In this document: positions 1-64,000 of the stretch, in pieces
How positions within the stretch are numbered: position 1 is the first letter of the stretch
How the letters are laid out: each line of letters opens with the position of its first letter
Assembly (NCBI GenBank): GCA_950295325.1
Contig: OX485808.1
Span: 312,501 to 376,500, forward strand
Direction: 5' to 3'
DNA length: 64,000 nt
From: Polytrichum commune
Taxonomy: Eukaryota > Streptophyta > Polytrichopsida > Polytrichales > Polytrichaceae
The notes under the pieces: model-generated
Database searches by the model: none
What the model saw: the letters and a program-made list of their open reading frames with translations, nothing else
What the model was told of the DNA's origin: nothing
Program-made: the position numbers and the translations under genes

Positions 1-361
1 AAAGTCTACATGGATTCTTACACAACATCAAAATGAATCATGTTGCATGGTCACTTGGACTATTTTCAAAAACCACCTCTTGGAGGTAGGCATAACACAA
101 AACCAGGAGATCATGGCACTCCGAACGCTCACAATTGTTGGTTTATTCTATTTTGTCATGTGTGAGGACCCGCATTAGTAGAAATTCATTGAAATAGCAT
201 TTGGCTGAGGGTCCGGTCACATATGAGTTCACATTACACTTGAGGGTATGTGACCACACTACATGAGTTTGGGGTGTGTTGGGACGGCCTTTGGACACTT
301 TCTTTTGGGCTCTCACAATTTCATGGTCACGGCTCTTGGCTCGTGTGTGAAGTGGCCCTAA
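1..361 (+). repeat. Right part of a TIR element (first copy)
   Basis: Matches 8,615-8,968 over its length, with shared blocks such as GGTCACTTGGACTATTTTCA, CTTTTGGGCTCTCACAATTT and the end GTGAAGTGGCCCTAA. The left end lies outside the window. Confidence 0.8.
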
Positions 362-370
362 AGTTGTCCA

Positions 371-1440
371 CCCTCATTTGATGACAAATTATCCAAGTAC
401 TTACGCTAACGCACTCTAAAGAGAGGAACGAGCGTAGTTGTCCAGGTGGCTTTTTGATGTCTACATGAAGTCCTCCATTGGGAAGGTGAAAAAACCATTA
501 AGTATTATGTAAGATTTATCTCATTAATGGCATTAGATATCCCAAATTAGTGCAGTAGAATCTACTTGGAGTGAACTAACCCTCCATCTACATGGGATTT
601 GTTTTTACTAGAGGCCTTGCATTCACAATGGAGAGGTTCACGTAGACGCCATGAAGTACAAGTTGTTTACCTACACATACCTTACATGCAAGTTTGATTG
701 GGCAAGTTGCTAGTACTTGGTAGTAGTCTACATGTATTTAGATATCATGTAGTGTTTGATAGATGTATTTTATACATTTTGTGGACAATTTTTTTTATTT
801 TTTTATTTTACTTTTTAAGTGTGGAGAAACAAGTCCAAAACCAAAGGGGTATGTTTGAACGTACCACAATTGTTGGTCAAGGCTAACTAAGCCATTGGAA
901 GGTCAAAACGTAAAGTTTGTGTTTAACTTAGTGAAATTATTTCATTGGTTCATTGCAATAGAGACACAAAATTCTTGGAATATAGAAGGTTCTTATGTCC
1001 AAATGACACTTCTCAAAAACAAAAGTTGTAAGTTAACTATAATAGAAGACATTGTTATAGTTTTTACTTGGCTTGGACTTTCTAATTATTCCAAAAATGA
1101 TTTAAACAATTTAAACGCTTGTATACTCATAGGAAATGCACATCAAGTCACCATTGTATGAAGCTTGACACATAGACACTTATCATCAATACATATGCCA
1201 TTAGATTTTACTCATACATGTCCTAAATCTATATCATCTCTTATTCAAAGCTACATTTTTGTGCATCTTCCATAAATAGTCTACTTAAAGCCCCATCATT
1301 TGAAGCATTATAAACCTACTTCACGAAAGAAGAGGGGGGGGTGGCTATGAAGTAATAGGCATATTTATGAGACTATCCTACATTTCCATGCATACCTTTG
1401 GAAAACTATTGAAATAAGTTGGAATATGCCTAGTATATTC
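371..1440. other. AT-rich intergenic DNA
   Basis: Small ORFs of 62 and 88 codons (698-886 and 895-1,161) show no recognisable motif and fit AT-rich chance frames. Nothing else seen. Confidence 0.5.
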
Positions 1441-1461
1441 TCAATTGAATTTCCAATACAC

Positions 1462-1850
1462 TACACTAAGATATAATACTTAGTGTCATATGGTATTTCA
1501 TATCACTATGGTAAATGTTTGGATGACACTTCTTATGCATAAGTGAACAAATAGTGTCATGGATGATGAATGAGAGTTCATCCATTGGCCAAAACCCTAC
1601 CTACTCTTGCCAGCAACTTGTGATGAAATATTGTCATGGATGATTGAAAATTAAATGAAAAATCACTTGGTAAGTGACAGTAATTGCATGTTTGTAAACT
1701 TATAATCCCCCCCCCCCCAAAAAAAATGTACAAAGGAATGACAAATAATGTTGGGTTAGCATTTAGTGTTGGTGACACTATACTGGGGTTTACAATTACT
1801 ATTGAGCAAGACAATTAGAATCGGTGACACTAAATATCAGATTTAGTGTA
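1462..1850 (+). mobile_element. MITE family A, copy 1 (389 bp)
   Basis: Non-autonomous element with inverted termini: left TACACTAAGATATAATACTT then AGTGTCA, right TGACACTAAATATC then AGATTTAGTGTA. Each terminus is itself nearly palindromic and could fold back alone. Related copies lie at 23,193, 29,410 and 30,315. This copy has a run of 12 C at 1,707-1,718 where copy 2 has only three. No coding sequence. Confidence 0.8.
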
Positions 1851-1919
1851 ATTCTTGAAGATTAATGTAATGTTTTAATTTGAAGCATTAACTAAGACTC
1901 TATTTATTATCGCACCACA

Positions 1920-2140
1920 TTTATTAATGAAATGTTACGTTGACTATTGGTTGATAAGTTTTGAGCATATAATCCAATTTATTTTTTAAATCCATGTCTT
2001 TTGGACGTCTATTCTTAGATCCTCGCCTAAACACACACCACTCAAATTATAGGTTTCCGTTCAAGATGAGTAACCGGATTAGGTCCGCTTACCTTACAAC
2101 GTAACGAGTGTATACTTCTATGCATCTAAAGGCCAAAGCT
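1920..2140 (+). repeat. Dispersed repeat N (fragment)
   Basis: Shares blocks with 11,050-11,240 (GATCC..CACC..TATGCACCACTCAAAT and GAGTAACCG.TTAG). It overlaps in pattern with the longer copies at 24,420-24,700 and 26,370-26,720. Function unknown. Confidence 0.5.
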
Positions 2141-2639
2141 ATGCCTTTAGACCGTTCCTTACAAGTCAAAGCTTGTTTGCATTGAGTGGGTAAAAGATTT
2201 TAATGTTTTTTTTGCAATAGTGAAACAAACAAGTACAAAAACACCAACTAAACTAAAAACATATTTAGTGGACATGCAAATCTCGCGGGCCGAAAACCCT
2301 TTGGACATTCTCGATTATAGCTAAGTTAGAGTGACCGGGAAGTGAAATCCTTGACAAATGTCCACTCTTTTTCCAGCTCCATTGTCATGGAACTTATAGA
2401 TTCTAATTATGTATCTATGATTCCACTTTAGATGGATAAAGAATTCATGTTGAAATTTTGAAAGAAAAAAGATTTTAAAAATTTAAAACACTCAGAGTGA
2501 TCCACACTAACTTTTGCGACTAAATTACTGTTGATAAACATTTTATGCAATTTACACTATTGATTTAAAACTAGGTGTTATCGTGAAATATTTGACTTAA
2601 ACCGTTTAAAGTCCAAGGGGCTCAATGTAGTACAACAAT

Positions 2640-2830
2640 TTCTACGAGTCCTTTACCAAGTCTTTCAACCAAATGGTTGTGTTTATGTGTTTGAAGCTTT
2701 ATTTGGTACATTGTATGCTACGTGGCATCAATAATCAATGTACTAAGCATGCATTTGCACGGACTCACAAGGGCATTCAAGTTGTGTACTTTGAAGCTTC
2801 CATTACATCAAAGTATTCAATCCAATGAGT
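2640..2830 (+). repeat. Dispersed repeat J (diverged copy)
   Basis: Carries the family's ordered blocks: GAGTCCTTTACCAAGTCTTT, GTGTTTGAAGCTTTATTTGG, a GGCATCAATAATCAATG stretch, then CAAAGTATTCAAT. Other copies lie at 11,690, 41,600, 50,105, 51,165, 56,105 and 57,400. Confidence 0.55.
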
Positions 2831-2867
2831 TGATTACAAACTAACCCCTTAGGCAGGTCCAAACGTG

Positions 2868-2900
2868 ATTATTATTATTATTATTGTTATTATTATTATT
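2868..2900 (+). repeat. ATT trinucleotide microsatellite
   Basis: Imperfect (ATT)n tract. Confidence 0.9.
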
Positions 2901-3169
2901 ACAAGTTGTGATTTAAAAAGTGACATCAGAGATTGCAAATCGGTATAGCAAGTCAAAGTGGGATAAATTGACCCTTAACCTATAGAGAACTTGGTTTTTT
3001 TAGGGCCCTTTATCCATGATGGACAAGTTTATCCAAACGCCATGTGTCCGAAGTTGATTTAATCCAAGCCAAAAGAAACATTATCACATGAGATAAGTAA
3101 TTGTAAGTAAAAGATATGTGGATGTTATTCATTTTGTTCTTCATATTCTCCTACTTTTATTTATAAGAT

Positions 3170-4620
3170 TTATAGAACAAAACTTGTGTTGCAGTAGCAA
3201 ATCTGCAATGAAGTATCCATAAATATCGGATTGAGATTTGATCTCATGCATGATTTAGTTGTGGTTATTGGAAATGTGTGTTTGTTGATTCCTTAACTAA
3301 AGACTTATGTCCTCCCAATTGTTTTGATGTCCTCCCAATTGTGTTCACTATTGAAAGCTATGATGGCCGCCTTGAGAAAAAAGGGTAGTTGGGGTCACAT
3401 GTAGACAACTCAAATCCCATTTGTTCGAAGCCTTGGTGCTCCCAACTTTTTCTTATGGTGCAGAGATTTTTTTTTTGAAGGGGGGGGGGGTTTAGAAAAT
3501 CCCATTGGAAGGTTTTTGAGAAAGACAAGAGGATACACATGATGATTCACGTCGAAGTGCACTCTTCGACATCCTACCATATAGTGTTGGTTGGATTTGG
3601 AGAAATCCTTGTGGATATATATGCACTTAAGCTAGCTAGCTACATGTTTCCAACGACGACTTGCCCACTTACCCTACTTTTGGTTAGTCAATCCAACGAC
3701 CTCGTTTTCTTGACACCTATTTGAACAAGGATTTGACACTCGCTACAAAACAACAACCATTTAGAAGGCATTCAAGGTCTATCACAATGGGAACCCCTAG
3801 ATATCTTAACACCACCAAAAGTCACATTAGATGCTATCGAACATGCCTTTCTTGCTGAAGAGTGGAACTCTTTCCACCTCATGGGAAATTTCTTAGATAC
3901 CTTCACCTCAAGAATTCTCCCTACATTTGAATGGGAATCGTACGTTGGCACCACCCCAACACAAAGTTATTGTTGCTTACTACACCTCAAATCATAGACT
4001 TGCCATTGAAATTGGCCACTAATCGACTATCCCAATTTCTAGGGATGAAAGATCATGCCCTGGATATGACGATTCTAATTTCAAAACGAGGAGCACTTTG
4101 TGTTGGAAGTGTCCCCCCTATAACTCCATTAGAGATAGCTTTACTTTCCCTATTCCAAAATGTGGTTCTAGGCAGTCTGAAGTCTTTCTTCCAATTGGAC
4201 CATCAAGGTCATAATAACCTCTATCGTTTTAAGGCCACTACACTTCCGTTACTCTAGGGAATTAGCATCGTTGACACCCATCTTGATGTACTTCTAGTCC
4301 CATAAGCCATTCGACTCCTTGGACTATAAAACCAATTTTCATTTCATCGATTATGGAATGGTTAATAATAATATTTAAAAACGTTGTCCAATCTCCTTTA
4401 AACATGTGTCTTTATGATGTGTGCTCTTTCATGATTCGACGAACCATGCATCAATCGAATGTAGATGTCCGATTAAGAAAAGCAACCGAGTGACACTTGT
4501 ATACCTCATATGGATCGGCCAAATTACCATTCCACTTCGGTCGTGGTCATCGTCCTCGGCCATGAACAACAACAACAACAACAACAACAACACCGTCCCA
4601 TGATGAGTTAGTTATTTGCA
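3170..4620. other. Repeat N fragments and unassigned ORFs
   Basis: 3,178-3,360 and 4,380-4,520 match parts of the 26,370-26,720 repeat (TGTGTTGCAGTAGCAAATCT; ACATGTGTCT...GATTAAGAAAAGCAACCGA). A G11 run sits at 3,480-3,490 and an (AAC)n tract at about 4,564-4,592. A 108-codon ORF at 3,931-4,257 and a 60-codon antisense frame at 3,772-3,954 show no family signature. Confidence 0.45.
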
Positions 4621-5642
4621 CCCCATCCATGCACACAAGGGCGGCGCCAACGTACTCTCCTTCGAGGATTGATCACTTCAACTTTACACTCACCCTTTTC
4701 AACTCAATCCCAATCACACCCTCCTTGATGGTGCTTCATTACGTGAAAGTAACGTAACTTATTATCACTAGATCGAAGTGTCATCATCAAACCACAAGGG
4801 TTTATAGTAGGGGTTGGGGGTCGCGATTCGCCACTCCGTGTGCATTAGAAGCCACACCGTACCTCACAACATCGATCGATTGATAGCTCCATGTCGAAAA
4901 GGCATAAAAATGGATTTAAGGATCAACACTCAATATCTTAGACCTAAAGGCCCGTCCCCACGTGGCTTTACCATATAACCAAAGTCTTTCTTTAAAAAAA
5001 AGTAAGTGGGTGTCACTCTCTCACTTATAGCGGATGCACCTAGCTATCCCGATGCACCTACAAGAACTTGTTGTGGAGGTTTTCGAGTAGGTTTTAGTTA
5101 AGTAGCTTTCACACATGTTTGTTGTTTTATCTATTGAACAATGATATGTTGGATAGATTTTGTCCCATCTTCAAATGTATTTCCACTCATCTAACTTTAC
5201 CGTCTTTTTTTTGTTTTGTTGATGGAGTTCCTCGTGCCCTCATAGCTAGATAAGGCTAAAAGCAACCAATCACAAGGGCCGGAGGCGACACTTTTCAAGG
5301 TCCTACATTCTTACCTCATCTCTAGGGTACTGATGCGAGGGTCGGTGCTTTAGGGTTAAAAACCTTTGCTTTTAAACCATGCTACGTCCTTTACCAACTA
5401 GGCTTAAGACTAGATGTGTGAAGGTTTGTGTTTTTTAGAATGAACTTTTAGGCTAAGCTAAAGTCAAGTGGGAAGGAGGCATAAGAGTGTTGGCCGAGTT
5501 TTGTTGGCTCTGTCTGTAGGACAGAGACTATGCATCAACTTCTTCGTTTCAAGAGCAAATTTCCTAACCACTTTGTGTTCACACTTGGACGTTACTTGTT
5601 CTTGTTATTTTTGGTCCACTTTATGTAATGTGGATGTTAACT

Positions 5643-5677
<35 letters not shown>

Positions 5678-6500
5678 GTGCTCCCTAAAATGCATTGAAA
5701 GAAATCTAGTTAACTATAGTTATTTCAGCAGTTCTTGATTATTTATTTTTAAAAATTCGGGTGATAAATGAGTAGCTTCAATCCTTGACCCGTATTTGAG
5801 AAGAAGGTGCACAAAATCCAAGAAAGGTATGGTATAGTGAATAGCCATGGATTGGCATGAGCAAAGTAATCAGCTACAATTGTAGTCTTTCATAGCAAAG
5901 GACATAGCCTCACAGTTCTACCGTTTTCTTGTTGCACTTGTATCACCATTTCCATATATTAACTTTGGCATTTGGCATTGACTTCATCCACAACATGTAG
6001 AGTGTTCGAATTTTCGGCCTATCATTGTGCTTCTACTATAATTTCATGATTAAAAACCAAAGTTGTGTTAGCCCTTATAAATTTGTGGTTGTTTCATCTC
6101 AACTACATTTCCTTATGCTATTTAGTGCGAGTGCAAAAAAATGTGGGTTGGATTGATGCCAAGGATGTGCATATCATCTTTAAGCATGGTACAAGTCATT
6201 GGTTAATCTTTGAGTAAGTTACGTTTGAGAGCACTTGTGTGGCACCCACATTAATCCCTACTGCAAAATTAGAATCATCTTACACAATAAATTACCATGA
6301 TTAGTGTGCGTGCAACGTTCCACATCATTAAGAAATATTCTGTTTATATATATATATAATATTTGTTTGAAATAAATATATGCCATGTTATAAAATAGTT
6401 CAACTTGTCTACTTGGCTAGTGAAAAACATTGTCGGCTATCATATCCACCCTTGAACCCCCTAAAAGTACCATACAATGTACACATTTGATGTAGTGCCG
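4621..6500. other. Intergenic DNA without identified genes
   Basis: Holds a (TA)n microsatellite at about 5,648-5,673 and a second TA-rich tract near 6,345. No coding or repeat signal beyond chance was seen. Confidence 0.4.
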
Positions 6501-6599
6501 CCCACACTAATCATCATGGACCCACATAAATGATCTTGCATTCACTAGGTGGTAACCAAAGAAAGTGGCAATCGGACACTTGTTGCTACCCAACAAGTC

Positions 6600-7590
6600 A
6601 TGAAGGCCACTCGATTGAGCCCCTTTATTGCCCCAATGAACTTGGAACTTTCATGCCATCGTCGATGTCTAGGGCAATTCAACCTACTATGACCGACATA
6701 TTTTATGATATGCCACTAGTTCATGGGAACGAACTCCATTGTGAAGATTTGAGAAGGAGAACCTCTTCATTCCAACATAATTTGAGAAGATAGCAATGGT
6801 CGTAAAGTTGAAGTTCTCAAGTTGGGACAACTAGTGAGAATCTTGTTCTCAAAATTTAGGAGACAAGATGGCTGAGGAAGTTCAATAGAAATTGAAAAGT
6901 TGTATATTTCAAGAATACAAGTACATGGGAATTCAAGTATCCAAATTTGGAGTTCATATGCCTACTCTAGAAGTGGTCAATGCTCATTGACTTGATGACG
7001 AGTGTCTCTCACAATAAGCTTGAATGCCAATTGTGGAACATGTTTGGTTTGGGGGTGTTTCCCATACTATTGAAGACGATTGCTCTTGTAATGTGCAACT
7101 CTCACATGCATGGAATTTTTCTTTCTCCTTCAAGTCTTACATAACAACACTTGGCGCCAAGGTGTTGCACCTCCAATGCCATGTATTTTGCAAGCACGAT
7201 TGCCCACTTATCTTGGGCCACCTTTGCAAAACGAATAGTACTCAGCCTAAGTATTGTTCACTCGGCAAGGGTGAATAGGCGGGTGGGCTTACGACCTTTG
7301 TTTCACCAAAATTGGTATTCCATTCATTATTTTAAGGTTGGTTAGCCAACCATCGCGTGAGCCAGATATGGGGTAGCTTGTCGCAATGGCAATGAGGCTC
7401 AATGTTGGGGAAAATAACCTCACAAATTCTTGGCTTTCTTCTAGGGCTCCCCTTGTAGAAAGGACCAACACTAGTAGGTCGTGAAACATCGTTCTCCTTC
7501 AAATCAAAATGTTATTGAACGAGACCATGAACCTATCTATTCTTGAGACATTAAAGAATCTCCATGTTGAGTTGGGGGGGGGGGGGGGGG
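6600..7590 (+). repeat. About 1-kb repeat, copy 1, ending in poly-G
   Basis: Collinear with 31,470-32,175. The translated blocks MSRAIQPTMTDIFYD and PLVHGNELHCED match MSRAIEPTIINIIYD and PLVCGNQLHYED in the other copy, so it may once have coded, but stops break it. It ends GATCTCCATG...GAGTT followed by 17 G (7,574-7,590). Confidence 0.65.
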
Positions 7591-7752
7591 AGGGCAAATG
7601 AAGACACAGAATGGCTTCAGAGTGGGTTACCATCTTTTTGGGAGAATCCCTATGGGTCTCCTACACAATACTCTATAAAATATTAATACGATACATCAAT
7701 TTTAATGCCAAACCAAACCTTATATACAAGGTGATGCCAAGGTAACATGAAC

Positions 7753-8331
7753 ATTTCATTTCCACTTCTCAATGTAAATGTACCCTAAATTATGGCCGTG
7801 CGTGATCCCTGTGGGCATATTTACCACATGACCATGACAACGAAAGAAAAAAGAAAAAATTGCGATAAAAATTGCAGTAATCACCCAAAAAGCTGCATAG
7901 TAATTATACTTTACAACTTTCCGCTCACCAACCTTTTCCACTCATTGTGGAATAATACGGAGATTGAAGATTTGTGTGTGTGGGGGAGGGGGGGGGGGCT
8001 AATAATGATGCTCCCTTTTACCTAGTAGCAACTTGGTGTTTTTGGTGATTTAATTTCCCCTTCTCAACGTAAATGCACCCTAAGCAATGCCCACGAGCAA
8101 TTGGGCCGACCCGGGGCACATTAACACATGACCACAACCGACAAAAGGAAAAAAAACTAGGGATAAAAATTGCAATAATTACTTAGAAAAGCTGTGTAGC
8201 CATAATTACGAGGCCGTAACTTTCCGCTCACCAACCTTTTACCCACTCATTATAGAAGATTACGGAGTGTGAAGATCTCTACCGGGCCTACAATGCTTTC
8301 CAGTAGCCACTTGTGTTGGGTTTTGGTGATA
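7753..8331 (+). repeat. Tandem duplication, two units of about 290 bp
   Basis: Unit 1 (7,753-8,049) and unit 2 (8,050-8,331) share CACTTCTCAATGTAAATGTA / CCCTTCTCAACGTAAATGCA, CACATGACCA, GATAAAAATTGCA, TTTCCGCTCACCAACCTTTT and a closing TTTTGGTGAT. Unit 1 has gained an 11-G run (7,988-7,998). Confidence 0.85.
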
Positions 8332-8339
8332 TGTAATCC

Positions 8340-8472
8340 AATAACATTTATCATGGACGGTTGAAATTTGGATGAAAATCCACTTAATAAGTGACAGTCA
8401 CTTGCGACATTGGAAATCTACAATAATGCCCATATTTATTTACAAGGAATGACAAACAATGTCAGGTGTACA
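8340..8472 (+). repeat. MITE family A fragment
   Basis: Retains the internal blocks AAGTGACAGT, TTACAAGGAATGACAAACAA and AATGTCAGG of family A, without the terminal hairpins. It is interrupted on the right by the element starting at 8,473. Confidence 0.6.
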
Positions 8473-8968
8473 TTAGGGCCACTTCACACACGAGACTGAG
8501 AGCCCGTGACCAGTAGTACACTTCAAGCACTCTCATTGGTGGAAAAGGCGGAGCCGCTCCAAGTTTGCTTCACACTACGCTTGAGGGACCGACGGAGTAT
8601 GTGAATGCAAGATGGATGTAAAGTATACATGGCATCAAATGGATCATGTTTCATGGTCACTTGGACTATTTTCAAAAAATGCCTCTTGGAGGTAGGCCTA
8701 ACACAAAACCGGGAGACCATGGCACTCCGAATGTTTATAACTGTTGGTTTATTTTATTTAATCATGTGTGAAGACCCGCATGAATAGAAATGCATTGAAA
8801 GAACATTTGGTTGAGGGCCTGGTCACATGTGACTTCACACTACATTTGAGGATCTATGACCACACTACGTGATTTTGGAGGTGTGTTGGGACGGCCTTTG
8901 GGCACTTTCTTTTGGGCTCTCACAATTTCATGGTCATGGCTCTTGGCTCGTGTTTGAAGTGGTCCTTA
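8473..8968 (+). mobile_element. TIR element of about 495 bp (copy 2 of the 1-361 repeat)
   Basis: The left end TTAGGGCCACTTCACACA then CGAG is the inverse of the right end CTCGTGTTTGAAGTGG then TCCTTAG. A second inverted block is CCCGTGACCA / TGGTCATGGCTC. The right part matches window positions 1-361 closely. The ORFs crossing it are not conserved between the two copies, so it is non-autonomous. Confidence 0.75.
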
Positions 8969-9322
8969 GGGTTGCTTCACACAATGGCCCAAGAGGCCGT
9001 CAATTTCCACCAATCAGATTGCAAGAAACCAAGAATTCGACCGCTCGACCCTTCACACGAGGCCATAGTCCAAAGGCCATCGCTCTCCAAAATGCCTACA
9101 TGGCAATACTTTCTAACCAAGGTCATGGACTCTCAAAGGAAGTTTGGGTTAGACAAGAATGGAAACCCAAACTATGGTCGAGACGCCGTCATTTTTTTCA
9201 TAAAAAATAAAAATAAAATAAAAACTGACAAGGTCTTGGCCGTTAGACTGGAGGGGTTGTTTTGGGCAGGGAATAAAGTGGGATAATCCTCCTTCCTTTG
9301 GACTTTGGGCTTAGCCTTTGGA

Positions 9323-9562
9323 CTAGGGCTTCACACTATGGCCGTCCAAGTCGAGAAGCCCTGGGAGGGAGTTCATGGCCAAAGGTTTGGACTTTGGGCT
9401 TGGCCTTTGGAGGCTTCACATTATGCATGGCTGGAGGCTCCAATTCCTTATATTTGAGTGGCTACCTATTTCCAGCCCATTTCTTTGGACTCTCAACAAA
9501 GTTTGGCCATTCAATCCCACAACCTCTCGACTTGGACGGCCATAGTGTGAAGCGCCCCTTAG
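9323..9562 (+). mobile_element. 240-bp TIR element with about 30-bp inverted ends
   Basis: CTTCACACTATGGCCGTCCA then AGTCGAGA at the left mirrors CTCGACTTGGACGGCCATAG then TGTGAAG at the right. The outer ends are CTAGGG and CGCCCCTTAG. Internal duplication of TTTGGACTTTGGGCTT. The right end resembles fragments at 53,460-53,480 and 57,385-57,402. Confidence 0.8.
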
Positions 9563-9890
9563 ATATTGAGCAAGACAATTAGGACCCTTATCGGTGACAC
9601 TCCATGGGCGGTCTCCAATTAGTGTTGAGCAAGACCATTAGGAACCCTTATCGGTGACACTCCATGGGCGGTTTGCAATTAGTATTGAGCAAGACAACTA
9701 GGACCCTTATCGGTGACACTCCATGGGCGGTTTGCAATTAGTATTGAGCAAGACAATTAGGAACCCTTATGGGTGACACTCCATGGGTTAGTGTTGAGCA
9801 AGAACATTAGGAACCCTTGTTGGTGACACTCCATGGACGGTTTCCAATTAGTGTTGAGCAAGACGATTAGGAACCCTTATATCGGTGACA
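9563..9890 (+). repeat. Six-unit minisatellite, about 60 bp per unit
   Basis: Units are marked by GAGCAAG at about 9,567, 9,627, 9,689, 9,749, 9,797 and 9,857; one unit is 48 bp. The consensus holds ATTGAGCAAGACAATTAGGA, CTTATCGGTGACACTCCATG and GGCGGTTTGCAATTAG. This is the right-hand interior of MITE family A (ATTGAGCAAGACAATTAGAA, TCGGTGACACT), so it probably arose by amplifying a MITE end. Confidence 0.9.
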
Positions 9891-10089
9891 GTGAACACAC
9901 CATGGAGGACGGTAGTGGGCCGTGCATCCTTGGAGGCCGAATGACAGCTACAGCCAGGGAGTAAGGAAAGGAGGAGGAAGGCAAGGAAAGGCAAAGGAAA
10001 AGAGAGAGAGAGAGAGAGTGCACTGGAGTGGTGTTCAAAAACTGGCCTGCATCCGTCACCAGACCTAAAGCTACCTGAACTTAACTCAC

Positions 10090-10160
<71 letters not shown>

Positions 10161-10500
10161 AGTGGCGATGGAGGACACCCCAAGTCGATCGAGCTAAACC
10201 ACTTACGGACTTCAGCTGCATAATTACTGTGTGGGATGAAAGGAAAGGAAAGGAAAGGATAAGTTATAGATAGATAGATAGATAGATAGGCATGATTATT
10301 GGTTTTTCTTACTGTAAAGCCCCTGCCACTCTCCGTAATATATGTACCCTCGTTCGTTCTTACGTCAGGCCCAAGTTTTACCCAATCCACCGGCCCCTTG
10401 GGAATTCGCGATCCTATAACAATTATAAAATATAAAGAAGGAAATGGAATAATCCTCTCGGTTCTTTCGTGGTTATCGAATGGGTGAAATTTTTGATGAA
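9891..10500 (-). promoter_or_regulatory. Orphan leader-like segment with GA/CT microsatellite
   Basis: Non-repetitive except for a 66-bp (GA)n at 10,094-10,159, shorter GA runs near 10,000 and a GATA tract at 10,264-10,290. Read on the minus strand, a TATATTTTATA-like sequence near 10,425 is followed by CT-rich leader-like DNA, which resembles the TPD1-like leader. A 180-codon minus-strand ORF crosses it but is mostly Leu-Ser dipeptides from the microsatellite. No gene is recognised. Confidence 0.25.
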
Positions 10501-13500
10501 ATTGTCAGCTTTCGTATAAATGTGTGCACATTTGGATGGGAGAGTTTGTGTGTAGTCATTCAAATGTGGCTTCGCCACGCCAATGATTATAGCCAGTGAG
10601 AGAATTTGAGTGAGGTTTCCATTTGCTTATTTTGATGATTAAGTTACTTGAAGTGGAATTCAGATACCATAGGGTGTCGGTCATTCGGTTCGATGTGTGA
10701 TGATTATTTGGTGGGGTTGCTTGGCCACGTGTCGTGCCCACATTGGTCAAGACCCGTGGTTGATTCGACGTGGGAGTTTCGTTTCGGCACTCCAAGTGTT
10801 CAACCGGGCATTCCTCTGTGGTGTTAAGGAGAGGGCATGTGTATTTACACGAAGGTAAGTGGGTCTTAAATGGACGTTTTTAGCTCCGTAGGATATGAAA
10901 CGCAACACAATTAGTGTGAGATGATTAGGGGATTTTCCATTGTGTCTTCTACCATTATCTTCATATTTTTCAAAGCTCATATGAATATTATTGTTTCCAT
11001 TTCTTCTTTCTTCTAAATGATCAAGGAGCCCCCCCCCCCCCCGGTGCCCCCAAATTGTGTTGATTATTGAGCGAGAATGGTTGATAGATTATGGGCACGT
11101 AGTTCACACTCTCTTAAACACATGTACTTTTGATGTTTAGGCTTTGTTCGTAGATCCACACCTATTAACTATGCACCACTCAAATATGGGTGTCTATTTC
11201 AAATGAGTAACCGATTTAGTCAGCCCTGCTCACTTTAGTGACCAAGGTCCATGGCCGTTGCTTTCTAGATTATCCCAATGGCTGAATAAATGAGTGATGG
11301 GACCCACCTTGCTTCACAAAAGGTCATCAAAAATAAGATTGACCATGACAGACATCCAATGAGAAGTGACATGGAATCCTACATGTCATGAAATGAATGA
11401 TGTTTGATGGGCACGCAAATTTTTTGGCGCCAAGACAACCCAAATAGCTACTCTCGGCTATTTTTATTTTTATTTTTATTATAATAAACAAGAGGGCGAT
11501 CAGCCGCTTGAAACATGTCTCGTGACCAAGGCTTTCAATGTGATGTGGATTTCTCTTCGTCATAGCTCCAGACCAAGGGTCGTGGCCATGAGAAGTCCTA
11601 AATCATTTCTTCTCACACACCCCGGTCACTAGTCCAAACATGCCATGAATGACCCTTAACCCTTTAGAGTCATGTGCATGGCCTACACGCAAAATTTCTA
11701 CAAGACGTCATCACCAAGTCTTGAAATTGAAAATAGTATTCAAATGTACATGAGTTTGAGACTTTACTTTATACGTTATTTTGTGTCATGTCGAGGAGGA
11801 ATGTTTTATTATAGTCATATGTGATATTGGTGATCAATGCACCAAATATGCCCATGTTGTTTATTTGAACCCATTTTCAACTACATTAAGGTATTCACAA
11901 ACTATACCTAATGAATGACTTTATTTTAGATATATAGTCACTTTTGATATGATAAGCAAAAAAGTTGGAAATATGAAGCTCGAATACACAATTTTGTGCC
12001 AAACACATTGTAAAATTCACATGATGAGGAGATTTAAGACACATTCAATGATGCTGCACATATAAATATTCCCAGTAGGAACCATCCATCGTAACAAAAT
12101 CCTCACTTATATCAAAAGTTAATGTACAATTGTCGGTCTTTTGGACATGAGACATGGCCAAAGACAGACAAGCATGTTTGTCCAGGCATTGTTTTACTAT
12201 ACCATCAGGTGCCCTATTACTACTACATTGATTGACTGAGTGGCCCCAACCACAGACAACAAGTTCCATGTACCTAACCTTCAACTATGGGCAAAAGAAT
12301 TCATTGTAGATATATGCCCAAAAAAAAATTGTAAAAAAAACGACGTGTAGTGGCATTTAGTCTACTTTCCCCCCAGAAAAAATGATTTAAGTCATCCCTC
12401 AGTTTCAGTTGTACAAGTGTGCAATTATGTGGCAACTACAGGAAGCAAGTAAATATTTTACACATGCTTCAGGCTTCAACTTAAATCACTTTGGTCAAAT
12501 AATTTCAGAACATGGACTTTGAAAGAAGTGACTCGGACCTGGTACTCTCTCTTGATTAATACTGTAAGTTTTAGAAGCCTGGAAATTTTTTAATGAATGA
12601 GTGAGAAGTTATGGAACCTGGAAGTCTTGAATGTGCATTGTGCAAAGATACGGCCCGATACTGTCAGTGTACTCTGACATATCTTAGAAATATTAGTATA
12701 CATAGGACCCTGTAAATTTTTATATATGTCTGAGTAACTTGGAGGGGCGACTTTGTGAATGCATGCACATCACACATGTACCTATACGCTGTAAATTTTA
12801 ATGTTTTTTTGATGATGTGGCTGCTACACATTTAGTGCGTTGATAGTGCTTGGGATATTAATCTTTTTAAGTAAGTTTGCAAACCGATCCTCAACAAATA
12901 TCCTCTTCACGTGGGTAGCAAATGCAACTGTCAAAATCCGTGGAAGCAAGAAGTTAAAGTCACATGTATTCATTGATCTGGACTATTTTGCGTGTACTGC
13001 TCTGAGAATACACCAGTATTTAGCGTACTTGGAAATATTTCTGAAAGGATACTTTTCAATGGTTTCTTAGTTCACCTGACTTTGTGAGTACCTACTCGGT
13101 AGCACTGGACCTTCCACATACACTTCATGAGATGCGTGCAGTTTGAGGTTGCAGCCACGCACGAACTAGCTCAAAATTGATTGAGCCCTGCACCATCATA
13201 AAGTATGAGTTCATTGGGCCATGGCACCCAAATTTCCCAGACAATCAAATAATACCGCGCACAGTAAATGTCGGATTAATTGTTGTTCAGTATATTATGT
13301 TCCAACATATAATTCCAGACTTCCCGTATCCATAAAAGCCCAAAAAATACATGAATGATTGGCCCCCCACAATTAATTAACAGGCTCCCTTCATAAAAGG
13401 AAGATGACATGGTTGAAACACCAACATGTGACAAACCTGGAGTGTAATTTATCAGCCCTAATGAATGGCGAAAGACTCCTTTGGCACGGTGCACATAATG

Positions 13501-13700
13501 ATCTCAATCGACCCACCCATAGTCGCAAAACGCACTTGATGCACCTATCATTTCTCCCCCAGGCCGGTGTGCATGAAAATTCAGCGCGTTGCAGGCAGGT
13601 AAGTTAGTGGGCCCTGGAAACAGATCTCATGAGCATGCAGGTAGTCAGGGAGCAAGCTGGGGAGGCAAGGCAAAGCTCCCTCCCCCAGTGCAGTAAATCA
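10500..13700. other. Intergenic DNA with repeat fragments
   Basis: Contains a C14 run (11,029-11,042), a repeat N fragment (11,050-11,240) and a repeat J copy (11,690-11,960). From about 12,000 the DNA looks single-copy. A 76-codon ORF at 12,840-13,070 has no family match that I can see. No gene supported. Confidence 0.45.
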
Positions 13701-14244
13701 AGTTACTTACCCGGATACAAATGCAGCACAGCAATCTCACTACATCCAGCATGTACAACAGGTTTGGTGCGCGAGTATCTGTGATGATGGTTACCCATAT
13801 ATATATGTCGTACTAGTGGCAGCCGGCTGGTACACAAGATATGTACAGCCCCGTGGAATTTTGCGGATCTGTGACAAATTCATAGGCATTAATGATCAGT
13901 TGCGAGGGAGGGAATGTGGAGAGGCCGCGAGCCACAGAGCTACCTAAGACTTAGGGCCCCTGACTGCGAATCATGCTGCAGACAAAAACGGGGAGAAATC
14001 GAATTGAATTGAGTTGAATTCATGAATCGAATTGAATCCAAGCTACATAGCTAGCTAGCATTGGCATTGCGTGCAGGGAGGGGAAGGTGGAGCTTGCATT
14101 GGTCTCATGTAGGCCAGCATTAAAGAAAAGCTTCATAGTAGTGCAGGCCGTGCACAGCAGCAGCGGCAGGGGCAGAAGCTGGGAGGCTGAAGGAGTACAG
14201 GCACTTGAAAGTGGGGAGCCTGGAGCCCATGATTGTGGCCTCAT

Positions 14245-14376
14245 TCATGATATGATACAGCTTTGGGTGCAGGCGACATCATCCACGTCACTTCCGTTGC
14301 AGGGGGCGCAGTCGACACATTGATGAGGGAGGCCACAGCCACGCGCAGATAAGATCAGACAGAAAAGGACTCGCAT
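14245..14376 (-). CDS. Possible tiny cysteine-rich peptide ORF
   Basis: A 43-codon ORF on the same strand as the TPD1-like cluster and about 280 bp past its last exon. It begins MRVLFCLILSARG, a short hydrophobic N-terminus, followed by a Cys-dense part with motifs CGLPHQC, VDCAPC and ACTQSC (seven Cys in total), then stop. I do not recognise the Cys pattern as EPF, RALF, GASA or defensin. The hydrophobic stretch is short for a signal peptide. It may be a real secreted peptide, a terminal exon, or chance in moderately GC-rich DNA. Confidence 0.2.
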   Translation of the reverse strand: MRVLFCLILSARGCGLPHQCVDCAPCNGSDVDDVACTQSCIIS

Positions 14377-14657
14377 TCCACTGGACGCCTCATCATGAGT
14401 TGACAAGAACATCAATTCATGCCAATTTTGAAAAGGTGGAAAAAGGGTGGAAAAAGGGTGTGGGGCAAACTTGCCAAGCTGCTTCTTAATGTGGTGGAAT
14501 GTTTAAGAACTGTACACACACATGACAATCAGTTGTGCAGGGACAAAACTCTTTGCTAGGTATATGATAACCTTCCACTGATTGGACGAAGGCAAAAACG
14601 TTGGGGGATCAGCGGCTATAAGCGACTATGTAGTTAGCTAGGTGCATTATCATCATC

Positions 14658-14962
14658 TCATCGACAAAAGTTGGCGGACTTGAAGCGGAGAGGGTACATG
14701 AAAGAATTGGCATACTGGAACTGGATGACGCTGCCGTGGGGGAGAGCCCTACCCCCGTTGACAAGGCAGTCATTGTACGCGACGCGGGTGAAGGTGTTGG
14801 GGTTGGGAGGAGGGGACGAGGCAAACCAGCCACAGTACACATGGATGTCTGATGGAGCACACTCAGACATGCAGGTGTTCACTATCTGGACAGTGTATTG
14901 AGGGATGCCCACAGAGCCATCGCGGCTTTGGGTTATGCTAATGTCTTTGTTTGTGCACACAT
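14658..14962 (-). CDS. TPD1-like terminal exon, third copy (partial or alternative exon)
   Basis: An intact TPD1-like terminal exon: VCTNKDISITQSR, GIPQYTVQIVNTCMSEC, SDIHVYCGWFASS, YNDCLVNGG, FQYANSFMYPLRFKSANFC, then Arg and stop. It opens at a TATTGCAG acceptor (14,963-14,970) in phase 1, exactly like the other two copies. It is most like the second copy, so the pair looks like a recent duplication. Only about 275 bp separate its acceptor from the second copy's stop codon, and no clear exon 1 or 2 is there. A faint YTRIIGF in the upstream reading frame may be a decayed exon 2. Most likely it is an alternative last exon of the cluster, or a 5'-truncated copy. A read-through ORF from 15,182 also exists but contains the likely intron. 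Confidence 0.65.
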
Positions 14963-15234
14963 CTGCAATATCAACCACAAAAAATGTACACTCAATTATT
15001 CCGGTGTCAGAGCATGTCGACGACCCTCCTCTCAGATATTCTTCCCACACTGACGACGACAGCAGCAGCAGCTCCAGAAAAGGGAAACCAATAATTCGGG
15101 TGTACAGTACCCTCGACTTTGGAGCACGAGAAACAAGATCATGGAGAAGAAAGAAGAAAAAATCAAAGGAGTGCGCTTGCACTAGCTGGGACTCGGAGGA
15201 GATCAGGAATTAGTGGGACACAAATGGAACTTGC

Positions 15235-15240
15235 TTTATT
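15235..15240 (-). terminator. AATAAA polyadenylation signal overlapping the stop codon
   Basis: On the minus strand the second TPD1-like copy ends TGCTAATAAAGC, so its TAA stop overlaps a canonical AATAAA. Use of this signal would give almost no 3' UTR unless cleavage lies well downstream, inside the next copy's upstream DNA. Confidence 0.45.
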
Positions 15241-15772
15241 AGCAGAACTTAGCGGATTTGAATCGTAACGGGTACATGAAAGAGTTTGCATACTCAAAGC
15301 GAACAATCTCTCCATGCCTAAGCGGTCTACCTCCATTAACAAGGCAATCATTGAAGCCAATGCGCCTAAAGGTATTGGGATTGACCAGCGTAGCTGAAGC
15401 AAACCAGCCACAGAGCACGTGGATGTCTGATGGGGCACAATCAGACATACAAGTGTTGGCTATTTGGACAATGTACTGTGGAATGCCAGAGGAGGTATCT
15501 CGGCCCTGGAATATGCTAATGTCTTTGTTTGTACACAAATCTGCAGATAACACACAAGAAGTATTATTCATTTGCCCGCTGATGAGCATAGGTCAAGGGC
15601 CGTGCTACCTACAATACACATGATCCGACTCTTTCACTTTAGGCAGGAATTTCAGGAGGAAGGGTGGGCCACTTACTAGCTGCTAGGAATCGACGACTTG
15701 TGTATCGAATCCTTTGTACCATCTGATCTGGGCTTAGCATGTTTGCAGGTGAATTAGACCTCCTCTCCCACC
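15239..15772 (-). CDS. TPD1-like gene, second copy, first exon not found
   Basis: Two exons of a second TPD1-like gene: 15,772-15,677 (GWERRSNS to RYTSRRFLAA) and 15,540-15,239 (LCTNKDISIFQG through SDCAPSDIHVLCGWFAS, NDCLVNGG and FEYANSFMYPL to the stop). Acceptors are ATGCAG at 15,773 and CTGCAG at 15,541; the donor is CTA|GTAAGT at 15,676. Both junctions are phase 1, as in the complete gene. The first exon matches the end of exon 2 there (YTNRRFL against YTSRRFL). I find no convincing signal-peptide exon in the 400 bp up to the neighbouring gene. Two weak options exist: reading straight through from an ATG at 15,977, or a 16-codon exon near 16,064. It may therefore use the upstream gene's first exon, or be incomplete. 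The terminal exon is intact and looks constrained. Confidence 0.75.
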
Positions 15773-16182
15773 CTGCATTCGAGCAACTAAGCAGTGTAAA
15801 GACAAAAGCTGACTGAACGCAGACATTAACTATGAATATATGCCTACACCTAGTGGATAATCTAAAGAACTCACTAACCCTTGACTGCCCTAGGGTGGGA
15901 TCGAAGGACAATACACCAAGCCCAAGGGAAACTTTCGTCGATGATGCTTTCAACGAAGTAAGGCCATAATCCTGCAATTTACCGTGTTCCCTCGTCCAGA
16001 ATTTCGTTTAAGGTACCACGCCCATCCAGGCAAACTGCTGCAAGGGAATTAGGAAATCCGACCATGTGGCTCAAAATTGGCAACCAATTGGATCAAGGTA
16101 AGGTTACATTCAAGAAAAGGCCTCAAATGGCAAAGGCACAGATCGGTAAGAACATGCTCAAGCTTTGGAAGAATGAACAGGC

Positions 16183-16188
16183 TTTATT
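16183..16188 (-). terminator. AATAAA polyadenylation signal of the complete TPD1-like gene
   Basis: Canonical AATAAA on the minus strand, about 13 nt past the stop codon at 16,201. It is in the right place to end the complete TPD1-like transcript before the second copy, though skipping it would allow a longer transcript through the cluster. Confidence 0.45.
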
Positions 16189-16200
16189 TATGAATATCAG

Positions 16201-17894
16201 TCATGGCCATTTACAAGTGACAGCGGTTTCAACTCTCAGTTGATACGAAAAGGAATTGGCATACTGGAATGTGATGCTATCTCCATAAGGAATGGGATTG
16301 CCATCATTGACAAGACAGTCATTGAATTTTAGCCTTCTGAACACCTTGGGGTTGACAAGTTTGGCCGATGCGAACCAGCCACAGGCCACATGCACATTGG
16401 ATATCGGACACCCTACTGTGCACAGGTTGAAGATCTGAACACTAAAAGTTGGTATACCGTTCGGCAGCGGGCTTCCCGGCCCTTGAAATATGCTTATGTC
16501 AAACTTTGTACACATTTCTGCAATCAACCGGCCAATGTTTACATATAAATCCTTCTACCCATTACAATTGATCACCGTTTCCATTAGATGTTCATGCACC
16601 AATTCCGTCTTATACCTGCGGAGAATGAACTGAACCAACAAACCACTAGGAAATGAGTAAGGAGCTTACCGCCATCTAAAAATCTACGGTTCGTATACTT
16701 GACGGCTCTTCTTCTGGCAGTCGGATGTGGGATCTCATGGGAGTTGTTAAAAATGCTGCTCAGCGGCCTTGTTTTGTTGTACCCCTCTTCCATGATGTTG
16801 ATCACTCCTAAACCTGAAAATTTGGTTGCCATTAAATCGCTTCCGTCAGTACTTCAGACGCAGGTTGCGGGATGAATTACTGTATTGCTGCAACTGTGAA
16901 GCAGATACATATCCAAAAAAATTGACTGGCAAAAGAACATAACAGTACAATTCGTGTACGAGTTTAAATTTAGAGAAAACGAAAAGGCCACTACCGCAAG
17001 CCATTTCCGACTTTCTTTTTGCACTGTTCTTTAACCCGAAACTGGAATTCAATTGTTGGAGACACTTCGTTCGGAATACACAGACGTTCCAATAAACTGA
17101 CCAGCACAATCGTCGTAGCACATGTCGGTTCCAGGACAAGCGTTTCGTCCACATGAATGCGTTGGCCAAGAAATAACAAATTATTAAATGGCCCACAGTA
17201 CAACGAAAATGGAAACAGGAGTACAAGCCCGGGTCTCCTGGTTCAGAAGGTAACGGATGTGAATCCAGTCAGGGGAGTATATATGTTTCTTGAAGTTATG
17301 TCACCCCACTAATAAGGCTGCGTATGTCTGAACCTTCCAGATGGAAGCTATAACCTCTTTCCGAATCACTTCTCTGCATGAACTAACTAGTCGGGGTGTA
17401 TACATTGGTCTTATAGGCGCCACTGAAAGTCTGAACGTTATAGAGCCTACATGGTTCCTATTGCCAAAGGGGTGGCAAGAAGCCCGATAGTTTCAGAGGA
17501 ACAGTAGATTTGCCCCGTCTACTGGAAAAACTTGTACTACAAGTGCGACTTAATTTTGTGTGTAGAATGCTCGAAGAATGAGACTCTCAGCCCACATGAG
17601 AACCTATAGGTCCGATGAGGATACATACTCATTATATGGAACTGAGTCAGCCCTGGATCAAACCTACATTACAATTTTTCTTAATGATTCTACAGAAAGA
17701 AATTCAAGGAGATGATGATTCAGAGATGACAAAGAGAAATAAAGATCAAATAGAGGAACGAGACAGCACTGACCTGTTGTAGAGTCGTCGCAGACGAAAA
17801 GGGGCAAGATGAAGAGAAGAAGACAAAAGATAGAGAGAACTATCATCCGTGGCTGTACAGGGAGGCTGATGACAAGGATCATGGCACCACTCAT
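16201..17894 (-). CDS. TDL1: TPD1-like secreted cysteine-rich protein, complete three-exon gene
   Basis: Small secreted protein of the TPD1 (TAPETUM DETERMINANT 1) family. In Arabidopsis TPD1 is the ligand of the LRR receptor kinase EMS1/EXS. I join exons 17,894-17,774, 16,813-16,670 and 16,517-16,201, both introns in phase 1, giving 193 aa (Arabidopsis TPD1 is about 176). Exon 1 starts MSGAMILVISL and carries a hydrophobic signal peptide ending near LPLFVCDDS. Exon 2 is a variable linker ending KYTNRRFLDG. Exon 3 is the conserved domain: MCTKFDISIFQG, then GIPTFSVQIFNLC, HVACGWFAS, NPKVFRRLKFNDCLVNDG and FQYANSFSY, with the family cysteines in place. An in-frame ATG 33 codons upstream is possible, but the chosen start puts the hydrophobic stretch at the N-terminus. 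An AATAAA lies just past the stop. The family is certain; its role outside anthers is inferred. Confidence 0.9.
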
Positions 17895-18263
17895 TGCCGC
17901 CACTCGTAGGAGAAGAAATTCAGGAACCAAACCGCATTGAAGCTGGAAGACTGAAAATTGTCGATGATCGAAACAGGAGAATGAAGGAGGCACTGCTTGC
18001 TTAATTACTTTCTCACTGTGCCTTTGTCATGCCACCAGCTGCAAGATGATAAACCTCGACACCGTCCCCCATAGTCACTGATACCACTGATCTTTGCAAC
18101 TCCAGGTTCGTCATGAACACGGTATCTGCTTACAATGCAATGCACTTCCTTGCATAGAAGTCAAGAGAGATTATTGTATTCCGTTGAGCATTTCTTCGTA
18201 GTTGTCGATGCTTGATATTGGACACGAGCTACTACTGCTACGTAAACGTTCACTAATACAGAA

Positions 18264-18325
18264 AGAGAGCCAGAGAGAGAGAGAGAGTGAGAGAGAGAGA
18301 GAGACTCTACTAGAAGTATAATACC
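18264..18325 (-). promoter_or_regulatory. Candidate core promoter and pyrimidine patch of the TPD1-like gene
   Basis: On the minus strand a TATTATA-like stretch near 18,316-18,324 is followed by a CT-rich run (CTCTCT repeats, 18,264-18,305), about 370 bp before the start codon at 17,894. Pyrimidine patches near transcription starts are common in plant core promoters. The position fits; the assignment is inference. Confidence 0.35.
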
Positions 18326-18399
18326 GCCGGCCGGCTCACTAGCTAGCTCTGCTATACGTATCTCTCAGGGTAACACGACTTTCAAAACCCGACCAGCAA

Positions 18400-20060
18400 T
18401 GCTATTTGAAACTGAAGAGGTAAGTACAGCAGCAAGTCACAAGGGTTTCCAGACTCCGAGGGTGCAGCAAACCCTAAATGCAGCAGCAATAAGTCTTCAT
18501 TCACATTGACAGTAGGTCAGCAGCATTCAAGAACTGCAGTGCTTCCTTCTGACTGCCAAGACAGAAGCTATCGGGAAATGAAAGCGGGCAGATTCTTTGA
18601 CAGCAACGGAAGAAGTACTTATAATGCAGTGTGCATCCACCTTGCCAGTAAAACGTCGTCAAGGTTGAAGACGACAGAAAGGAAAAGACTTAAGATGGGT
18701 AACGAAGGCAGCAACGCCTGTATCCGTACAGTAGCCTGGGAAGACTCGTAGAATAAACAAGATGATGTTCCAATGACTAATAACTCCTCACGTGAACAGG
18801 CTCATGCACTCTCGCATGTAACTGGAGGAAAAATACTACTATCAAACCCCTTGGCAGACAAGGGAAACATAGGCGGAAAAGTCCTAGCGAGAAGAACCCC
18901 CACATCAAATCCAATCCTCGAGATCACGACACGTATTAACCTTCCGAAGATGTTCTCCTAAGACGAACCGGAGGAGGTAGTGATCAAAATGCCAGGAAAA
19001 AAAGAAGGCCCTCCCAATTCTCCCTCGAGCATTTCACCAAGACGAGCACGGAATCATCAAACTCCAGGAACTTCGTGGCGTCTCCTCAAACGTCAAGGCA
19101 GTTGCCAAGAGATTATTATAAGTCCTCCCACAAAAGGGAGACCAAAAAAAAAACCACACCACAACCACTAGCTGGTCCGTCTCCAGGTCCAGTGACTCTC
19201 CTTCGCGTAATAAACGAAACGTAAACCCTCTTTTCTCTCTCTCTCTCCCTTGAACCTGCGATGATGAATACACAAACTCCGCGGCTCCGAAACCAGCTTA
19301 ATATAATCAACCGACCCCACGCTGGCAGCAGGCAAGAAGAAGAAATCCCGTGCCACTAAATTTCAAATTCTCATCAACCAACGTGCCAATAGGTCTTCCA
19401 ATCCGCTTCAAACCTTCCCGAGGCGCCGAGAATCCACACGGTAATGCTCCACTACGCGGCGCGGCCTACCATGCATATGACAAATGAGAAACTCGCCCTC
19501 CAGACTTATAATACTCCGCACCACTACTGCTGCATGCATCTAAATTGCACCACAACTTGCTCGAATTCAGGCCACACTCTGCAAGAAATGTCTGTAAAGA
19601 TGCGCACGGAGGATCTTAACGCCTGTACACCGCCCTGCGCGCACGAATGGAATTCCCGAACGGCGAAATGCGAAGGAGAAGGGACGCAGTGGGAGGGGGC
19701 TCTTGGAATGTGGAGAAAGGGAAGGCGAAGCGGAAGACAGAAGGGGGAAAGGCGGAGGGGGCGAAATCGCGGGCCGGGTGGAGTGGCGTGGGGGGTGGCG
19801 TGGTAGTAATTATGAGGGCTAGCCCGGCCCGGCCCGTCGGGCCGTATTACTCCTCGCCCCCTAGCTACGTATTTACTGCGCAGGCATGAGTAGACGGCAG
19901 CCCCCCCGTCCTTTCCCGAGGCCCCGGTAATTCTTTAACTCCCTACTGGGCCCCCTTGTTTTCTACCTTTTACCCCTACTCTCTGCCACGTCAGGCCGCC
20001 CGGGCGCCAGCGATTTACTGCGTCGCCTTATTTACTGCCCTGTCCCCGGTGGCCGCCCGT
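18400..20060. promoter_or_regulatory. GC- and CpG-richer segment with no recognised product
   Basis: Stands out from the AT-rich flanks, most clearly at 19,380-20,060 with CGCGGCGCGG and other CpG-dense stretches. No dispersed repeat was seen. The ORFs here are short, overlap on both strands and lack motifs. It may be the distal promoter or upstream leader of the TPD1-like cluster, or a divergent promoter. (CT)n near 19,230-19,250. Confidence 0.3.
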
Positions 20061-21770
20061 GATTTTGTCCCTTGTATGTTAACTCATATTCCTCGCCGCT
20101 TTGGCTGGTTTTTGTGTTTTTTTATTTTATTTATTTACCCTCCGGGCCTCGAAAGTTACTGCGGTTTTTAACCACCACCTGCCTGATTTGGTCGCAAGCA
20201 AGCATTGAAGGGGTAGGGGGGGGGGGGAGTTTTTTAGGCTGCCCGCTCTGCTGCCCCTCCAAATTAAAATGGAAATTTTTAATAAGGGTAGTTAGTTTAT
20301 ATGGACGATTATATGTATGAGGTTTCACATCGAGATGCCTACACTAGGTCTCAAAGTGTCGCATCCGATACTTTTCAACGTGATACTACTTGTCAATTTT
20401 AAGTAACCCTTTATTCACACTATGACATTTAGCGTAGAACATGGGGATGCTCGAGATGATAGTTTTGCAGTCTAGTATGCAAAGGGATGAAATTATTGGG
20501 GGTGTTCAGCATACCAGTGGCAACTGTCATGTGTTTAAATTTCAGTTTAGTATGTTAGAGGAAAGATATTCTTGAGCATACTAATGTCAAGTATTGTTTG
20601 TGTACACTTTAGTCAACTTGTAGAGCATTCTGTAACATACGCATACATCTCATAACATTATTGAACATACTCAGGGCAAGATGTTGGTAAGCGCACTTGA
20701 ATGCCAAGTGTCACGAGGTGACACTAACGATGAAGTTGTCGGTCATTAGTGTCACCTAGCATACGCCGCAAAACAGGGCAAGTGACACTAAACACCATAA
20801 GTGGTGTAGTGATTTATTATCGTGGTCCATATAACTCATCACCGACCCACATTATCTATCTTGCAATCAATGGTTGGAAACTAGCTAGAGGGGATGTCAG
20901 AGGGCACTTGGTGCTACATAAAAAGTCACAAAGACTTAATTGTTTATGGTATGTAGTGTCACTTACTATTTGGAATTGTGCAATGCTATAACTTTTTATG
21001 GTTGACATAAGTTTTAACCAAGTAAAGATGTTAATATTCTATAATGTCCAAACAACCAATTTGATCTTTGTTAGAAAAAAATGAGATTTGTAGTAAATAA
21101 CATGGCGTAGTTTCAAATAGCAAGTTGACACAAAATATCATAAATGGCGTAGTCTCATTAGAACGGCCATCGACACACCATTCTAAAGCCACACTAAATC
21201 CGATGTTTACTGTAGTAGTAATTAGATGTAGTCAAACTTAATGTCAAAGTTTTTGAACTAGCCACGAAGAACTATTCATGTCTAGTGAAAACATTGAAAA
21301 TTATCAATCCATTTTTGAAGTTGGTTTGACACCGGAATTATCTTCGAGGTCCTAGAGTAGTCCAAAGAGATCCACATGACCACAAAACTAATGGAGTATG
21401 GTGGTTTTTAGTCCACATAAATGAAAGTTATGCTTGTATGTGACAAATTTTCATCAACTTTCAAACGTGACCATGTAACCCATCCATGATGGATATAAGA
21501 GGTCTAATAATAAAGACATGTATTTTTGGTTGTTTTGTGGTCAAACTAGGGCTCCCCCACTAGAGCACGGCATAACATCATTCAACCCTTGCAAGAAGTT
21601 ATATGAACCCATGAATATATGAGGTCTTGTGCCTTCATGATTCTATCAAGATGCTTGGATCCACCAATTTTGAGTTGAATCTCATAACTCCTAGATGGGA
21701 ATAACAAGGCAATTGTGTAGGATGAACCACCTATCGATAGAAGAAATTCCTACAATCAATAGTGAATTGA
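20060..21770. other. Intergenic DNA with MITE debris
   Basis: G12 run at 20,216-20,227. A partial CTACACTA-family copy at 20,949-21,080 has GTGTCACTTACTATTTGGAA and AATGTCCAAACAACCAATTT, with further AGTGTCAC fragments on both sides. No gene supported. Confidence 0.5.
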
Positions 21771-21899
21771 CACTAGTAGGGAAGGTGGGTCTACATGACA
21801 CGCCAATTTAACACAAAGTGTTCATAATTGGTTGGTGTCAATCTGGACATTTTGTGTTAGATTGGCGTGTCATGTAAGACCCGTCTTTCCACCTAGTGT
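21770..21899 (+). repeat. 130-bp fold-back with arms of about 52 bp
   Basis: The left arm begins ACACTAGTAGGGAAGG and contains ACATGACACGCCAATTTAAC and ACAAAGTGTTC. The right arm is its complement with few mismatches (GTTAGATTGGCGTGTCATGT, ending CCACCTAGTGT). The loop is about 20 nt. A transcript would form a long, nearly perfect hairpin. Most likely a small MITE and possible small-RNA source. Confidence 0.85.
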
Positions 21900-21939
21900 G
21901 ATGCAGTGTCCAAGAGATTAAATCCCCTACTAACATTTA

Positions 21940-22290
21940 GGGGTTATTTACGTCATGGACCATGAAGTTGTCCCATGTCAAAGGGTGTTTTTCCATGGTC
22001 CGCTTTCTAAAAATGCATTTCAAAAGCCTGTGGGCCCTGACCATGTGTAAACTGAACAAGGACCAAGAAATGTGACCATGCACCAAGAAGTGAATATGTT
22101 GTTTTTTTTTAAATATACATGTCCGAAAAGAGCAGTTTGGGGAATTTTCCTCATGTTTGACCTTCTCCCCTTCTTCTTCGCTTCTTCCCTTGTAACTATG
22201 GAAACCTCTTTTGCTTCTCCCACTCCATTGGACCATGACAATGGATAATGTAGGGTTGACAATAGGCCTTCTGGGGACCCCAAGTCCCAT
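21940..22290 (+). repeat. Partial copy of the 35.6-kb TIR element
   Basis: Begins TTAGGGGTTATTTACGTCAT then GGACCATGAAGTTGTCCC, matching the ends of the element at 35,568-36,142. CATGGTC and AAAATGCA blocks also match. No matching right end was found, so it is truncated or diverged. Confidence 0.6.
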
Positions 22291-22299
22291 GATCACTCT

Positions 22300-23190
22300 T
22301 ACTTTTTTTTTCTTGATGTAAACCGAAGTGGTCCCAAGACAAGTTCAACGGCCAAGCAGATAGATCTATAAAATAGTTTGCAAAATTTTCATCCTTTTGG
22401 ATGAAATAGGTACGAGTCTATGTGGCTAGTCAAGGAATCCATTGAACTATTCATATTAGTTATGTGAGGGTAAGATTTGGGCCACTTGTTGTTGGCCACC
22501 ATGTGTCACAATATGCCCCTTAACCCCTAAAACACTTTTAGCATGTTCATATTAATCACGTATCCTCACTTTATACTAGATGATATAAAATCTCCATCAA
22601 ACTCTTTTCAAGCTACTTTGTGTGGCCTCAAGAAGCCATTGTTATCTACCAAAACAATCTCATTACAATTTATATTCATGTTGTATGAGAATTTCAATTT
22701 ACATTATGCATGAGAGGCCCAAATCAGGCTCAACTTTAGGGTTTACGCCAACTAAGTTTTCTCATCATCTTTATCATCGAACATCCAAACAACCCCTTCC
22801 CAAAAATGTTTTTGACTCAACACCCATCAATAATTCATCTAGTTTATATTTAACATCAAAAAATAATTCCCCACATGCGGCAATTCGTTACAAAGTGCAT
22901 ATCCTCATCCCAAAAGAACCTCTTCTACATGCGAACTTAAGTCCAACATCCAACAAAGACATCCAATCTTTCACTACGAGGCCACCTTCAAGTTAAAGTC
23001 TTCCTTAATCCTCTCAAAGCTTTCTTCAACATGAAGTTCAGACTTCAGTGCAACAAATTAACACCATTTGTCTAAATATCGAACAACTTCTTAACATGTA
23101 GTTCACAATGAGGTCAAAGTTTTCCCTCAATTTGCATGAAGATGATGATATGATATGAACACTAGCTCAATTGAATTTCCAATACACTTA
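22300..23190. other. AT-rich intergenic DNA
   Basis: A 124-codon ORF at 22,622-22,996 has no recognisable domain and composition typical of its surroundings. The 25 bp before 23,193 (CAATTGAATTTCCAATACAC) also precede family A copy 1. Confidence 0.4.
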
Positions 23191-23192
23191 AC

Positions 23193-23572
23193 TATACCAA
23201 ATATGATGTTTAGTGTCATACAATATTTTATGTCACTATGGTAACTTTTCGGATGACACTTCTTATGAATAAGTGAACAAATATTGTCATGGATGATGAA
23301 TGAGTTCATCCATTGGCCAAAACCCTGCTTTCTCTTGTCAGCAACTCGTGATGAAATATGGTCATGGATTATTGAATTTTGGATGAGAAATCACTTGGTA
23401 AGTGATAGTAATTGCAACACTTGTAAATCTTTAGTCCCTTAAAAAAACTTACAAGGAATGACAAGCAATGTGGGGTTAACATTTTAGTGGTTGGTGACAC
23501 TATACCGCGGTTTACAATTAGTATTGAGCAAGACGATTAGATTTGGTGACACTAAATATCATATTTAGTGTA
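23193..23572 (+). mobile_element. MITE family A, copy 2 (380 bp)
   Basis: Left end TATACCAAATATGATGTTTA then GTGTCA; right end TGACACTAAATATCATATTT then AGTGTA. Its interior is collinear with copy 1 throughout, including TCATCCATTGGCCAAAACCC. Confidence 0.85.
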
Positions 23573-24000
23573 GTGCATGCTTAGTGTTATTGATCGAGTC
23601 CTTGAAGAATGTGGGTGCACAAAGACAATGTGTGAAATTCATGGATAAAACATCATTGAGGTTCGGATTATTACATGCCCAAATTTAAAGAGAAATCTAG
23701 AGAAAACAAAAAGAAGATGTTGTAGGTATCCTTACAAACCCCCGGGCCTTATACAAGTGGAGTGAGTACACAATTGCACCATCGGCACATGCTCATGCTA
23801 GCTAGATCTTTATTGTTGATTGTCATAACAAGTCTTTTTTACATGTTTTATGAGTTGATTCATCTCAAATGAGATTTGGATGAGGGATGAACATTTTTTC
23901 CCTAATTTCATTAGCTTTTTGAGGGAAGCCTTGGAGCTTTGAGCCTAGAACAATCATAAACATAGCACCTCGACAACTACATAACATTACCACACGGGGA

Positions 24001-24420
24001 GCAAGCATGGTCAAGTATACAGGAAAAGGTGCTCCGGTATACTAAAAGCATAATTGTTTTGGTCAAATGCCTAAAAATAGTAGAAAAGTGTTGTTTAAAT
24101 TGGATTTTCTTTTTCATGGCGCCCTTTATCGTTGTGTTAGGTACTTGAATATAAAATACCAATATGAGATCTTCAAATCTTATCATTAAAAGTATTGCTA
24201 AAAAGGTAATGGCTAAATCTTGTTTTGGTAGGCTTTTCTTTTTGAAAACGATTTCAACATAAATTGCTTGACTTTGTAGATCGATGTGTTTTTCAAATGT
24301 TAGTGATTTTTTCCTTCAAAGAGTTCAAAGTTAGGATATAATTTTGAATCACTTTCACTTAAACATGTGTAGGGTATTGGAGTTGTGTACTTGACACTTG
24401 TGTTTCATTGAAATTAAGTT
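24001..24420 (+). repeat. Dispersed repeat B, copy 1
   Basis: Collinear with 33,447-34,060: GTGCTCCGGTATACTAAAA, TATCGTTGTGTTAGG, GAGATCTTCAAA, ATTAAAAGTATTG, AAATTGCTTG.CTTTGTAGA. The second copy has about 200 bp of extra DNA in the middle. Confidence 0.75.
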
Positions 24421-24700
24421 TCATTGAATCACAATGAAACTTGTGTTGCACTAGCAAATCTACGATGAAGCATTGCCAAATAGGACCTCCCTTGACGTAG
24501 TTTTGGTTATCAAGAGTGTATGTTTGTAGATTTTCTTGATTAATATTGTGTGTGGAGTTATTCATTGATTTTGAATTTGTAGTCCAATCTTTTGTAACAC
24601 GTTGTGTACAAAATCTTTATATTGTTGGTTCTTTGATCCTCACCAAACCCCACACCAATCAAATACATGTGTCCAATCAAGAAAAGCAATCAAATAACAC
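24421..24700 (+). repeat. Dispersed repeat N
   Basis: Shares CTTGTGTTGCACTAGCAAAT and AAGAAAAGCAA..AATAACACC with 26,370-26,720 and, more weakly, with 3,178-3,360. Could be a fragment of a longer element such as an LTR, but no TG/CA ends or target duplication were found. Confidence 0.5.
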
Positions 24701-25489
24701 CCATATGCCTTATACTTTACCCAAGTTCACAAGATTTTTATCCTCAATCGGGCCTCAAATTCTCATTCAGTTGTTGTTGTTTTTTAATATTTTTTTTGAT
24801 ACCCATAGTGTATGCTTATTTGAGGGTGTGTTTGTTTTTCGTGTTAATTGTGTCAATGAAAGACAATGCAAGATTCTTTACGCCTAAGTAACATTACCAC
24901 ACTACGAGTATGATATGAGGATTGACATTGACCCCAAACAATAACTCGGGTGGGCAAATATTCTCTCACCCATCATGTATCAAATTTGACTGCTTTTACA
25001 AATTTCATAGTGAATGGTAAGTATCTCAATGCCATTAGCGATATTAAACTTGATTTCATGCATTCACCTATATATATATACCAATCCAACATTAATTTTC
25101 AGCGATGAGTTTTCTCAAACACCACGAAGCCCCAGACCCGGGGCTTGGGGCGAATATGGTACGAATCCAAATAAAATTCGATGTCAGTCAAATAGGTACA
25201 TTGATGCCACTATCAACATCCTAGCAGTAACTCTAGTTTGTCAAAAACTTATCTTAAAAACACACAAGAATACAAAAACATGTAAAATGTTGGAATTGTG
25301 ACAATGAATCGATGGAACATCAAACCTTGACCTGAACGCAACAAACCATATGCAAAACCATGCCTATCCCCAATACATTTTCCATGAATCACTCGTGAAA
25401 TTATCTGTTTTTTTTTCTTTCAAATAAGCCTTATGATATGTTTTCATCCAAATAAACTAAAGTATCTTCAACATGGGGATGAACTGGCC

Positions 25490-25750
25490 TCACCCCCACA
25501 ATATTACGATCGATGTACCGTAGTTCTCTAATTTAAAATAAGTTACTCATTCATCCAAGTCATTCTTATAATTCATGGATGGTTTTCCTAATTTCATCTA
25601 TGGCTAACATGAACACTTCCCTCGACCAACATTCCTTACCCTAAAGTTTGTCTATTTTACTTGTATGTCAGGGTTATTTGATGCCACTTTGTTAGATTCC
25701 AACGAATGTCACTTGCATTATTGTGATTTTAGGCACTCTTTGAATGCTAT
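25490..25750 (+). repeat. Left arm of a large inverted-repeat pair
   Basis: The reverse complement matches 28,905-29,165: CATTATTGTGATTTTAG against CTAAAATCACAATAATG, and CCATCCATGAATT against AATTCATGGATGG. The arms are about 3.2 kb apart. Confidence 0.7.
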
Positions 25751-26204
25751 TGCTTTTTTTTTCCTTTCTAGACACTAAACAAAATTAATTTCCCATAAAT
25801 CCAGGCACCTTTAAAGCCAATTATATTTTTGCTCAAGCTACTAGAGAGCAATGATAATGCATTCATCCAAATACCAATCCAACACTATTTTTCATTGTTA
25901 CTCGCCTCACCCCCTACAATTTTATGATCGATGTGTAATGCATTCATCTAAATACTAATCCAACGTTAATTTCCACCTTTTACTTTGATACCATGAGGCT
26001 CTTTAGCCATGGGGGGTGGGGGTGAATACGGTATGCATGAAAACAAACAAAGGAGGGCCCAAACTCCAAAGCCAAGCGTGCTTGAACTCGGTGCTAGAAT
26101 TTGACCAATTGAAGTTGAAGTCCGGGTCGGACTAAAAGGACACCAACCGCCACTCGGTCAGTCCCACTTACAAGCGTAGCCCCACCTCCACCACACGCCA
26201 GCCA

Positions 26205-26235
<31 letters not shown>

Positions 26236-26369
26236 CCGTCCTTTGGATCCACTCCTGTCTCCACACTAAAGGGTTAGTAGGTTTGAGGGGGGCCTTATTA
26301 GGAGGGCATGTGGGGTGACATTCGGTTCGTTGTTTTCATGTTCTCCAAATCTAATCCATTAGACCTACA

Positions 26370-26720
26370 CAACGGAAAACAACTTGTGTTGCACTAGCAA
26401 ATCTAACATGAAACATTAGTAACAAAAAAATCGGATCCAAAATCGGTTTTTCCAGGGTCCAGTCATGGTTATCAGAATTGCATGTTGGTTGTTGATGTCT
26501 TAATTGAATACATAGGTCTTCCCGATTGTGTTCATTGTTGAGTGTGGACTACCCAGTTGATAAAACTTAGAACTTGGTCCAGTCTCTTTGAACATGTGTT
26601 CTATGGTGTTTGTTAGTTGATCCTCGCTAACCGGATACCAGTGATATATAGGGGTTTGATTAAGAAACGTAACCGAATAACACTCACCTATCTTGTGTGG
26701 TCACTCCTTTTTAATCATGC
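26370..26720 (+). repeat. Dispersed repeat N, longest copy
   Basis: The most complete copy, combining the 5' block (GTGTTGCACTAGCAAATCTA), a middle (GATTGTGTTCATTGTTGAGT) and a 3' block (GATTAAGAAACGTAACCGA). Fragments elsewhere cover different parts of it. Confidence 0.55.
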
Positions 26721-28430
26721 ATCTATATATATATATATGAGTAGTTAAGAATGGACCCCAAAAAAGTTACATTGAGATTGGACTATATTTCAAAACATGT
26801 CAATTGTTCTAAGTTCAATAGTTTTGAATCAATTACGAGGCCCTATGTGATCATGTTTAGAAGGAAAAAATGGGAATCTTCAAGTTGGGTTTTTCTTTTA
26901 TGGTTGTTTTTATGTCTCGACATTGATTCTTATCCTTTAAATGACTATCTTTGCGATTCACAATTGCTCACAAGATGAGACGATTCATGATGTGATTCAA
27001 TGGGCAAATTTTATATGTGGGTTTGGAAGTGCCCACATCAAGGTCTAGGAACATTACACAAATGATGGTAATTAGTGTGGGCCACTTATTTCTCCCTTTT
27101 TCCCATGTCACTTGTAGTCCACACTAGGGAGTGTTGTAGCTCAATGACACCCCACTATAATATACCACATTGTCTATGAAGCTTCATTTGCGAAGGCAAA
27201 TGTTCAAAGTTATGTGATGGTGAGAATGTCACTCTGTAAGGGGAATTGGGATTTAAAAAAAATGTGCAATCTACCAAATATGTGTGTGTATCTACCAAAC
27301 ATAAGTTTCATGTTCTATAACAACAACAAAATTGAGCAAATCGTAGAGATAGACGATACCAACTATAGTCGGCGTGAATGAGAGACGTTTCACCCTTGGA
27401 CATAAGTTATGGACACCCAAAACCAACACCCACCCTAAAACCAACATCGTGTATCACATTCATACATTTGTTGTGTTTCCAAATGTATGCACGAAGTACA
27501 TAGTGTTGGTTTTAGGGTACACATACCTTAGACTTAAACCTCGTGTGTAAACGTAGAGCTACTTTACAAACTTATCATAGTTATCCACAAAGTTCGTCAA
27601 ATAGGATCAAAACCGTGGGTTTCATCTGTCTATGAGAAAACTTTTTCATTAAGAACGCGTTAGCTCACCCTGTATCAGAACTATTTTGAAAGTTGGGTGA
27701 AACTTTTGGGACCTCTCTTTCCACCACTCAAAGTTTGAGAAAAAAATTAAGATCTAAAATAAGACATGTACATGAAATCCGTTGTCTTAAGCCTTGGATC
27801 AACATATGCAAGGCTAGCTTGGCCCATCCATCCTAGTAAAACAAGCTAGAAAACTTGTTCTTTTTAGAACAGTTTGACACCATTCTCTATGTATGATAAT
27901 TTAAGCATTATGAAAACTTGCGTAACTTTGTGTTGATTGTCATAAACTCATGGTTCGGGACTAAGCCCATCATTTCATGTGTTTTACTTTACAAATAACT
28001 CTATTACAACAAACCACGGAATTATTGTTAGGGAGTTATGCAAAAACGAGGTACTTCGGAACCACTTTCTATGATGGCCATGGACTTCATGTTGGAAAAC
28101 ACCATGTATACATCGCAACCGGAAAGGGTAAGTGGGGGTGTGCATGTGGGTGTACTATACCTTCCGATTTGAGTGCCACTTCATTATAGGGTGGAAACGT
28201 ACAACTAAATAGCGTCGCTTAGTGGGCCGTCAATGCCATAGTGGGCCAAGTACTTCACTTACACCTCTCTCTCGGTATTAAAACTATTGGTACTTAGCTT
28301 ACTCTCGTCCCCCATCATACCGGTAAGAGTTCTTTATGCCCAACTTACCAACTTCCATCAAGCCTCCCTCAACCATAAAACCATGTAAGTTGTTCTCCCA
28401 TTTATTATTGAATTGTCTTGAAATGGAAGG
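26721..28430. other. Intergenic DNA, no gene supported
   Basis: Short inversely related blocks near 27,440 and 27,505 (CCCTAAAACCAACA / TGTTGGTTTTAGGG) suggest a small fold-back element of about 90 bp. Otherwise only short ORFs. Confidence 0.45.
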
Positions 28431-28740
28431 TGTTTGGTTTTACACTAGGGGTGTTGGGTCCAAAACACCACTTGATGGACCTTACTTTTGGACTTGAGGT
28501 TGGATCCAAGTTTAAACATTGGTTTCTCGAGCTAGGAGTGTGTGTTTTTGAGTTGGGACTGACAAGTTCTATTGGGAAAGTGGTGTGACATCGGTGTCAC
28601 TTCATTTGTTTCATACTCTAGGCTCAAAATTCTCGTGTAAATTTGTGGGTTCAACATTTTGCTCCCAGCTAATATGGCAATTATTCGAATTAAGTGTTTC
28701 TTAGGTCTCGTGTCCTACCCTAATTCCTCCCAAAACACAC
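28430..28740 (+). repeat. Dispersed repeat M, copy 1
   Basis: Collinear with 42,640-42,960: GGGTCCAAAA, CTTTTGGACTTGAGGTTGGA, GTTTCTTAGGTCT against GTTTCTTTGGTCT, and CCTAATTCC against TTAATCC. Confidence 0.65.
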
Positions 28741-28904
28741 AATAAGATACTCTTTATCATGTCGATTGAAGTAGGTTACATTGTTCATTTTGAACATGTG
28801 AAATAAACAAGAGTTCATCGAAAATGTACCATAGCTCTCTAGCAGCTTGGGCTGAAAATAAATAATTCTAAACATGCCTAAATTTGTGGGGAATTGATTT
28901 TGTT

Positions 28905-29165
28905 GAGTGTCCTCAAAAAATAATTAACATTCAAAGAGTGACTAAAATCACAATAATGCAAGTGACATTCACTAGAGTCCAACAAAGTAGCATCAAATAA
29001 CTTCAATTGTGTCTTCACACGGCATCAAACCTTGACATATAAGTAAAAGATAAACTTTAGGGTAAGGAATGTCAGTTAAAGGAAGTGTTTAAGTTAATCG
29101 TAGCTATCATAGATGAAATTAGAAAAACCATCCATGAATTCTGGAAATAACCGTGATGAATGTCT
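28905..29165 (-). repeat. Right arm of the large inverted-repeat pair
   Basis: Inverse of 25,490-25,750. Short matches such as CTACTAGAGAGC occur outside both arms as well, suggesting a longer eroded repeat. Confidence 0.7.
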
Positions 29166-29409
29166 TAAATATTTTTAATTACTTTAAAAACTTGCCCAAT
29201 TTTATAATATCATTTTATGGGTTGCCTAACTTACTTTTGCAATTTAATGAATAATTAGGCAACCCAAGCTACTAGAGAGCTAAGGTAATATGTACGCATT
29301 ATGTAAAAGGAATGCAAAGGTCATGCATTAATTAAAATATATCGTATCTTAAATTAAAATTAAAATGTGAGGATTTTTGCCCAAGATTGATCTAGGAGGT
29401 GCACAAACA

Positions 29410-29809
29410 CTACCCTAAGTATGTATTTAGTGTCACCAACTCTTTTTTGTCTTGCTCCACACTAATTTAAACGGTGTGTATAGTGTCACTGACACTCAAT
29501 GTAAGCCTAACATTATTTTTCATTTCTTGTTGATTTTTTTGGGGCGATGTAGAAATTACAATGTCGCAATTCTTGTCACTTACTAAGTTATTCTTCCATT
29601 AAAATTTCAATCATCTATAACAACATTACATTACATAAATGCTAGGACGAAGAATACATCAAACTTTGTTTCGATAATCAACGTGGATTTCATCCAAAAG
29701 TTCAATCACTCGTGACGAAATTTGTGGGTTTATCCATAAAAAGTGTCATTAGAAAAGTCACCACGGTGACATTAAATACCTTATGACACTAAACACAATA
29801 TTTAGTGTA
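29410..29809 (-). mobile_element. MITE family A, copy 3
   Basis: Reverse orientation; ends AGTATGTATTTAGTGTCACC and ACACTAAACACAATATTTAG then TGTA. More diverged than copies 1, 2 and 4. Confidence 0.7.
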
Positions 29810-29828
29810 GCGTTTTCATGTAGTCTAA

Positions 29829-30203
29829 GGGCCGGTTTACACTACGGTGGAGAAGGCCTCCGGTTGGTCAAGAATGCTTGGCCAAGACATGGTTATATGA
29901 GGCAAATGGTGGATGTGCCGGAGAAGAATTAAAGGCAATAAAATATTTTTATTGAGTTGGGCTTCTCCGGCCTCTTGAGGCCGGACAAGAAACTCCTCCT
30001 CCAGAGAAGCCCAACTCCAAAAAGTGCCGCCATGTAGGCATCCATGTCATTTTATCATCCATGAGAAAAGTTCTCCACCATTGTTTTCTTCACCTAGTGT
30101 AAACACCCACCGGTCAAGAGTTGCATTTTCGACCAATCACAATTGAGAAACGCCCTTTTTTTTCATGACCGGTGGACTTCTCCACCGTAGTGTAAACCGG
30201 CCC
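29829..30203 (+). mobile_element. 375-bp PIF/Harbinger (Tourist-like) MITE
   Basis: Perfect 27-bp terminal inverted repeats beginning GGGCCGGTTTACACTACGG and running through TGGAGAAG. They are flanked by a 3-bp direct repeat TAA (29,826-29,828 and 30,204-30,206). A GGG-starting TIR plus TAA duplication is the signature of PIF/Harbinger-derived Tourist MITEs. The interior holds a second inverted pair (TTGGGCTTCTCCGG / GGAGAAGCCCAA). It has no coding capacity. It sits 20 bp past one family A element and about 110 bp before another. Confidence 0.92.
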
Positions 30204-30314
30204 TAATGCTTTGCATGTTTCCCTTGCAGCTCGGCATAGGCATAGCAAGTATAGGTGGTGAGAAGCTAGTACTTAAACTATTAGCAAAAATTGTTCACGA
30301 GTGAGCCTCCATTT

Positions 30315-30690
30315 CAATCAAAATATGATATTTAATGTCACCGATTCTAATCGTCTTGCTCGATACTAATTGTAAACCGCGGTGTAGTGTCACCAACACT
30401 AAATTTTGACCCCACATTATTTGTCATTCCTTGTAATTTTTTGAGAGACTATAGATTTATAGTGTTGCAATTACTGTCACTCACCAAGTGATTTTTCATC
30501 CAAACTTCAATCATCCATGACAATATTTCATCACAAGTTGTTGGCAAGAGAAGGCAGGGGTTTGTCCAATGGATGAAACTCATCCATCATCCATGACAAT
30601 ATTTATTCGCTTATTCATAAGAAGTGTCATTCAAAAAGTTACCATAGTGACGTAAAATACCGTATGACACTAAATACCATATTTAGTGTT
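30315..30690 (-). mobile_element. MITE family A, copy 4
   Basis: Reverse orientation; ends AAAATATGATATTTAATGTC and ATGACACTAAATACCATATT then TAGTGT. The interior matches copy 2 (ACAAGTTGTTGGCAAGAGAA is its complement-side block). Confidence 0.8.
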
Positions 30691-31469
30691 CCCACGTGGG
30701 ATTCAAGTGGTTGTGGCAAATGTGAGCATGACACATGACATGAGGGGAGAATAATTATTTTGTGTTGGAATAGGGAGCCCTCTATGGTAATAGATGTATC
30801 ATAACATTACATGTTATAGATAGACGTACCACATTCCCCACTGGACAATCATTTTGGAATCAAAAGACAACTTAAATGAGACGTGCTATCTAGAATAAAA
30901 GAATAATTGAATATGAAATGACTTTGTTAGTCCGATAGGGTCCATACATCGCCTAAAGTGAATCTCAAAATTAAAATGTTTCCATTATAGTAGTATAAGG
31001 CGATAGTTAATCACATTGACCCTTCAATGTCAAATGAAATTTTTTGTTCAAAATTTTACCTAACATTATTAAGTAGTGTGCGTTCATTCATGTGGACTTT
31101 GAGAATCTGCACTAGTTGTGGCATCTCATAGTTATATTTTCAGGGCCCACATGAACAAATGTACATTGCTTAATAATGCCATGAAGTACATGAAGGAATT
31201 TTATACAAAATCAAATTGTGTTGTACATGAGTTAGTCTGAACCTCGGGACACAACTTCATTTTATAGTACCTTATTTTATTTTATTATGAATAAATGCAA
31301 TTGAATCATGCCCATGGATTTTTTTGGGTATGTGTAGGCTTCAAATTTAGCATTCAATTGTATGAATGCAATCTTTGAGTGAATTGTAACAACTTTTCTC
31401 TAGTGTAAAACAACATTCAAGGATTGGAAGTCTTTCATGTAAAGTCATCCCAATTTTTCGTAAACACCT

Positions 31470-32176
31470 TTCGACCTTCAACCCTTTATTGCCATGGGGT
31501 GTATTCCAATGAACCAAGAACTTTCACACCACCCTTGATGTCAAGGGCAATTGAGCCCACTATCATCAACATAATTTATGATCAACCACTTGTATGTGGA
31601 AACCAACTCCACTATGAAGACACTTGAAGATAAATCCTTTTGTTTCACTCAAATTGAAGAGAATCCCAAAGGACGCAAAATTGAAGTTGTCAAGTTGGGA
31701 AGGTAGGTAGTTGAACTTTTCAAGTTGAAAATCTTAGGTTGTTCTAAATTTGGATGACATGATGGATGAGGGAGTTCAATAAAAATATATATTACATAGA
31801 AATTTAGGATACACATATGTGTTAGTTCAAATTTCCAATTCTGGAGTTCATATGGCTATTCTAGAGGTGGTCAAAGTGCACAGATAAGATGATAAGTGTC
31901 ACTCACAATGAGCTTGATTGCTAATTTTGGAATAATTTTTTATTTCATGGTGTTGCTCACATTGGTAGAGATGGTTGATCCTTGCAACAAGCAACACCAC
32001 AAACATGAAAACTTGCTCCCTTCTTGAAGTCTTAGTGACCTTGTACAAACTTCAAATAATGTTCGGATCATCATTCTCCCTCAAATAAAAATGAAAATGA
32101 ACAAAACTTACACCTATCTATCCTTGAAACATTAAACGATCTCCATGCCAAGTCCCCCCCGCCCCCCCCCCCCCCT
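31470..32176 (+). repeat. About 0.7-1-kb repeat, copy 2, ending in poly-C
   Basis: Collinear with 6,600-7,590. Ends GATCTCCATGCCAAGT followed by seven C, one G and fifteen C (32,154-32,176), at the site where the other copy has 17 G. Confidence 0.65.
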
Positions 32177-33216
32177 TTGTCACGAAGTGGTTCATGAGGG
32201 CCTCCCCAGGAAGAAAGGGTTAACCCTCATGCCCAAGATGTATTTGTACAATGTACACAACAATCAACATGACCCCCTAGCATATACCAAAATAACAAAC
32301 ATTTTACTTGGTTTATGATATTCAATCCATAGGTTTGATTGTATCCAATGAAAACATGGAATTTTAATCATATGTGGCATATATGATGATTGGATAGTAA
32401 TAGTGGGTTGTATTTGAATCTAGGTCATCTATACAATCTATACAAGCTCATATCTCCTTGAGATCATTTTATATGGTCCAAAGGGAATAATGTACTTCAT
32501 TTTATATGAGAGAGTATACACATTTTAGGCATAAAATGATCAATAGTTAATCTTAAACCCGTCCATACAACTCCGCGAGGTCAATCAACGGCCTCTCGGG
32601 CCTTCAAGGGTTGACCAATTGTTGCATGTGTCTACCTCACAAACTTCATGTGACGTTTTTATTGTTATTATTATTATTACTATTTTAATCTACAAGTTTT
32701 GGGTTTAGTTCCTCATCAAGATACATTGGTCAACATAGAACGGGGATAAAGGGGTGGATGAAATCCAAGTTTTCAACTCGGATCCCATGGGAACATTGAT
32801 GTTAAGAACTCGAGAGTAGAATAGTGCTAAGATGGGTGGCCTTCTTAAAACTTGATTCACAGTGCACCCAATTAGTGTGGGAGTATCTCGGTGATTACTA
32901 TGATCATTGGTTACATGTTGTAATCGTTTGGTTTTTCTTTATTAGTTTGGGATATATTTCGGAGATTCCTCTAACACGGTCGATATATTTTCTAAAGTCT
33001 TGAACTTCAATCAATTATTTTTCAAACTCAAATGGTTCATATGTGACTAGTGGTCGGTTCTCCCCATTCATCGGTTCACACCCATGGGTATCTTTTCTTG
33101 AAATTGGTTATTTTTATCTACATTCACACACGGTTCATTATTAACTTACTTCATACCTTACTCTAAGATATCATTGCTAGGTTAAATTATCGCATAAATA
33201 TAACCTAACAACATAA
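32177..33216. other. Intergenic DNA with repeat O
   Basis: 32,930-33,130 is collinear with 60,225-60,430 (GTCTTGAACTTCAAT, TTTCAAACTCAA.TGGTTCAT, GGTTCTCCCC.TTCA). No gene supported. Confidence 0.5.
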
Positions 33217-33440
33217 CTACACTAAAAATTGTATGTAGTGTCACTTACTATTTGGAATTACATAATGCTACAACTACTTGCTATATATCTCATTTTTGGT
33301 CAGCAAAAGTCAAAATGGTCGTGTGGACATTATAGAACAATACCATCTTCACTTGGTAAAAAAATACATCAATCACAAAAAAGATGTAGCATTGTATAAC
33401 TCCAAATAGTAAGTGACACTAATTACAATTTTTAGTGTAG
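33217..33440 (+). mobile_element. 224-bp CTACACTA-type MITE
   Basis: Terminal inverted repeats of about 55 bp with few mismatches: CTACACTAAAAATTGTATGT then AGTGTCACTTACTATTTGGA, mirrored at the right end. The unpaired centre is only about 110 bp, so the element can fold almost completely. A second copy is at 46,684-46,908. Confidence 0.9.
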
Positions 33441-33446
33441 CACCTA

Positions 33447-34060
33447 ATGGAGGCAAGCACAATCAAGTATACGGAAAAAGTGCTCCGGTATACTAAAACC
33501 ATCATTTTTTGGGCCAAACGCCTTAAAGTAGTAGCAACAAAGTGTTGCTTAAATTGAATTATTTTTTCATGTGTGGCCTCTATCGTTGTGTTAGGCACTC
33601 AAATATAGAATATTAAGATGAGATCTTCAAAAGCCATCATTAAAAGTATTGTTCAAAAGGTAATGGCTAAGTTTGGTTTTGGACATAGATTTCACAACCT
33701 TAAATATTTTGAAGTTGGAATTTTTTTTCATATTCTTTGAATTCATTATATAAGCTTGAGGGCAACATTACAAAATTTCTACAATTACATCAATTTGATG
33801 TAATTTTATCATTTTAAAAACAAACTCTAGACAATTATGTGTTCAATATATCTACTTGCAAACTACTTGCACCGTCTTTTAAAATATTTAGACTTGTCTT
33901 CAAAAAGAAGTCGCCAACTTAAATTGCTTGGCTTTGTAGATCACTGCGTGTTTCAAATGTTTATGATTTTTCCCTTGCGCAAAATTTAGAGTTAGTATGT
34001 AGTTTCGAATCAATTTCACTTAAACTTATGTAGGGTAATGGAGTTGTGTACTTGACCGTG
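33447..34060 (+). repeat. Dispersed repeat B, copy 2
   Basis: Collinear with 24,001-24,420 but with about 200 bp of additional DNA near 33,690-33,900, either an insertion here or a deletion there. Confidence 0.75.
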
Positions 34061-35560
34061 CTTGTGCCCCTAACATCGGCGGTAACTTACCACACATGCA
34101 CTAAGATGGTTAGCTAAACTTGAAGACCATGGTACACTAAATAATCATGTTAGTGCAAGTGAAAAATTTGTGTGGACGTGATTAGTGTGGATCACAATAA
34201 TTTTCTAGTCACGGTGGGATTAATGTGGGCCCAAAACCCCCATGTCTTCGCTAAGTCTTTATGAAGACTCTTGACCATCACAAAAGTAGCACACAATAAA
34301 TAATCACCCTCGATTATTTTTTAGTAAAACGATTGACGTGACCCATGTTGATTCTCATTATGAGAATTAACATGGGCTCTTGAAATCATTGTGGCCCACA
34401 ATAACATGACAACTTCGTATGATAAACTAGTGACTCACTAGAAATGACATGTCGACGTGATGACACGTGGCAAGCAAGGTGAGGTTAATGATGGCCATGA
34501 TGTAAATAGAAGTAGTAATCCACTCTAGATACGTTACTTCTTTGATTAAAAGTTGCCTATAAATGTGAATGAAATGACGTTAAGGTTAATTTGATTTGAA
34601 GTTAGGTCATTTTTACCATCAAGGTTGGTAAAATTTAATCAATTACAATCAAGACTTTACCTATAGATGGTAAACCATCCGTTAATCAGCTCCCTACTTC
34701 AACTAACCATGCAAAATCAGGTAACCTGAATCATTAACCCTTTGATTAGTGACCCTCATTAGCTTCACTAATCAGGCACTAATCATGCTTACCCAGCGCC
34801 GCCTCTCTTGTAGTCCCCAGTGTGCACTAATACATTAAGTCCTAGGCCCCGTGCGCACGCCCCCCCCCCCCCCAATTATTACCCCCGAAATCTACACACT
34901 GCATAGATTCCTCCCTCTCTACTATCCTCCAAATAGCGAGAATGAATGTACACCTTACGTAGATCTGGGGAATATTTAGGGGGTTGAGCCAATAGGTGGG
35001 GCTTATAATGACTTACCCATTCATGCACTAGATTGAATGCCCACTTGGCCTATACAAAAAGTGTCATGGTCTAGTAATTGCTCCTTTGCCATGTGGTGGG
35101 AATTTAGGGTTTTTAATCTTGATTCTTGTGTAACTAAGCTTAAGTTATTGTATAGGGGATTAGGTGGAGTTTGCCAATTCAATGATGGACGAAGAAGAAG
35201 GGATTTCGTGGATTGGCAACCGTCGACGCCCAAACTTTAAAAGTGCCGGTTGATTTGATCAGTTTATTATCTTAGTATCGTGCATGGTTGCCGATTCTTT
35301 GGTCATTAAGTTGGGGGGATTTGTGGGCGCTTCTTTACAATCACAATATATCTAGGGAAGAGAACTTAAGCTAGAGCTTGTGAATAGGATGTTATCTTAC
35401 TACAAAACACATGAGTTTATTGAATACGATGTGTCGAGTTTTGGCCCGTTGAAATGCAAGCTCCCTCAAGGTCGAGAGTTATATATATAGATATGTGGTT
35501 AAGTTGAGAGAGTAGCTTTGAGAAGACCCAAGACAATGCCAACTTAATGCACACGATGTC
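34061..35560. other. Intergenic DNA, no gene supported
   Basis: C15 run at 34,860-34,874. ORFs of about 70 codons overlap on opposite strands near 35,020-35,240 without any motif. Confidence 0.4.
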
Positions 35561-35567
35561 ATATTAA

Positions 35568-36142
35568 AGGGTTGTCTACATCATGGACCATGAAGTTATC
35601 CCTTGCTCCCCTAAAATATGTGATTGGTCGTTGACCTCGTCCCAAGACCACTTTGGTCGACATCAAGGAAAGCAATGTGAGAGTGACCGTGGAGCTTGAG
35701 ATCCCCCAAAAGGTATATTCTCAAGCCTACATTATCCACTGTCATGGTCCAATGGGTTTTGTGGTAAGAGAGGTCAAAGAGATTCTGTCGTTGCAAAAGT
35801 CAGGGGGATCATGGTAGAGAAATGTGTTTTATTTCTTTAAAATTTTTAACCATTTTACCAAACATTACTACATTTAAGAGGAAAGGAGGAGAGAAAAAAA
35901 GTGGAGAAGGTAAAAATGTGAAAATTCCCCAAACCATCCTTTTTGGACATATACCTATTTTTTCAAAATCAACACATCCACTCTTCGGTGCAAGGTCCCT
36001 CCTCTTGATCCACATTTTGTTTACACCTAGTGAGGGGCCTGAAGGCTTTAAGATTGCATTTTTCAGATACCATGGAAGTGTGACCATGGAAAAAGGCCCT
36101 TTGGCACGGGGCAACTCCGTGGTCAGTGATGTCAACAACCCC
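35568..36142 (+). mobile_element. 575-bp TIR element, probable PIF/Harbinger MITE
   Basis: Left AGGGTTGTCTACATCATGGA then CCATGAAGTT; the complement of the right end reads GGGGTTGTTGACATCACTGA then CCACGGAGTT. Flanked by TAA on both sides (35,565-35,567 and 36,143-36,145). The overlapping opposite-strand ORFs (107-132 codons) are not conserved with the partial copy at 21,940. Confidence 0.7.
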
Positions 36143-36164
36143 TAACACCAAGGATGTCAAGATG

Positions 36165-36480
36165 TTGGAAATGGTCCAAGTTCGCTTTATACTAGAGCTT
36201 GAAGGCCTACGGGACCAGATAAATTCAAATGGATGAAAATATACACATCGTCCTACATGGCACCTAGTGGGTATCATTTCACGGTCTACTGAATTTGTGT
36301 CAGGTCCATAAAAAAGAGGTGGGTCTAACGCAAAATTAAAGACCGTGAGAATCACTGAAAATATCATTGGCTCCTAAAAATAATATATTACCATGATAGG
36401 AACGCGAACCCAAGCGTATGTTGGTCCCTCAACATGGTCCACTTTCACTTTATACTAAAGCTTGAGGGCCCGTCATTTGC
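36165..36480 (+). repeat. Repeat Q with direct terminal blocks
   Basis: ATGGTCCAAGTTCGCTTTAT-like and ATGGTCCACTTTCACTTTAT-like blocks lie 266 bp apart in the same orientation. Related in inverse orientation to 57,160-57,320 and to 53,310-53,480 in RGS1 intron 11 (GTTAGACCC.CCTCTTTTT, GTAGGTTTTTCATC.ATT). Confidence 0.55.
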
Positions 36481-37247
36481 AAAATGGGGTTTCTATTTCC
36501 CACGGTACAACCTTTCGGATGGTTTTTGAAGGGCCCTTAGAGTTTCCACGGTCACGGCTCTTGATCTATGTGCAAAGCGGCCCTCACTAGCTAGCTAGCC
36601 CGATTGCAAAGAGGAACAACTTTACTTGAAACAAAGTAACATTTAGTTGGTTGTGTGATTGGGTCGTTGAGTGGGGGGCTACTTCTTAATTAGAGCATTA
36701 AACGGCGTCCGGGAGGCGACGGCAATTAAAACGGGAGGGAGTCATAAGGGGTGCATATTAATCATTGAAGATTGTGTACGATATCATACTATTATGTGTG
36801 TGAATCACGAGGGGATCCTCGCTCGCTAGCTGCTTCACCCTTGTCTCGATGATTAACTTACTTGCTTTTTAATCATGATTCGTGTTTTGATTAAGTTACC
36901 AATGCTTAATTAAGCGAGTCGCGCATGCATCATTACCAACTCATTAGACACGAAGTCATTGATGGGGATGAAGTTTAGTGGATTACTTGTTTGCTTTTGT
37001 TTACTCCGTTCGAGACATTCTAACACTACTCCTCTAGGCTTTTAGGCTTCCAAATAGGTGTATCCATATCCTTGAAGTTTTACCACTTTACAACGTATAC
37101 ATTGCTCGAGATTCAATTGAGTCCAACGTGGAGATTAAGTTGATGTAATTAGAAGTATCATAAAATTGAGTGATTTGTATTCAACATGATGTTGTCAAAT
37201 TATGGGTCATCATATGTCGGTTTTTCTAGTACTAACTATAACAATGT

Positions 37248-37726
37248 ACTAATAAGCTCAATACACCTATACCTTGGAAGTTAAATTTACATCTTTATAT
37301 ATATATACACTACACAACATTGCTCAACTCCTTGGTTACTTTCAATGGATATGTATCGGGCGTGCATAATTACTCTTTAATTTTGGGTTTCATCATTAAT
37401 GGGAGCACTCAAGGTATAAACTGCAATTTTTTTGAGGAGTAGGCATAATCTAGTAAATTTTTTCTATTAATACAAATCACACCTTTTTTCTTTGGAATAC
37501 ATAATTAGATATAAGATAAGCATGTCTAATTATGTTATTCATCTTAAACACACACATGTATTTGAGTGGTATGTGGCTAGGTGTGGTTCCAAGAATGAAA
37601 ACAAGAAAAGACATGTCTATTAAGGAGATTGGACTACATGTTCAAATTACGATACCCATTATATGTTCAAGAGTCACCATAACTAATAAGCTCAATACAC
37701 CTATACCTTGGAAGTTAAATTTACAT

Positions 37727-37757
<31 letters not shown>

Positions 37758-38115
37758 CTACACAACATTGCTCAACTCCTTGATTATTTTCAATGGGATT
37801 TGTATTGGGCGTGCATAATTATCCTTTAATTTTGGGTTTCATCATTAATGGGAGCACTCAAGCTATGTACTACATAGTTTTTGAGGAGTAGGTATAATCT
37901 AGTAGATTTTTTTATTAATAAAAATCACACCCTCTTTCTTTGGAGTACATAATTAGATATAAGACAAGCGTGTCTGACTATGTTATTTATCTTAATCAGA
38001 CACATGTATGTGAGTTGTATGTGGCTAGGTGTGGTTCCAAGAATGGAAACCAAAAAGACACGTACTTTAAGGAGATCAGACTGCGTGTTCAAATTACGAT
38101 ATCCATTATACATTA
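37248..38115 (+). repeat. Tandem duplication, two units of 434 bp
   Basis: ACTAATAAGCTCAATACACC recurs at 37,248 and 37,682, and the units remain collinear to their ends (CTCAACTCCTTG, GGGCGTGCATAATTA, ATCATTAATGGGAGCACTCA, ATGTGGCTAGGTGTGGTTCC). Unit 2 has a longer TA microsatellite (about 37,733-37,757). A diverged relative lies in RGS1 intron 11. Confidence 0.92.
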
Positions 38116-38339
38116 AGAGTCAACATAATTGATAGAGGGGGGAACCGTTTAAAGAGCATTGGAAATCTTCACTTTGAGAATGAACAAAGTGTTCATACGA
38201 GCTCCAAAAATTACGAGGAAAGTGATTACGCCCTCGATTTGGATTTGCTAAACATCGCATACCAATTGCATGTTTCATATCCCACGAGAAGTGGACTAGC
38301 CGGAATAAAGGTAACCATTTAAGGCCCGCCTACATGAGA

Positions 38340-41300
38340 AGTCCTGTTTAACCTCGAAGGTGAAGGAGGCCCGTTTGGATTAACTAGGCTCCGTGCCTAC
38401 ACACATTGAAGGGGCTTTTGGATGCAAGGAACATGAAAAGGGGCTGTAGCTAGCTAGGCGATAAACAAGTGCACACAATTGTGTGCTATTAATTCACTAT
38501 GGTGGCTCAAAGCCATATGAAGTTTGTTTAGACGAAAGGACATATTTATGGCTATGGGAATTTGGCAGGCTTTGCATACATACTACAACCATGATTTTAA
38601 ACACTACATGTATAATTTGGTGAGCCACAAAATAAGAGATTTTTGTAAGATATTTTAGACTCCGTGACTTTCCTTGAGCATTTATGTGGCAATGCCACCA
38701 CCTCGGCTCCATGGCCGCCATCTCCCTAGGGTTTCTTCCACCTTTTGCACATGTAGTCCACCCATTTTTTTCCCACACATGTTTCCTTTTTCTTTTGTCA
38801 CATGTTTGTTTTGAGGGGAATCTTTGGCAGGTGACCCTTTTCCTTCGGAGTTTTTGTTGTTGTTGTTTAGGCAAGAACCGTGGGGGTCAGTGGGAAAAGG
38901 TGGGGTGATGGCCTTCCCACCACCACATCTTCCATTGTATGTAGATATTGTATATCCAAGATCAATAGAATGTTATGAGAGTGGATGTCAATATGACTTA
39001 CCCCAACCATATTTGGTTGCTTTGTATCATCGTATGCCAAAGTCATGCACAAACATGTGTATTTGAGCTATACATTCGTTTTATTTGAACGAATTGTGTA
39101 GAAAAAAAATCCTATTTAAAACGAATTTATCTAACAAGTGCAATTTTTCAAGTATGTTGTATAGTTCGATTTAGTCAAAGATTCAAGTTCAGAAATACCC
39201 AACATGTGTGTCCTTGGATACACACACAAACTTAGTAGGTGTATTGAGCAGTGGTGTCACATATGACTGTGTTTTAATTTTATCTTTGACATAAGTTAGT
39301 GTATTAAATAAAGTCTCGAGTCTATAGATAGAAATCAATTGAAGACTTGGTGAGAAGTCTTGTACATTGTAGTTGGGTTGTACATTGAGCCCCTTGGACC
39401 TTTTTAACCCCCAAGTGTTCCATGTGGACATTTTTGTCATGAAGAATTTTTTATGGAATGGGTGGGGATTTCAAATCACATCATTCTCCACTTGATTGTC
39501 TTATGCCATTTGTAATTACTTTTGCAAAGAGAAATAGTGATTTCTTTTTCCCGTTAAGGAGCTTGTGTGCTTTTATTCACAAATACTCTCAAAATTCATG
39601 TGCAACCATCGAACATTTTCATTGGCTGAATGTAAGGAAATATAAATTTCTAAAATAAAAAGTTTTCATGTCCAAATGTCACTTTTCAATCTTTAAAAAT
39701 AAATGTTGTACATAAGCTTTTTTAAAAGAAATTATTGCAATTTATAAATGGTTTGACCCTCATTTGGCCCTACATTCTAATGTCTCATCAAAGTCAATTT
39801 GAATGAATCCAAATGTTCATAATCTATGAGAAATGTACATCAATCGATTACGACACACATCACCTATCACCATATGTTTGTTATATAACACACTCACCCG
39901 TAATTGTCTCAAATTAGGGTTATTTTTCATTCAAAATAATGCTCTTTCCAAATTGGTGATTTGAAACTCTCATCTTTTGGATGCATTGTAACTTAGAGGT
40001 GCTCAAAATAACTAAGAAGTTTCGACTCAAAGATATGTAATCTTTGTTTATGGGGAATCAAGTCAAATTTATAGTAAGAGAATGCTTACATGGAGTTCAC
40101 CAAGTTAATTAAGGGCACTAACCATTTGGATTTAATATTCAAACCAATATGAATGAGTTTGCTATGCAATGTTATTACTTTAAACCTAGCAACCTTTTCT
40201 TTATAGCAAACAAACAACATATGTCATTGTGTCTAAAACGTTGTAGCCTTAAGGGGGGTTAAGGACTAATTATACACTTGGCCAATCCTCTTAGCAATCT
40301 ACTCAACATACGTATATGTGTTGAATGGCAAGGGCCATCGTATACACAAATACAAAATTGGTATACAAAGTTATGAAAGAATGACAATGCTTGCCAACCT
40401 TTGACTTTGGCAACCCAAGGCCTTTCAAAATAATTGTGCAAAACGCGGTTGAGTTGTTGACTTCACTCCATGCAAGCCAATAAGTTTAATCTTGGGTACT
40501 TGAAACAACATTACGAATGGCCTTCTTCATCCGCAATTCCACAATTTATAGGTTGAAAAAATAAGATCTGAACAATTATAGTGGTTGAATTAGTATACTT
40601 CAGACCTTGGACAACTAACCAACTAATCCATATATTAGTTAAATAGTTGCCTTTCGTAACTACAGTTGTTCGCAATTTGACTTGCCAAAAAATGTAGTTA
40701 ACTAATATATATAGGGTTTCTATACTATTTACAACTTATGACGAGTGCATGTGTGCACATGAAAAACCACCTCTTTGAACCTTTTTTTCTTCTAATAAAA
40801 AATTTAACCACCTTGTTGAACTTCAATACCATCCAAGGAACAACGAAAACAAAACTCATTGGCTTGAATGGAGCAAAGTCAACAATTTCAACCTGGTGGT
40901 TACCGTATCTTTTTGTTTTGGGACCCCTTTCACTACAACCATTTGAGGGTCTTTGACTTTGAAAATTGATACAAGTTGATATTTCATGCAACTTCGATCT
41001 CAACTTACCACAACGTAAGGTGAATGCCCTTATTTTGGTTCATGGATGTCACCTACTTCAAGTCTCAAAATTGCCATGATAAACAACATAACATTTTTCA
41101 GCAATCGCACGATGCTCTCTTTCCAAACAAAGAGGTTGCGATTATAAAAAAAAAAACTAATAATTTACAACTGCTTGTCAAAAAGTTCATAGTCGCGGTC
41201 TAAGTGCTCCCTCATAAACGGGAAATCATGTAATTCAAGGAAAATTATACTCTTGTGATAACTGATCGCATGGAATGCAGCCAAAGAGCTGTGTAATGTT

Positions 41301-41590
41301 ATGATGTAAACAAACATTTATGATGTTAATTCTAGAGACCAAAAATGCAACTCAGTGGCTTGTATGGAGTAAAGTCAACCACTCGACACCTATTCTATGA
41401 TACATGTTTTGTGGTTTCCTTCATAACATGGACATGTCATCTATGTTTGAAAATTTGAAAAATCAATTTTAACTCACAATTCATTCAAATTGAAAGGTCA
41501 ATCATTAAATTAAGTATCTATTTCAAATTAATAAACATTGGTAACCTAAAAAGATGGAGATGTGCACTTCATGTCACTTACCTCAACCTT
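38340..41590. other. AT-rich intergenic DNA, no gene supported
   Basis: A 125-codon minus ORF (38,497-38,874) and overlapping plus frames lack motifs and conserved partners. Nothing further identified. Confidence 0.4.
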
Positions 41591-41599
41591 TAGAAGTGT

Positions 41600-42200
41600 A
41601 AAGAGCTTAATTAGCAACCTATACAAGTCCTCCCCAAGTATTAATATTACAAGATTATGCTTATGAGATTAACTATCTATTTAGTGCATGTGTCAAAGAG
41701 AATATAGGGAATATAATCATATGTGATATGGATAATCAATAAACTTAGTATGTATCTATATCCGAGGATATCCATGTTGTATTTGAACCTTTTTTCTAAA
41801 TCATTAACATAAAGATATTCAATTGATTTATAGAATGCACTTCATAAATTTGTCAACGCTTAGAGGATGTAGGGTCTCAATACATGGCCAAACACACAAT
41901 GTATATGGGCCTCATCAAGTTCAAAGTATGTTATGTGAATTTGGCTTTGAGACTTTATTTTACACATTGTTGTATGTCAAAAGAAACACAACGATATATT
42001 CTTATTTGACAGTGGTGATCAAAATTGAATGTATGTCTTTGCATCCAAACGCACTCAGGCTACGCAATTTAACTTAATATTTGGTAACATCGATTGAGCC
42101 AATGTTAAAAATCATGTTTGAAGAACAAGATAAATTTTTATAAGGTCACTTTTAACACATATGATGAAGTTGAAAGTCACATGTAACTCAAATGCGCTAT
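41600..42200 (+). repeat. Dispersed repeat J, long copy
   Basis: Contains the family blocks CTTTGAGACTTTATTTTACA, TATGTCAAAAGAAACA, GTGGTGATCAA, TGCATCCAAACGCACTCA and the trailing TAAGGTCACTTTTAACACA. A 41,640-41,830 stretch of the same family precedes it. Confidence 0.65.
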
Positions 42201-44250
42201 TTTGTGCACGGAGAGGCCCAACAAATGCTTAAAGGTTAATTTAAGTTAGGGCCATTTTTGACACATTTAGCTAAAAATGAAGTATGCAAGGGTCGACTTT
42301 AATTAGGTTATCAGTTAGGCCACCGAAGTTTGCCTCCCAACAAAAAATTGGCCAATCCAAAGTCCCAATGACCTGAGATTTCCATCCAACAAGTTATGGA
42401 TGAAAATGGGGTCACATTGCATTTTCTCATTGCCCCTTGCGTTTTAATACTCTTTAAGAACCAATAATGTTACTTTAAGCTAAAAACACAACCCATTGCC
42501 TTTGGGTGGAACAACATCAACAAATTTGACCCACTTGGTACTAGGTGCTTTTATTAGGACACTTTTATAACCGTTTGAAAGGGTTGAGATTATTCATAAG
42601 AATTGAGCAAAACTTGATCTCACTTGCTATAACTTAATGGGCGGGTTTACATAAGGGTTTGGGTTTAACAACTTAGGGTCCAAAAGACCCTTCAGTAACA
42701 TATTGTACTTTCGGACTCAGGATTGGACTCAAGCTTGAAGATTGATTTACTCAAACTGAACAAAGTTATTTTTGTGACCAGGAAAGTCACACCACATTAA
42801 CACCGCTTCAATTATTGTTTTAACACTTTGGACATGAACTCTGGTGCAAACTCCTCGGATCCAAATTTTTGCTCTCAACCAAGGATTGCTCAAATTGAGT
42901 TTCTTTGGTCTTGGACCCTAGTGTTAATCCACACTTCTTGAAGGACTTGCTAGTAGCATGGATTTCTATTTTATTTTTATTTTTTTCAAAAATGATAAAA
43001 CTGTGATAATAAATAAAGACAAAACATGTTTCTGCAAAGTCCACATTTTCTCATGGATGAGATTGTCCCATGGATGAAATTGCCCAAAGACCTAACAGTT
43101 CATGAGATTAGTTTCACTCTCCATATATGGATGAATACACACGCTTCTGGATGGATTTACGCATCCATCCAAAGATCTGTCATCAATTTGACTATCCTTC
43201 ATGGATGTCAAATCAGGCGTAGTTTAAATACTCTCTAGAAATATTGCCACATGTCATCATGTGGTTGATTGAAGTATCGAAAAAAACCATGTGGAAATCG
43301 ATTTGGGACAATTGATGGATGCCCCCAATGTAATGAAATGAGGTTGATTTGAAAGTCTAGAGAGCCAAAAAGCTCATGAGTTTGAAGTGCATTGAGATGG
43401 CATTGAAGAAGCTAATTCTCTAGAGTAATGGAGTGCAATGGACTATGTGTAATAACAACCAATATCTACTCGATAATCAAATTGGAAGAAATGCTCGAGA
43501 ATGCTTGGTACTATAATCTTAAATATGAAAGGATACCTTTTTTTTAATGGAGTTGTGAAGGGGACACATGTTCCATAACATTTACTCGATTGTAGGCCAA
43601 GTTCATAATGTGGCTTGGAATTTTCCGAGCATAATGCCTCATTTATTATGAGCCTCCCTTACAAATCAAACAATACTCAAATCAAGTACCGTTCACTTCA
43701 TAACACTACATTAGCAACTACCCAACTCCAAGCCCAAAACACTGAACACTTTGATTTTTTAAGTTTTGGAACCGTGTGGTGGCCACTAGCGCTGGACCCC
43801 CACATGGTAGCCAAAACTGCTTGCACAGCTTGCAACCTAAAATTATGGCCATGTAGCCCCTTGACACATGGGAATAATGACCTCCAATTCTAACTTGATG
43901 TTAACCTCTCACTTTGTTGTCTTTGTTTAAAAAAGAGCAAGAATGAGGGGCTGTACACACAAAGTGTGCATCATTTCATAACATTAGTCAACAATGTGGG
44001 CCCTTAGAATATAATAGTGAGATGCTACGATTTCAGTTTGAATGTGGGTCTCCTAGAGCAACTTTTTGAACATCTCATGGTTATATTTTGAAAGCCCATA
44101 GAACGAGAACTGGACGTTGAGTAATATTATGTTACAATCACAAGATTGATATAATATAATTTTCAATAGGGGTCAATATAGTTATTTAAATGGCGAGTCT
44201 ATGATTGGAGGCCAATTAGAGCTGAACATGAGGTATCTTGAGACTCTTGG
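42200..44250. other. Intergenic DNA with repeat M
   Basis: 42,640-42,960 is the second copy of repeat M. The rest shows short ORFs only, and no gene was supported before the RGS1 promoter-like segment. Confidence 0.45.
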
Positions 44251-44319
44251 TGAAGTAATCAATGAACAGAACTGGCCCAAAAGTCTCAGGAACAGATTCC
44301 ATCCAGTACACCATGGATG

Positions 44320-44654
44320 AGAGTAGACACGTGTCAGTTCTCCATTGGCTAATATTCGTCCTGCTCTCCGACGACCGAACCCTCCATCGTCGCCGAAGGT
44401 GCCTTCGATTTCAATGGGCCTCCAAATTTGAACAAAACTTCGGAACAAGGACCGACCGAATGATCGCTGCCTTCACGTGCTCCCCTCCGCTGCGATTCAA
44501 TTGAGTGCTAAAATTTCCCTGTGCCGACCTGAGGGGCGTAAGAACGACAATTGAAAAAAAACAGAAACAAAAAACAAAACCGAAAACAAAAACTTGAACT
44601 ACTTTCACGAGCTTTGGAGCCGATCGCAAGGGCAAGGCATCCGAACTATTCGAG
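44320..44654 (+). promoter_or_regulatory. Candidate RGS1 promoter and first leader exon
   Basis: The segment is GC-richer than its surroundings and shows none of the dispersed repeats. It has a palindromic GACACGTGTC (44,326-44,335), which contains the ACGTGTC ABA-response core, and an ATTGG (reverse CCAAT) at 44,344. It ends at a possible donor CGAG|GTACTC (44,654). Downstream come two further spliced-leader candidates and then the RGS1 coding exons. Assigning it to RGS1 is inference from position, 2.6 kb upstream of the start codon. Confidence 0.35.
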
Positions 44655-45830
44655 GTACTCATTCTTGTTGCAATGATTGGGTGGTGTGATTTTGAGAAAG
44701 TTTCGTGTTTCTTGTGGTTCTCCGTGGACATTTCAAGTGATTGTCTGTTTGTTTATTTGTTTGTATGTTTTAGCTTCAAGGCAAATGGAGCTAGGCTTTG
44801 GTGCAATGGCTCTGGGGAAGACGTGAGGAGGTAATTTCTAGTTCTTTTTAGAATGAGCCAATGGTGTGGTTTGAGCGAGTGATGTGTTTCTTGCGATTAT
44901 TTCAAGGAATTGAGTGTTTATTAAGCTTCAAGGTAATGGATGGGAGCTAGGTTTTCGTGCAATGGCTTTGAATTAGATGTGATGAGGTGCTTTCTAGATC
45001 TTTTTTGCAATGATTGAATGGTGTGGTGTGAGAAAATGTCGTGTTTCTGTGGTCCCGTGTGGATTTTTGAAGCGATTACTTGTTGTTTTACTTTCAAAGC
45101 AATTGGAGCTAGGTTCTGGTGCAATGGCTTTGAATTAGGTGTAATGAGGGTTTTTGAACATCTTGTTGCAATGAATCAATCATGTGATTTGAGCAAGTGT
45201 CGTGTTTCTTGTGGTTCCGTGTAGATATTTTAAGTGATTGTTTGTTGTTTTAGCTTCGAGACAATTGGAGCTAGGCTTTGGTGAAATGGCTTTGATTTAG
45301 ATGTGAGGAGGTTTCTACATCTTTGTTGCAATGAGCCAATGGTGTGATTTGTGCGAGTGTTGAGTTTCTTGTGGTTACATGTGGTTACTTTAAGTAATTG
45401 ATTTTTTGATTTTTTTGATTAGCTTCAAGGCAATGGATGGTAGATAGGTTTTGGTGCAATGTCGTCGAATTAGATGTGACGAGGTTTTTTTCAAAAAAAA
45501 TTCTGCAATGAGTCAATGGTGTGAATTGAGTGGCGCGTTTCTTATGGTTTCATGTGGATCTTTGAAGTGATTGTTTGTTATTTTAGCTTGAAGGCAATAG
45601 GACCTAGGTATTTATGCAATGGGTTTGAATTAGATGTGACGAGGTTTTCTCTAGCTCTTGTTGCAACGAGTCAATGGTGCGATTTGAGGAAGTACGATGT
45701 TCCTTGTGGTTCCATGTGGATGTTTCTTAGCGATTGATTGTTTTTCTTTGAGCTTCAAGGCAATGGGAGCTAGGACTTTCGTGGAATGACTTTGCATTAA
45801 TTTTGATGAAGTTTGAGTAAGTTCTGAACG
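44640..45830 (+). repeat. Seven-unit tandem array, about 160 bp per unit
   Basis: Degenerate tandem repeats, best tracked by the block AGCTAGG (or a close variant) at 44,789, 44,945, 45,107, 45,269, 45,442, 45,602 and 45,768, a spacing of 156-173 bp. Each unit also holds a TGCAATGG-like block, a block like TTTGAATTAGATGTGA, and TGTCGTGTTTCTTGTGG. In most units a TTTTAG sits just before CTTCAAGGCAA, resembling a 3' splice site, and a GAGG|GT-type sequence follows. Translated fragments such as QWCDLSKC recur, but stops interrupt every frame over the array. It probably lies in the first leader intron of RGS1. Confidence 0.85.
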
Positions 45831-45850
45831 ATTTAAATACCAGTGTGCAG

Positions 45851-45953
45851 GTGGTACATCTTCAGACTCGAAATTGTCCTTTTCTCGGTGTCAGGGTTAA
45901 GTTTGCGGAGCTTAACCCTGTGATGAGAGTATTATTTCTAGTGAGAAGGTGCG
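45851..45953 (+). other. Predicted RGS1 leader exon with a perfect 10-bp hairpin
   Basis: Flanked by an acceptor GTGTGCAG (ending 45,850) and a strong donor GCG|GTAAGTG (45,953). It contains CAGGGTTAAG and CTTAACCCTG separated by 9 nt (45,892-45,920), a perfect 10-bp stem. No long reading frame crosses it, so if transcribed it is probably 5' UTR. Confidence 0.35.
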
Positions 45954-46214
45954 GTAAGTGCTGCTGCTGTGGCTATGGGCAAATCAGTGCAGAGGAGCCT
46001 TAGTCTGTGTAGGAGCAGCAGAGATCGTGGAGAACGGAGTTCAGGTTTGAAGGCAGCCAGAAGACCTACTTTTGGAACTACATTAGTGGTACTCAATCAG
46101 GCGTAAATATTCTCAGTGTGCATGATCAGATTTGAGGAATCCGTTACTCAGCAACATCCTCAACGTATGCCTCAGAGTGGAAATACTCATATGACTCAAA
46201 TGTTGTTATAGCAG

Positions 46215-46307
46215 ACTCGAAGGGCATGGACAGGCTGCATGGAGCCAGCAATTGGCTCGGAATCTGATGCCAGCCATCAAATACGGCAGACTAGAACTGT
46301 AGAGAAG
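46215..46307 (+). other. Predicted RGS1 leader exon, open in one frame
   Basis: Bounded by a TTATAGCAG acceptor and a strong GAAG|GTAAGA donor. All 31 codons are open in one frame, including an ATG (MEPAIGSESDAS). I could not join that frame to the first 7TM exon with a consensus acceptor, so I treat it as 5' UTR, with an extended N-terminus as the alternative. A 44-codon ORF at 45,975-46,109 between the two leader exons could be a uORF. Confidence 0.3.
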
Positions 46308-46683
46308 GTAAGATTTTTATACTAACAACTGGGGTACTGGAACAAGAGTTTAGAATTATGATGCAAAAAGACTTGACACAATTGAATTGGACATAATTCA
46401 GGAAATTTGACTATGAAGCAATGCAACTTAGGTATAAGCAGTGCTGCTTACGACCATGCAAACCTCAGTCTTGTGTGTTTCCTTTAGTCTTGGATTCTCA
46501 CACGAGGAGAGGTACTCTCTACTTTGATTCAAGAAACCCTGTGCAGCCTGGAGAACAAAGCAAGAGCTCAAGGTGTACATGATTAATGGTGGAATCTAGG
46601 ATAAAGGATATGATGAAGGCCTCATGAGTGCATCAATCAAGACCAGAAACTCTTGTCTTGATTAATCTTGAACTGCAAAAAAC

Positions 46684-46908
46684 CTACACCAAATATTGTA
46701 TTTAATGTCACCTACTTTTTGGAATTATGGAATGCAATAACTATTTTCTGTATATCTCGTTTTTTGGCCAATAGAGGTCAAATTGGTTGTTTGGACATTA
46801 TAGAACATCAAACACCTTAACTTGGTAAGTAAATACATCAATAGTTAAAAAGATAGAGCATTGTGTAACTCCAAATAGTAAGCGACACTAATTACAGATT
46901 CAGTGTAG
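46684..46908 (+). mobile_element. 225-bp CTACACTA-type MITE in the RGS1 5' region
   Basis: Terminal inverted repeats begin CTACACCAAATATTG at the left and read ACTGTGTAG-like at the right, with TTTTTGGAATTATGG / CTCCAAATAGTAAG inside. It is the same family and length as the element at 33,217-33,440. It carries no coding sequence. Its position, between the leader exons and the first coding exon, makes it intronic if the leader model is right. Confidence 0.75.
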
Positions 46909-47214
46909 TGTTGTGTGGGTATTATTGTTTCCGTGTACTAGTTGGTAAGGTCACTGAAAGGAAACTTAGAATCTGATACCTGTTGGGTCATGGTATGTTT
47001 GTATTCATAAAAATGTCTAAAAGTATATTTTGCAACATTAAGTAGGTACAGATGGATGATATCAGTCTGGATGAGTATCCTTGTTGATGTCCAAGTTGAA
47101 CTTAGATACCCGTTGGGAATTGGAAGAAACCGTCCCTAAAAATTTCGGAGAGTGTGCATAATTTTAGAGCAGAATGGGGTTCTAAGGGGTAGCAATCTGA
47201 GCAACTTTGGGATC

Positions 47215-50200
47215 ATGTTGTGGTGCAGAGTAATGGGACACCTGGAGATGGTGACACGGGTACTGCTTCAGGCTCCATCGCCTGCGCCATCATTGAATTC
47301 TTTATATGTATGTGACCAGGAAGGTGGCTGCGTTTCCGACTATGTTGCCATGGGGCTTACTGCATTTGTGGCCTTGATGTAACCATCTCCCCTCCGACAT
47401 TGATGCAATTGAACCAAGTTTGGCAATTTGAGCACCCTTGAAGGAAGTCAAAAATATGTGGAATAGTTGGGTTGATGTGCCATGATAGGAGTATTGTCTG
47501 TCCTTCTCGCCATAAAATATTTGTGCCTCTACACAAGATTTGGGTGGTGAGTGTGGTGAAATGACAGGATCATGGTCTCAAGGTCATCTGCAATGAGACA
47601 CTAGCTTGTCTTGATATGATTAAGGGTGCTGTTACTGGGTGGATTAGTGTATGTGAGATATAGAGGTGAATAATTGGCGGCATTTCCTAGTTGCACAGAT
47701 TGTTTGGAATCTCTAAGAATGTTTTGTTGCTTTTGGCAGTGTGATTCTTGGCTCAGTTCTTTTGGTGGTGAAAAGGGCTGTTCCAGAAATCAAAGCCAAA
47801 CAAACAGGACTTCTCTTGTTGCAGTCTGTTGGGAGTCTTGTGTGGCTTGCGTCCTTATTGGTATGGCATTGTGTTCAGATTCGGCAAGTGATCAATTTGC
47901 ATGTTGAAGTGGATCCTTTTCAGATGTAGAAATTGTATTGCCACGGATTGGGACAATGCAGATTCTTTCTGGATACACCTCATTTCATTGTCAATAGAGT
48001 CCTACGTGCAGCCAGATTTACATTTACTCTGGTGGTCGTCTTAGATGTGGGGCTGCATCCAAACTCAAGTAATGATTTTTGGAATGATATCCACCTTTAG
48101 TAGAAGTTTGTTATAAGTGTGAAATGTTAATAATTTGGAAGCAGCAAGCGAGACTTACTTACCCTGTCCTTTGTGAAGCATTGCAGTGAAATAATGATGC
48201 TAGAGGTGGTGCTTGCAGATGACCAGGAACATTCCACGCATATCTAGTCGAAAAAAGTTTTGGGAATCATGCTATCTTTGGCAAAGTGAGCCTCACTTCC
48301 ATCATTGCTTCACTTATTTTGATACATATGCCTTTTCTGCATTCCCAAGTCCAGTTCTTGTGAGGGGCCTTTCCATCAGGAGTTCTTCATAGTGTGTATA
48401 GCTGATGAAATTCTTCATGACCTTGAGACTAGTTGTTAGCTTCAGTGGGTAGCAACTTGGTGGTAAGTCTTGTTTTAAAAATAGTAATTTCATCAACTTG
48501 TTGTTCTTGACATAATTGACGTCTATTGGGATGTTCTTTGATATTACTCAAGGCCCCCTGTTATATTGAAAAGATTCAGGCTGAGCAAATCTCACTTAAA
48601 TTTTTGCAGGGCTATGAGTCTAACCACTTGATACTTATCTTCCATGTGCAGTTTGGCTGGAAGGGCCATTTGGTTTTGGGTTGCTGATGAGCTGCCATTT
48701 TGCACGTGCTTTCCGCCTTTACTATGTGTTTGTTGGGTATGCGTCATGCCTTATCTTGTCTGATGTTATGATGGATGCTGCTTTTGGTCGGTGAGTGATT
48801 GTGAAAATAAAAGGGACGACTATGAGAAGCTTATTTGTCTGGGATCCTTGGCTTGTTCAGGAGGCGGCTGCCTCCAATGCGGTCTAGGTATCTTGTGCCA
48901 CTTCTACTGCTACCTTGGATAATACTGGCTGCAGGTCAGTTCCTCATTTGATGTCTACTTTCGAATTGTCCTAAATTAATTTCAATGTGACTGAAGGAAG
49001 TACTAGTATCATTATATGTTGTTCCAAATCAAATTCAAGTTAACTGGAAAAAGAACTGAATGTCAAGCGGGCAAGATCTCTGTACATATGTGTACTTCTG
49101 AGGATGCTAATGCTCATAAATCTCTGAGGTTTAGGACCCTGATTAGTTGATGAACTTGTAGTTTTGCAATGTGAACTCTGGTTTAGGTTCTAAACAAAAG
49201 CCTGGCAGGAAGGTAGGTATTGTAAGAAGGCTTTAAAAACCCCCCCATTGTGACACTGTTAGGTTTTGTACTACCAGATAACTGGTAGACTAGGACTAAC
49301 ATGATATTTTATAATTGCCTGCAGTGCTACAGGCAGTGATGCCATTTTCAAGCACGAATGAATGTAAAGCCGCTTGGTATATATGGTTCCCCATTGCCTT
49401 CATGCATGTCTTCTACTCCCTGCTGCTCATTGTATGCACCTGCCTCATCCGCAACATTAGGTTTGAGTTCAACGAGTTTCTTGAGCTCGTCACAGGAATC
49501 AGCATCTGCCTCCTATTTCTTGGTACGTAATCCTGACGTCATTGGAATTCACCTCCTCTAGAATGGTTCCTCATACATCAATCTAGCAATTGGCTGATGG
49601 TATAAATTGGATGTTTATGGACTTCAGTATTGTCAACATTATGTAACCAAAATGACCAGTCTTTTGATGGGTTTTCCTAACAGCAATTTAAAATCCCAGA
49701 AGTCTGAAGTTGATATTGCTGTTTTTTACAACTTTCTAATTTTCTTCAGATGTGCTCACACACTGCTCATATAGGAGGCACTTGTTAAATCGTCTCCATT
49801 CTGGGACCTGAGACGTTTTTTCTACTGCGTTTTTGGATGACAGTGGTATGGGCTATTCTTTATGCTGTGAAAACTTTTGGAAGGCACTCTACTAAACCAT
49901 CAGATGTCATTGTCCGCTTCTTGCTTGTGTTACTGGTGAGACCCCCCTAGCCATTGTATTGTTTTTTTGCAGTATACTTTATGCTACTTGAGGAATGGAC
50001 TTCGCCGAAAGCAAAGAGAAATGGTCACAAGCAATTTGGATCTAGCTTAGCAAACTGCTCTTTTATCTTGAATAGATTAGTGTGTAATGACATAACCCTT
50101 AAAGGTCTAAGTGTACGACCTATCTACACCATTTGTACAAGTTCTCACCAAGTCCTGTAATCATGTAATGTATATTATGGGTTTGAAACTTTATCTTGTG

Positions 50201-53200
50201 TCAAGGAGAAAATAAAGATAGTCATATGTGACACTGATGGTCGATACACTACACATGTATTTGCATCCAAGGGCACTCATGTCATGTATTGGAATCTGAT
50301 TCTTTAATTACATTAAGGTATTCAACTGATTAAGAAATTATACTTGATGAACGTGTAAATTTAGATAAGGTTACTTTTGACATAATTAGCTAATAATGGA
50401 AGAATGTAGCTCACATACACATTTTTGTGCATGTTAACGCCTGGGCTGTGCCTTTTGGGTGCAGAGGGGTAAGTTGTAGGTTCAAGAACTAACATGATGA
50501 AAACTTCATCTGTAAAAACTTCAATAAAAAGTCATGTTGATACTAGAAATCAACTGAGACTCGTTTTGTTGTCTGTAGGGCGACTTATTGGTGATGTGCC
50601 TGTTCTGGATTCCTGTTGCTCGTCCACTATGGGCATATATTGCACTAAGTCCCATTCTGAAAAGAGGGCACTTAAACCATTGGAATGATCCTAGCATGGG
50701 ACAAGCGTTGGGTGTACCACACAGTGGATTACTTATTCCCCCTGCCAGTAAAATCAAGTTAGACGAGCCCCTTGAGATTTTGTTGAAGCATAAGCGCTTT
50801 CACCGATCCTTCCTTGAGTTTGCAGAAAGGTAAAGTAATCTATTACCTGTTGGGGTGGTCGCTGTCTAAGAGTCTCTCTTCACTAGATAGTCAATGACAG
50901 AGCAGCTTGTAATTCTTCCTTGCATGGAACTATGACTGGCATTCCTCAACATACGTTTTGAGCTTGTGTCTTCCATGTCATCAGGCGAATGGCCAGTGAA
51001 GTGCTGCATTTTTGGGATGAGGTTCGTCAGCTCAGCAGGCTACCACATGACAACCCAGATCGACGGATTTATATGGTTGATCACATCATACAAAAATACA
51101 TCCAAATTGGTATGTAAAGTTTGTTGTCATCAAAGAGTTTTAACCTACCATTGCAAGGTCAATATGATAGGTTGTGCACACCCCCAACAAGTATTAGAGC
51201 CACTTTTCACTTGGTCTATGAGATTGGAACTCTATTGAACATCACTTATTACAAAGAGGAAGTGGAAATGTGGTTGTATACAACACTGGTGATCAAATAC
51301 ATGGTATACATTTAATTCTAGATCCTTTGTACGAGGCCAAATCTCTATACCTCCTTTCCAGTCATGTATTGGTCCAATTGGAAGAATGGATTTGACATAT
51401 TAGTTGATTTTAAATGGGGTCACTTTTGACATAATCAGCTATAAATAGCAGTAAGCAACCTTAAAACACCTCTGTATGACGCCTGGAGGCCTCGAATGGG
51501 CCACTGGGACCTTTAAGGGTTAACTTGTGCAAGGCTGGATGATAGTAGCAAGTACCCCTTTGGACTGCATTGTGGATGCTTCACAACTGTTTTTAGTGGT
51601 GTCCATTTGCAGGTTCCCCTTGTGAAATTAACATATCACACCAGATGCGAGCTGATATTCTGAACACAACTGACTTGGCAAGTCCGGATCTTTTCAAACG
51701 GGCTTCCGATGAAGCCATCAACATGATGCAAACTGTGCTTATCTCACCTTTTCCTTCATGTTTGCACTTTCTTGCATGTTGCATAGTCGTGGACTGTCCT
51801 GCTTTAGTATCCCCTGACCTTATATTTAGAACTTCTCTTTCTTGTCAGATATTGATGATGGTCTCCAATCTATTTCTAGGGGGTTTATGGCTGAACCTTC
51901 AGCTTTCTGCTCTGTAAAACCTGTATCACAAGGTGGAAAGAGTGGAAAGTCTTTTTACAATTGCCATGCATAAAGAAAAAGTTGGGCCATAGATTCTTAA
52001 TGACATCAACGTTCCATTTCAATAAAAATGCACCAAAATCATATGTAGATCGCATGGAATGTTACACCACCTCTAAACAAAGGTGTACATTGAGATAAGG
52101 TTGTGAGGGAGGCATGGATGACTTTTCATGCTTTCATTTGCGTCTTTCTTTTGATTTACCCGACAATTGTTTTGTGGTGGAACTGGTGGTCGTGGCCATT
52201 GTGGCTGTGGCTTATGGTTGATTGGTAGTTCATAGTGTTGTGGTCTGACCTAATTATGAGGTACCACCTTCCTCCAAGTAGTTAGTGTTGTGAAGAGAAA
52301 CAAAAGCTATGCAGTGCTTTGCTTAGCTTCGCTTTTTAATGGTTGCAGAATCTACTGGAGGAGTATTGGCAGTCAAAGCATTTTCTTGACTTGAAGGCTG
52401 AGATAGATGCAGAGGCAGAGTACGGAGCCCAGTTGGAGCGGATGGACATCCGAAGCTTTCCAGCCCGTGATTTGAAACCTTTTTCGCCTTTTGATTACGA
52501 AGGCTCCGTCGACCCTTTTGGCCCTGTTCAATCAGGAGGCGGCTTGCCTTACAGTGGGCCTTTACACTCGAGGGAACTCGAACTTGGGATGCTGGAAGGA
52601 ACTTCCGGAAACTCCTACGTTCTCGGGGTTGGTAATACACCTCCTTGGGAGACCAGGCTGCATGAGCACACCTCACCCCCTCTCCCACGACTCCAGAAGG
52701 TAAATCCATCTATTGCTGCAACTCTTTTTTCTTGCAATGCCACACCAGATTTAGGGCCACTTTACAATTGAAACTTATCTGAAGGTCGTACCATGGAAAT
52801 TTGAAATTGATCTTTGTGTGGTCACAACCTTCAAGTGGAAGATTAGCAAGCCTAATTCAGTTACTTATCTTAATTGCACACATATATTTGAGTGGTGTGT
52901 GGTTAGGTGTGGAACTAAGATGGACATTAAGAAAACATGTGTTTAAAAGAGATTGGACTTCACACTAAAAAAATTGTTAACTAATCTAGGTTCAATTCCT
53001 GGTCAATATAATTGAGAATCTTCGCTTTTCAGTGTATGAGATATTCATGTGAGCTTCAAAAATGATGACGAAGATGGCTATGGCCTCGATTGGGATTTGC
53101 TAATCAAATTGTACTAATCACGTGTTAAATATCCTACTAGTGAAAGTAATTGGAACAAGTAACCATTTAAGACTTGTCTAACTTACTGTAAAGACACACA

Positions 53201-54321
53201 TGACCAGGGTCTCAACCAAATGTTTTTTTCACTTTTATCCTATCCATGTGGGTTCCTCCACACAGTGGGTGATAGTAAATTAGGCTTGGGAAATTTTGTA
53301 GTGTCATGGGCTCTTGGTTTTTGGCTTAGACTCACCATTTTGAGGTGGGCTTGATGCAAATGTCATATAGCGTGAAGCAGTAGCCTTTCATGCCATGTAG
53401 GTCTCCATGTAGGTTTTTCATCAATTCAAACTTGCTTGGTCCCTTTGGGCCCTCAAGCTCTAGTGTGAAGCACCCCTTAGTTTCAGCTCCTGCAATTCAC
53501 CCCTAAGCGTCTAAGTGACCATTTTTTTTGTTTTTCTCTTTGGTGGCAAGCTGGTTAGGGCTGAAGGGTATCTCCCGAGACAGTTGGGCAAAATTTTGGG
53601 TGTAGGGGGGAGGCTTGAGGCTCAGTTGGGCCCAACCCTCACCCCGATGAGTTAATTGTTTGTTTTAATGAGTAGTCAGAATTTGGCACAATGCCTTTTT
53701 GGGGAGTGGAACCAAGAATAGATAAATTTGATACTCGCGATAAGTGAATTTTTTATTTTTTATTTTTTGTGTTTTCCTTGCAACTTTCCCAATGCATTGG
53801 GCTTATACATAACGAACTTATGACCAGAAAATCAACTCCAAAAGGTACAAAAGGTCCAAGTTAAATTTATGAAATATTTTCAAACCATTACCCATGAAAA
53901 ATGCTCAAATGAATATCCTAGGCCTCACTTTGTACAGCAACCGTAGGGACGTGGGTAATGATCCTTTGTAGACACCATTGTGTTGAGAAGTCTTCTCTTG
54001 TTATATTTGAGCAAGGCTTCTTCTTTTCAGTGACGATCTTGGAATTGCAGAATACCTAACTGCACAATGCTCAAAAACTGTTGACCTAAATCACACATTC
54101 ATTCATTCTTGCAGGTCCGCAGTGCCAAACGTGGTGACAAGCAGCATACAAGGCCACCGACACACGGCCTGCAGGAAAAGAATGCGACCCGGTCGACACC
54201 TTCCTACCCTCGACATGTCTCGCCTCCCCCCTACACAGCTACTACTACTCTTGGACAAGACTCTTCACAAACCTCTGATGAGAATGACAACCCGTTCTAT
54301 GAACGACGCGCTTCTCGATAA
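47215..54321 (+). CDS. RGS1: Seven-transmembrane regulator of G-protein signalling (RGS1)
   Basis: Plasma-membrane 7TM protein whose cytosolic RGS box accelerates GTP hydrolysis by the G-alpha subunit, in sugar, ABA and growth signalling in Arabidopsis. Exons: 47,215-47,378; 47,740-47,887; 48,219-48,285; 48,652-48,736; 48,861-48,934; 49,325-49,522; 49,844-49,935; 50,579-50,829; 50,985-51,109; 51,613-51,734; 52,349-52,699; 54,115-54,321. All phases agree, giving 627 aa. Landmarks: GGCVSDYVA before TM1, [20 protein letters not shown] (TM3), [19 protein letters not shown] (TM4), [13 protein letters not shown], then the RGS box (about 338-456) with [34 protein letters not shown] and NLLEEYW. The Glu matching Arabidopsis E320 is kept (about residue 365). 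The tail is about 170 aa, Pro/Ser-rich, ending with DNPFYERR; in Arabidopsis it is about 45 aa. The start is uncertain: ATGs at 47,233 and 47,248 are alternatives. The donors at 47,379, 47,888 and 51,735 are weak. Confidence 0.92.
47379..54114 (+). other. RGS1 introns and the repeats in them
   Basis: Eleven introns of about 120-1,415 bp. Intron 7 (49,936-50,578) holds a dispersed-repeat copy at 50,105-50,440, and intron 9 (51,110-51,612) another at 51,165-51,470. Intron 11 (52,700-54,114) holds a diverged copy of the 38-kb repeat at 52,860-53,180 and a MITE-like fragment at 53,310-53,480 ending GAAGCACCCCTTAG. No coding potential was seen inside them. Confidence 0.7.
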
Positions 54322-55130
54322 CAAGTTGGGGGCGGTGATGTAAAATATGCCAACAACAGAATAATTCCCCACTACCACCACCTGCCCTCCCCCCCCCCAA
54401 CACACACACACAGGAAGAAGCTGCCCCTTGTGGGATGTCAAGAGCTAGCAAATGTCTTCCACAACACTGGGTGGCTCTCCAATGATGAGATTTTGTAATC
54501 TATTCGCCTTCAACTTCTGGAGGGAAGTTTCAGTGTCAAAAACGCGCCTACCGTAGGTGGATATGAGGGTTATGCTTTGTGGAAGGTGTCCTCTTTCCCA
54601 ATCCCAAAACGCCACCTCATGTGCCAAATGGCTATGGGTGTGTTCTCATTCTATCACCAATGGGCGCTACTATCATCACTGAGTGGGACAAGTGGACTTG
54701 TAAGAGGAGGCCCAAAGTCTGAATCTGGGACCAAAGGATCTCGGGGGAACTATGCTCTCATATTCTTGGCTCCCCCCAACCCTTGCAAGGCATGCTTAAT
54801 AGTGTTATGAAGTTCTTGCGGAAGCAGGTGTAAATGAAGAGCTTGCAAATTGGAAGCAAAGTTGTCGGCACAAAATGCAAATGGAAGGTGCATTGCAACA
54901 AACCATCTTCCTATTAGCTTTCTGGATCTTCCTGATTAGAATCGAATTTCTAAACTGAAAAGTGCAATGGGTGTGGGAGAAAGAGTGTGGGAATAGATCC
55001 ATTGGACATCATTACTTGCAAAACGTACATTTAGAAAACAATACACTGCAATTAAACTTTAACCCTTGGGGGCCTAATGTCCCAAAAAGGGACTCTCTGT
55101 TTCAAATGATTGGATCTTGCTCAAAAACAA
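54322..55130 (+). other. RGS1 3' untranslated and downstream DNA
   Basis: Follows the RGS1 stop. C10 run at about 54,389-54,398 followed by a short CA tract. Mostly non-repetitive to about 54,900. No clear AATAAA was located, so the transcript end is unknown. Confidence 0.4.
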
Positions 55131-56100
55131 ACGGGTATTTCTTGGCAACTGTTTTGTCCCTATCTAGCTACTTAACCTGTCTTATCACTTCCAGAAGCTT
55201 GATCAAGGCACCATTCACAGCTCATGAGGTGTTGACAAAGTTATGAGACATTTTGAGTGTTCGATCACTTCAAGCTCATGTCATGGTTGCAACTTTCCAA
55301 TAATTCAATAGCACATGTAATTATGACCAATCTGATCAAGTTTCTCAACAACACAATGACACAAACGTATGATATATGACGAGTTTTCAAAGTGCACACT
55401 TTCAGATTAGTCTTGGAGGAAAAACTTTTTTTTGGGTTTATCTCACTGTACGCATGTGATCCTTTTGATGGTGAATTTCAACTTCTCTTTTGCAATGGTT
55501 CTCAAGAAACCCTTGGAAATAATATCTCATAACACATCTTAGATAATGATGTACCCCTTGAGCTTTTAAGAGTTAATTCTAAAATGCACAAGACACCCCT
55601 TCTAGGCTTTTGTCGGTGCATCCACACAATCGCCTCTTAAGTCAACCTTGTGAATTTAGTCCCTGCTCAAATTATCCAATTCATCCCATAGAATTATCAA
55701 AATGACCAATCTCAAGTGCAAAATATGTATTGTATACATTCACGTGTTCTGAAGTCAACAAAAATCTGGCCATTCCTTACTCCATGTGGTTTGGTCCAAT
55801 CGCAACATATATGTCTTCCAGAGTGTGTTGAATGCACATTATCATTTTGTGTGGCCCGAGAAAACTAAACTTAGCCTTGTCCCAACACCAAAAATAAGAA
55901 AAATATCAAAAAGAATCTAACGAGGACATGTAATTTTTTTATGGTAATTTTGGCAATGATGGAGAAATTTGATACATTCGTCAAATGAGGCATTGGCTTT
56001 GTTGAAATGTTCAATGATGTGCAAAAGAGATTTCCTCAAAAGAGGTGAATGAAGAAGGGGGAAGATCACATGTAAGTAGCACAATACAACCATGGTTCTT
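55131..56100. other. Intergenic DNA with repeat P
   Basis: 55,245-55,420 is collinear with 59,150-59,360 (CACTTCAAG.TCATGT.ATG, CAACTTT.C..AAT, CAAGTT.CTCA). No gene supported. Confidence 0.45.
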
Positions 56101-56104
56101 GAAG

Positions 56105-56420
56105 GACATGGGATCTTATTATACGTCTCTATACAAAATTTATGTGGACTTCACCAAGTTCCTAAATCATGTATATGATTGAAACCTTATTATATACATT
56201 GTCTTATGTCAAAGGAGAAATTCGTATATATCCACACACACTCATACTGGACATTGATGTTCAAAGTACTTAACTCATTCAAATAATACACTTGAAAATT
56301 AAGTTAACTTAGATTAGGTCATTTTTTTTTTTACATGATTAATTTAAAATTGTATAGCTCAAATACACTAATTTTTTGCTTGGAGAGAGACCCAGTCTGG
56401 ACTTCTTAGACGCCTTAATA
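56105..56420 (+). repeat. Dispersed repeat J
   Basis: Blocks ACTTCACCAAGTTCCTAAAT, TGAAACCTTATTATATACAT and GTCTTATGTCAAAGGAGAAA, then AGATTAGGTCATTTTT. Confidence 0.6.
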
Positions 56421-56699
56421 GGGGGTTAAGTTGCCGTGTCTTGTTCAAACATATTGATTGTTCAAACAAGACAAGATGACTTCATAGCCGAGCAACCCAA
56501 GATTTCAAGAGAGAGGATTCACTCAACTGCCGCCCACTATCTCTTCGAGCGAATTCGTCAAATTCCAAGTTGGGGAACGACTGGTTTTATTATTTGGGTT
56601 GGAATGGGGACCCGGTCACGAATTTGAGAAAGATTCAAGAACAACGCGGTTGGAGCATCAAAAGATGTGTGTTGGCAGGCATGACAAGTCAAGTTCGTT

Positions 56700-57600
56700 A
56701 GCCCTTAAAAGGCTCCAAGTACGACCTATCTATCTACACCCTTGTGATGAGCCCTTACCAAGTCTTTAAAACCTCCTCCTTATTTATTTATTTCCTAATG
56801 GGTTTGAAGCTTTGTTTGGGGCCCCTTTATACACGCACCAAGAGCCGTGACCATGCAAAATCTAAGGGCCGTCCGAAGACCTTACCTTGAGACATAGAAA
56901 TCTACTTTTGCAATTGATGGGTGGTCGAGTTTAGTGTAAAGTGAAAGTGGACCATGGACTACAACATTATGTTTGGGTTCGGGCTCCATCATGGCAATGT
57001 AATATTTCTAGGAGCCAATGGTAATTTTGTTGATTTTTTTTTTTTTAATTTTTTTTTGAGACAGAAGGCCGACATGCCAGCGCCAAAGCACAGGAGGCAG
57101 TTCACCACCTGGCAAGTTTTCCGTCAAGTAGAGAGGAGTTTTGTTGATTTTCAAGGGTCCTAGTTTTGCGTTAGACCCGCCTCTTTTTGATGGATCTAAC
57201 GTAATTTGGTAGACTAAAAAACATTATCCACTTGTTGTCATGTAGAATGTCATGTAGGTTTTTCATCCATTTGAATTCCGTTGGTCCCTAAGTCTTCAAG
57301 GGCTAGTGTGAAGTGAACTTGGACTATTCCCTGCTTCTCAACCAATCACTTAATTTGTATATCATGGGCCAAGGGCCTCAAGCTCTAGTGTAAAGTGGCC
57401 CTTAGTACAATTATCATATGTCAAGGAGAAAATAAAGTATAGTCATATGTGGCATTGAGGATCAAGACACTAATATGTATAATTACATCCAAGGGCATCC
57501 ATCTTGTGTATCTAAGCTCCAAGTCTGTCCAACCAATTTTACAAATACCATTCGATGATTGAGTTAGTTTTACGTGGGATTAATTTTGATACAATTATAT
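56700..57600 (+). repeat. Composite of repeats J and Q
   Basis: 56,715-56,830 has the start of repeat J (TCCAAGTACGACCTATCTAT). 56,925-57,320 is a repeat Q copy (GTTAGACCCGCCTCTTTTT; TCATGTAGGTTTTTCATCCA). 57,385-57,402 is a TIR end (GTAAAGTGGCCCTTAG), and 57,400-57,600 continues repeat J (TGTCAAGGAGAAAATAAAGT, ATCCAAGGGCATCCAT). This looks like Q inserted into J. Confidence 0.55.
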
Positions 57601-60220
57601 TTTATTGAAAGTTTGTAACATTGTTTGATTGGTATCACTATGATTTTTTTATACCACTTGGGTATATTTTACGAGAATTCTTTAAAACACTTTTAGCAAT
57701 ATGATCTGGATATTTGAGGATGATTTTGTTTTGATACCTTCAGGGTCTATATACCATCCAAGAACCTTGATACCTAGGTAGATTAGCTTAGTATCAATAT
57801 GGTGTTAAGATGGTATTGACCTTAATAATGACTTAGGTATACAAATATTATTTCATCTTATGATACCCACCAAGTATCAATATCAAACTAGTATTATAAT
57901 TACAATATAGGTCAAGTAGATACTTTTGTTATTATTGTATATTGATACCATGCACGCACATGTACACCAGTCCAACAATGGTAAGTAACTTCAAAAGCAT
58001 GTATTTAAAAATGTTTATGTCCAGATATGGCCTCTCAGACGCTTAGGTGGAAAGGACCATCCAAAGACTTTCTTTGACAAAGGGTTGAGGTGTTTCTTTG
58101 ACAAGATTACCCTAGAGAACGCTCCTTTTCATGTTTATTAGTGCCATAACGTAGTATCCACATGGAGATTCAAGTGGGTCACACCAACTGTATGAATGAC
58201 ACGTGGCAAAATTGGAGGGGAATTATTTTGTCGGGATAGAGACCCCTCTACGGTTGTCAAGGTGAAAAGTTTAAATGGTTCTCAACTTCTTATCTTTGGT
58301 TTCGCATTCTTTGCCTTCTTGTTGTTCATTGGTTCCTTTTTGTTCTCTTGTATGTTTACCTAGAAACCTCTAGCCTTGACATCGGTTTTTCTTTGGCCTT
58401 TCACATGTGACAATACCTCAAAGCCAAAAGCAAGCAATGCCAATTCTCTCTGGTCGTTGATTATTGTACATCGAAGCAAGCAACACAAACTCAATGTACT
58501 TGGAGTGCGCGATCTTGTGGATTTGATTGTGGGAAGAGTGTTAGCCGCGTGTGGAGAGTGCAAATGTGTCTGGAGTGCGGTGTCTAGTTGTGTGGCATAT
58601 GGTTGTTGCAACATCCTATTGTTGATGAGAGCCTCTAAACCTTGTCTTTGTACTAGCTCTGACACTAGAATCGCATTAATGGTCCAATGTTGGATAAGAG
58701 AGGTCAATTGAAATTTTGCTAGAGCTAATCGTGGGGAGCGATTAGGACAATCTTATCCATGATGTACCATTATTTATGAAATAGAATTATACAGTTCATA
58801 AAATTGTTCACAACATGGAGTGAAATTGGTGGTTTATATAATGAACTTGGTTCATGATTTCAATGAAATTGGTAGATTGGTTTGTAAAATCTTGAACTTG
58901 AGTTTACACTTCTATGAATTCATCTTACCAAAGGAGTGATTCAAGTTTGGGTCAAATTTGGCAAGAACATCTCAAAATATAAATAGGCCAGTGTGAATTC
59001 CATAAAGAAAACTTTGAGAACCCCAGTCTAGGCCCCTTGGGCATTTAACCCCAAAGTGCCTACAAGGACATTTTTATCCATGATCTAAACGTCCCTTGGA
59101 TCTTGCTTGGTGAGTATTTTTTTTGTCATCAATTTCCTTCTTTCGAGGGAGCTATTGTCCATCAACAATCACTTCAAGTTCATGTTATGCTTTCAACTTT
59201 TCACCAATCTATAGTACTTGTAATGTCAACCAATTATTCCAAGTTCCTCACCAAAGAATAATGAGTTTTGTGACTACAATGAATTTTTGAAGTTTTTACT
59301 TTTGAATTCATAGGTGAGGACCACAAACTCTTTATGTTTGTTTAACAACATGGATGAGATTCTCTAATCGTGCAAGATTTCATTTTATGACACCAAATAT
59401 AGGGGGCATGTTAAAAAAATGCTTCTCTCAAGTTTGTTGTTAATTCATTTTAATTGGGTTCAACTAGACTAAACCAAGTCTTTAACCCTAACTTCCCAAG
59501 CAACCATTTTTTGGTTGATGGATGATGTACATCCTACATCAATCTCATTTATCCACAAGCAAAAACATTATGAACATCAAGCTAACATGGACACTCAACT
59601 TGTGTAATTTGGGGATGATTAGAATGTGCAAAAATAATGCTAAATTGGAAAGTGGTCATGTTTTTGTTGTGTTGGGAGCTCATGTGAGGGTGTTGACTCC
59701 AATCAAAGGCTGCCACTCTAAGGAAATGAAATGAAATTGATATTAAAGTCCAAGAAGATTAAAAGGCTAATGGGACTAAAAAGCCAAAAAGGCCAATGCT
59801 CACATCAATTTCAATTTTAAGTTTTTAACGAATTAGTTTTAAAACATGTAGTATAAAATAATCACGGGACACTTCACATACTCCAATCACAAGATGACTA
59901 GCCCATTGTAATTTACACATTTTGGCCTAAGAATTTGTGGAGGTGCTCAGCTATTGATTTGTTCCCACCTATGGATCACACAAACATTTCGCTCATTTTC
60001 CATGTGAATTCAATTGGTCAAAGGTCTTTTTGGGTGGGTAAAAACATGGCATTTTCATGTACACTCCTCCCTTCAAATGTTCGTAATCCCAAAATCCATA
60101 GGGAATGACACGCCCCATTTCACCTTTAAGAATAGCTCGTATCCCATGTTACAAGAATCTGCAGTGTCCGGGAAGGTTTTTGGGAATAATCGGTCCAAAA
60201 CCCTAGTGTTTCCAAATCGA
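57600..60220. other. AT-rich intergenic DNA
   Basis: 57,620-57,960 is rich in GATACC/GGTATC-type words (GATACCTTCAGG, TTGATACC, GTATCAAT), perhaps a degenerate local repeat. A 115-codon minus ORF at 58,360-58,707 has no recognised domain. Repeat P copy at 59,150-59,360. Confidence 0.4.
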
Positions 60221-60224
60221 ACCG

Positions 60225-61399
60225 GTTAGATGTTTTGATCTTTCGGTTTTTCTCTTTCTTTGAGGTACATTCCATAGATACTTCTAAAACGATCGGTAAT
60301 TTTCTCAAAGTTTTGAACTTCAATTATTTCTCAAACTCAACCGGTTCATCAAAAACTAGTTGTTGGTTCTCCCCGTTCACTGATGCTACAGATGTATCCC
60401 ACTTTAACCTCAAAATTTATTCATGAAACTTCCACAAACCAACATAAAGGGAAATGCACTCAAAACAACCCTTTCGTAGGCTTTGGGAAGTTAGGGTTTA
60501 AGTGGAAAGACCCGGGGGCTATTCAATGTTAGTGTCTTTCCACACACCCGAATAGCCTTTTGGCTTCCGAGACTTCAGAATCCATTTCATTCCAGAGTCA
60601 GTGTCAGAAAACTTTACTGAATCATAGTTCTCAAGAATCAACCCTTGGATTTCTTGTTTTTAAAGCACATCTTCAGAAATGTTTTACCTCAAATGTTGTT
60701 GTAGGCATTTAGGGTTACAGGTTAACCCATAGGCCACCGCAGAATGACGCTACCGTATCAAGAATTTATATTTGAATTTGCATTGCGGAGAAAACATAGA
60801 ATCGTTTCTATTCTCAAATGACTTCATAGGCGTGTTGCTATATTGGACAAGAGTTCGAGCTTACGAGAGATGTTCCATTGCTTAGAGCTCCACAGCTACA
60901 ACAGAACCAGCGGTGCTGAATCTAATAACTGCTGTTTTAGTTCCACCTATCGATGCATTAATCGATGTGACAAAACCTCACAACCTTCACTCAAAAGGTA
61001 CGAGTTTCCAAATCTGTATGCTCAAACTCTGAAACATGTCAAATACACTTTTGTCAGATTGAAGAACATCAAAAGAGTCAGAATTTCAAATCCGTATTCT
61101 TGCCTGGTGCTATCACAAGCCCAAAGACCTTGGACCTCCACAAGCACACTACAGTCATTAAATGTACATGTTTAAAATAAGAGACAACTAAGTGTTTAAG
61201 AAACTTTGTACAAACCTTTGCACGTTTCCGTGGTGTTGTTTGAGAGCAGAGCAAGGGGACTAAATATCCCTGCAGTCCATCCAGAGGGATTATAAAAACT
61301 AAAATTGAAACCTGACATTCGAGAACTGCAAAAGTGGTAAGAGGTGGACAGGAGGTAAGAGAGAGGTAAACGATACTTGAATGTCAGACTGGAACGTCT
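60225..61399. other. Repeat O copy and unassigned DNA
   Basis: 60,225-60,430 pairs with 32,930-33,130. A 110-codon ORF at 60,843-61,175 shows no domain I recognise. The segment is less repetitive than the rest and could hold the far 3' end of the NF-YB transcript. Confidence 0.35.
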
Positions 61400-62119
61400 T
61401 TAGTGAATAACTTGTACAGAGCTCAATATAATCACAATTGGTGCTAACCTCTGCATACAGTAGAGCTGCAGCCCTTCAGTCCTACTGCACCCACAAGAAC
61501 AGAGGACAGACATGGTATCTAACTCCTGTGGTTTCCTCCTCACTCCCCCAAAAAACCCAACAAACTACTTTTTTCAACTCCCAAAAAGCTGTGACGATTC
61601 AAGCTCCCTATCTCTACAATTTTGTGAGTTTCATTCTTCTTTCCTACAGAGCCTTTCCTACAGGGGAAAAGGTTGTAATTGTCAACAAATTCAAAGCAAA
61701 ATTTTCAACTTTGCTGAAGCCAAGGCTGAGAGAGAGGATGGTAACAGCCATCTTCTTCTTCCACAAACCCCATGGTACTTGCACCTGCCATCATTCCTTG
61801 ATGGCTTTCTGCTTCCAGATTGCGGCCCTTGAGCAGCTCCTTCAAAGCCCTTCTCCCCCAAACTCCATTGTACAATTTTGTCACTTTCCCAAATGACTAA
61901 CCGTTTTCTCCAGCTGGTCACTGCATCCATGACTTTCTTTCACCAAACTCTTTGCATTTCATGGTCGTGTGTTCAACAATGTCCCCTAGCATAGAGCTTC
62001 TTCGCTGCTGCTCCTAAGTTCCAGCCATAGCATTGAAAGGATGGGTGCATAGCATATCATCTCTGTTCTTCTCCTACTCTGCCATTCCTCGACTCAGAGC
62101 CTAAAAGGGTACTTACTCC
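61400..62119 (-). other. Likely NF-YB 3' untranslated and downstream region
   Basis: Not repetitive and less AT-rich than the flanking DNA. It lies directly past the NF-YB stop codon. ORFs of 152 and 106 codons run antisense here, but they resemble no family and are of the sort expected by chance in a CT-rich UTR. No clear AATAAA was found. Confidence 0.35.
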
Positions 62120-63445
62120 CTACATTCCATGAGGCTGGCCTCCACCACTCTGCATAGGCATTTGATACTGTGACATCATCTGGTGAGGCGCATACATCAT
62201 ACCAGGAGGTGGCTGCTGCCCATAAGGCTGCTGCTGCATCATCTGCATTGAAGAAGGGATGCCTTGCTGATGCATACTTCCATTCATGCCATTCATCCCA
62301 CCCTGCATTCCCATAGGTAACATGCTCCCCTGCGTTCCTTCTTTTCCTCCAGACTGCTCGCCAGTCTTCGACATGGAAGCCTTCTCTCCCTCCAGCTCCC
62401 GATACTTGTGCAGGTACACTTTGAGAGGCTCCACGTAGTCTTCAAATCCAAGGGTGCTCATGGCCCAGAGCAAGTCGTCACCATTGATGGTCTTTCTCTT
62501 TTCTCTCTGGCATTTATCAGATGCCTCACCTACAGCAAATAACTTGAATCAGACACAAGGTGCAGTTGCAAGAGATACACCTACGTCTGGATTTGGTTTT
62601 CTTAGATTCTGAATGCGATGTGAAGATCATGCAAGCATTAGCCCAGTTTCTCTAGAACCGTTGGCACAAGACGGACTTTCAGTCGCAGCTCTACAGAGGA
62701 ATGTCAACTTGAAAATCAGGTAAACCGTTTAAAGGAGAAGGACCTTGGTCGGTAATTCAGTTACTATGATGGAGACCCGTATACAAAAATATCTCATTGC
62801 AGCAGACGCAGCCCTAAACCCTAGATATTTTTGTCCACGTGGTACACTTAGTAACTGAAGCAAATCCAGATCTAAAATTACTGACACACAAACTCATGCA
62901 ACAAAACAAATTCGTGTGCTTCGATTCATTACAAGCACGCTTTGCTTCCAACTGTTTCATTTCACATGTCATGATGAATTTAAATACTTCGAATACACCA
63001 TGATGAATGGCCGATAAACATGATCAAAGTGACTTTCACAAGAATTTAATCAATCCTTGTTAAACCATCAGCTTGATCTTGATCTAATTCAACATATAAC
63101 TACGCATATGACATCGCATCAGGGAACATGAATCCACCACACCACGTACAGCCTGAAAGTTAGAATTCGATCAAATTAGGAAAGCCACTTCCACAGCCAC
63201 ACACACACACCTGTGATGAAACTGATGAATTCCGAAACACACTCTTGTACAGTCTCTTTGGCGTCCTTAGAGATCTTGGCGTTCGATGGCAAAGCTTTCT
63301 TCATGATCCGGCTGACATTCGCAATGGGGAGAAACCGGTCCTGCTCTCTCACCGAGGCATCATGACTTCCATAGTGACCTCCTTCGTTGTCTGAATGCGG
63401 GCTGATTTCGGGGGAGGCTGGCTGATGGCCGTAGCTGTCTGCCAT
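62120..63445 (-). CDS. NF-YB: NF-YB subunit of the CCAAT-binding factor, non-LEC1 type
   Basis: Histone-fold subunit that dimerises with NF-YC and, with NF-YA, binds CCAAT boxes in the nucleus. Two exons, 63,445-63,211 and 62,529-62,120, joined in phase 1, give 214 aa. The N-terminus is acidic and His-rich ([16 protein letters not shown]). The histone fold spans about residues 33-124: [79 protein letters not shown]. Residue 60 is Lys where LEC1-type proteins have the diagnostic Asp (D55), so this is the general, non-embryonic class. The C-terminal 85 residues are rich in Met, Gln, Gly and Pro ([16 protein letters not shown]). The donor is ACAG|GTGTGTGTG inside a GT microsatellite. Identification is secure. 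Confidence 0.96.
63199..63210 (-). repeat. GT microsatellite forming the NF-YB 5' splice site
   Basis: Minus strand reads ACAG|GTGTGTGTGTGTGG from 63,211 downward. The first GT is the donor required by the protein phase; the next GT dinucleotides could act as shifted donors, some of them out of frame. Confidence 0.8.
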
Positions 63446-64000
63446 CCTATCGCTCTTACAAATTTGAAGGCAGTCAGCACTACTGTGTGTATTGTGCTTG
63501 TGGATTTACCCTGCCGACTAGTCCTAATAACCTCACTACTACTTTCCCATGCGCCTGTACGACGCTCGAGAATAAGAGAGCTGATGTAACAAGGTTCAAC
63601 AGAAGGAACACCACTCAGATTCTTGAACTGCGATCTTTGCTATAGAAAGCCCTCCATGATAGACCTACACAATTTACAAACCAGCGCACAATCAATCACC
63701 ATAACCTTGTGAAGGATTCAAAACATACGCATCATCTGCAGCTTGCAATAATTCATTTAGCAAAATTATGTGACTTGCCGAGAGCTCTCAGAAGCTCTCA
63801 ATGACTTGAGAAAGACACAGCGAAATCTGGTAAAGAGCGACACCTGAAATTGGTCTGGACAATTCAACGGAAGAAAACGGATGGAAAACTTGATAGAGAC
63901 ACTTTTTCCTACAAAATGGATGTGAAGACCTGCCAGTCACGGTGAACTCGACGTCAATCTATGGAATAAATGCGCACGTAGGATGCATTTTGAGAATAAG
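63446..64000 (-). promoter_or_regulatory. NF-YB upstream region
   Basis: The 555 bp upstream of the NF-YB start show no dispersed repeat and no other gene. They should contain the 5' UTR and proximal promoter. I cannot place a TATA box or transcription start with confidence. Confidence 0.35.

What the first reader, a model, noticed from the sequence alone, without database searches (positions are those of the whole stretch)
14658..17894. TPD1-like exons that can all be interchanged, with only one visible signal-peptide exon
Every junction in the cluster is phase 1: exon 1 (17,774), exons 2a and 2b (16,813/16,670 and 15,772/15,677) and three terminal exons (16,517, 15,540 and 14,962). Only one convincing signal-peptide exon is visible, upstream of all of them. 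One locus could therefore splice a common leader to three different ligand domains, an arrangement I do not know for this family. The plain alternative is three genes, two of them damaged or with cryptic first exons.
Basis: partly seen in the sequence, partly recalled or inferred. Interest (0 to 1): 0.75.

Follow-up and report, generated by a model that had tools for sequence, protein, structure and literature searches.

The report
One leader, three alternative ligand exons
A plant gene for a TPD1-type secreted signal protein seems to have one secretion-leader exon followed by three alternative final exons, each coding a different version of the signal, and the same layout has been kept in a second copy elsewhere in the genome; the RNA evidence that would prove it is still missing.

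Summary
On the minus strand lie one signal-peptide exon (E1), two cassette exons (2a, 2b) and three terminal TPD1_C exons (T1, T2, T3), every junction phase 1. All 10 collinear E1-to-T joins are open; T1 cannot take 2b, so "all interchangeable" overstates it.

A paralogous cluster on C7 has the same six exons in the same order and phase. T1, T2 and T3 are each under purifying selection between clusters (dN/dS 0.07, 0.04, 0.07), so "damaged copies" is rejected. T3 has no exon 2 or leader in the 276 bp after T2, yet 39 of 42 aligned bases before its acceptor match C7. Acceptor flanks of 2b and T2 are conserved too; that of 2a is not. A C2 locus reads E1-2a-2b-T.

Best reading: one transcription unit with alternative last exons, like calcitonin/CGRP, giving three ligands; T3 lacks the dibasic site Arabidopsis TPD1 needs. 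No transcripts were available, and C7 holds one weak, unconserved second leader candidate. Eight full-text searches, some capped, showed no such layout in this family.

The parts
17774..17894 (-). Exon 1 (E1): start codon and signal peptide, MSGAMILVISLPVQPRMIVLSIFCLLLFILPLFVCDDSTT; phase-1 donor
   Evidence: counterpart in C7 (L013 5596-5713), 23 of 40 alignment columns identical; two genome matches at E up to 10
16670..16813 (-). Exon 2a: pro-region cassette, 144 nt, phase 1-1, ends ..KYTNRRFLDG
   Evidence: C7 L013 6216-6359; C2-locus counterpart L014 4427-4299 with RYTNRKLL
16677..16688 (-). RRFL codons in exon 2a, 8 residues before the first Cys of T1
16201..16517 (-). Terminal exon T1: TPD1_C domain and stop
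   Evidence: Pfam 2.1e-39; dN/dS C6/C7 0.071
15773..15800 (-). Conserved intron end before exon 2b
   Evidence: 60-bp flank score 25.5, 0 of 1000 shuffles as good
15677..15772 (-). Exon 2b: pro-region cassette, 96 nt, phase 1-1, ends ..RYTSRRFLAA
   Evidence: C7 L013 7448-7543; C2-locus counterpart L014 3144-2983
15725..15772 (-). First 48 nt of exon 2b: 3 mismatches to C7 (9 in the other 48)
   Evidence: bins 1,1,1,3,2,4; whole exon 2.0 synonymous differences in 21.5 sites, P 0.0027 uncorrected
15684..15695 (-). RRFL codons in exon 2b, 8 residues before the first Cys of T2/T3
15541..15593 (-). Conserved intron end before T2
   Evidence: score 33.0, 0 of 1000; 43 of 50 aligned bases match C7, one 3-bp gap
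15239..15540 (-). Terminal exon T2: TPD1_C domain, stop codon overlapping AATAAA
   Evidence: Pfam 5.3e-36; dN/dS 0.035; AATAAA also at the C7 T2 stop
14963..15009 (-). Conserved intron end before T3; no exon 2 or leader found between T2 and T3
   Evidence: score 32.0, 0 of 1000; 39 of 42 aligned bases match C7, one 5-bp gap; the rest of the T2-T3 interval is not conserved
14658..14962 (-). Terminal exon T3: TPD1_C domain and stop; carries TR where T1/T2 have RR
   Evidence: Pfam 1.8e-34; dN/dS 0.065
14784..14789 (-). T3 codons TR at the place of the TPD1 K135-R136 dibasic site
   Evidence: alignment; site from PMC4990239 (passages)
14400..14520 (-). Stretch after T3 conserved with C7, perhaps 3' UTR/end of the transcription unit
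   Evidence: score 28.0, 0 of 500 resamples as good

Best explanation
One transcription unit makes up to three different secreted TPD1-type ligands by alternative last-exon choice. E1 supplies the signal peptide. Exon 2a (for T1) and exon 2b, with or without 2a (for T2 and T3), supply a short pro-region that ends in an RRxL-type dibasic motif 8 residues before the ligand's first cysteine. Each T exon supplies a whole six-cysteine ligand domain and its own 3' end. The choice is made by competition between polyadenylation at a near T exon and splicing past it, through regulatory sequence at the 2b, T2 and T3 acceptors and in exon 2b. Shown: the exons, phases, conserved order in a second cluster, purifying selection on the T exons, conserved acceptor flanks, absence of other conserved leader exons. 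Inferred: the joint transcription, which exon 2 goes with which T, the regulation, proteolysis at RRxL, and receptor binding.
For: (1) A cluster on C7 (L013) keeps E1-2a-T1-2b-T2-T3 in order and phase, with one conserved leader exon. (2) dN/dS between clusters 0.071, 0.035 and 0.065 for T1, T2 and T3; of the 25 residues that distinguish T2 from T3 here, 17 are kept in both states on C7. (3) T2 and T3 have no Met before residue 31, so they need an upstream exon; before T3 the T2-T3 interval shows no conservation (169 of 500 resamples as good) except the intron end next to its acceptor and 8 bases at T2's stop. (4) Acceptor flanks conserved for 2b, T2 and T3 (scores 25.5, 33.0, 32.0; 0 of 1000 shuffles each), weaker for T1 (17.5; 2 of 1000), absent for 2a (7.0; 605 of 1000). 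(5) Exon 2b has 2.0 synonymous differences in 21.5 sites where the T exons have 40% (P 0.0027, not corrected for looking at six exons). (6) Protein searches with E1, 2a and 2b gave 2 matches each, one in C6 and one in C7. (7) A third locus (L014 on C2) is E1-2a-2b-T, a plain four-exon order with 2a and 2b under one leader before one T.
Against: No transcript was seen, so no junction is proven. On C7 a weak leader-like frame lies between T1 and 2b (L013 6977, donor score 3.4), not found in C6; frames that hydrophobic are rare (about 0.02 per kb). The T1-2b interval shows marginal C6/C7 similarity (10 of 500 resamples as good), though that frame's ATG is not shared. Exon 2b differs by 10 nonsynonymous against 2 synonymous changes (ratio 1.56), so its low silent change may mark a DNA or RNA element and does not by itself show a constrained peptide. 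T3 has none of six poly(A)-like hexamers within 300 bp in C6, only variants in C7. An internal promoter cannot be excluded: even the 800 bp upstream of E1 do not align between clusters (97 of 500). Two flanking genes have no C7 partner (0 of 2), so the clusters are not shown to lie in a larger duplicated block. The searches also missed the C2 counterparts, so they exclude only close copies. Conserved acceptor flanks were judged against shuffles and the cluster's own other acceptors, not against unrelated duplicated genes.
Confidence: 0.72

Rival explanations
1. Two or three ordinary neighbouring genes: E1-2a-T1 is one gene, and 2b-T2 and/or T3 have their own promoters and short or diverged leader exons that the scan missed.
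For: Separate tandem TPD1_C genes occur elsewhere in this genome (two on C1 about 2.2 kb apart, L016). C7 has a leader-like frame before 2b.
Against: No leader-like exon between T1 and 2b or between T2 and T3 in C6. The C7 candidate is not conserved and its donor is weak. The T2-T3 interval is 276 bp (260 in C7) and unconserved apart from its ends, leaving no conserved exon to carry a start for T3.
Confidence: 0.15
2. A constitutive gene with readthrough noise: E1-2a-T1 is the gene, and T2/T3 joins are occasional or leftover products of exon duplication without a role.
For: Phase compatibility would follow automatically from duplication; no expression data were available.
Against: dN/dS 0.035 and 0.065 for T2 and T3 and kept isoform-specific residues; conserved acceptor flanks.
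Confidence: 0.06
3. Internal starts give leaderless, non-secreted forms, for example from the ATG inside exon 2b (..NMLSPD..), so that the conserved 2b block is a promoter or start element, not splicing control.
For: The ATG and its surroundings in 2b are conserved in C6 and C7; the nucleotide-level conservation of 2b is not matched by its peptide.
Against: TPD1 is a secreted protein ligand (PMC4990239, passages); T3 would still need a join to 2b; the C2 counterpart of 2b has no Met at that place, though it has others further on.
Confidence: 0.05

Closest known systems
TPD1 / TPD1-like secreted ligands of the EMS1 receptor kinase (Arabidopsis TPD1, rice OsTDL1A, maize MAC1, Physcomitrella PpTPD1)
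   Same: TPD1_C domain, six cysteines with nearly the same spacing (28-30/4/9/22/34 against 30/4/9/22/33), signal peptide, variable middle region; dibasic RR in T1 and T2 at the place of K135-R136
   Different: In the passages I saw, members are described with one ligand domain per gene; here one leader precedes three ligand exons, and T3 has TR instead of a dibasic pair. PpTPD1 was reported as one gene against six PpEMS1 (PMC6744412, passages).
CALCA (calcitonin / CGRP) alternative last exons
   Same: Shared exons for signal peptide and pro-region, then a choice of last exons with their own 3' ends yielding different secreted signals (PMC8055025 and PMC13256775, passages)
   Different: Animal gene, unrelated protein; two products, whereas here the three are paralogous copies of one domain; splicing here is inferred, not shown
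Separate tandem TPD1-like genes, such as the two on C1 of the same genome (L016)
   Same: Neighbouring paralogous TPD1_C domains
   Different: Those two frames run unbroken from a Met and (by eye) hydrophobic start through the domain; T2 and T3 here have no start of their own

Membership tests
TPD1-like ligand family | TPD1_C domain (PF24068) | tested here: met
   3 of 3 terminal exons, E 2.1e-39 to 1.8e-34, 118-134 bits against a cutoff of 27
TPD1-like ligand family | Six cysteines with the TPD1 spacing | tested here: met
   3 of 3: 28-30, 4, 9, 22, 34; TPD1 30, 4, 9, 22, 33 computed from positions in PMC4990239
TPD1-like ligand family | N-terminal signal peptide | tested here: met
   E1 only, by hydropathy (3.29 over 10 residues); no dedicated predictor was run; linkage of E1 to T2 and T3 not shown
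TPD1-like ligand family | Dibasic site at K135-R136 needed by Arabidopsis TPD1 | tested here: inconclusive
   T1 and T2 have RR, T3 has TR, in both clusters; maize MAC1 is said not to seem processed beyond its signal peptide (PMC7461258, passages)
TPD1-like ligand family | Binding of an EMS1-type receptor | not testable with these tools
   needs protein work
Alternative-last-exon gene (CALCA-like) | One leader exon upstream of several terminal exons, all frame-compatible | tested here: met
   10 of 10 joins open in C6. In C7 6 of 10 printed as open; the 4 with T2 ran to the end of a slice that I had cut two bases short, the next bases giving TAA
Alternative-last-exon gene (CALCA-like) | Own acceptor and 3' end for each terminal exon | tested here: inconclusive
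   acceptor flanks conserved for all three, T1 least. Poly(A)-like signals: T2 AATAAA in both clusters, T1 AATAAA in C6 and AATAAG in C7, T3 none of six hexamers in C6 and GATAAA/AATAAG in C7
Alternative-last-exon gene (CALCA-like) | Transcripts sharing the leader and differing in last exon | not testable with these tools
   no RNA data on hand
Cluster of independent genes | A leader exon for each copy | tested here: not met
   one in C6; in C7 one conserved plus one weak, unconserved candidate

The most novel reading that the evidence does not exclude
A plant gene uses calcitonin/CGRP-like alternative last exons to send one leader and pro-region onto three distinct receptor ligands, and one of them (T3), lacking the dibasic site that TPD1 needs, is an unprocessed, possibly antagonistic or differently tuned form, so that splicing sets which signal a cell secretes.
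Probability: 0.25. Interest if true: 0.82.

Novelty: new variant of a known kind. Interest (0 to 1): 0.64.

Why it matters
In the moss Physcomitrella six EMS1 receptors but one TPD1 ligand gene were reported (PMC6744412, passages). A locus that makes several ligands from one leader would give a simple way to match more ligands to more receptors, and would be a plant counterpart of calcitonin/CGRP. It is directly testable by a handful of RT-PCR products. Annotation that expects one ligand per gene may well split or lose T2 and T3 (my expectation, not checked).

Tried and rejected
Damaged second and third copies: rejected by dN/dS. Recent gene conversion between T2 and T3: rejected, since T2/T3 within C6 have dS about 2.3 against 0.47-0.76 between clusters. 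A missed exon 2 or leader before T3: none conserved. T3 as an extension of its upstream open frame (183 aa in C6): the C7 frame is 110 aa. Shared acceptor sequence between T2 and T3 from their own duplication: weak (28 of 1000 shuffles in C6, 156 of 1000 in C7). A relic of T1 in the C2 locus: none seen by blastn. A phase-1 intron before the first Cys as a family-wide trait: not resolved; three other members have frames that run through it. Rfam on 12001-22000 at gathering threshold: 0 matches. PDB by sequence, T2 only: two hits at E 0.86 and 0.87. Synteny between the clusters beyond the exons: only scattered matches, several of them with more than one place, which I take for repeats, and 0 of 2 flanking genes shared. 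Naming the species: not achieved; a moss review (PMC13120521, passages) gave no firm match. One search translated T3 in a wrong frame and was not used. In some searches the T2 slice ends one base late in C6, and two bases early in C7; neither touches the 99 codons compared. One search printed the first Cys of the C7 2b-T2 product wrongly (it took a Cys in exon 2b); one search gives the right distance of 8.
Full report
What is there. On the minus strand of the window lie, in transcription order, E1 17894-17774, 2a 16813-16670, T1 16517-16201, 2b 15772-15677, T2 15540-15239 and T3 14962-14658. E1 encodes a start codon and a strongly hydrophobic segment. T1, T2 and T3 each encode a TPD1_C domain (Pfam PF24068; E 2.1e-39, 5.3e-36, 1.8e-34) with six cysteines spaced 28-30, 4, 9, 22, 34, against 30, 4, 9, 22, 33 computed from the positions given for Arabidopsis TPD1 (PMC4990239, passages). 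Every donor and acceptor is phase 1, and 10 of 10 collinear joins from E1 to a T exon are open. T1 lies before 2b, so six exons do not mean free interchange. Equal phases are also what duplication of a phase-1 exon gives, so they are permissive evidence only.

A second cluster. A genome search with T3 gave 21 matches at E up to 10, among them a cluster on C7 (L013) with three domains in the same order. Read by hand and by blastn, it has E1 5596-5713, 2a 6216-6359, T1 6521-6837, 2b 7448-7543, T2 7674-7975, T3 8236-8540: the same six exons, the same order, the same phases. blastn at E 1e-3 gives four like-for-like blocks: E1; 2a through T1; 2b through T2; and T3 with 47 bp before it. The other rows are T exons matching each other. 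Protein searches with E1, 2a and 2b each gave 2 matches in the whole genome, one in C6 and one in C7; they did not find the diverged C2 counterparts, so they exclude close copies only. In a tree of 12 domains T1 pairs with T1 (97/96), T2 with T2 (89/89, under the tool's mark of 95/80) and T3 with T3 (100/99) across the clusters. With dS about 2.3 between T2 and T3 in C6 against 0.47-0.76 between clusters, the three-domain layout looks older than the split of the two clusters. The tool warns of long branches elsewhere in that tree.

A third locus. On C2 (L014) a single related domain is preceded by a leader exon (4688-4592), a 2a-like exon (4427-4299, ending RYTNRKLLPNRD) and a 2b-like exon (3144-2983), all phase 1, and 4 of 4 collinear joins are open. 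No T1 was seen between 2a and 2b and no second domain after T. This suggests a four-exon order E1-2a-2b-T, to which T1 and T3 stand as extra last exons. Whether C2 lost T1 or never had it is open: in the tree T1 groups with an intronless C1 gene at 84/87, which is not decisive.

The three domains are kept by selection. Between C6 and C7, dN/dS is 0.071 for T1, 0.035 for T2 and 0.065 for T3, with dS 0.50, 0.76 and 0.47. E1 and 2a evolve faster (0.49 and 0.45), and 2b gives 1.56 on only 2 synonymous differences. Of 25 residues that separate T2 from T3 in C6, 17 keep both states in C7; for T1/T2 it is 33 of 43 and for T1/T3 39 of 49. The idea that two copies are damaged does not stand.

The T3 argument. 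T2 and T3 have no Met before residue 31, so they need an upstream coding exon. T2's stop and T3's acceptor are 276 bp apart (260 in C7), and that interval, less 8 bp at its start and 50 at its end, shows no conserved sequence between clusters (score 11.5, 169 of 500 resamples as good). The 47 bp just before the T3 acceptor are conserved (39 of 42 aligned bases, one 5-bp gap; score 32.0, 0 of 1000 shuffles). So T3 looks like a spliced exon whose donor lies upstream of T2: 2b, 2a or E1, all phase 1. That is the strongest evidence for alternative last exons.

Signs of regulation. Flank scores for the 60 bp before each acceptor, C6 against C7, are 7.0 for 2a (605 of 1000 shuffles as good), 17.5 for T1 (2 of 1000), 25.5 for 2b, 33.0 for T2 and 32.0 for T3 (0 of 1000 each). 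Of the rest, the start of the 2b-T2 intron is conserved (0 of 500), the 2a-T1 intron weakly (39 of 500), the E1-2a intron not (214 of 500), the 600 bp after T3 yes (0 of 500). Exon 2b has 2.0 synonymous differences in 21.5 sites where the T exons have 40 percent (P 0.0027, one of six exons and not corrected), with 3 mismatches in its first 48 nt and 9 in the rest. Conserved intron ends and low silent change are, from general knowledge, marks of alternatively spliced exons; a promoter or another DNA element would also fit. I had no set of unrelated duplicated genes as a background.

Leaders. A scan for ATG, hydrophobic stretch and phase-1 donor over 20000..14655 minus gives three starts, all in E1; the C2 locus gives one. 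C7 gives E1 and one more at 6977, with a weak donor (3.4 against 6.0 for its E1), between T1 and 2b. Frames that hydrophobic are rare (3 in 128 kb at 3.0 or more, E1 included), and the interval has marginal C6/C7 similarity (10 of 500), but in C6 there is no such frame and the ATG is not shared. I report it as the main point against.

How it probably works. E1 supplies the signal peptide. Exons 2a and 2b both end in an RRxL-type motif (RRFL, RRML) 8 residues before the first Cys of the domain in C6 and C7; on C2 RREL stands 9 residues before it, and RKLL ends the 2a-like exon. An intronless relative on C1 has NRKLR with RK 9 residues before its first Cys. PMC4990239 (passages) says RR (RRXL) sites occur in RALFs and that AtRALF23 is cut at its dibasic site by the subtilase AtS1P; that the same happens here is inference. 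If so, the mature ligand comes wholly, or nearly so, from the T exon. Arabidopsis TPD1 needs another dibasic site, K135-R136, inside the domain (same passages). T1 and T2 have RR there, C2 has KR, T3 has TR in both clusters. T3 may thus be a ligand that is not cut at that site. [quoted passage not shown]

What is known. [quoted passage not shown] Ten full-text searches were made and read as listings. Eight bear on the question; two were about moss genomes and calcitonin. Three of the eight were capped: 15 of 923 shown, 15 of 94, 12 of 25. No listed title or abstract start reported such a layout in this family or another plant ligand gene. The library lacks most subscription papers, so this is weak evidence of absence. 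The closest working parallel is CALCA, where shared exons 1-3 are joined either to exon 4 or to exons 5-6 (PMC13256775, passages).

Verdict. It is a new variant of a known kind: a TPD1-type ligand gene with a shared leader and three conserved alternative last exons.

Noticed in passing
L015 (G000:C1:69702501-69706500), 1269-1910 minus: A TPD1_C gene whose frame runs unbroken from leader through domain (213 aa), with a YINRKL motif before the domain; a match of the same score lies on the small contig C48.
   Followed up: partly
L016 (G000:C1:50947501-50953500): Two tandem TPD1_C frames of 240 and 191 aa, each with its own Met and hydrophobic start by eye, as a contrast to the shared-leader cluster.
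   Followed up: partly
L013 6977-7040 (+): Leader-like frame MCKFELLILLLLHLLYSLALT between T1 and 2b on C7, weak donor, not found in C6.
   Followed up: partly
window 44943-45799: Array of about five 162-bp tandem repeats (74% matches) in a stretch of strong GC skew (0.27 at 44-46 kb).
   Followed up: no
window 9566-9890: Array of about 5.6 copies of a 60-bp unit, near a perfect (AG)33 run at 10094-10159.
   Followed up: no
window 62120-62548 (-): Exon matching the NF-YB/CBF histone-fold family (PF00808, E 3.1e-5), with a glutamine- and methionine-rich tail.
   Followed up: no
window 17900-20000 (-): Higher G+C (about 0.50) with CT-rich runs upstream of E1; possibly a long 5' leader or promoter. 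No C6/C7 similarity was seen in the 800 bp upstream of E1.
   Followed up: partly
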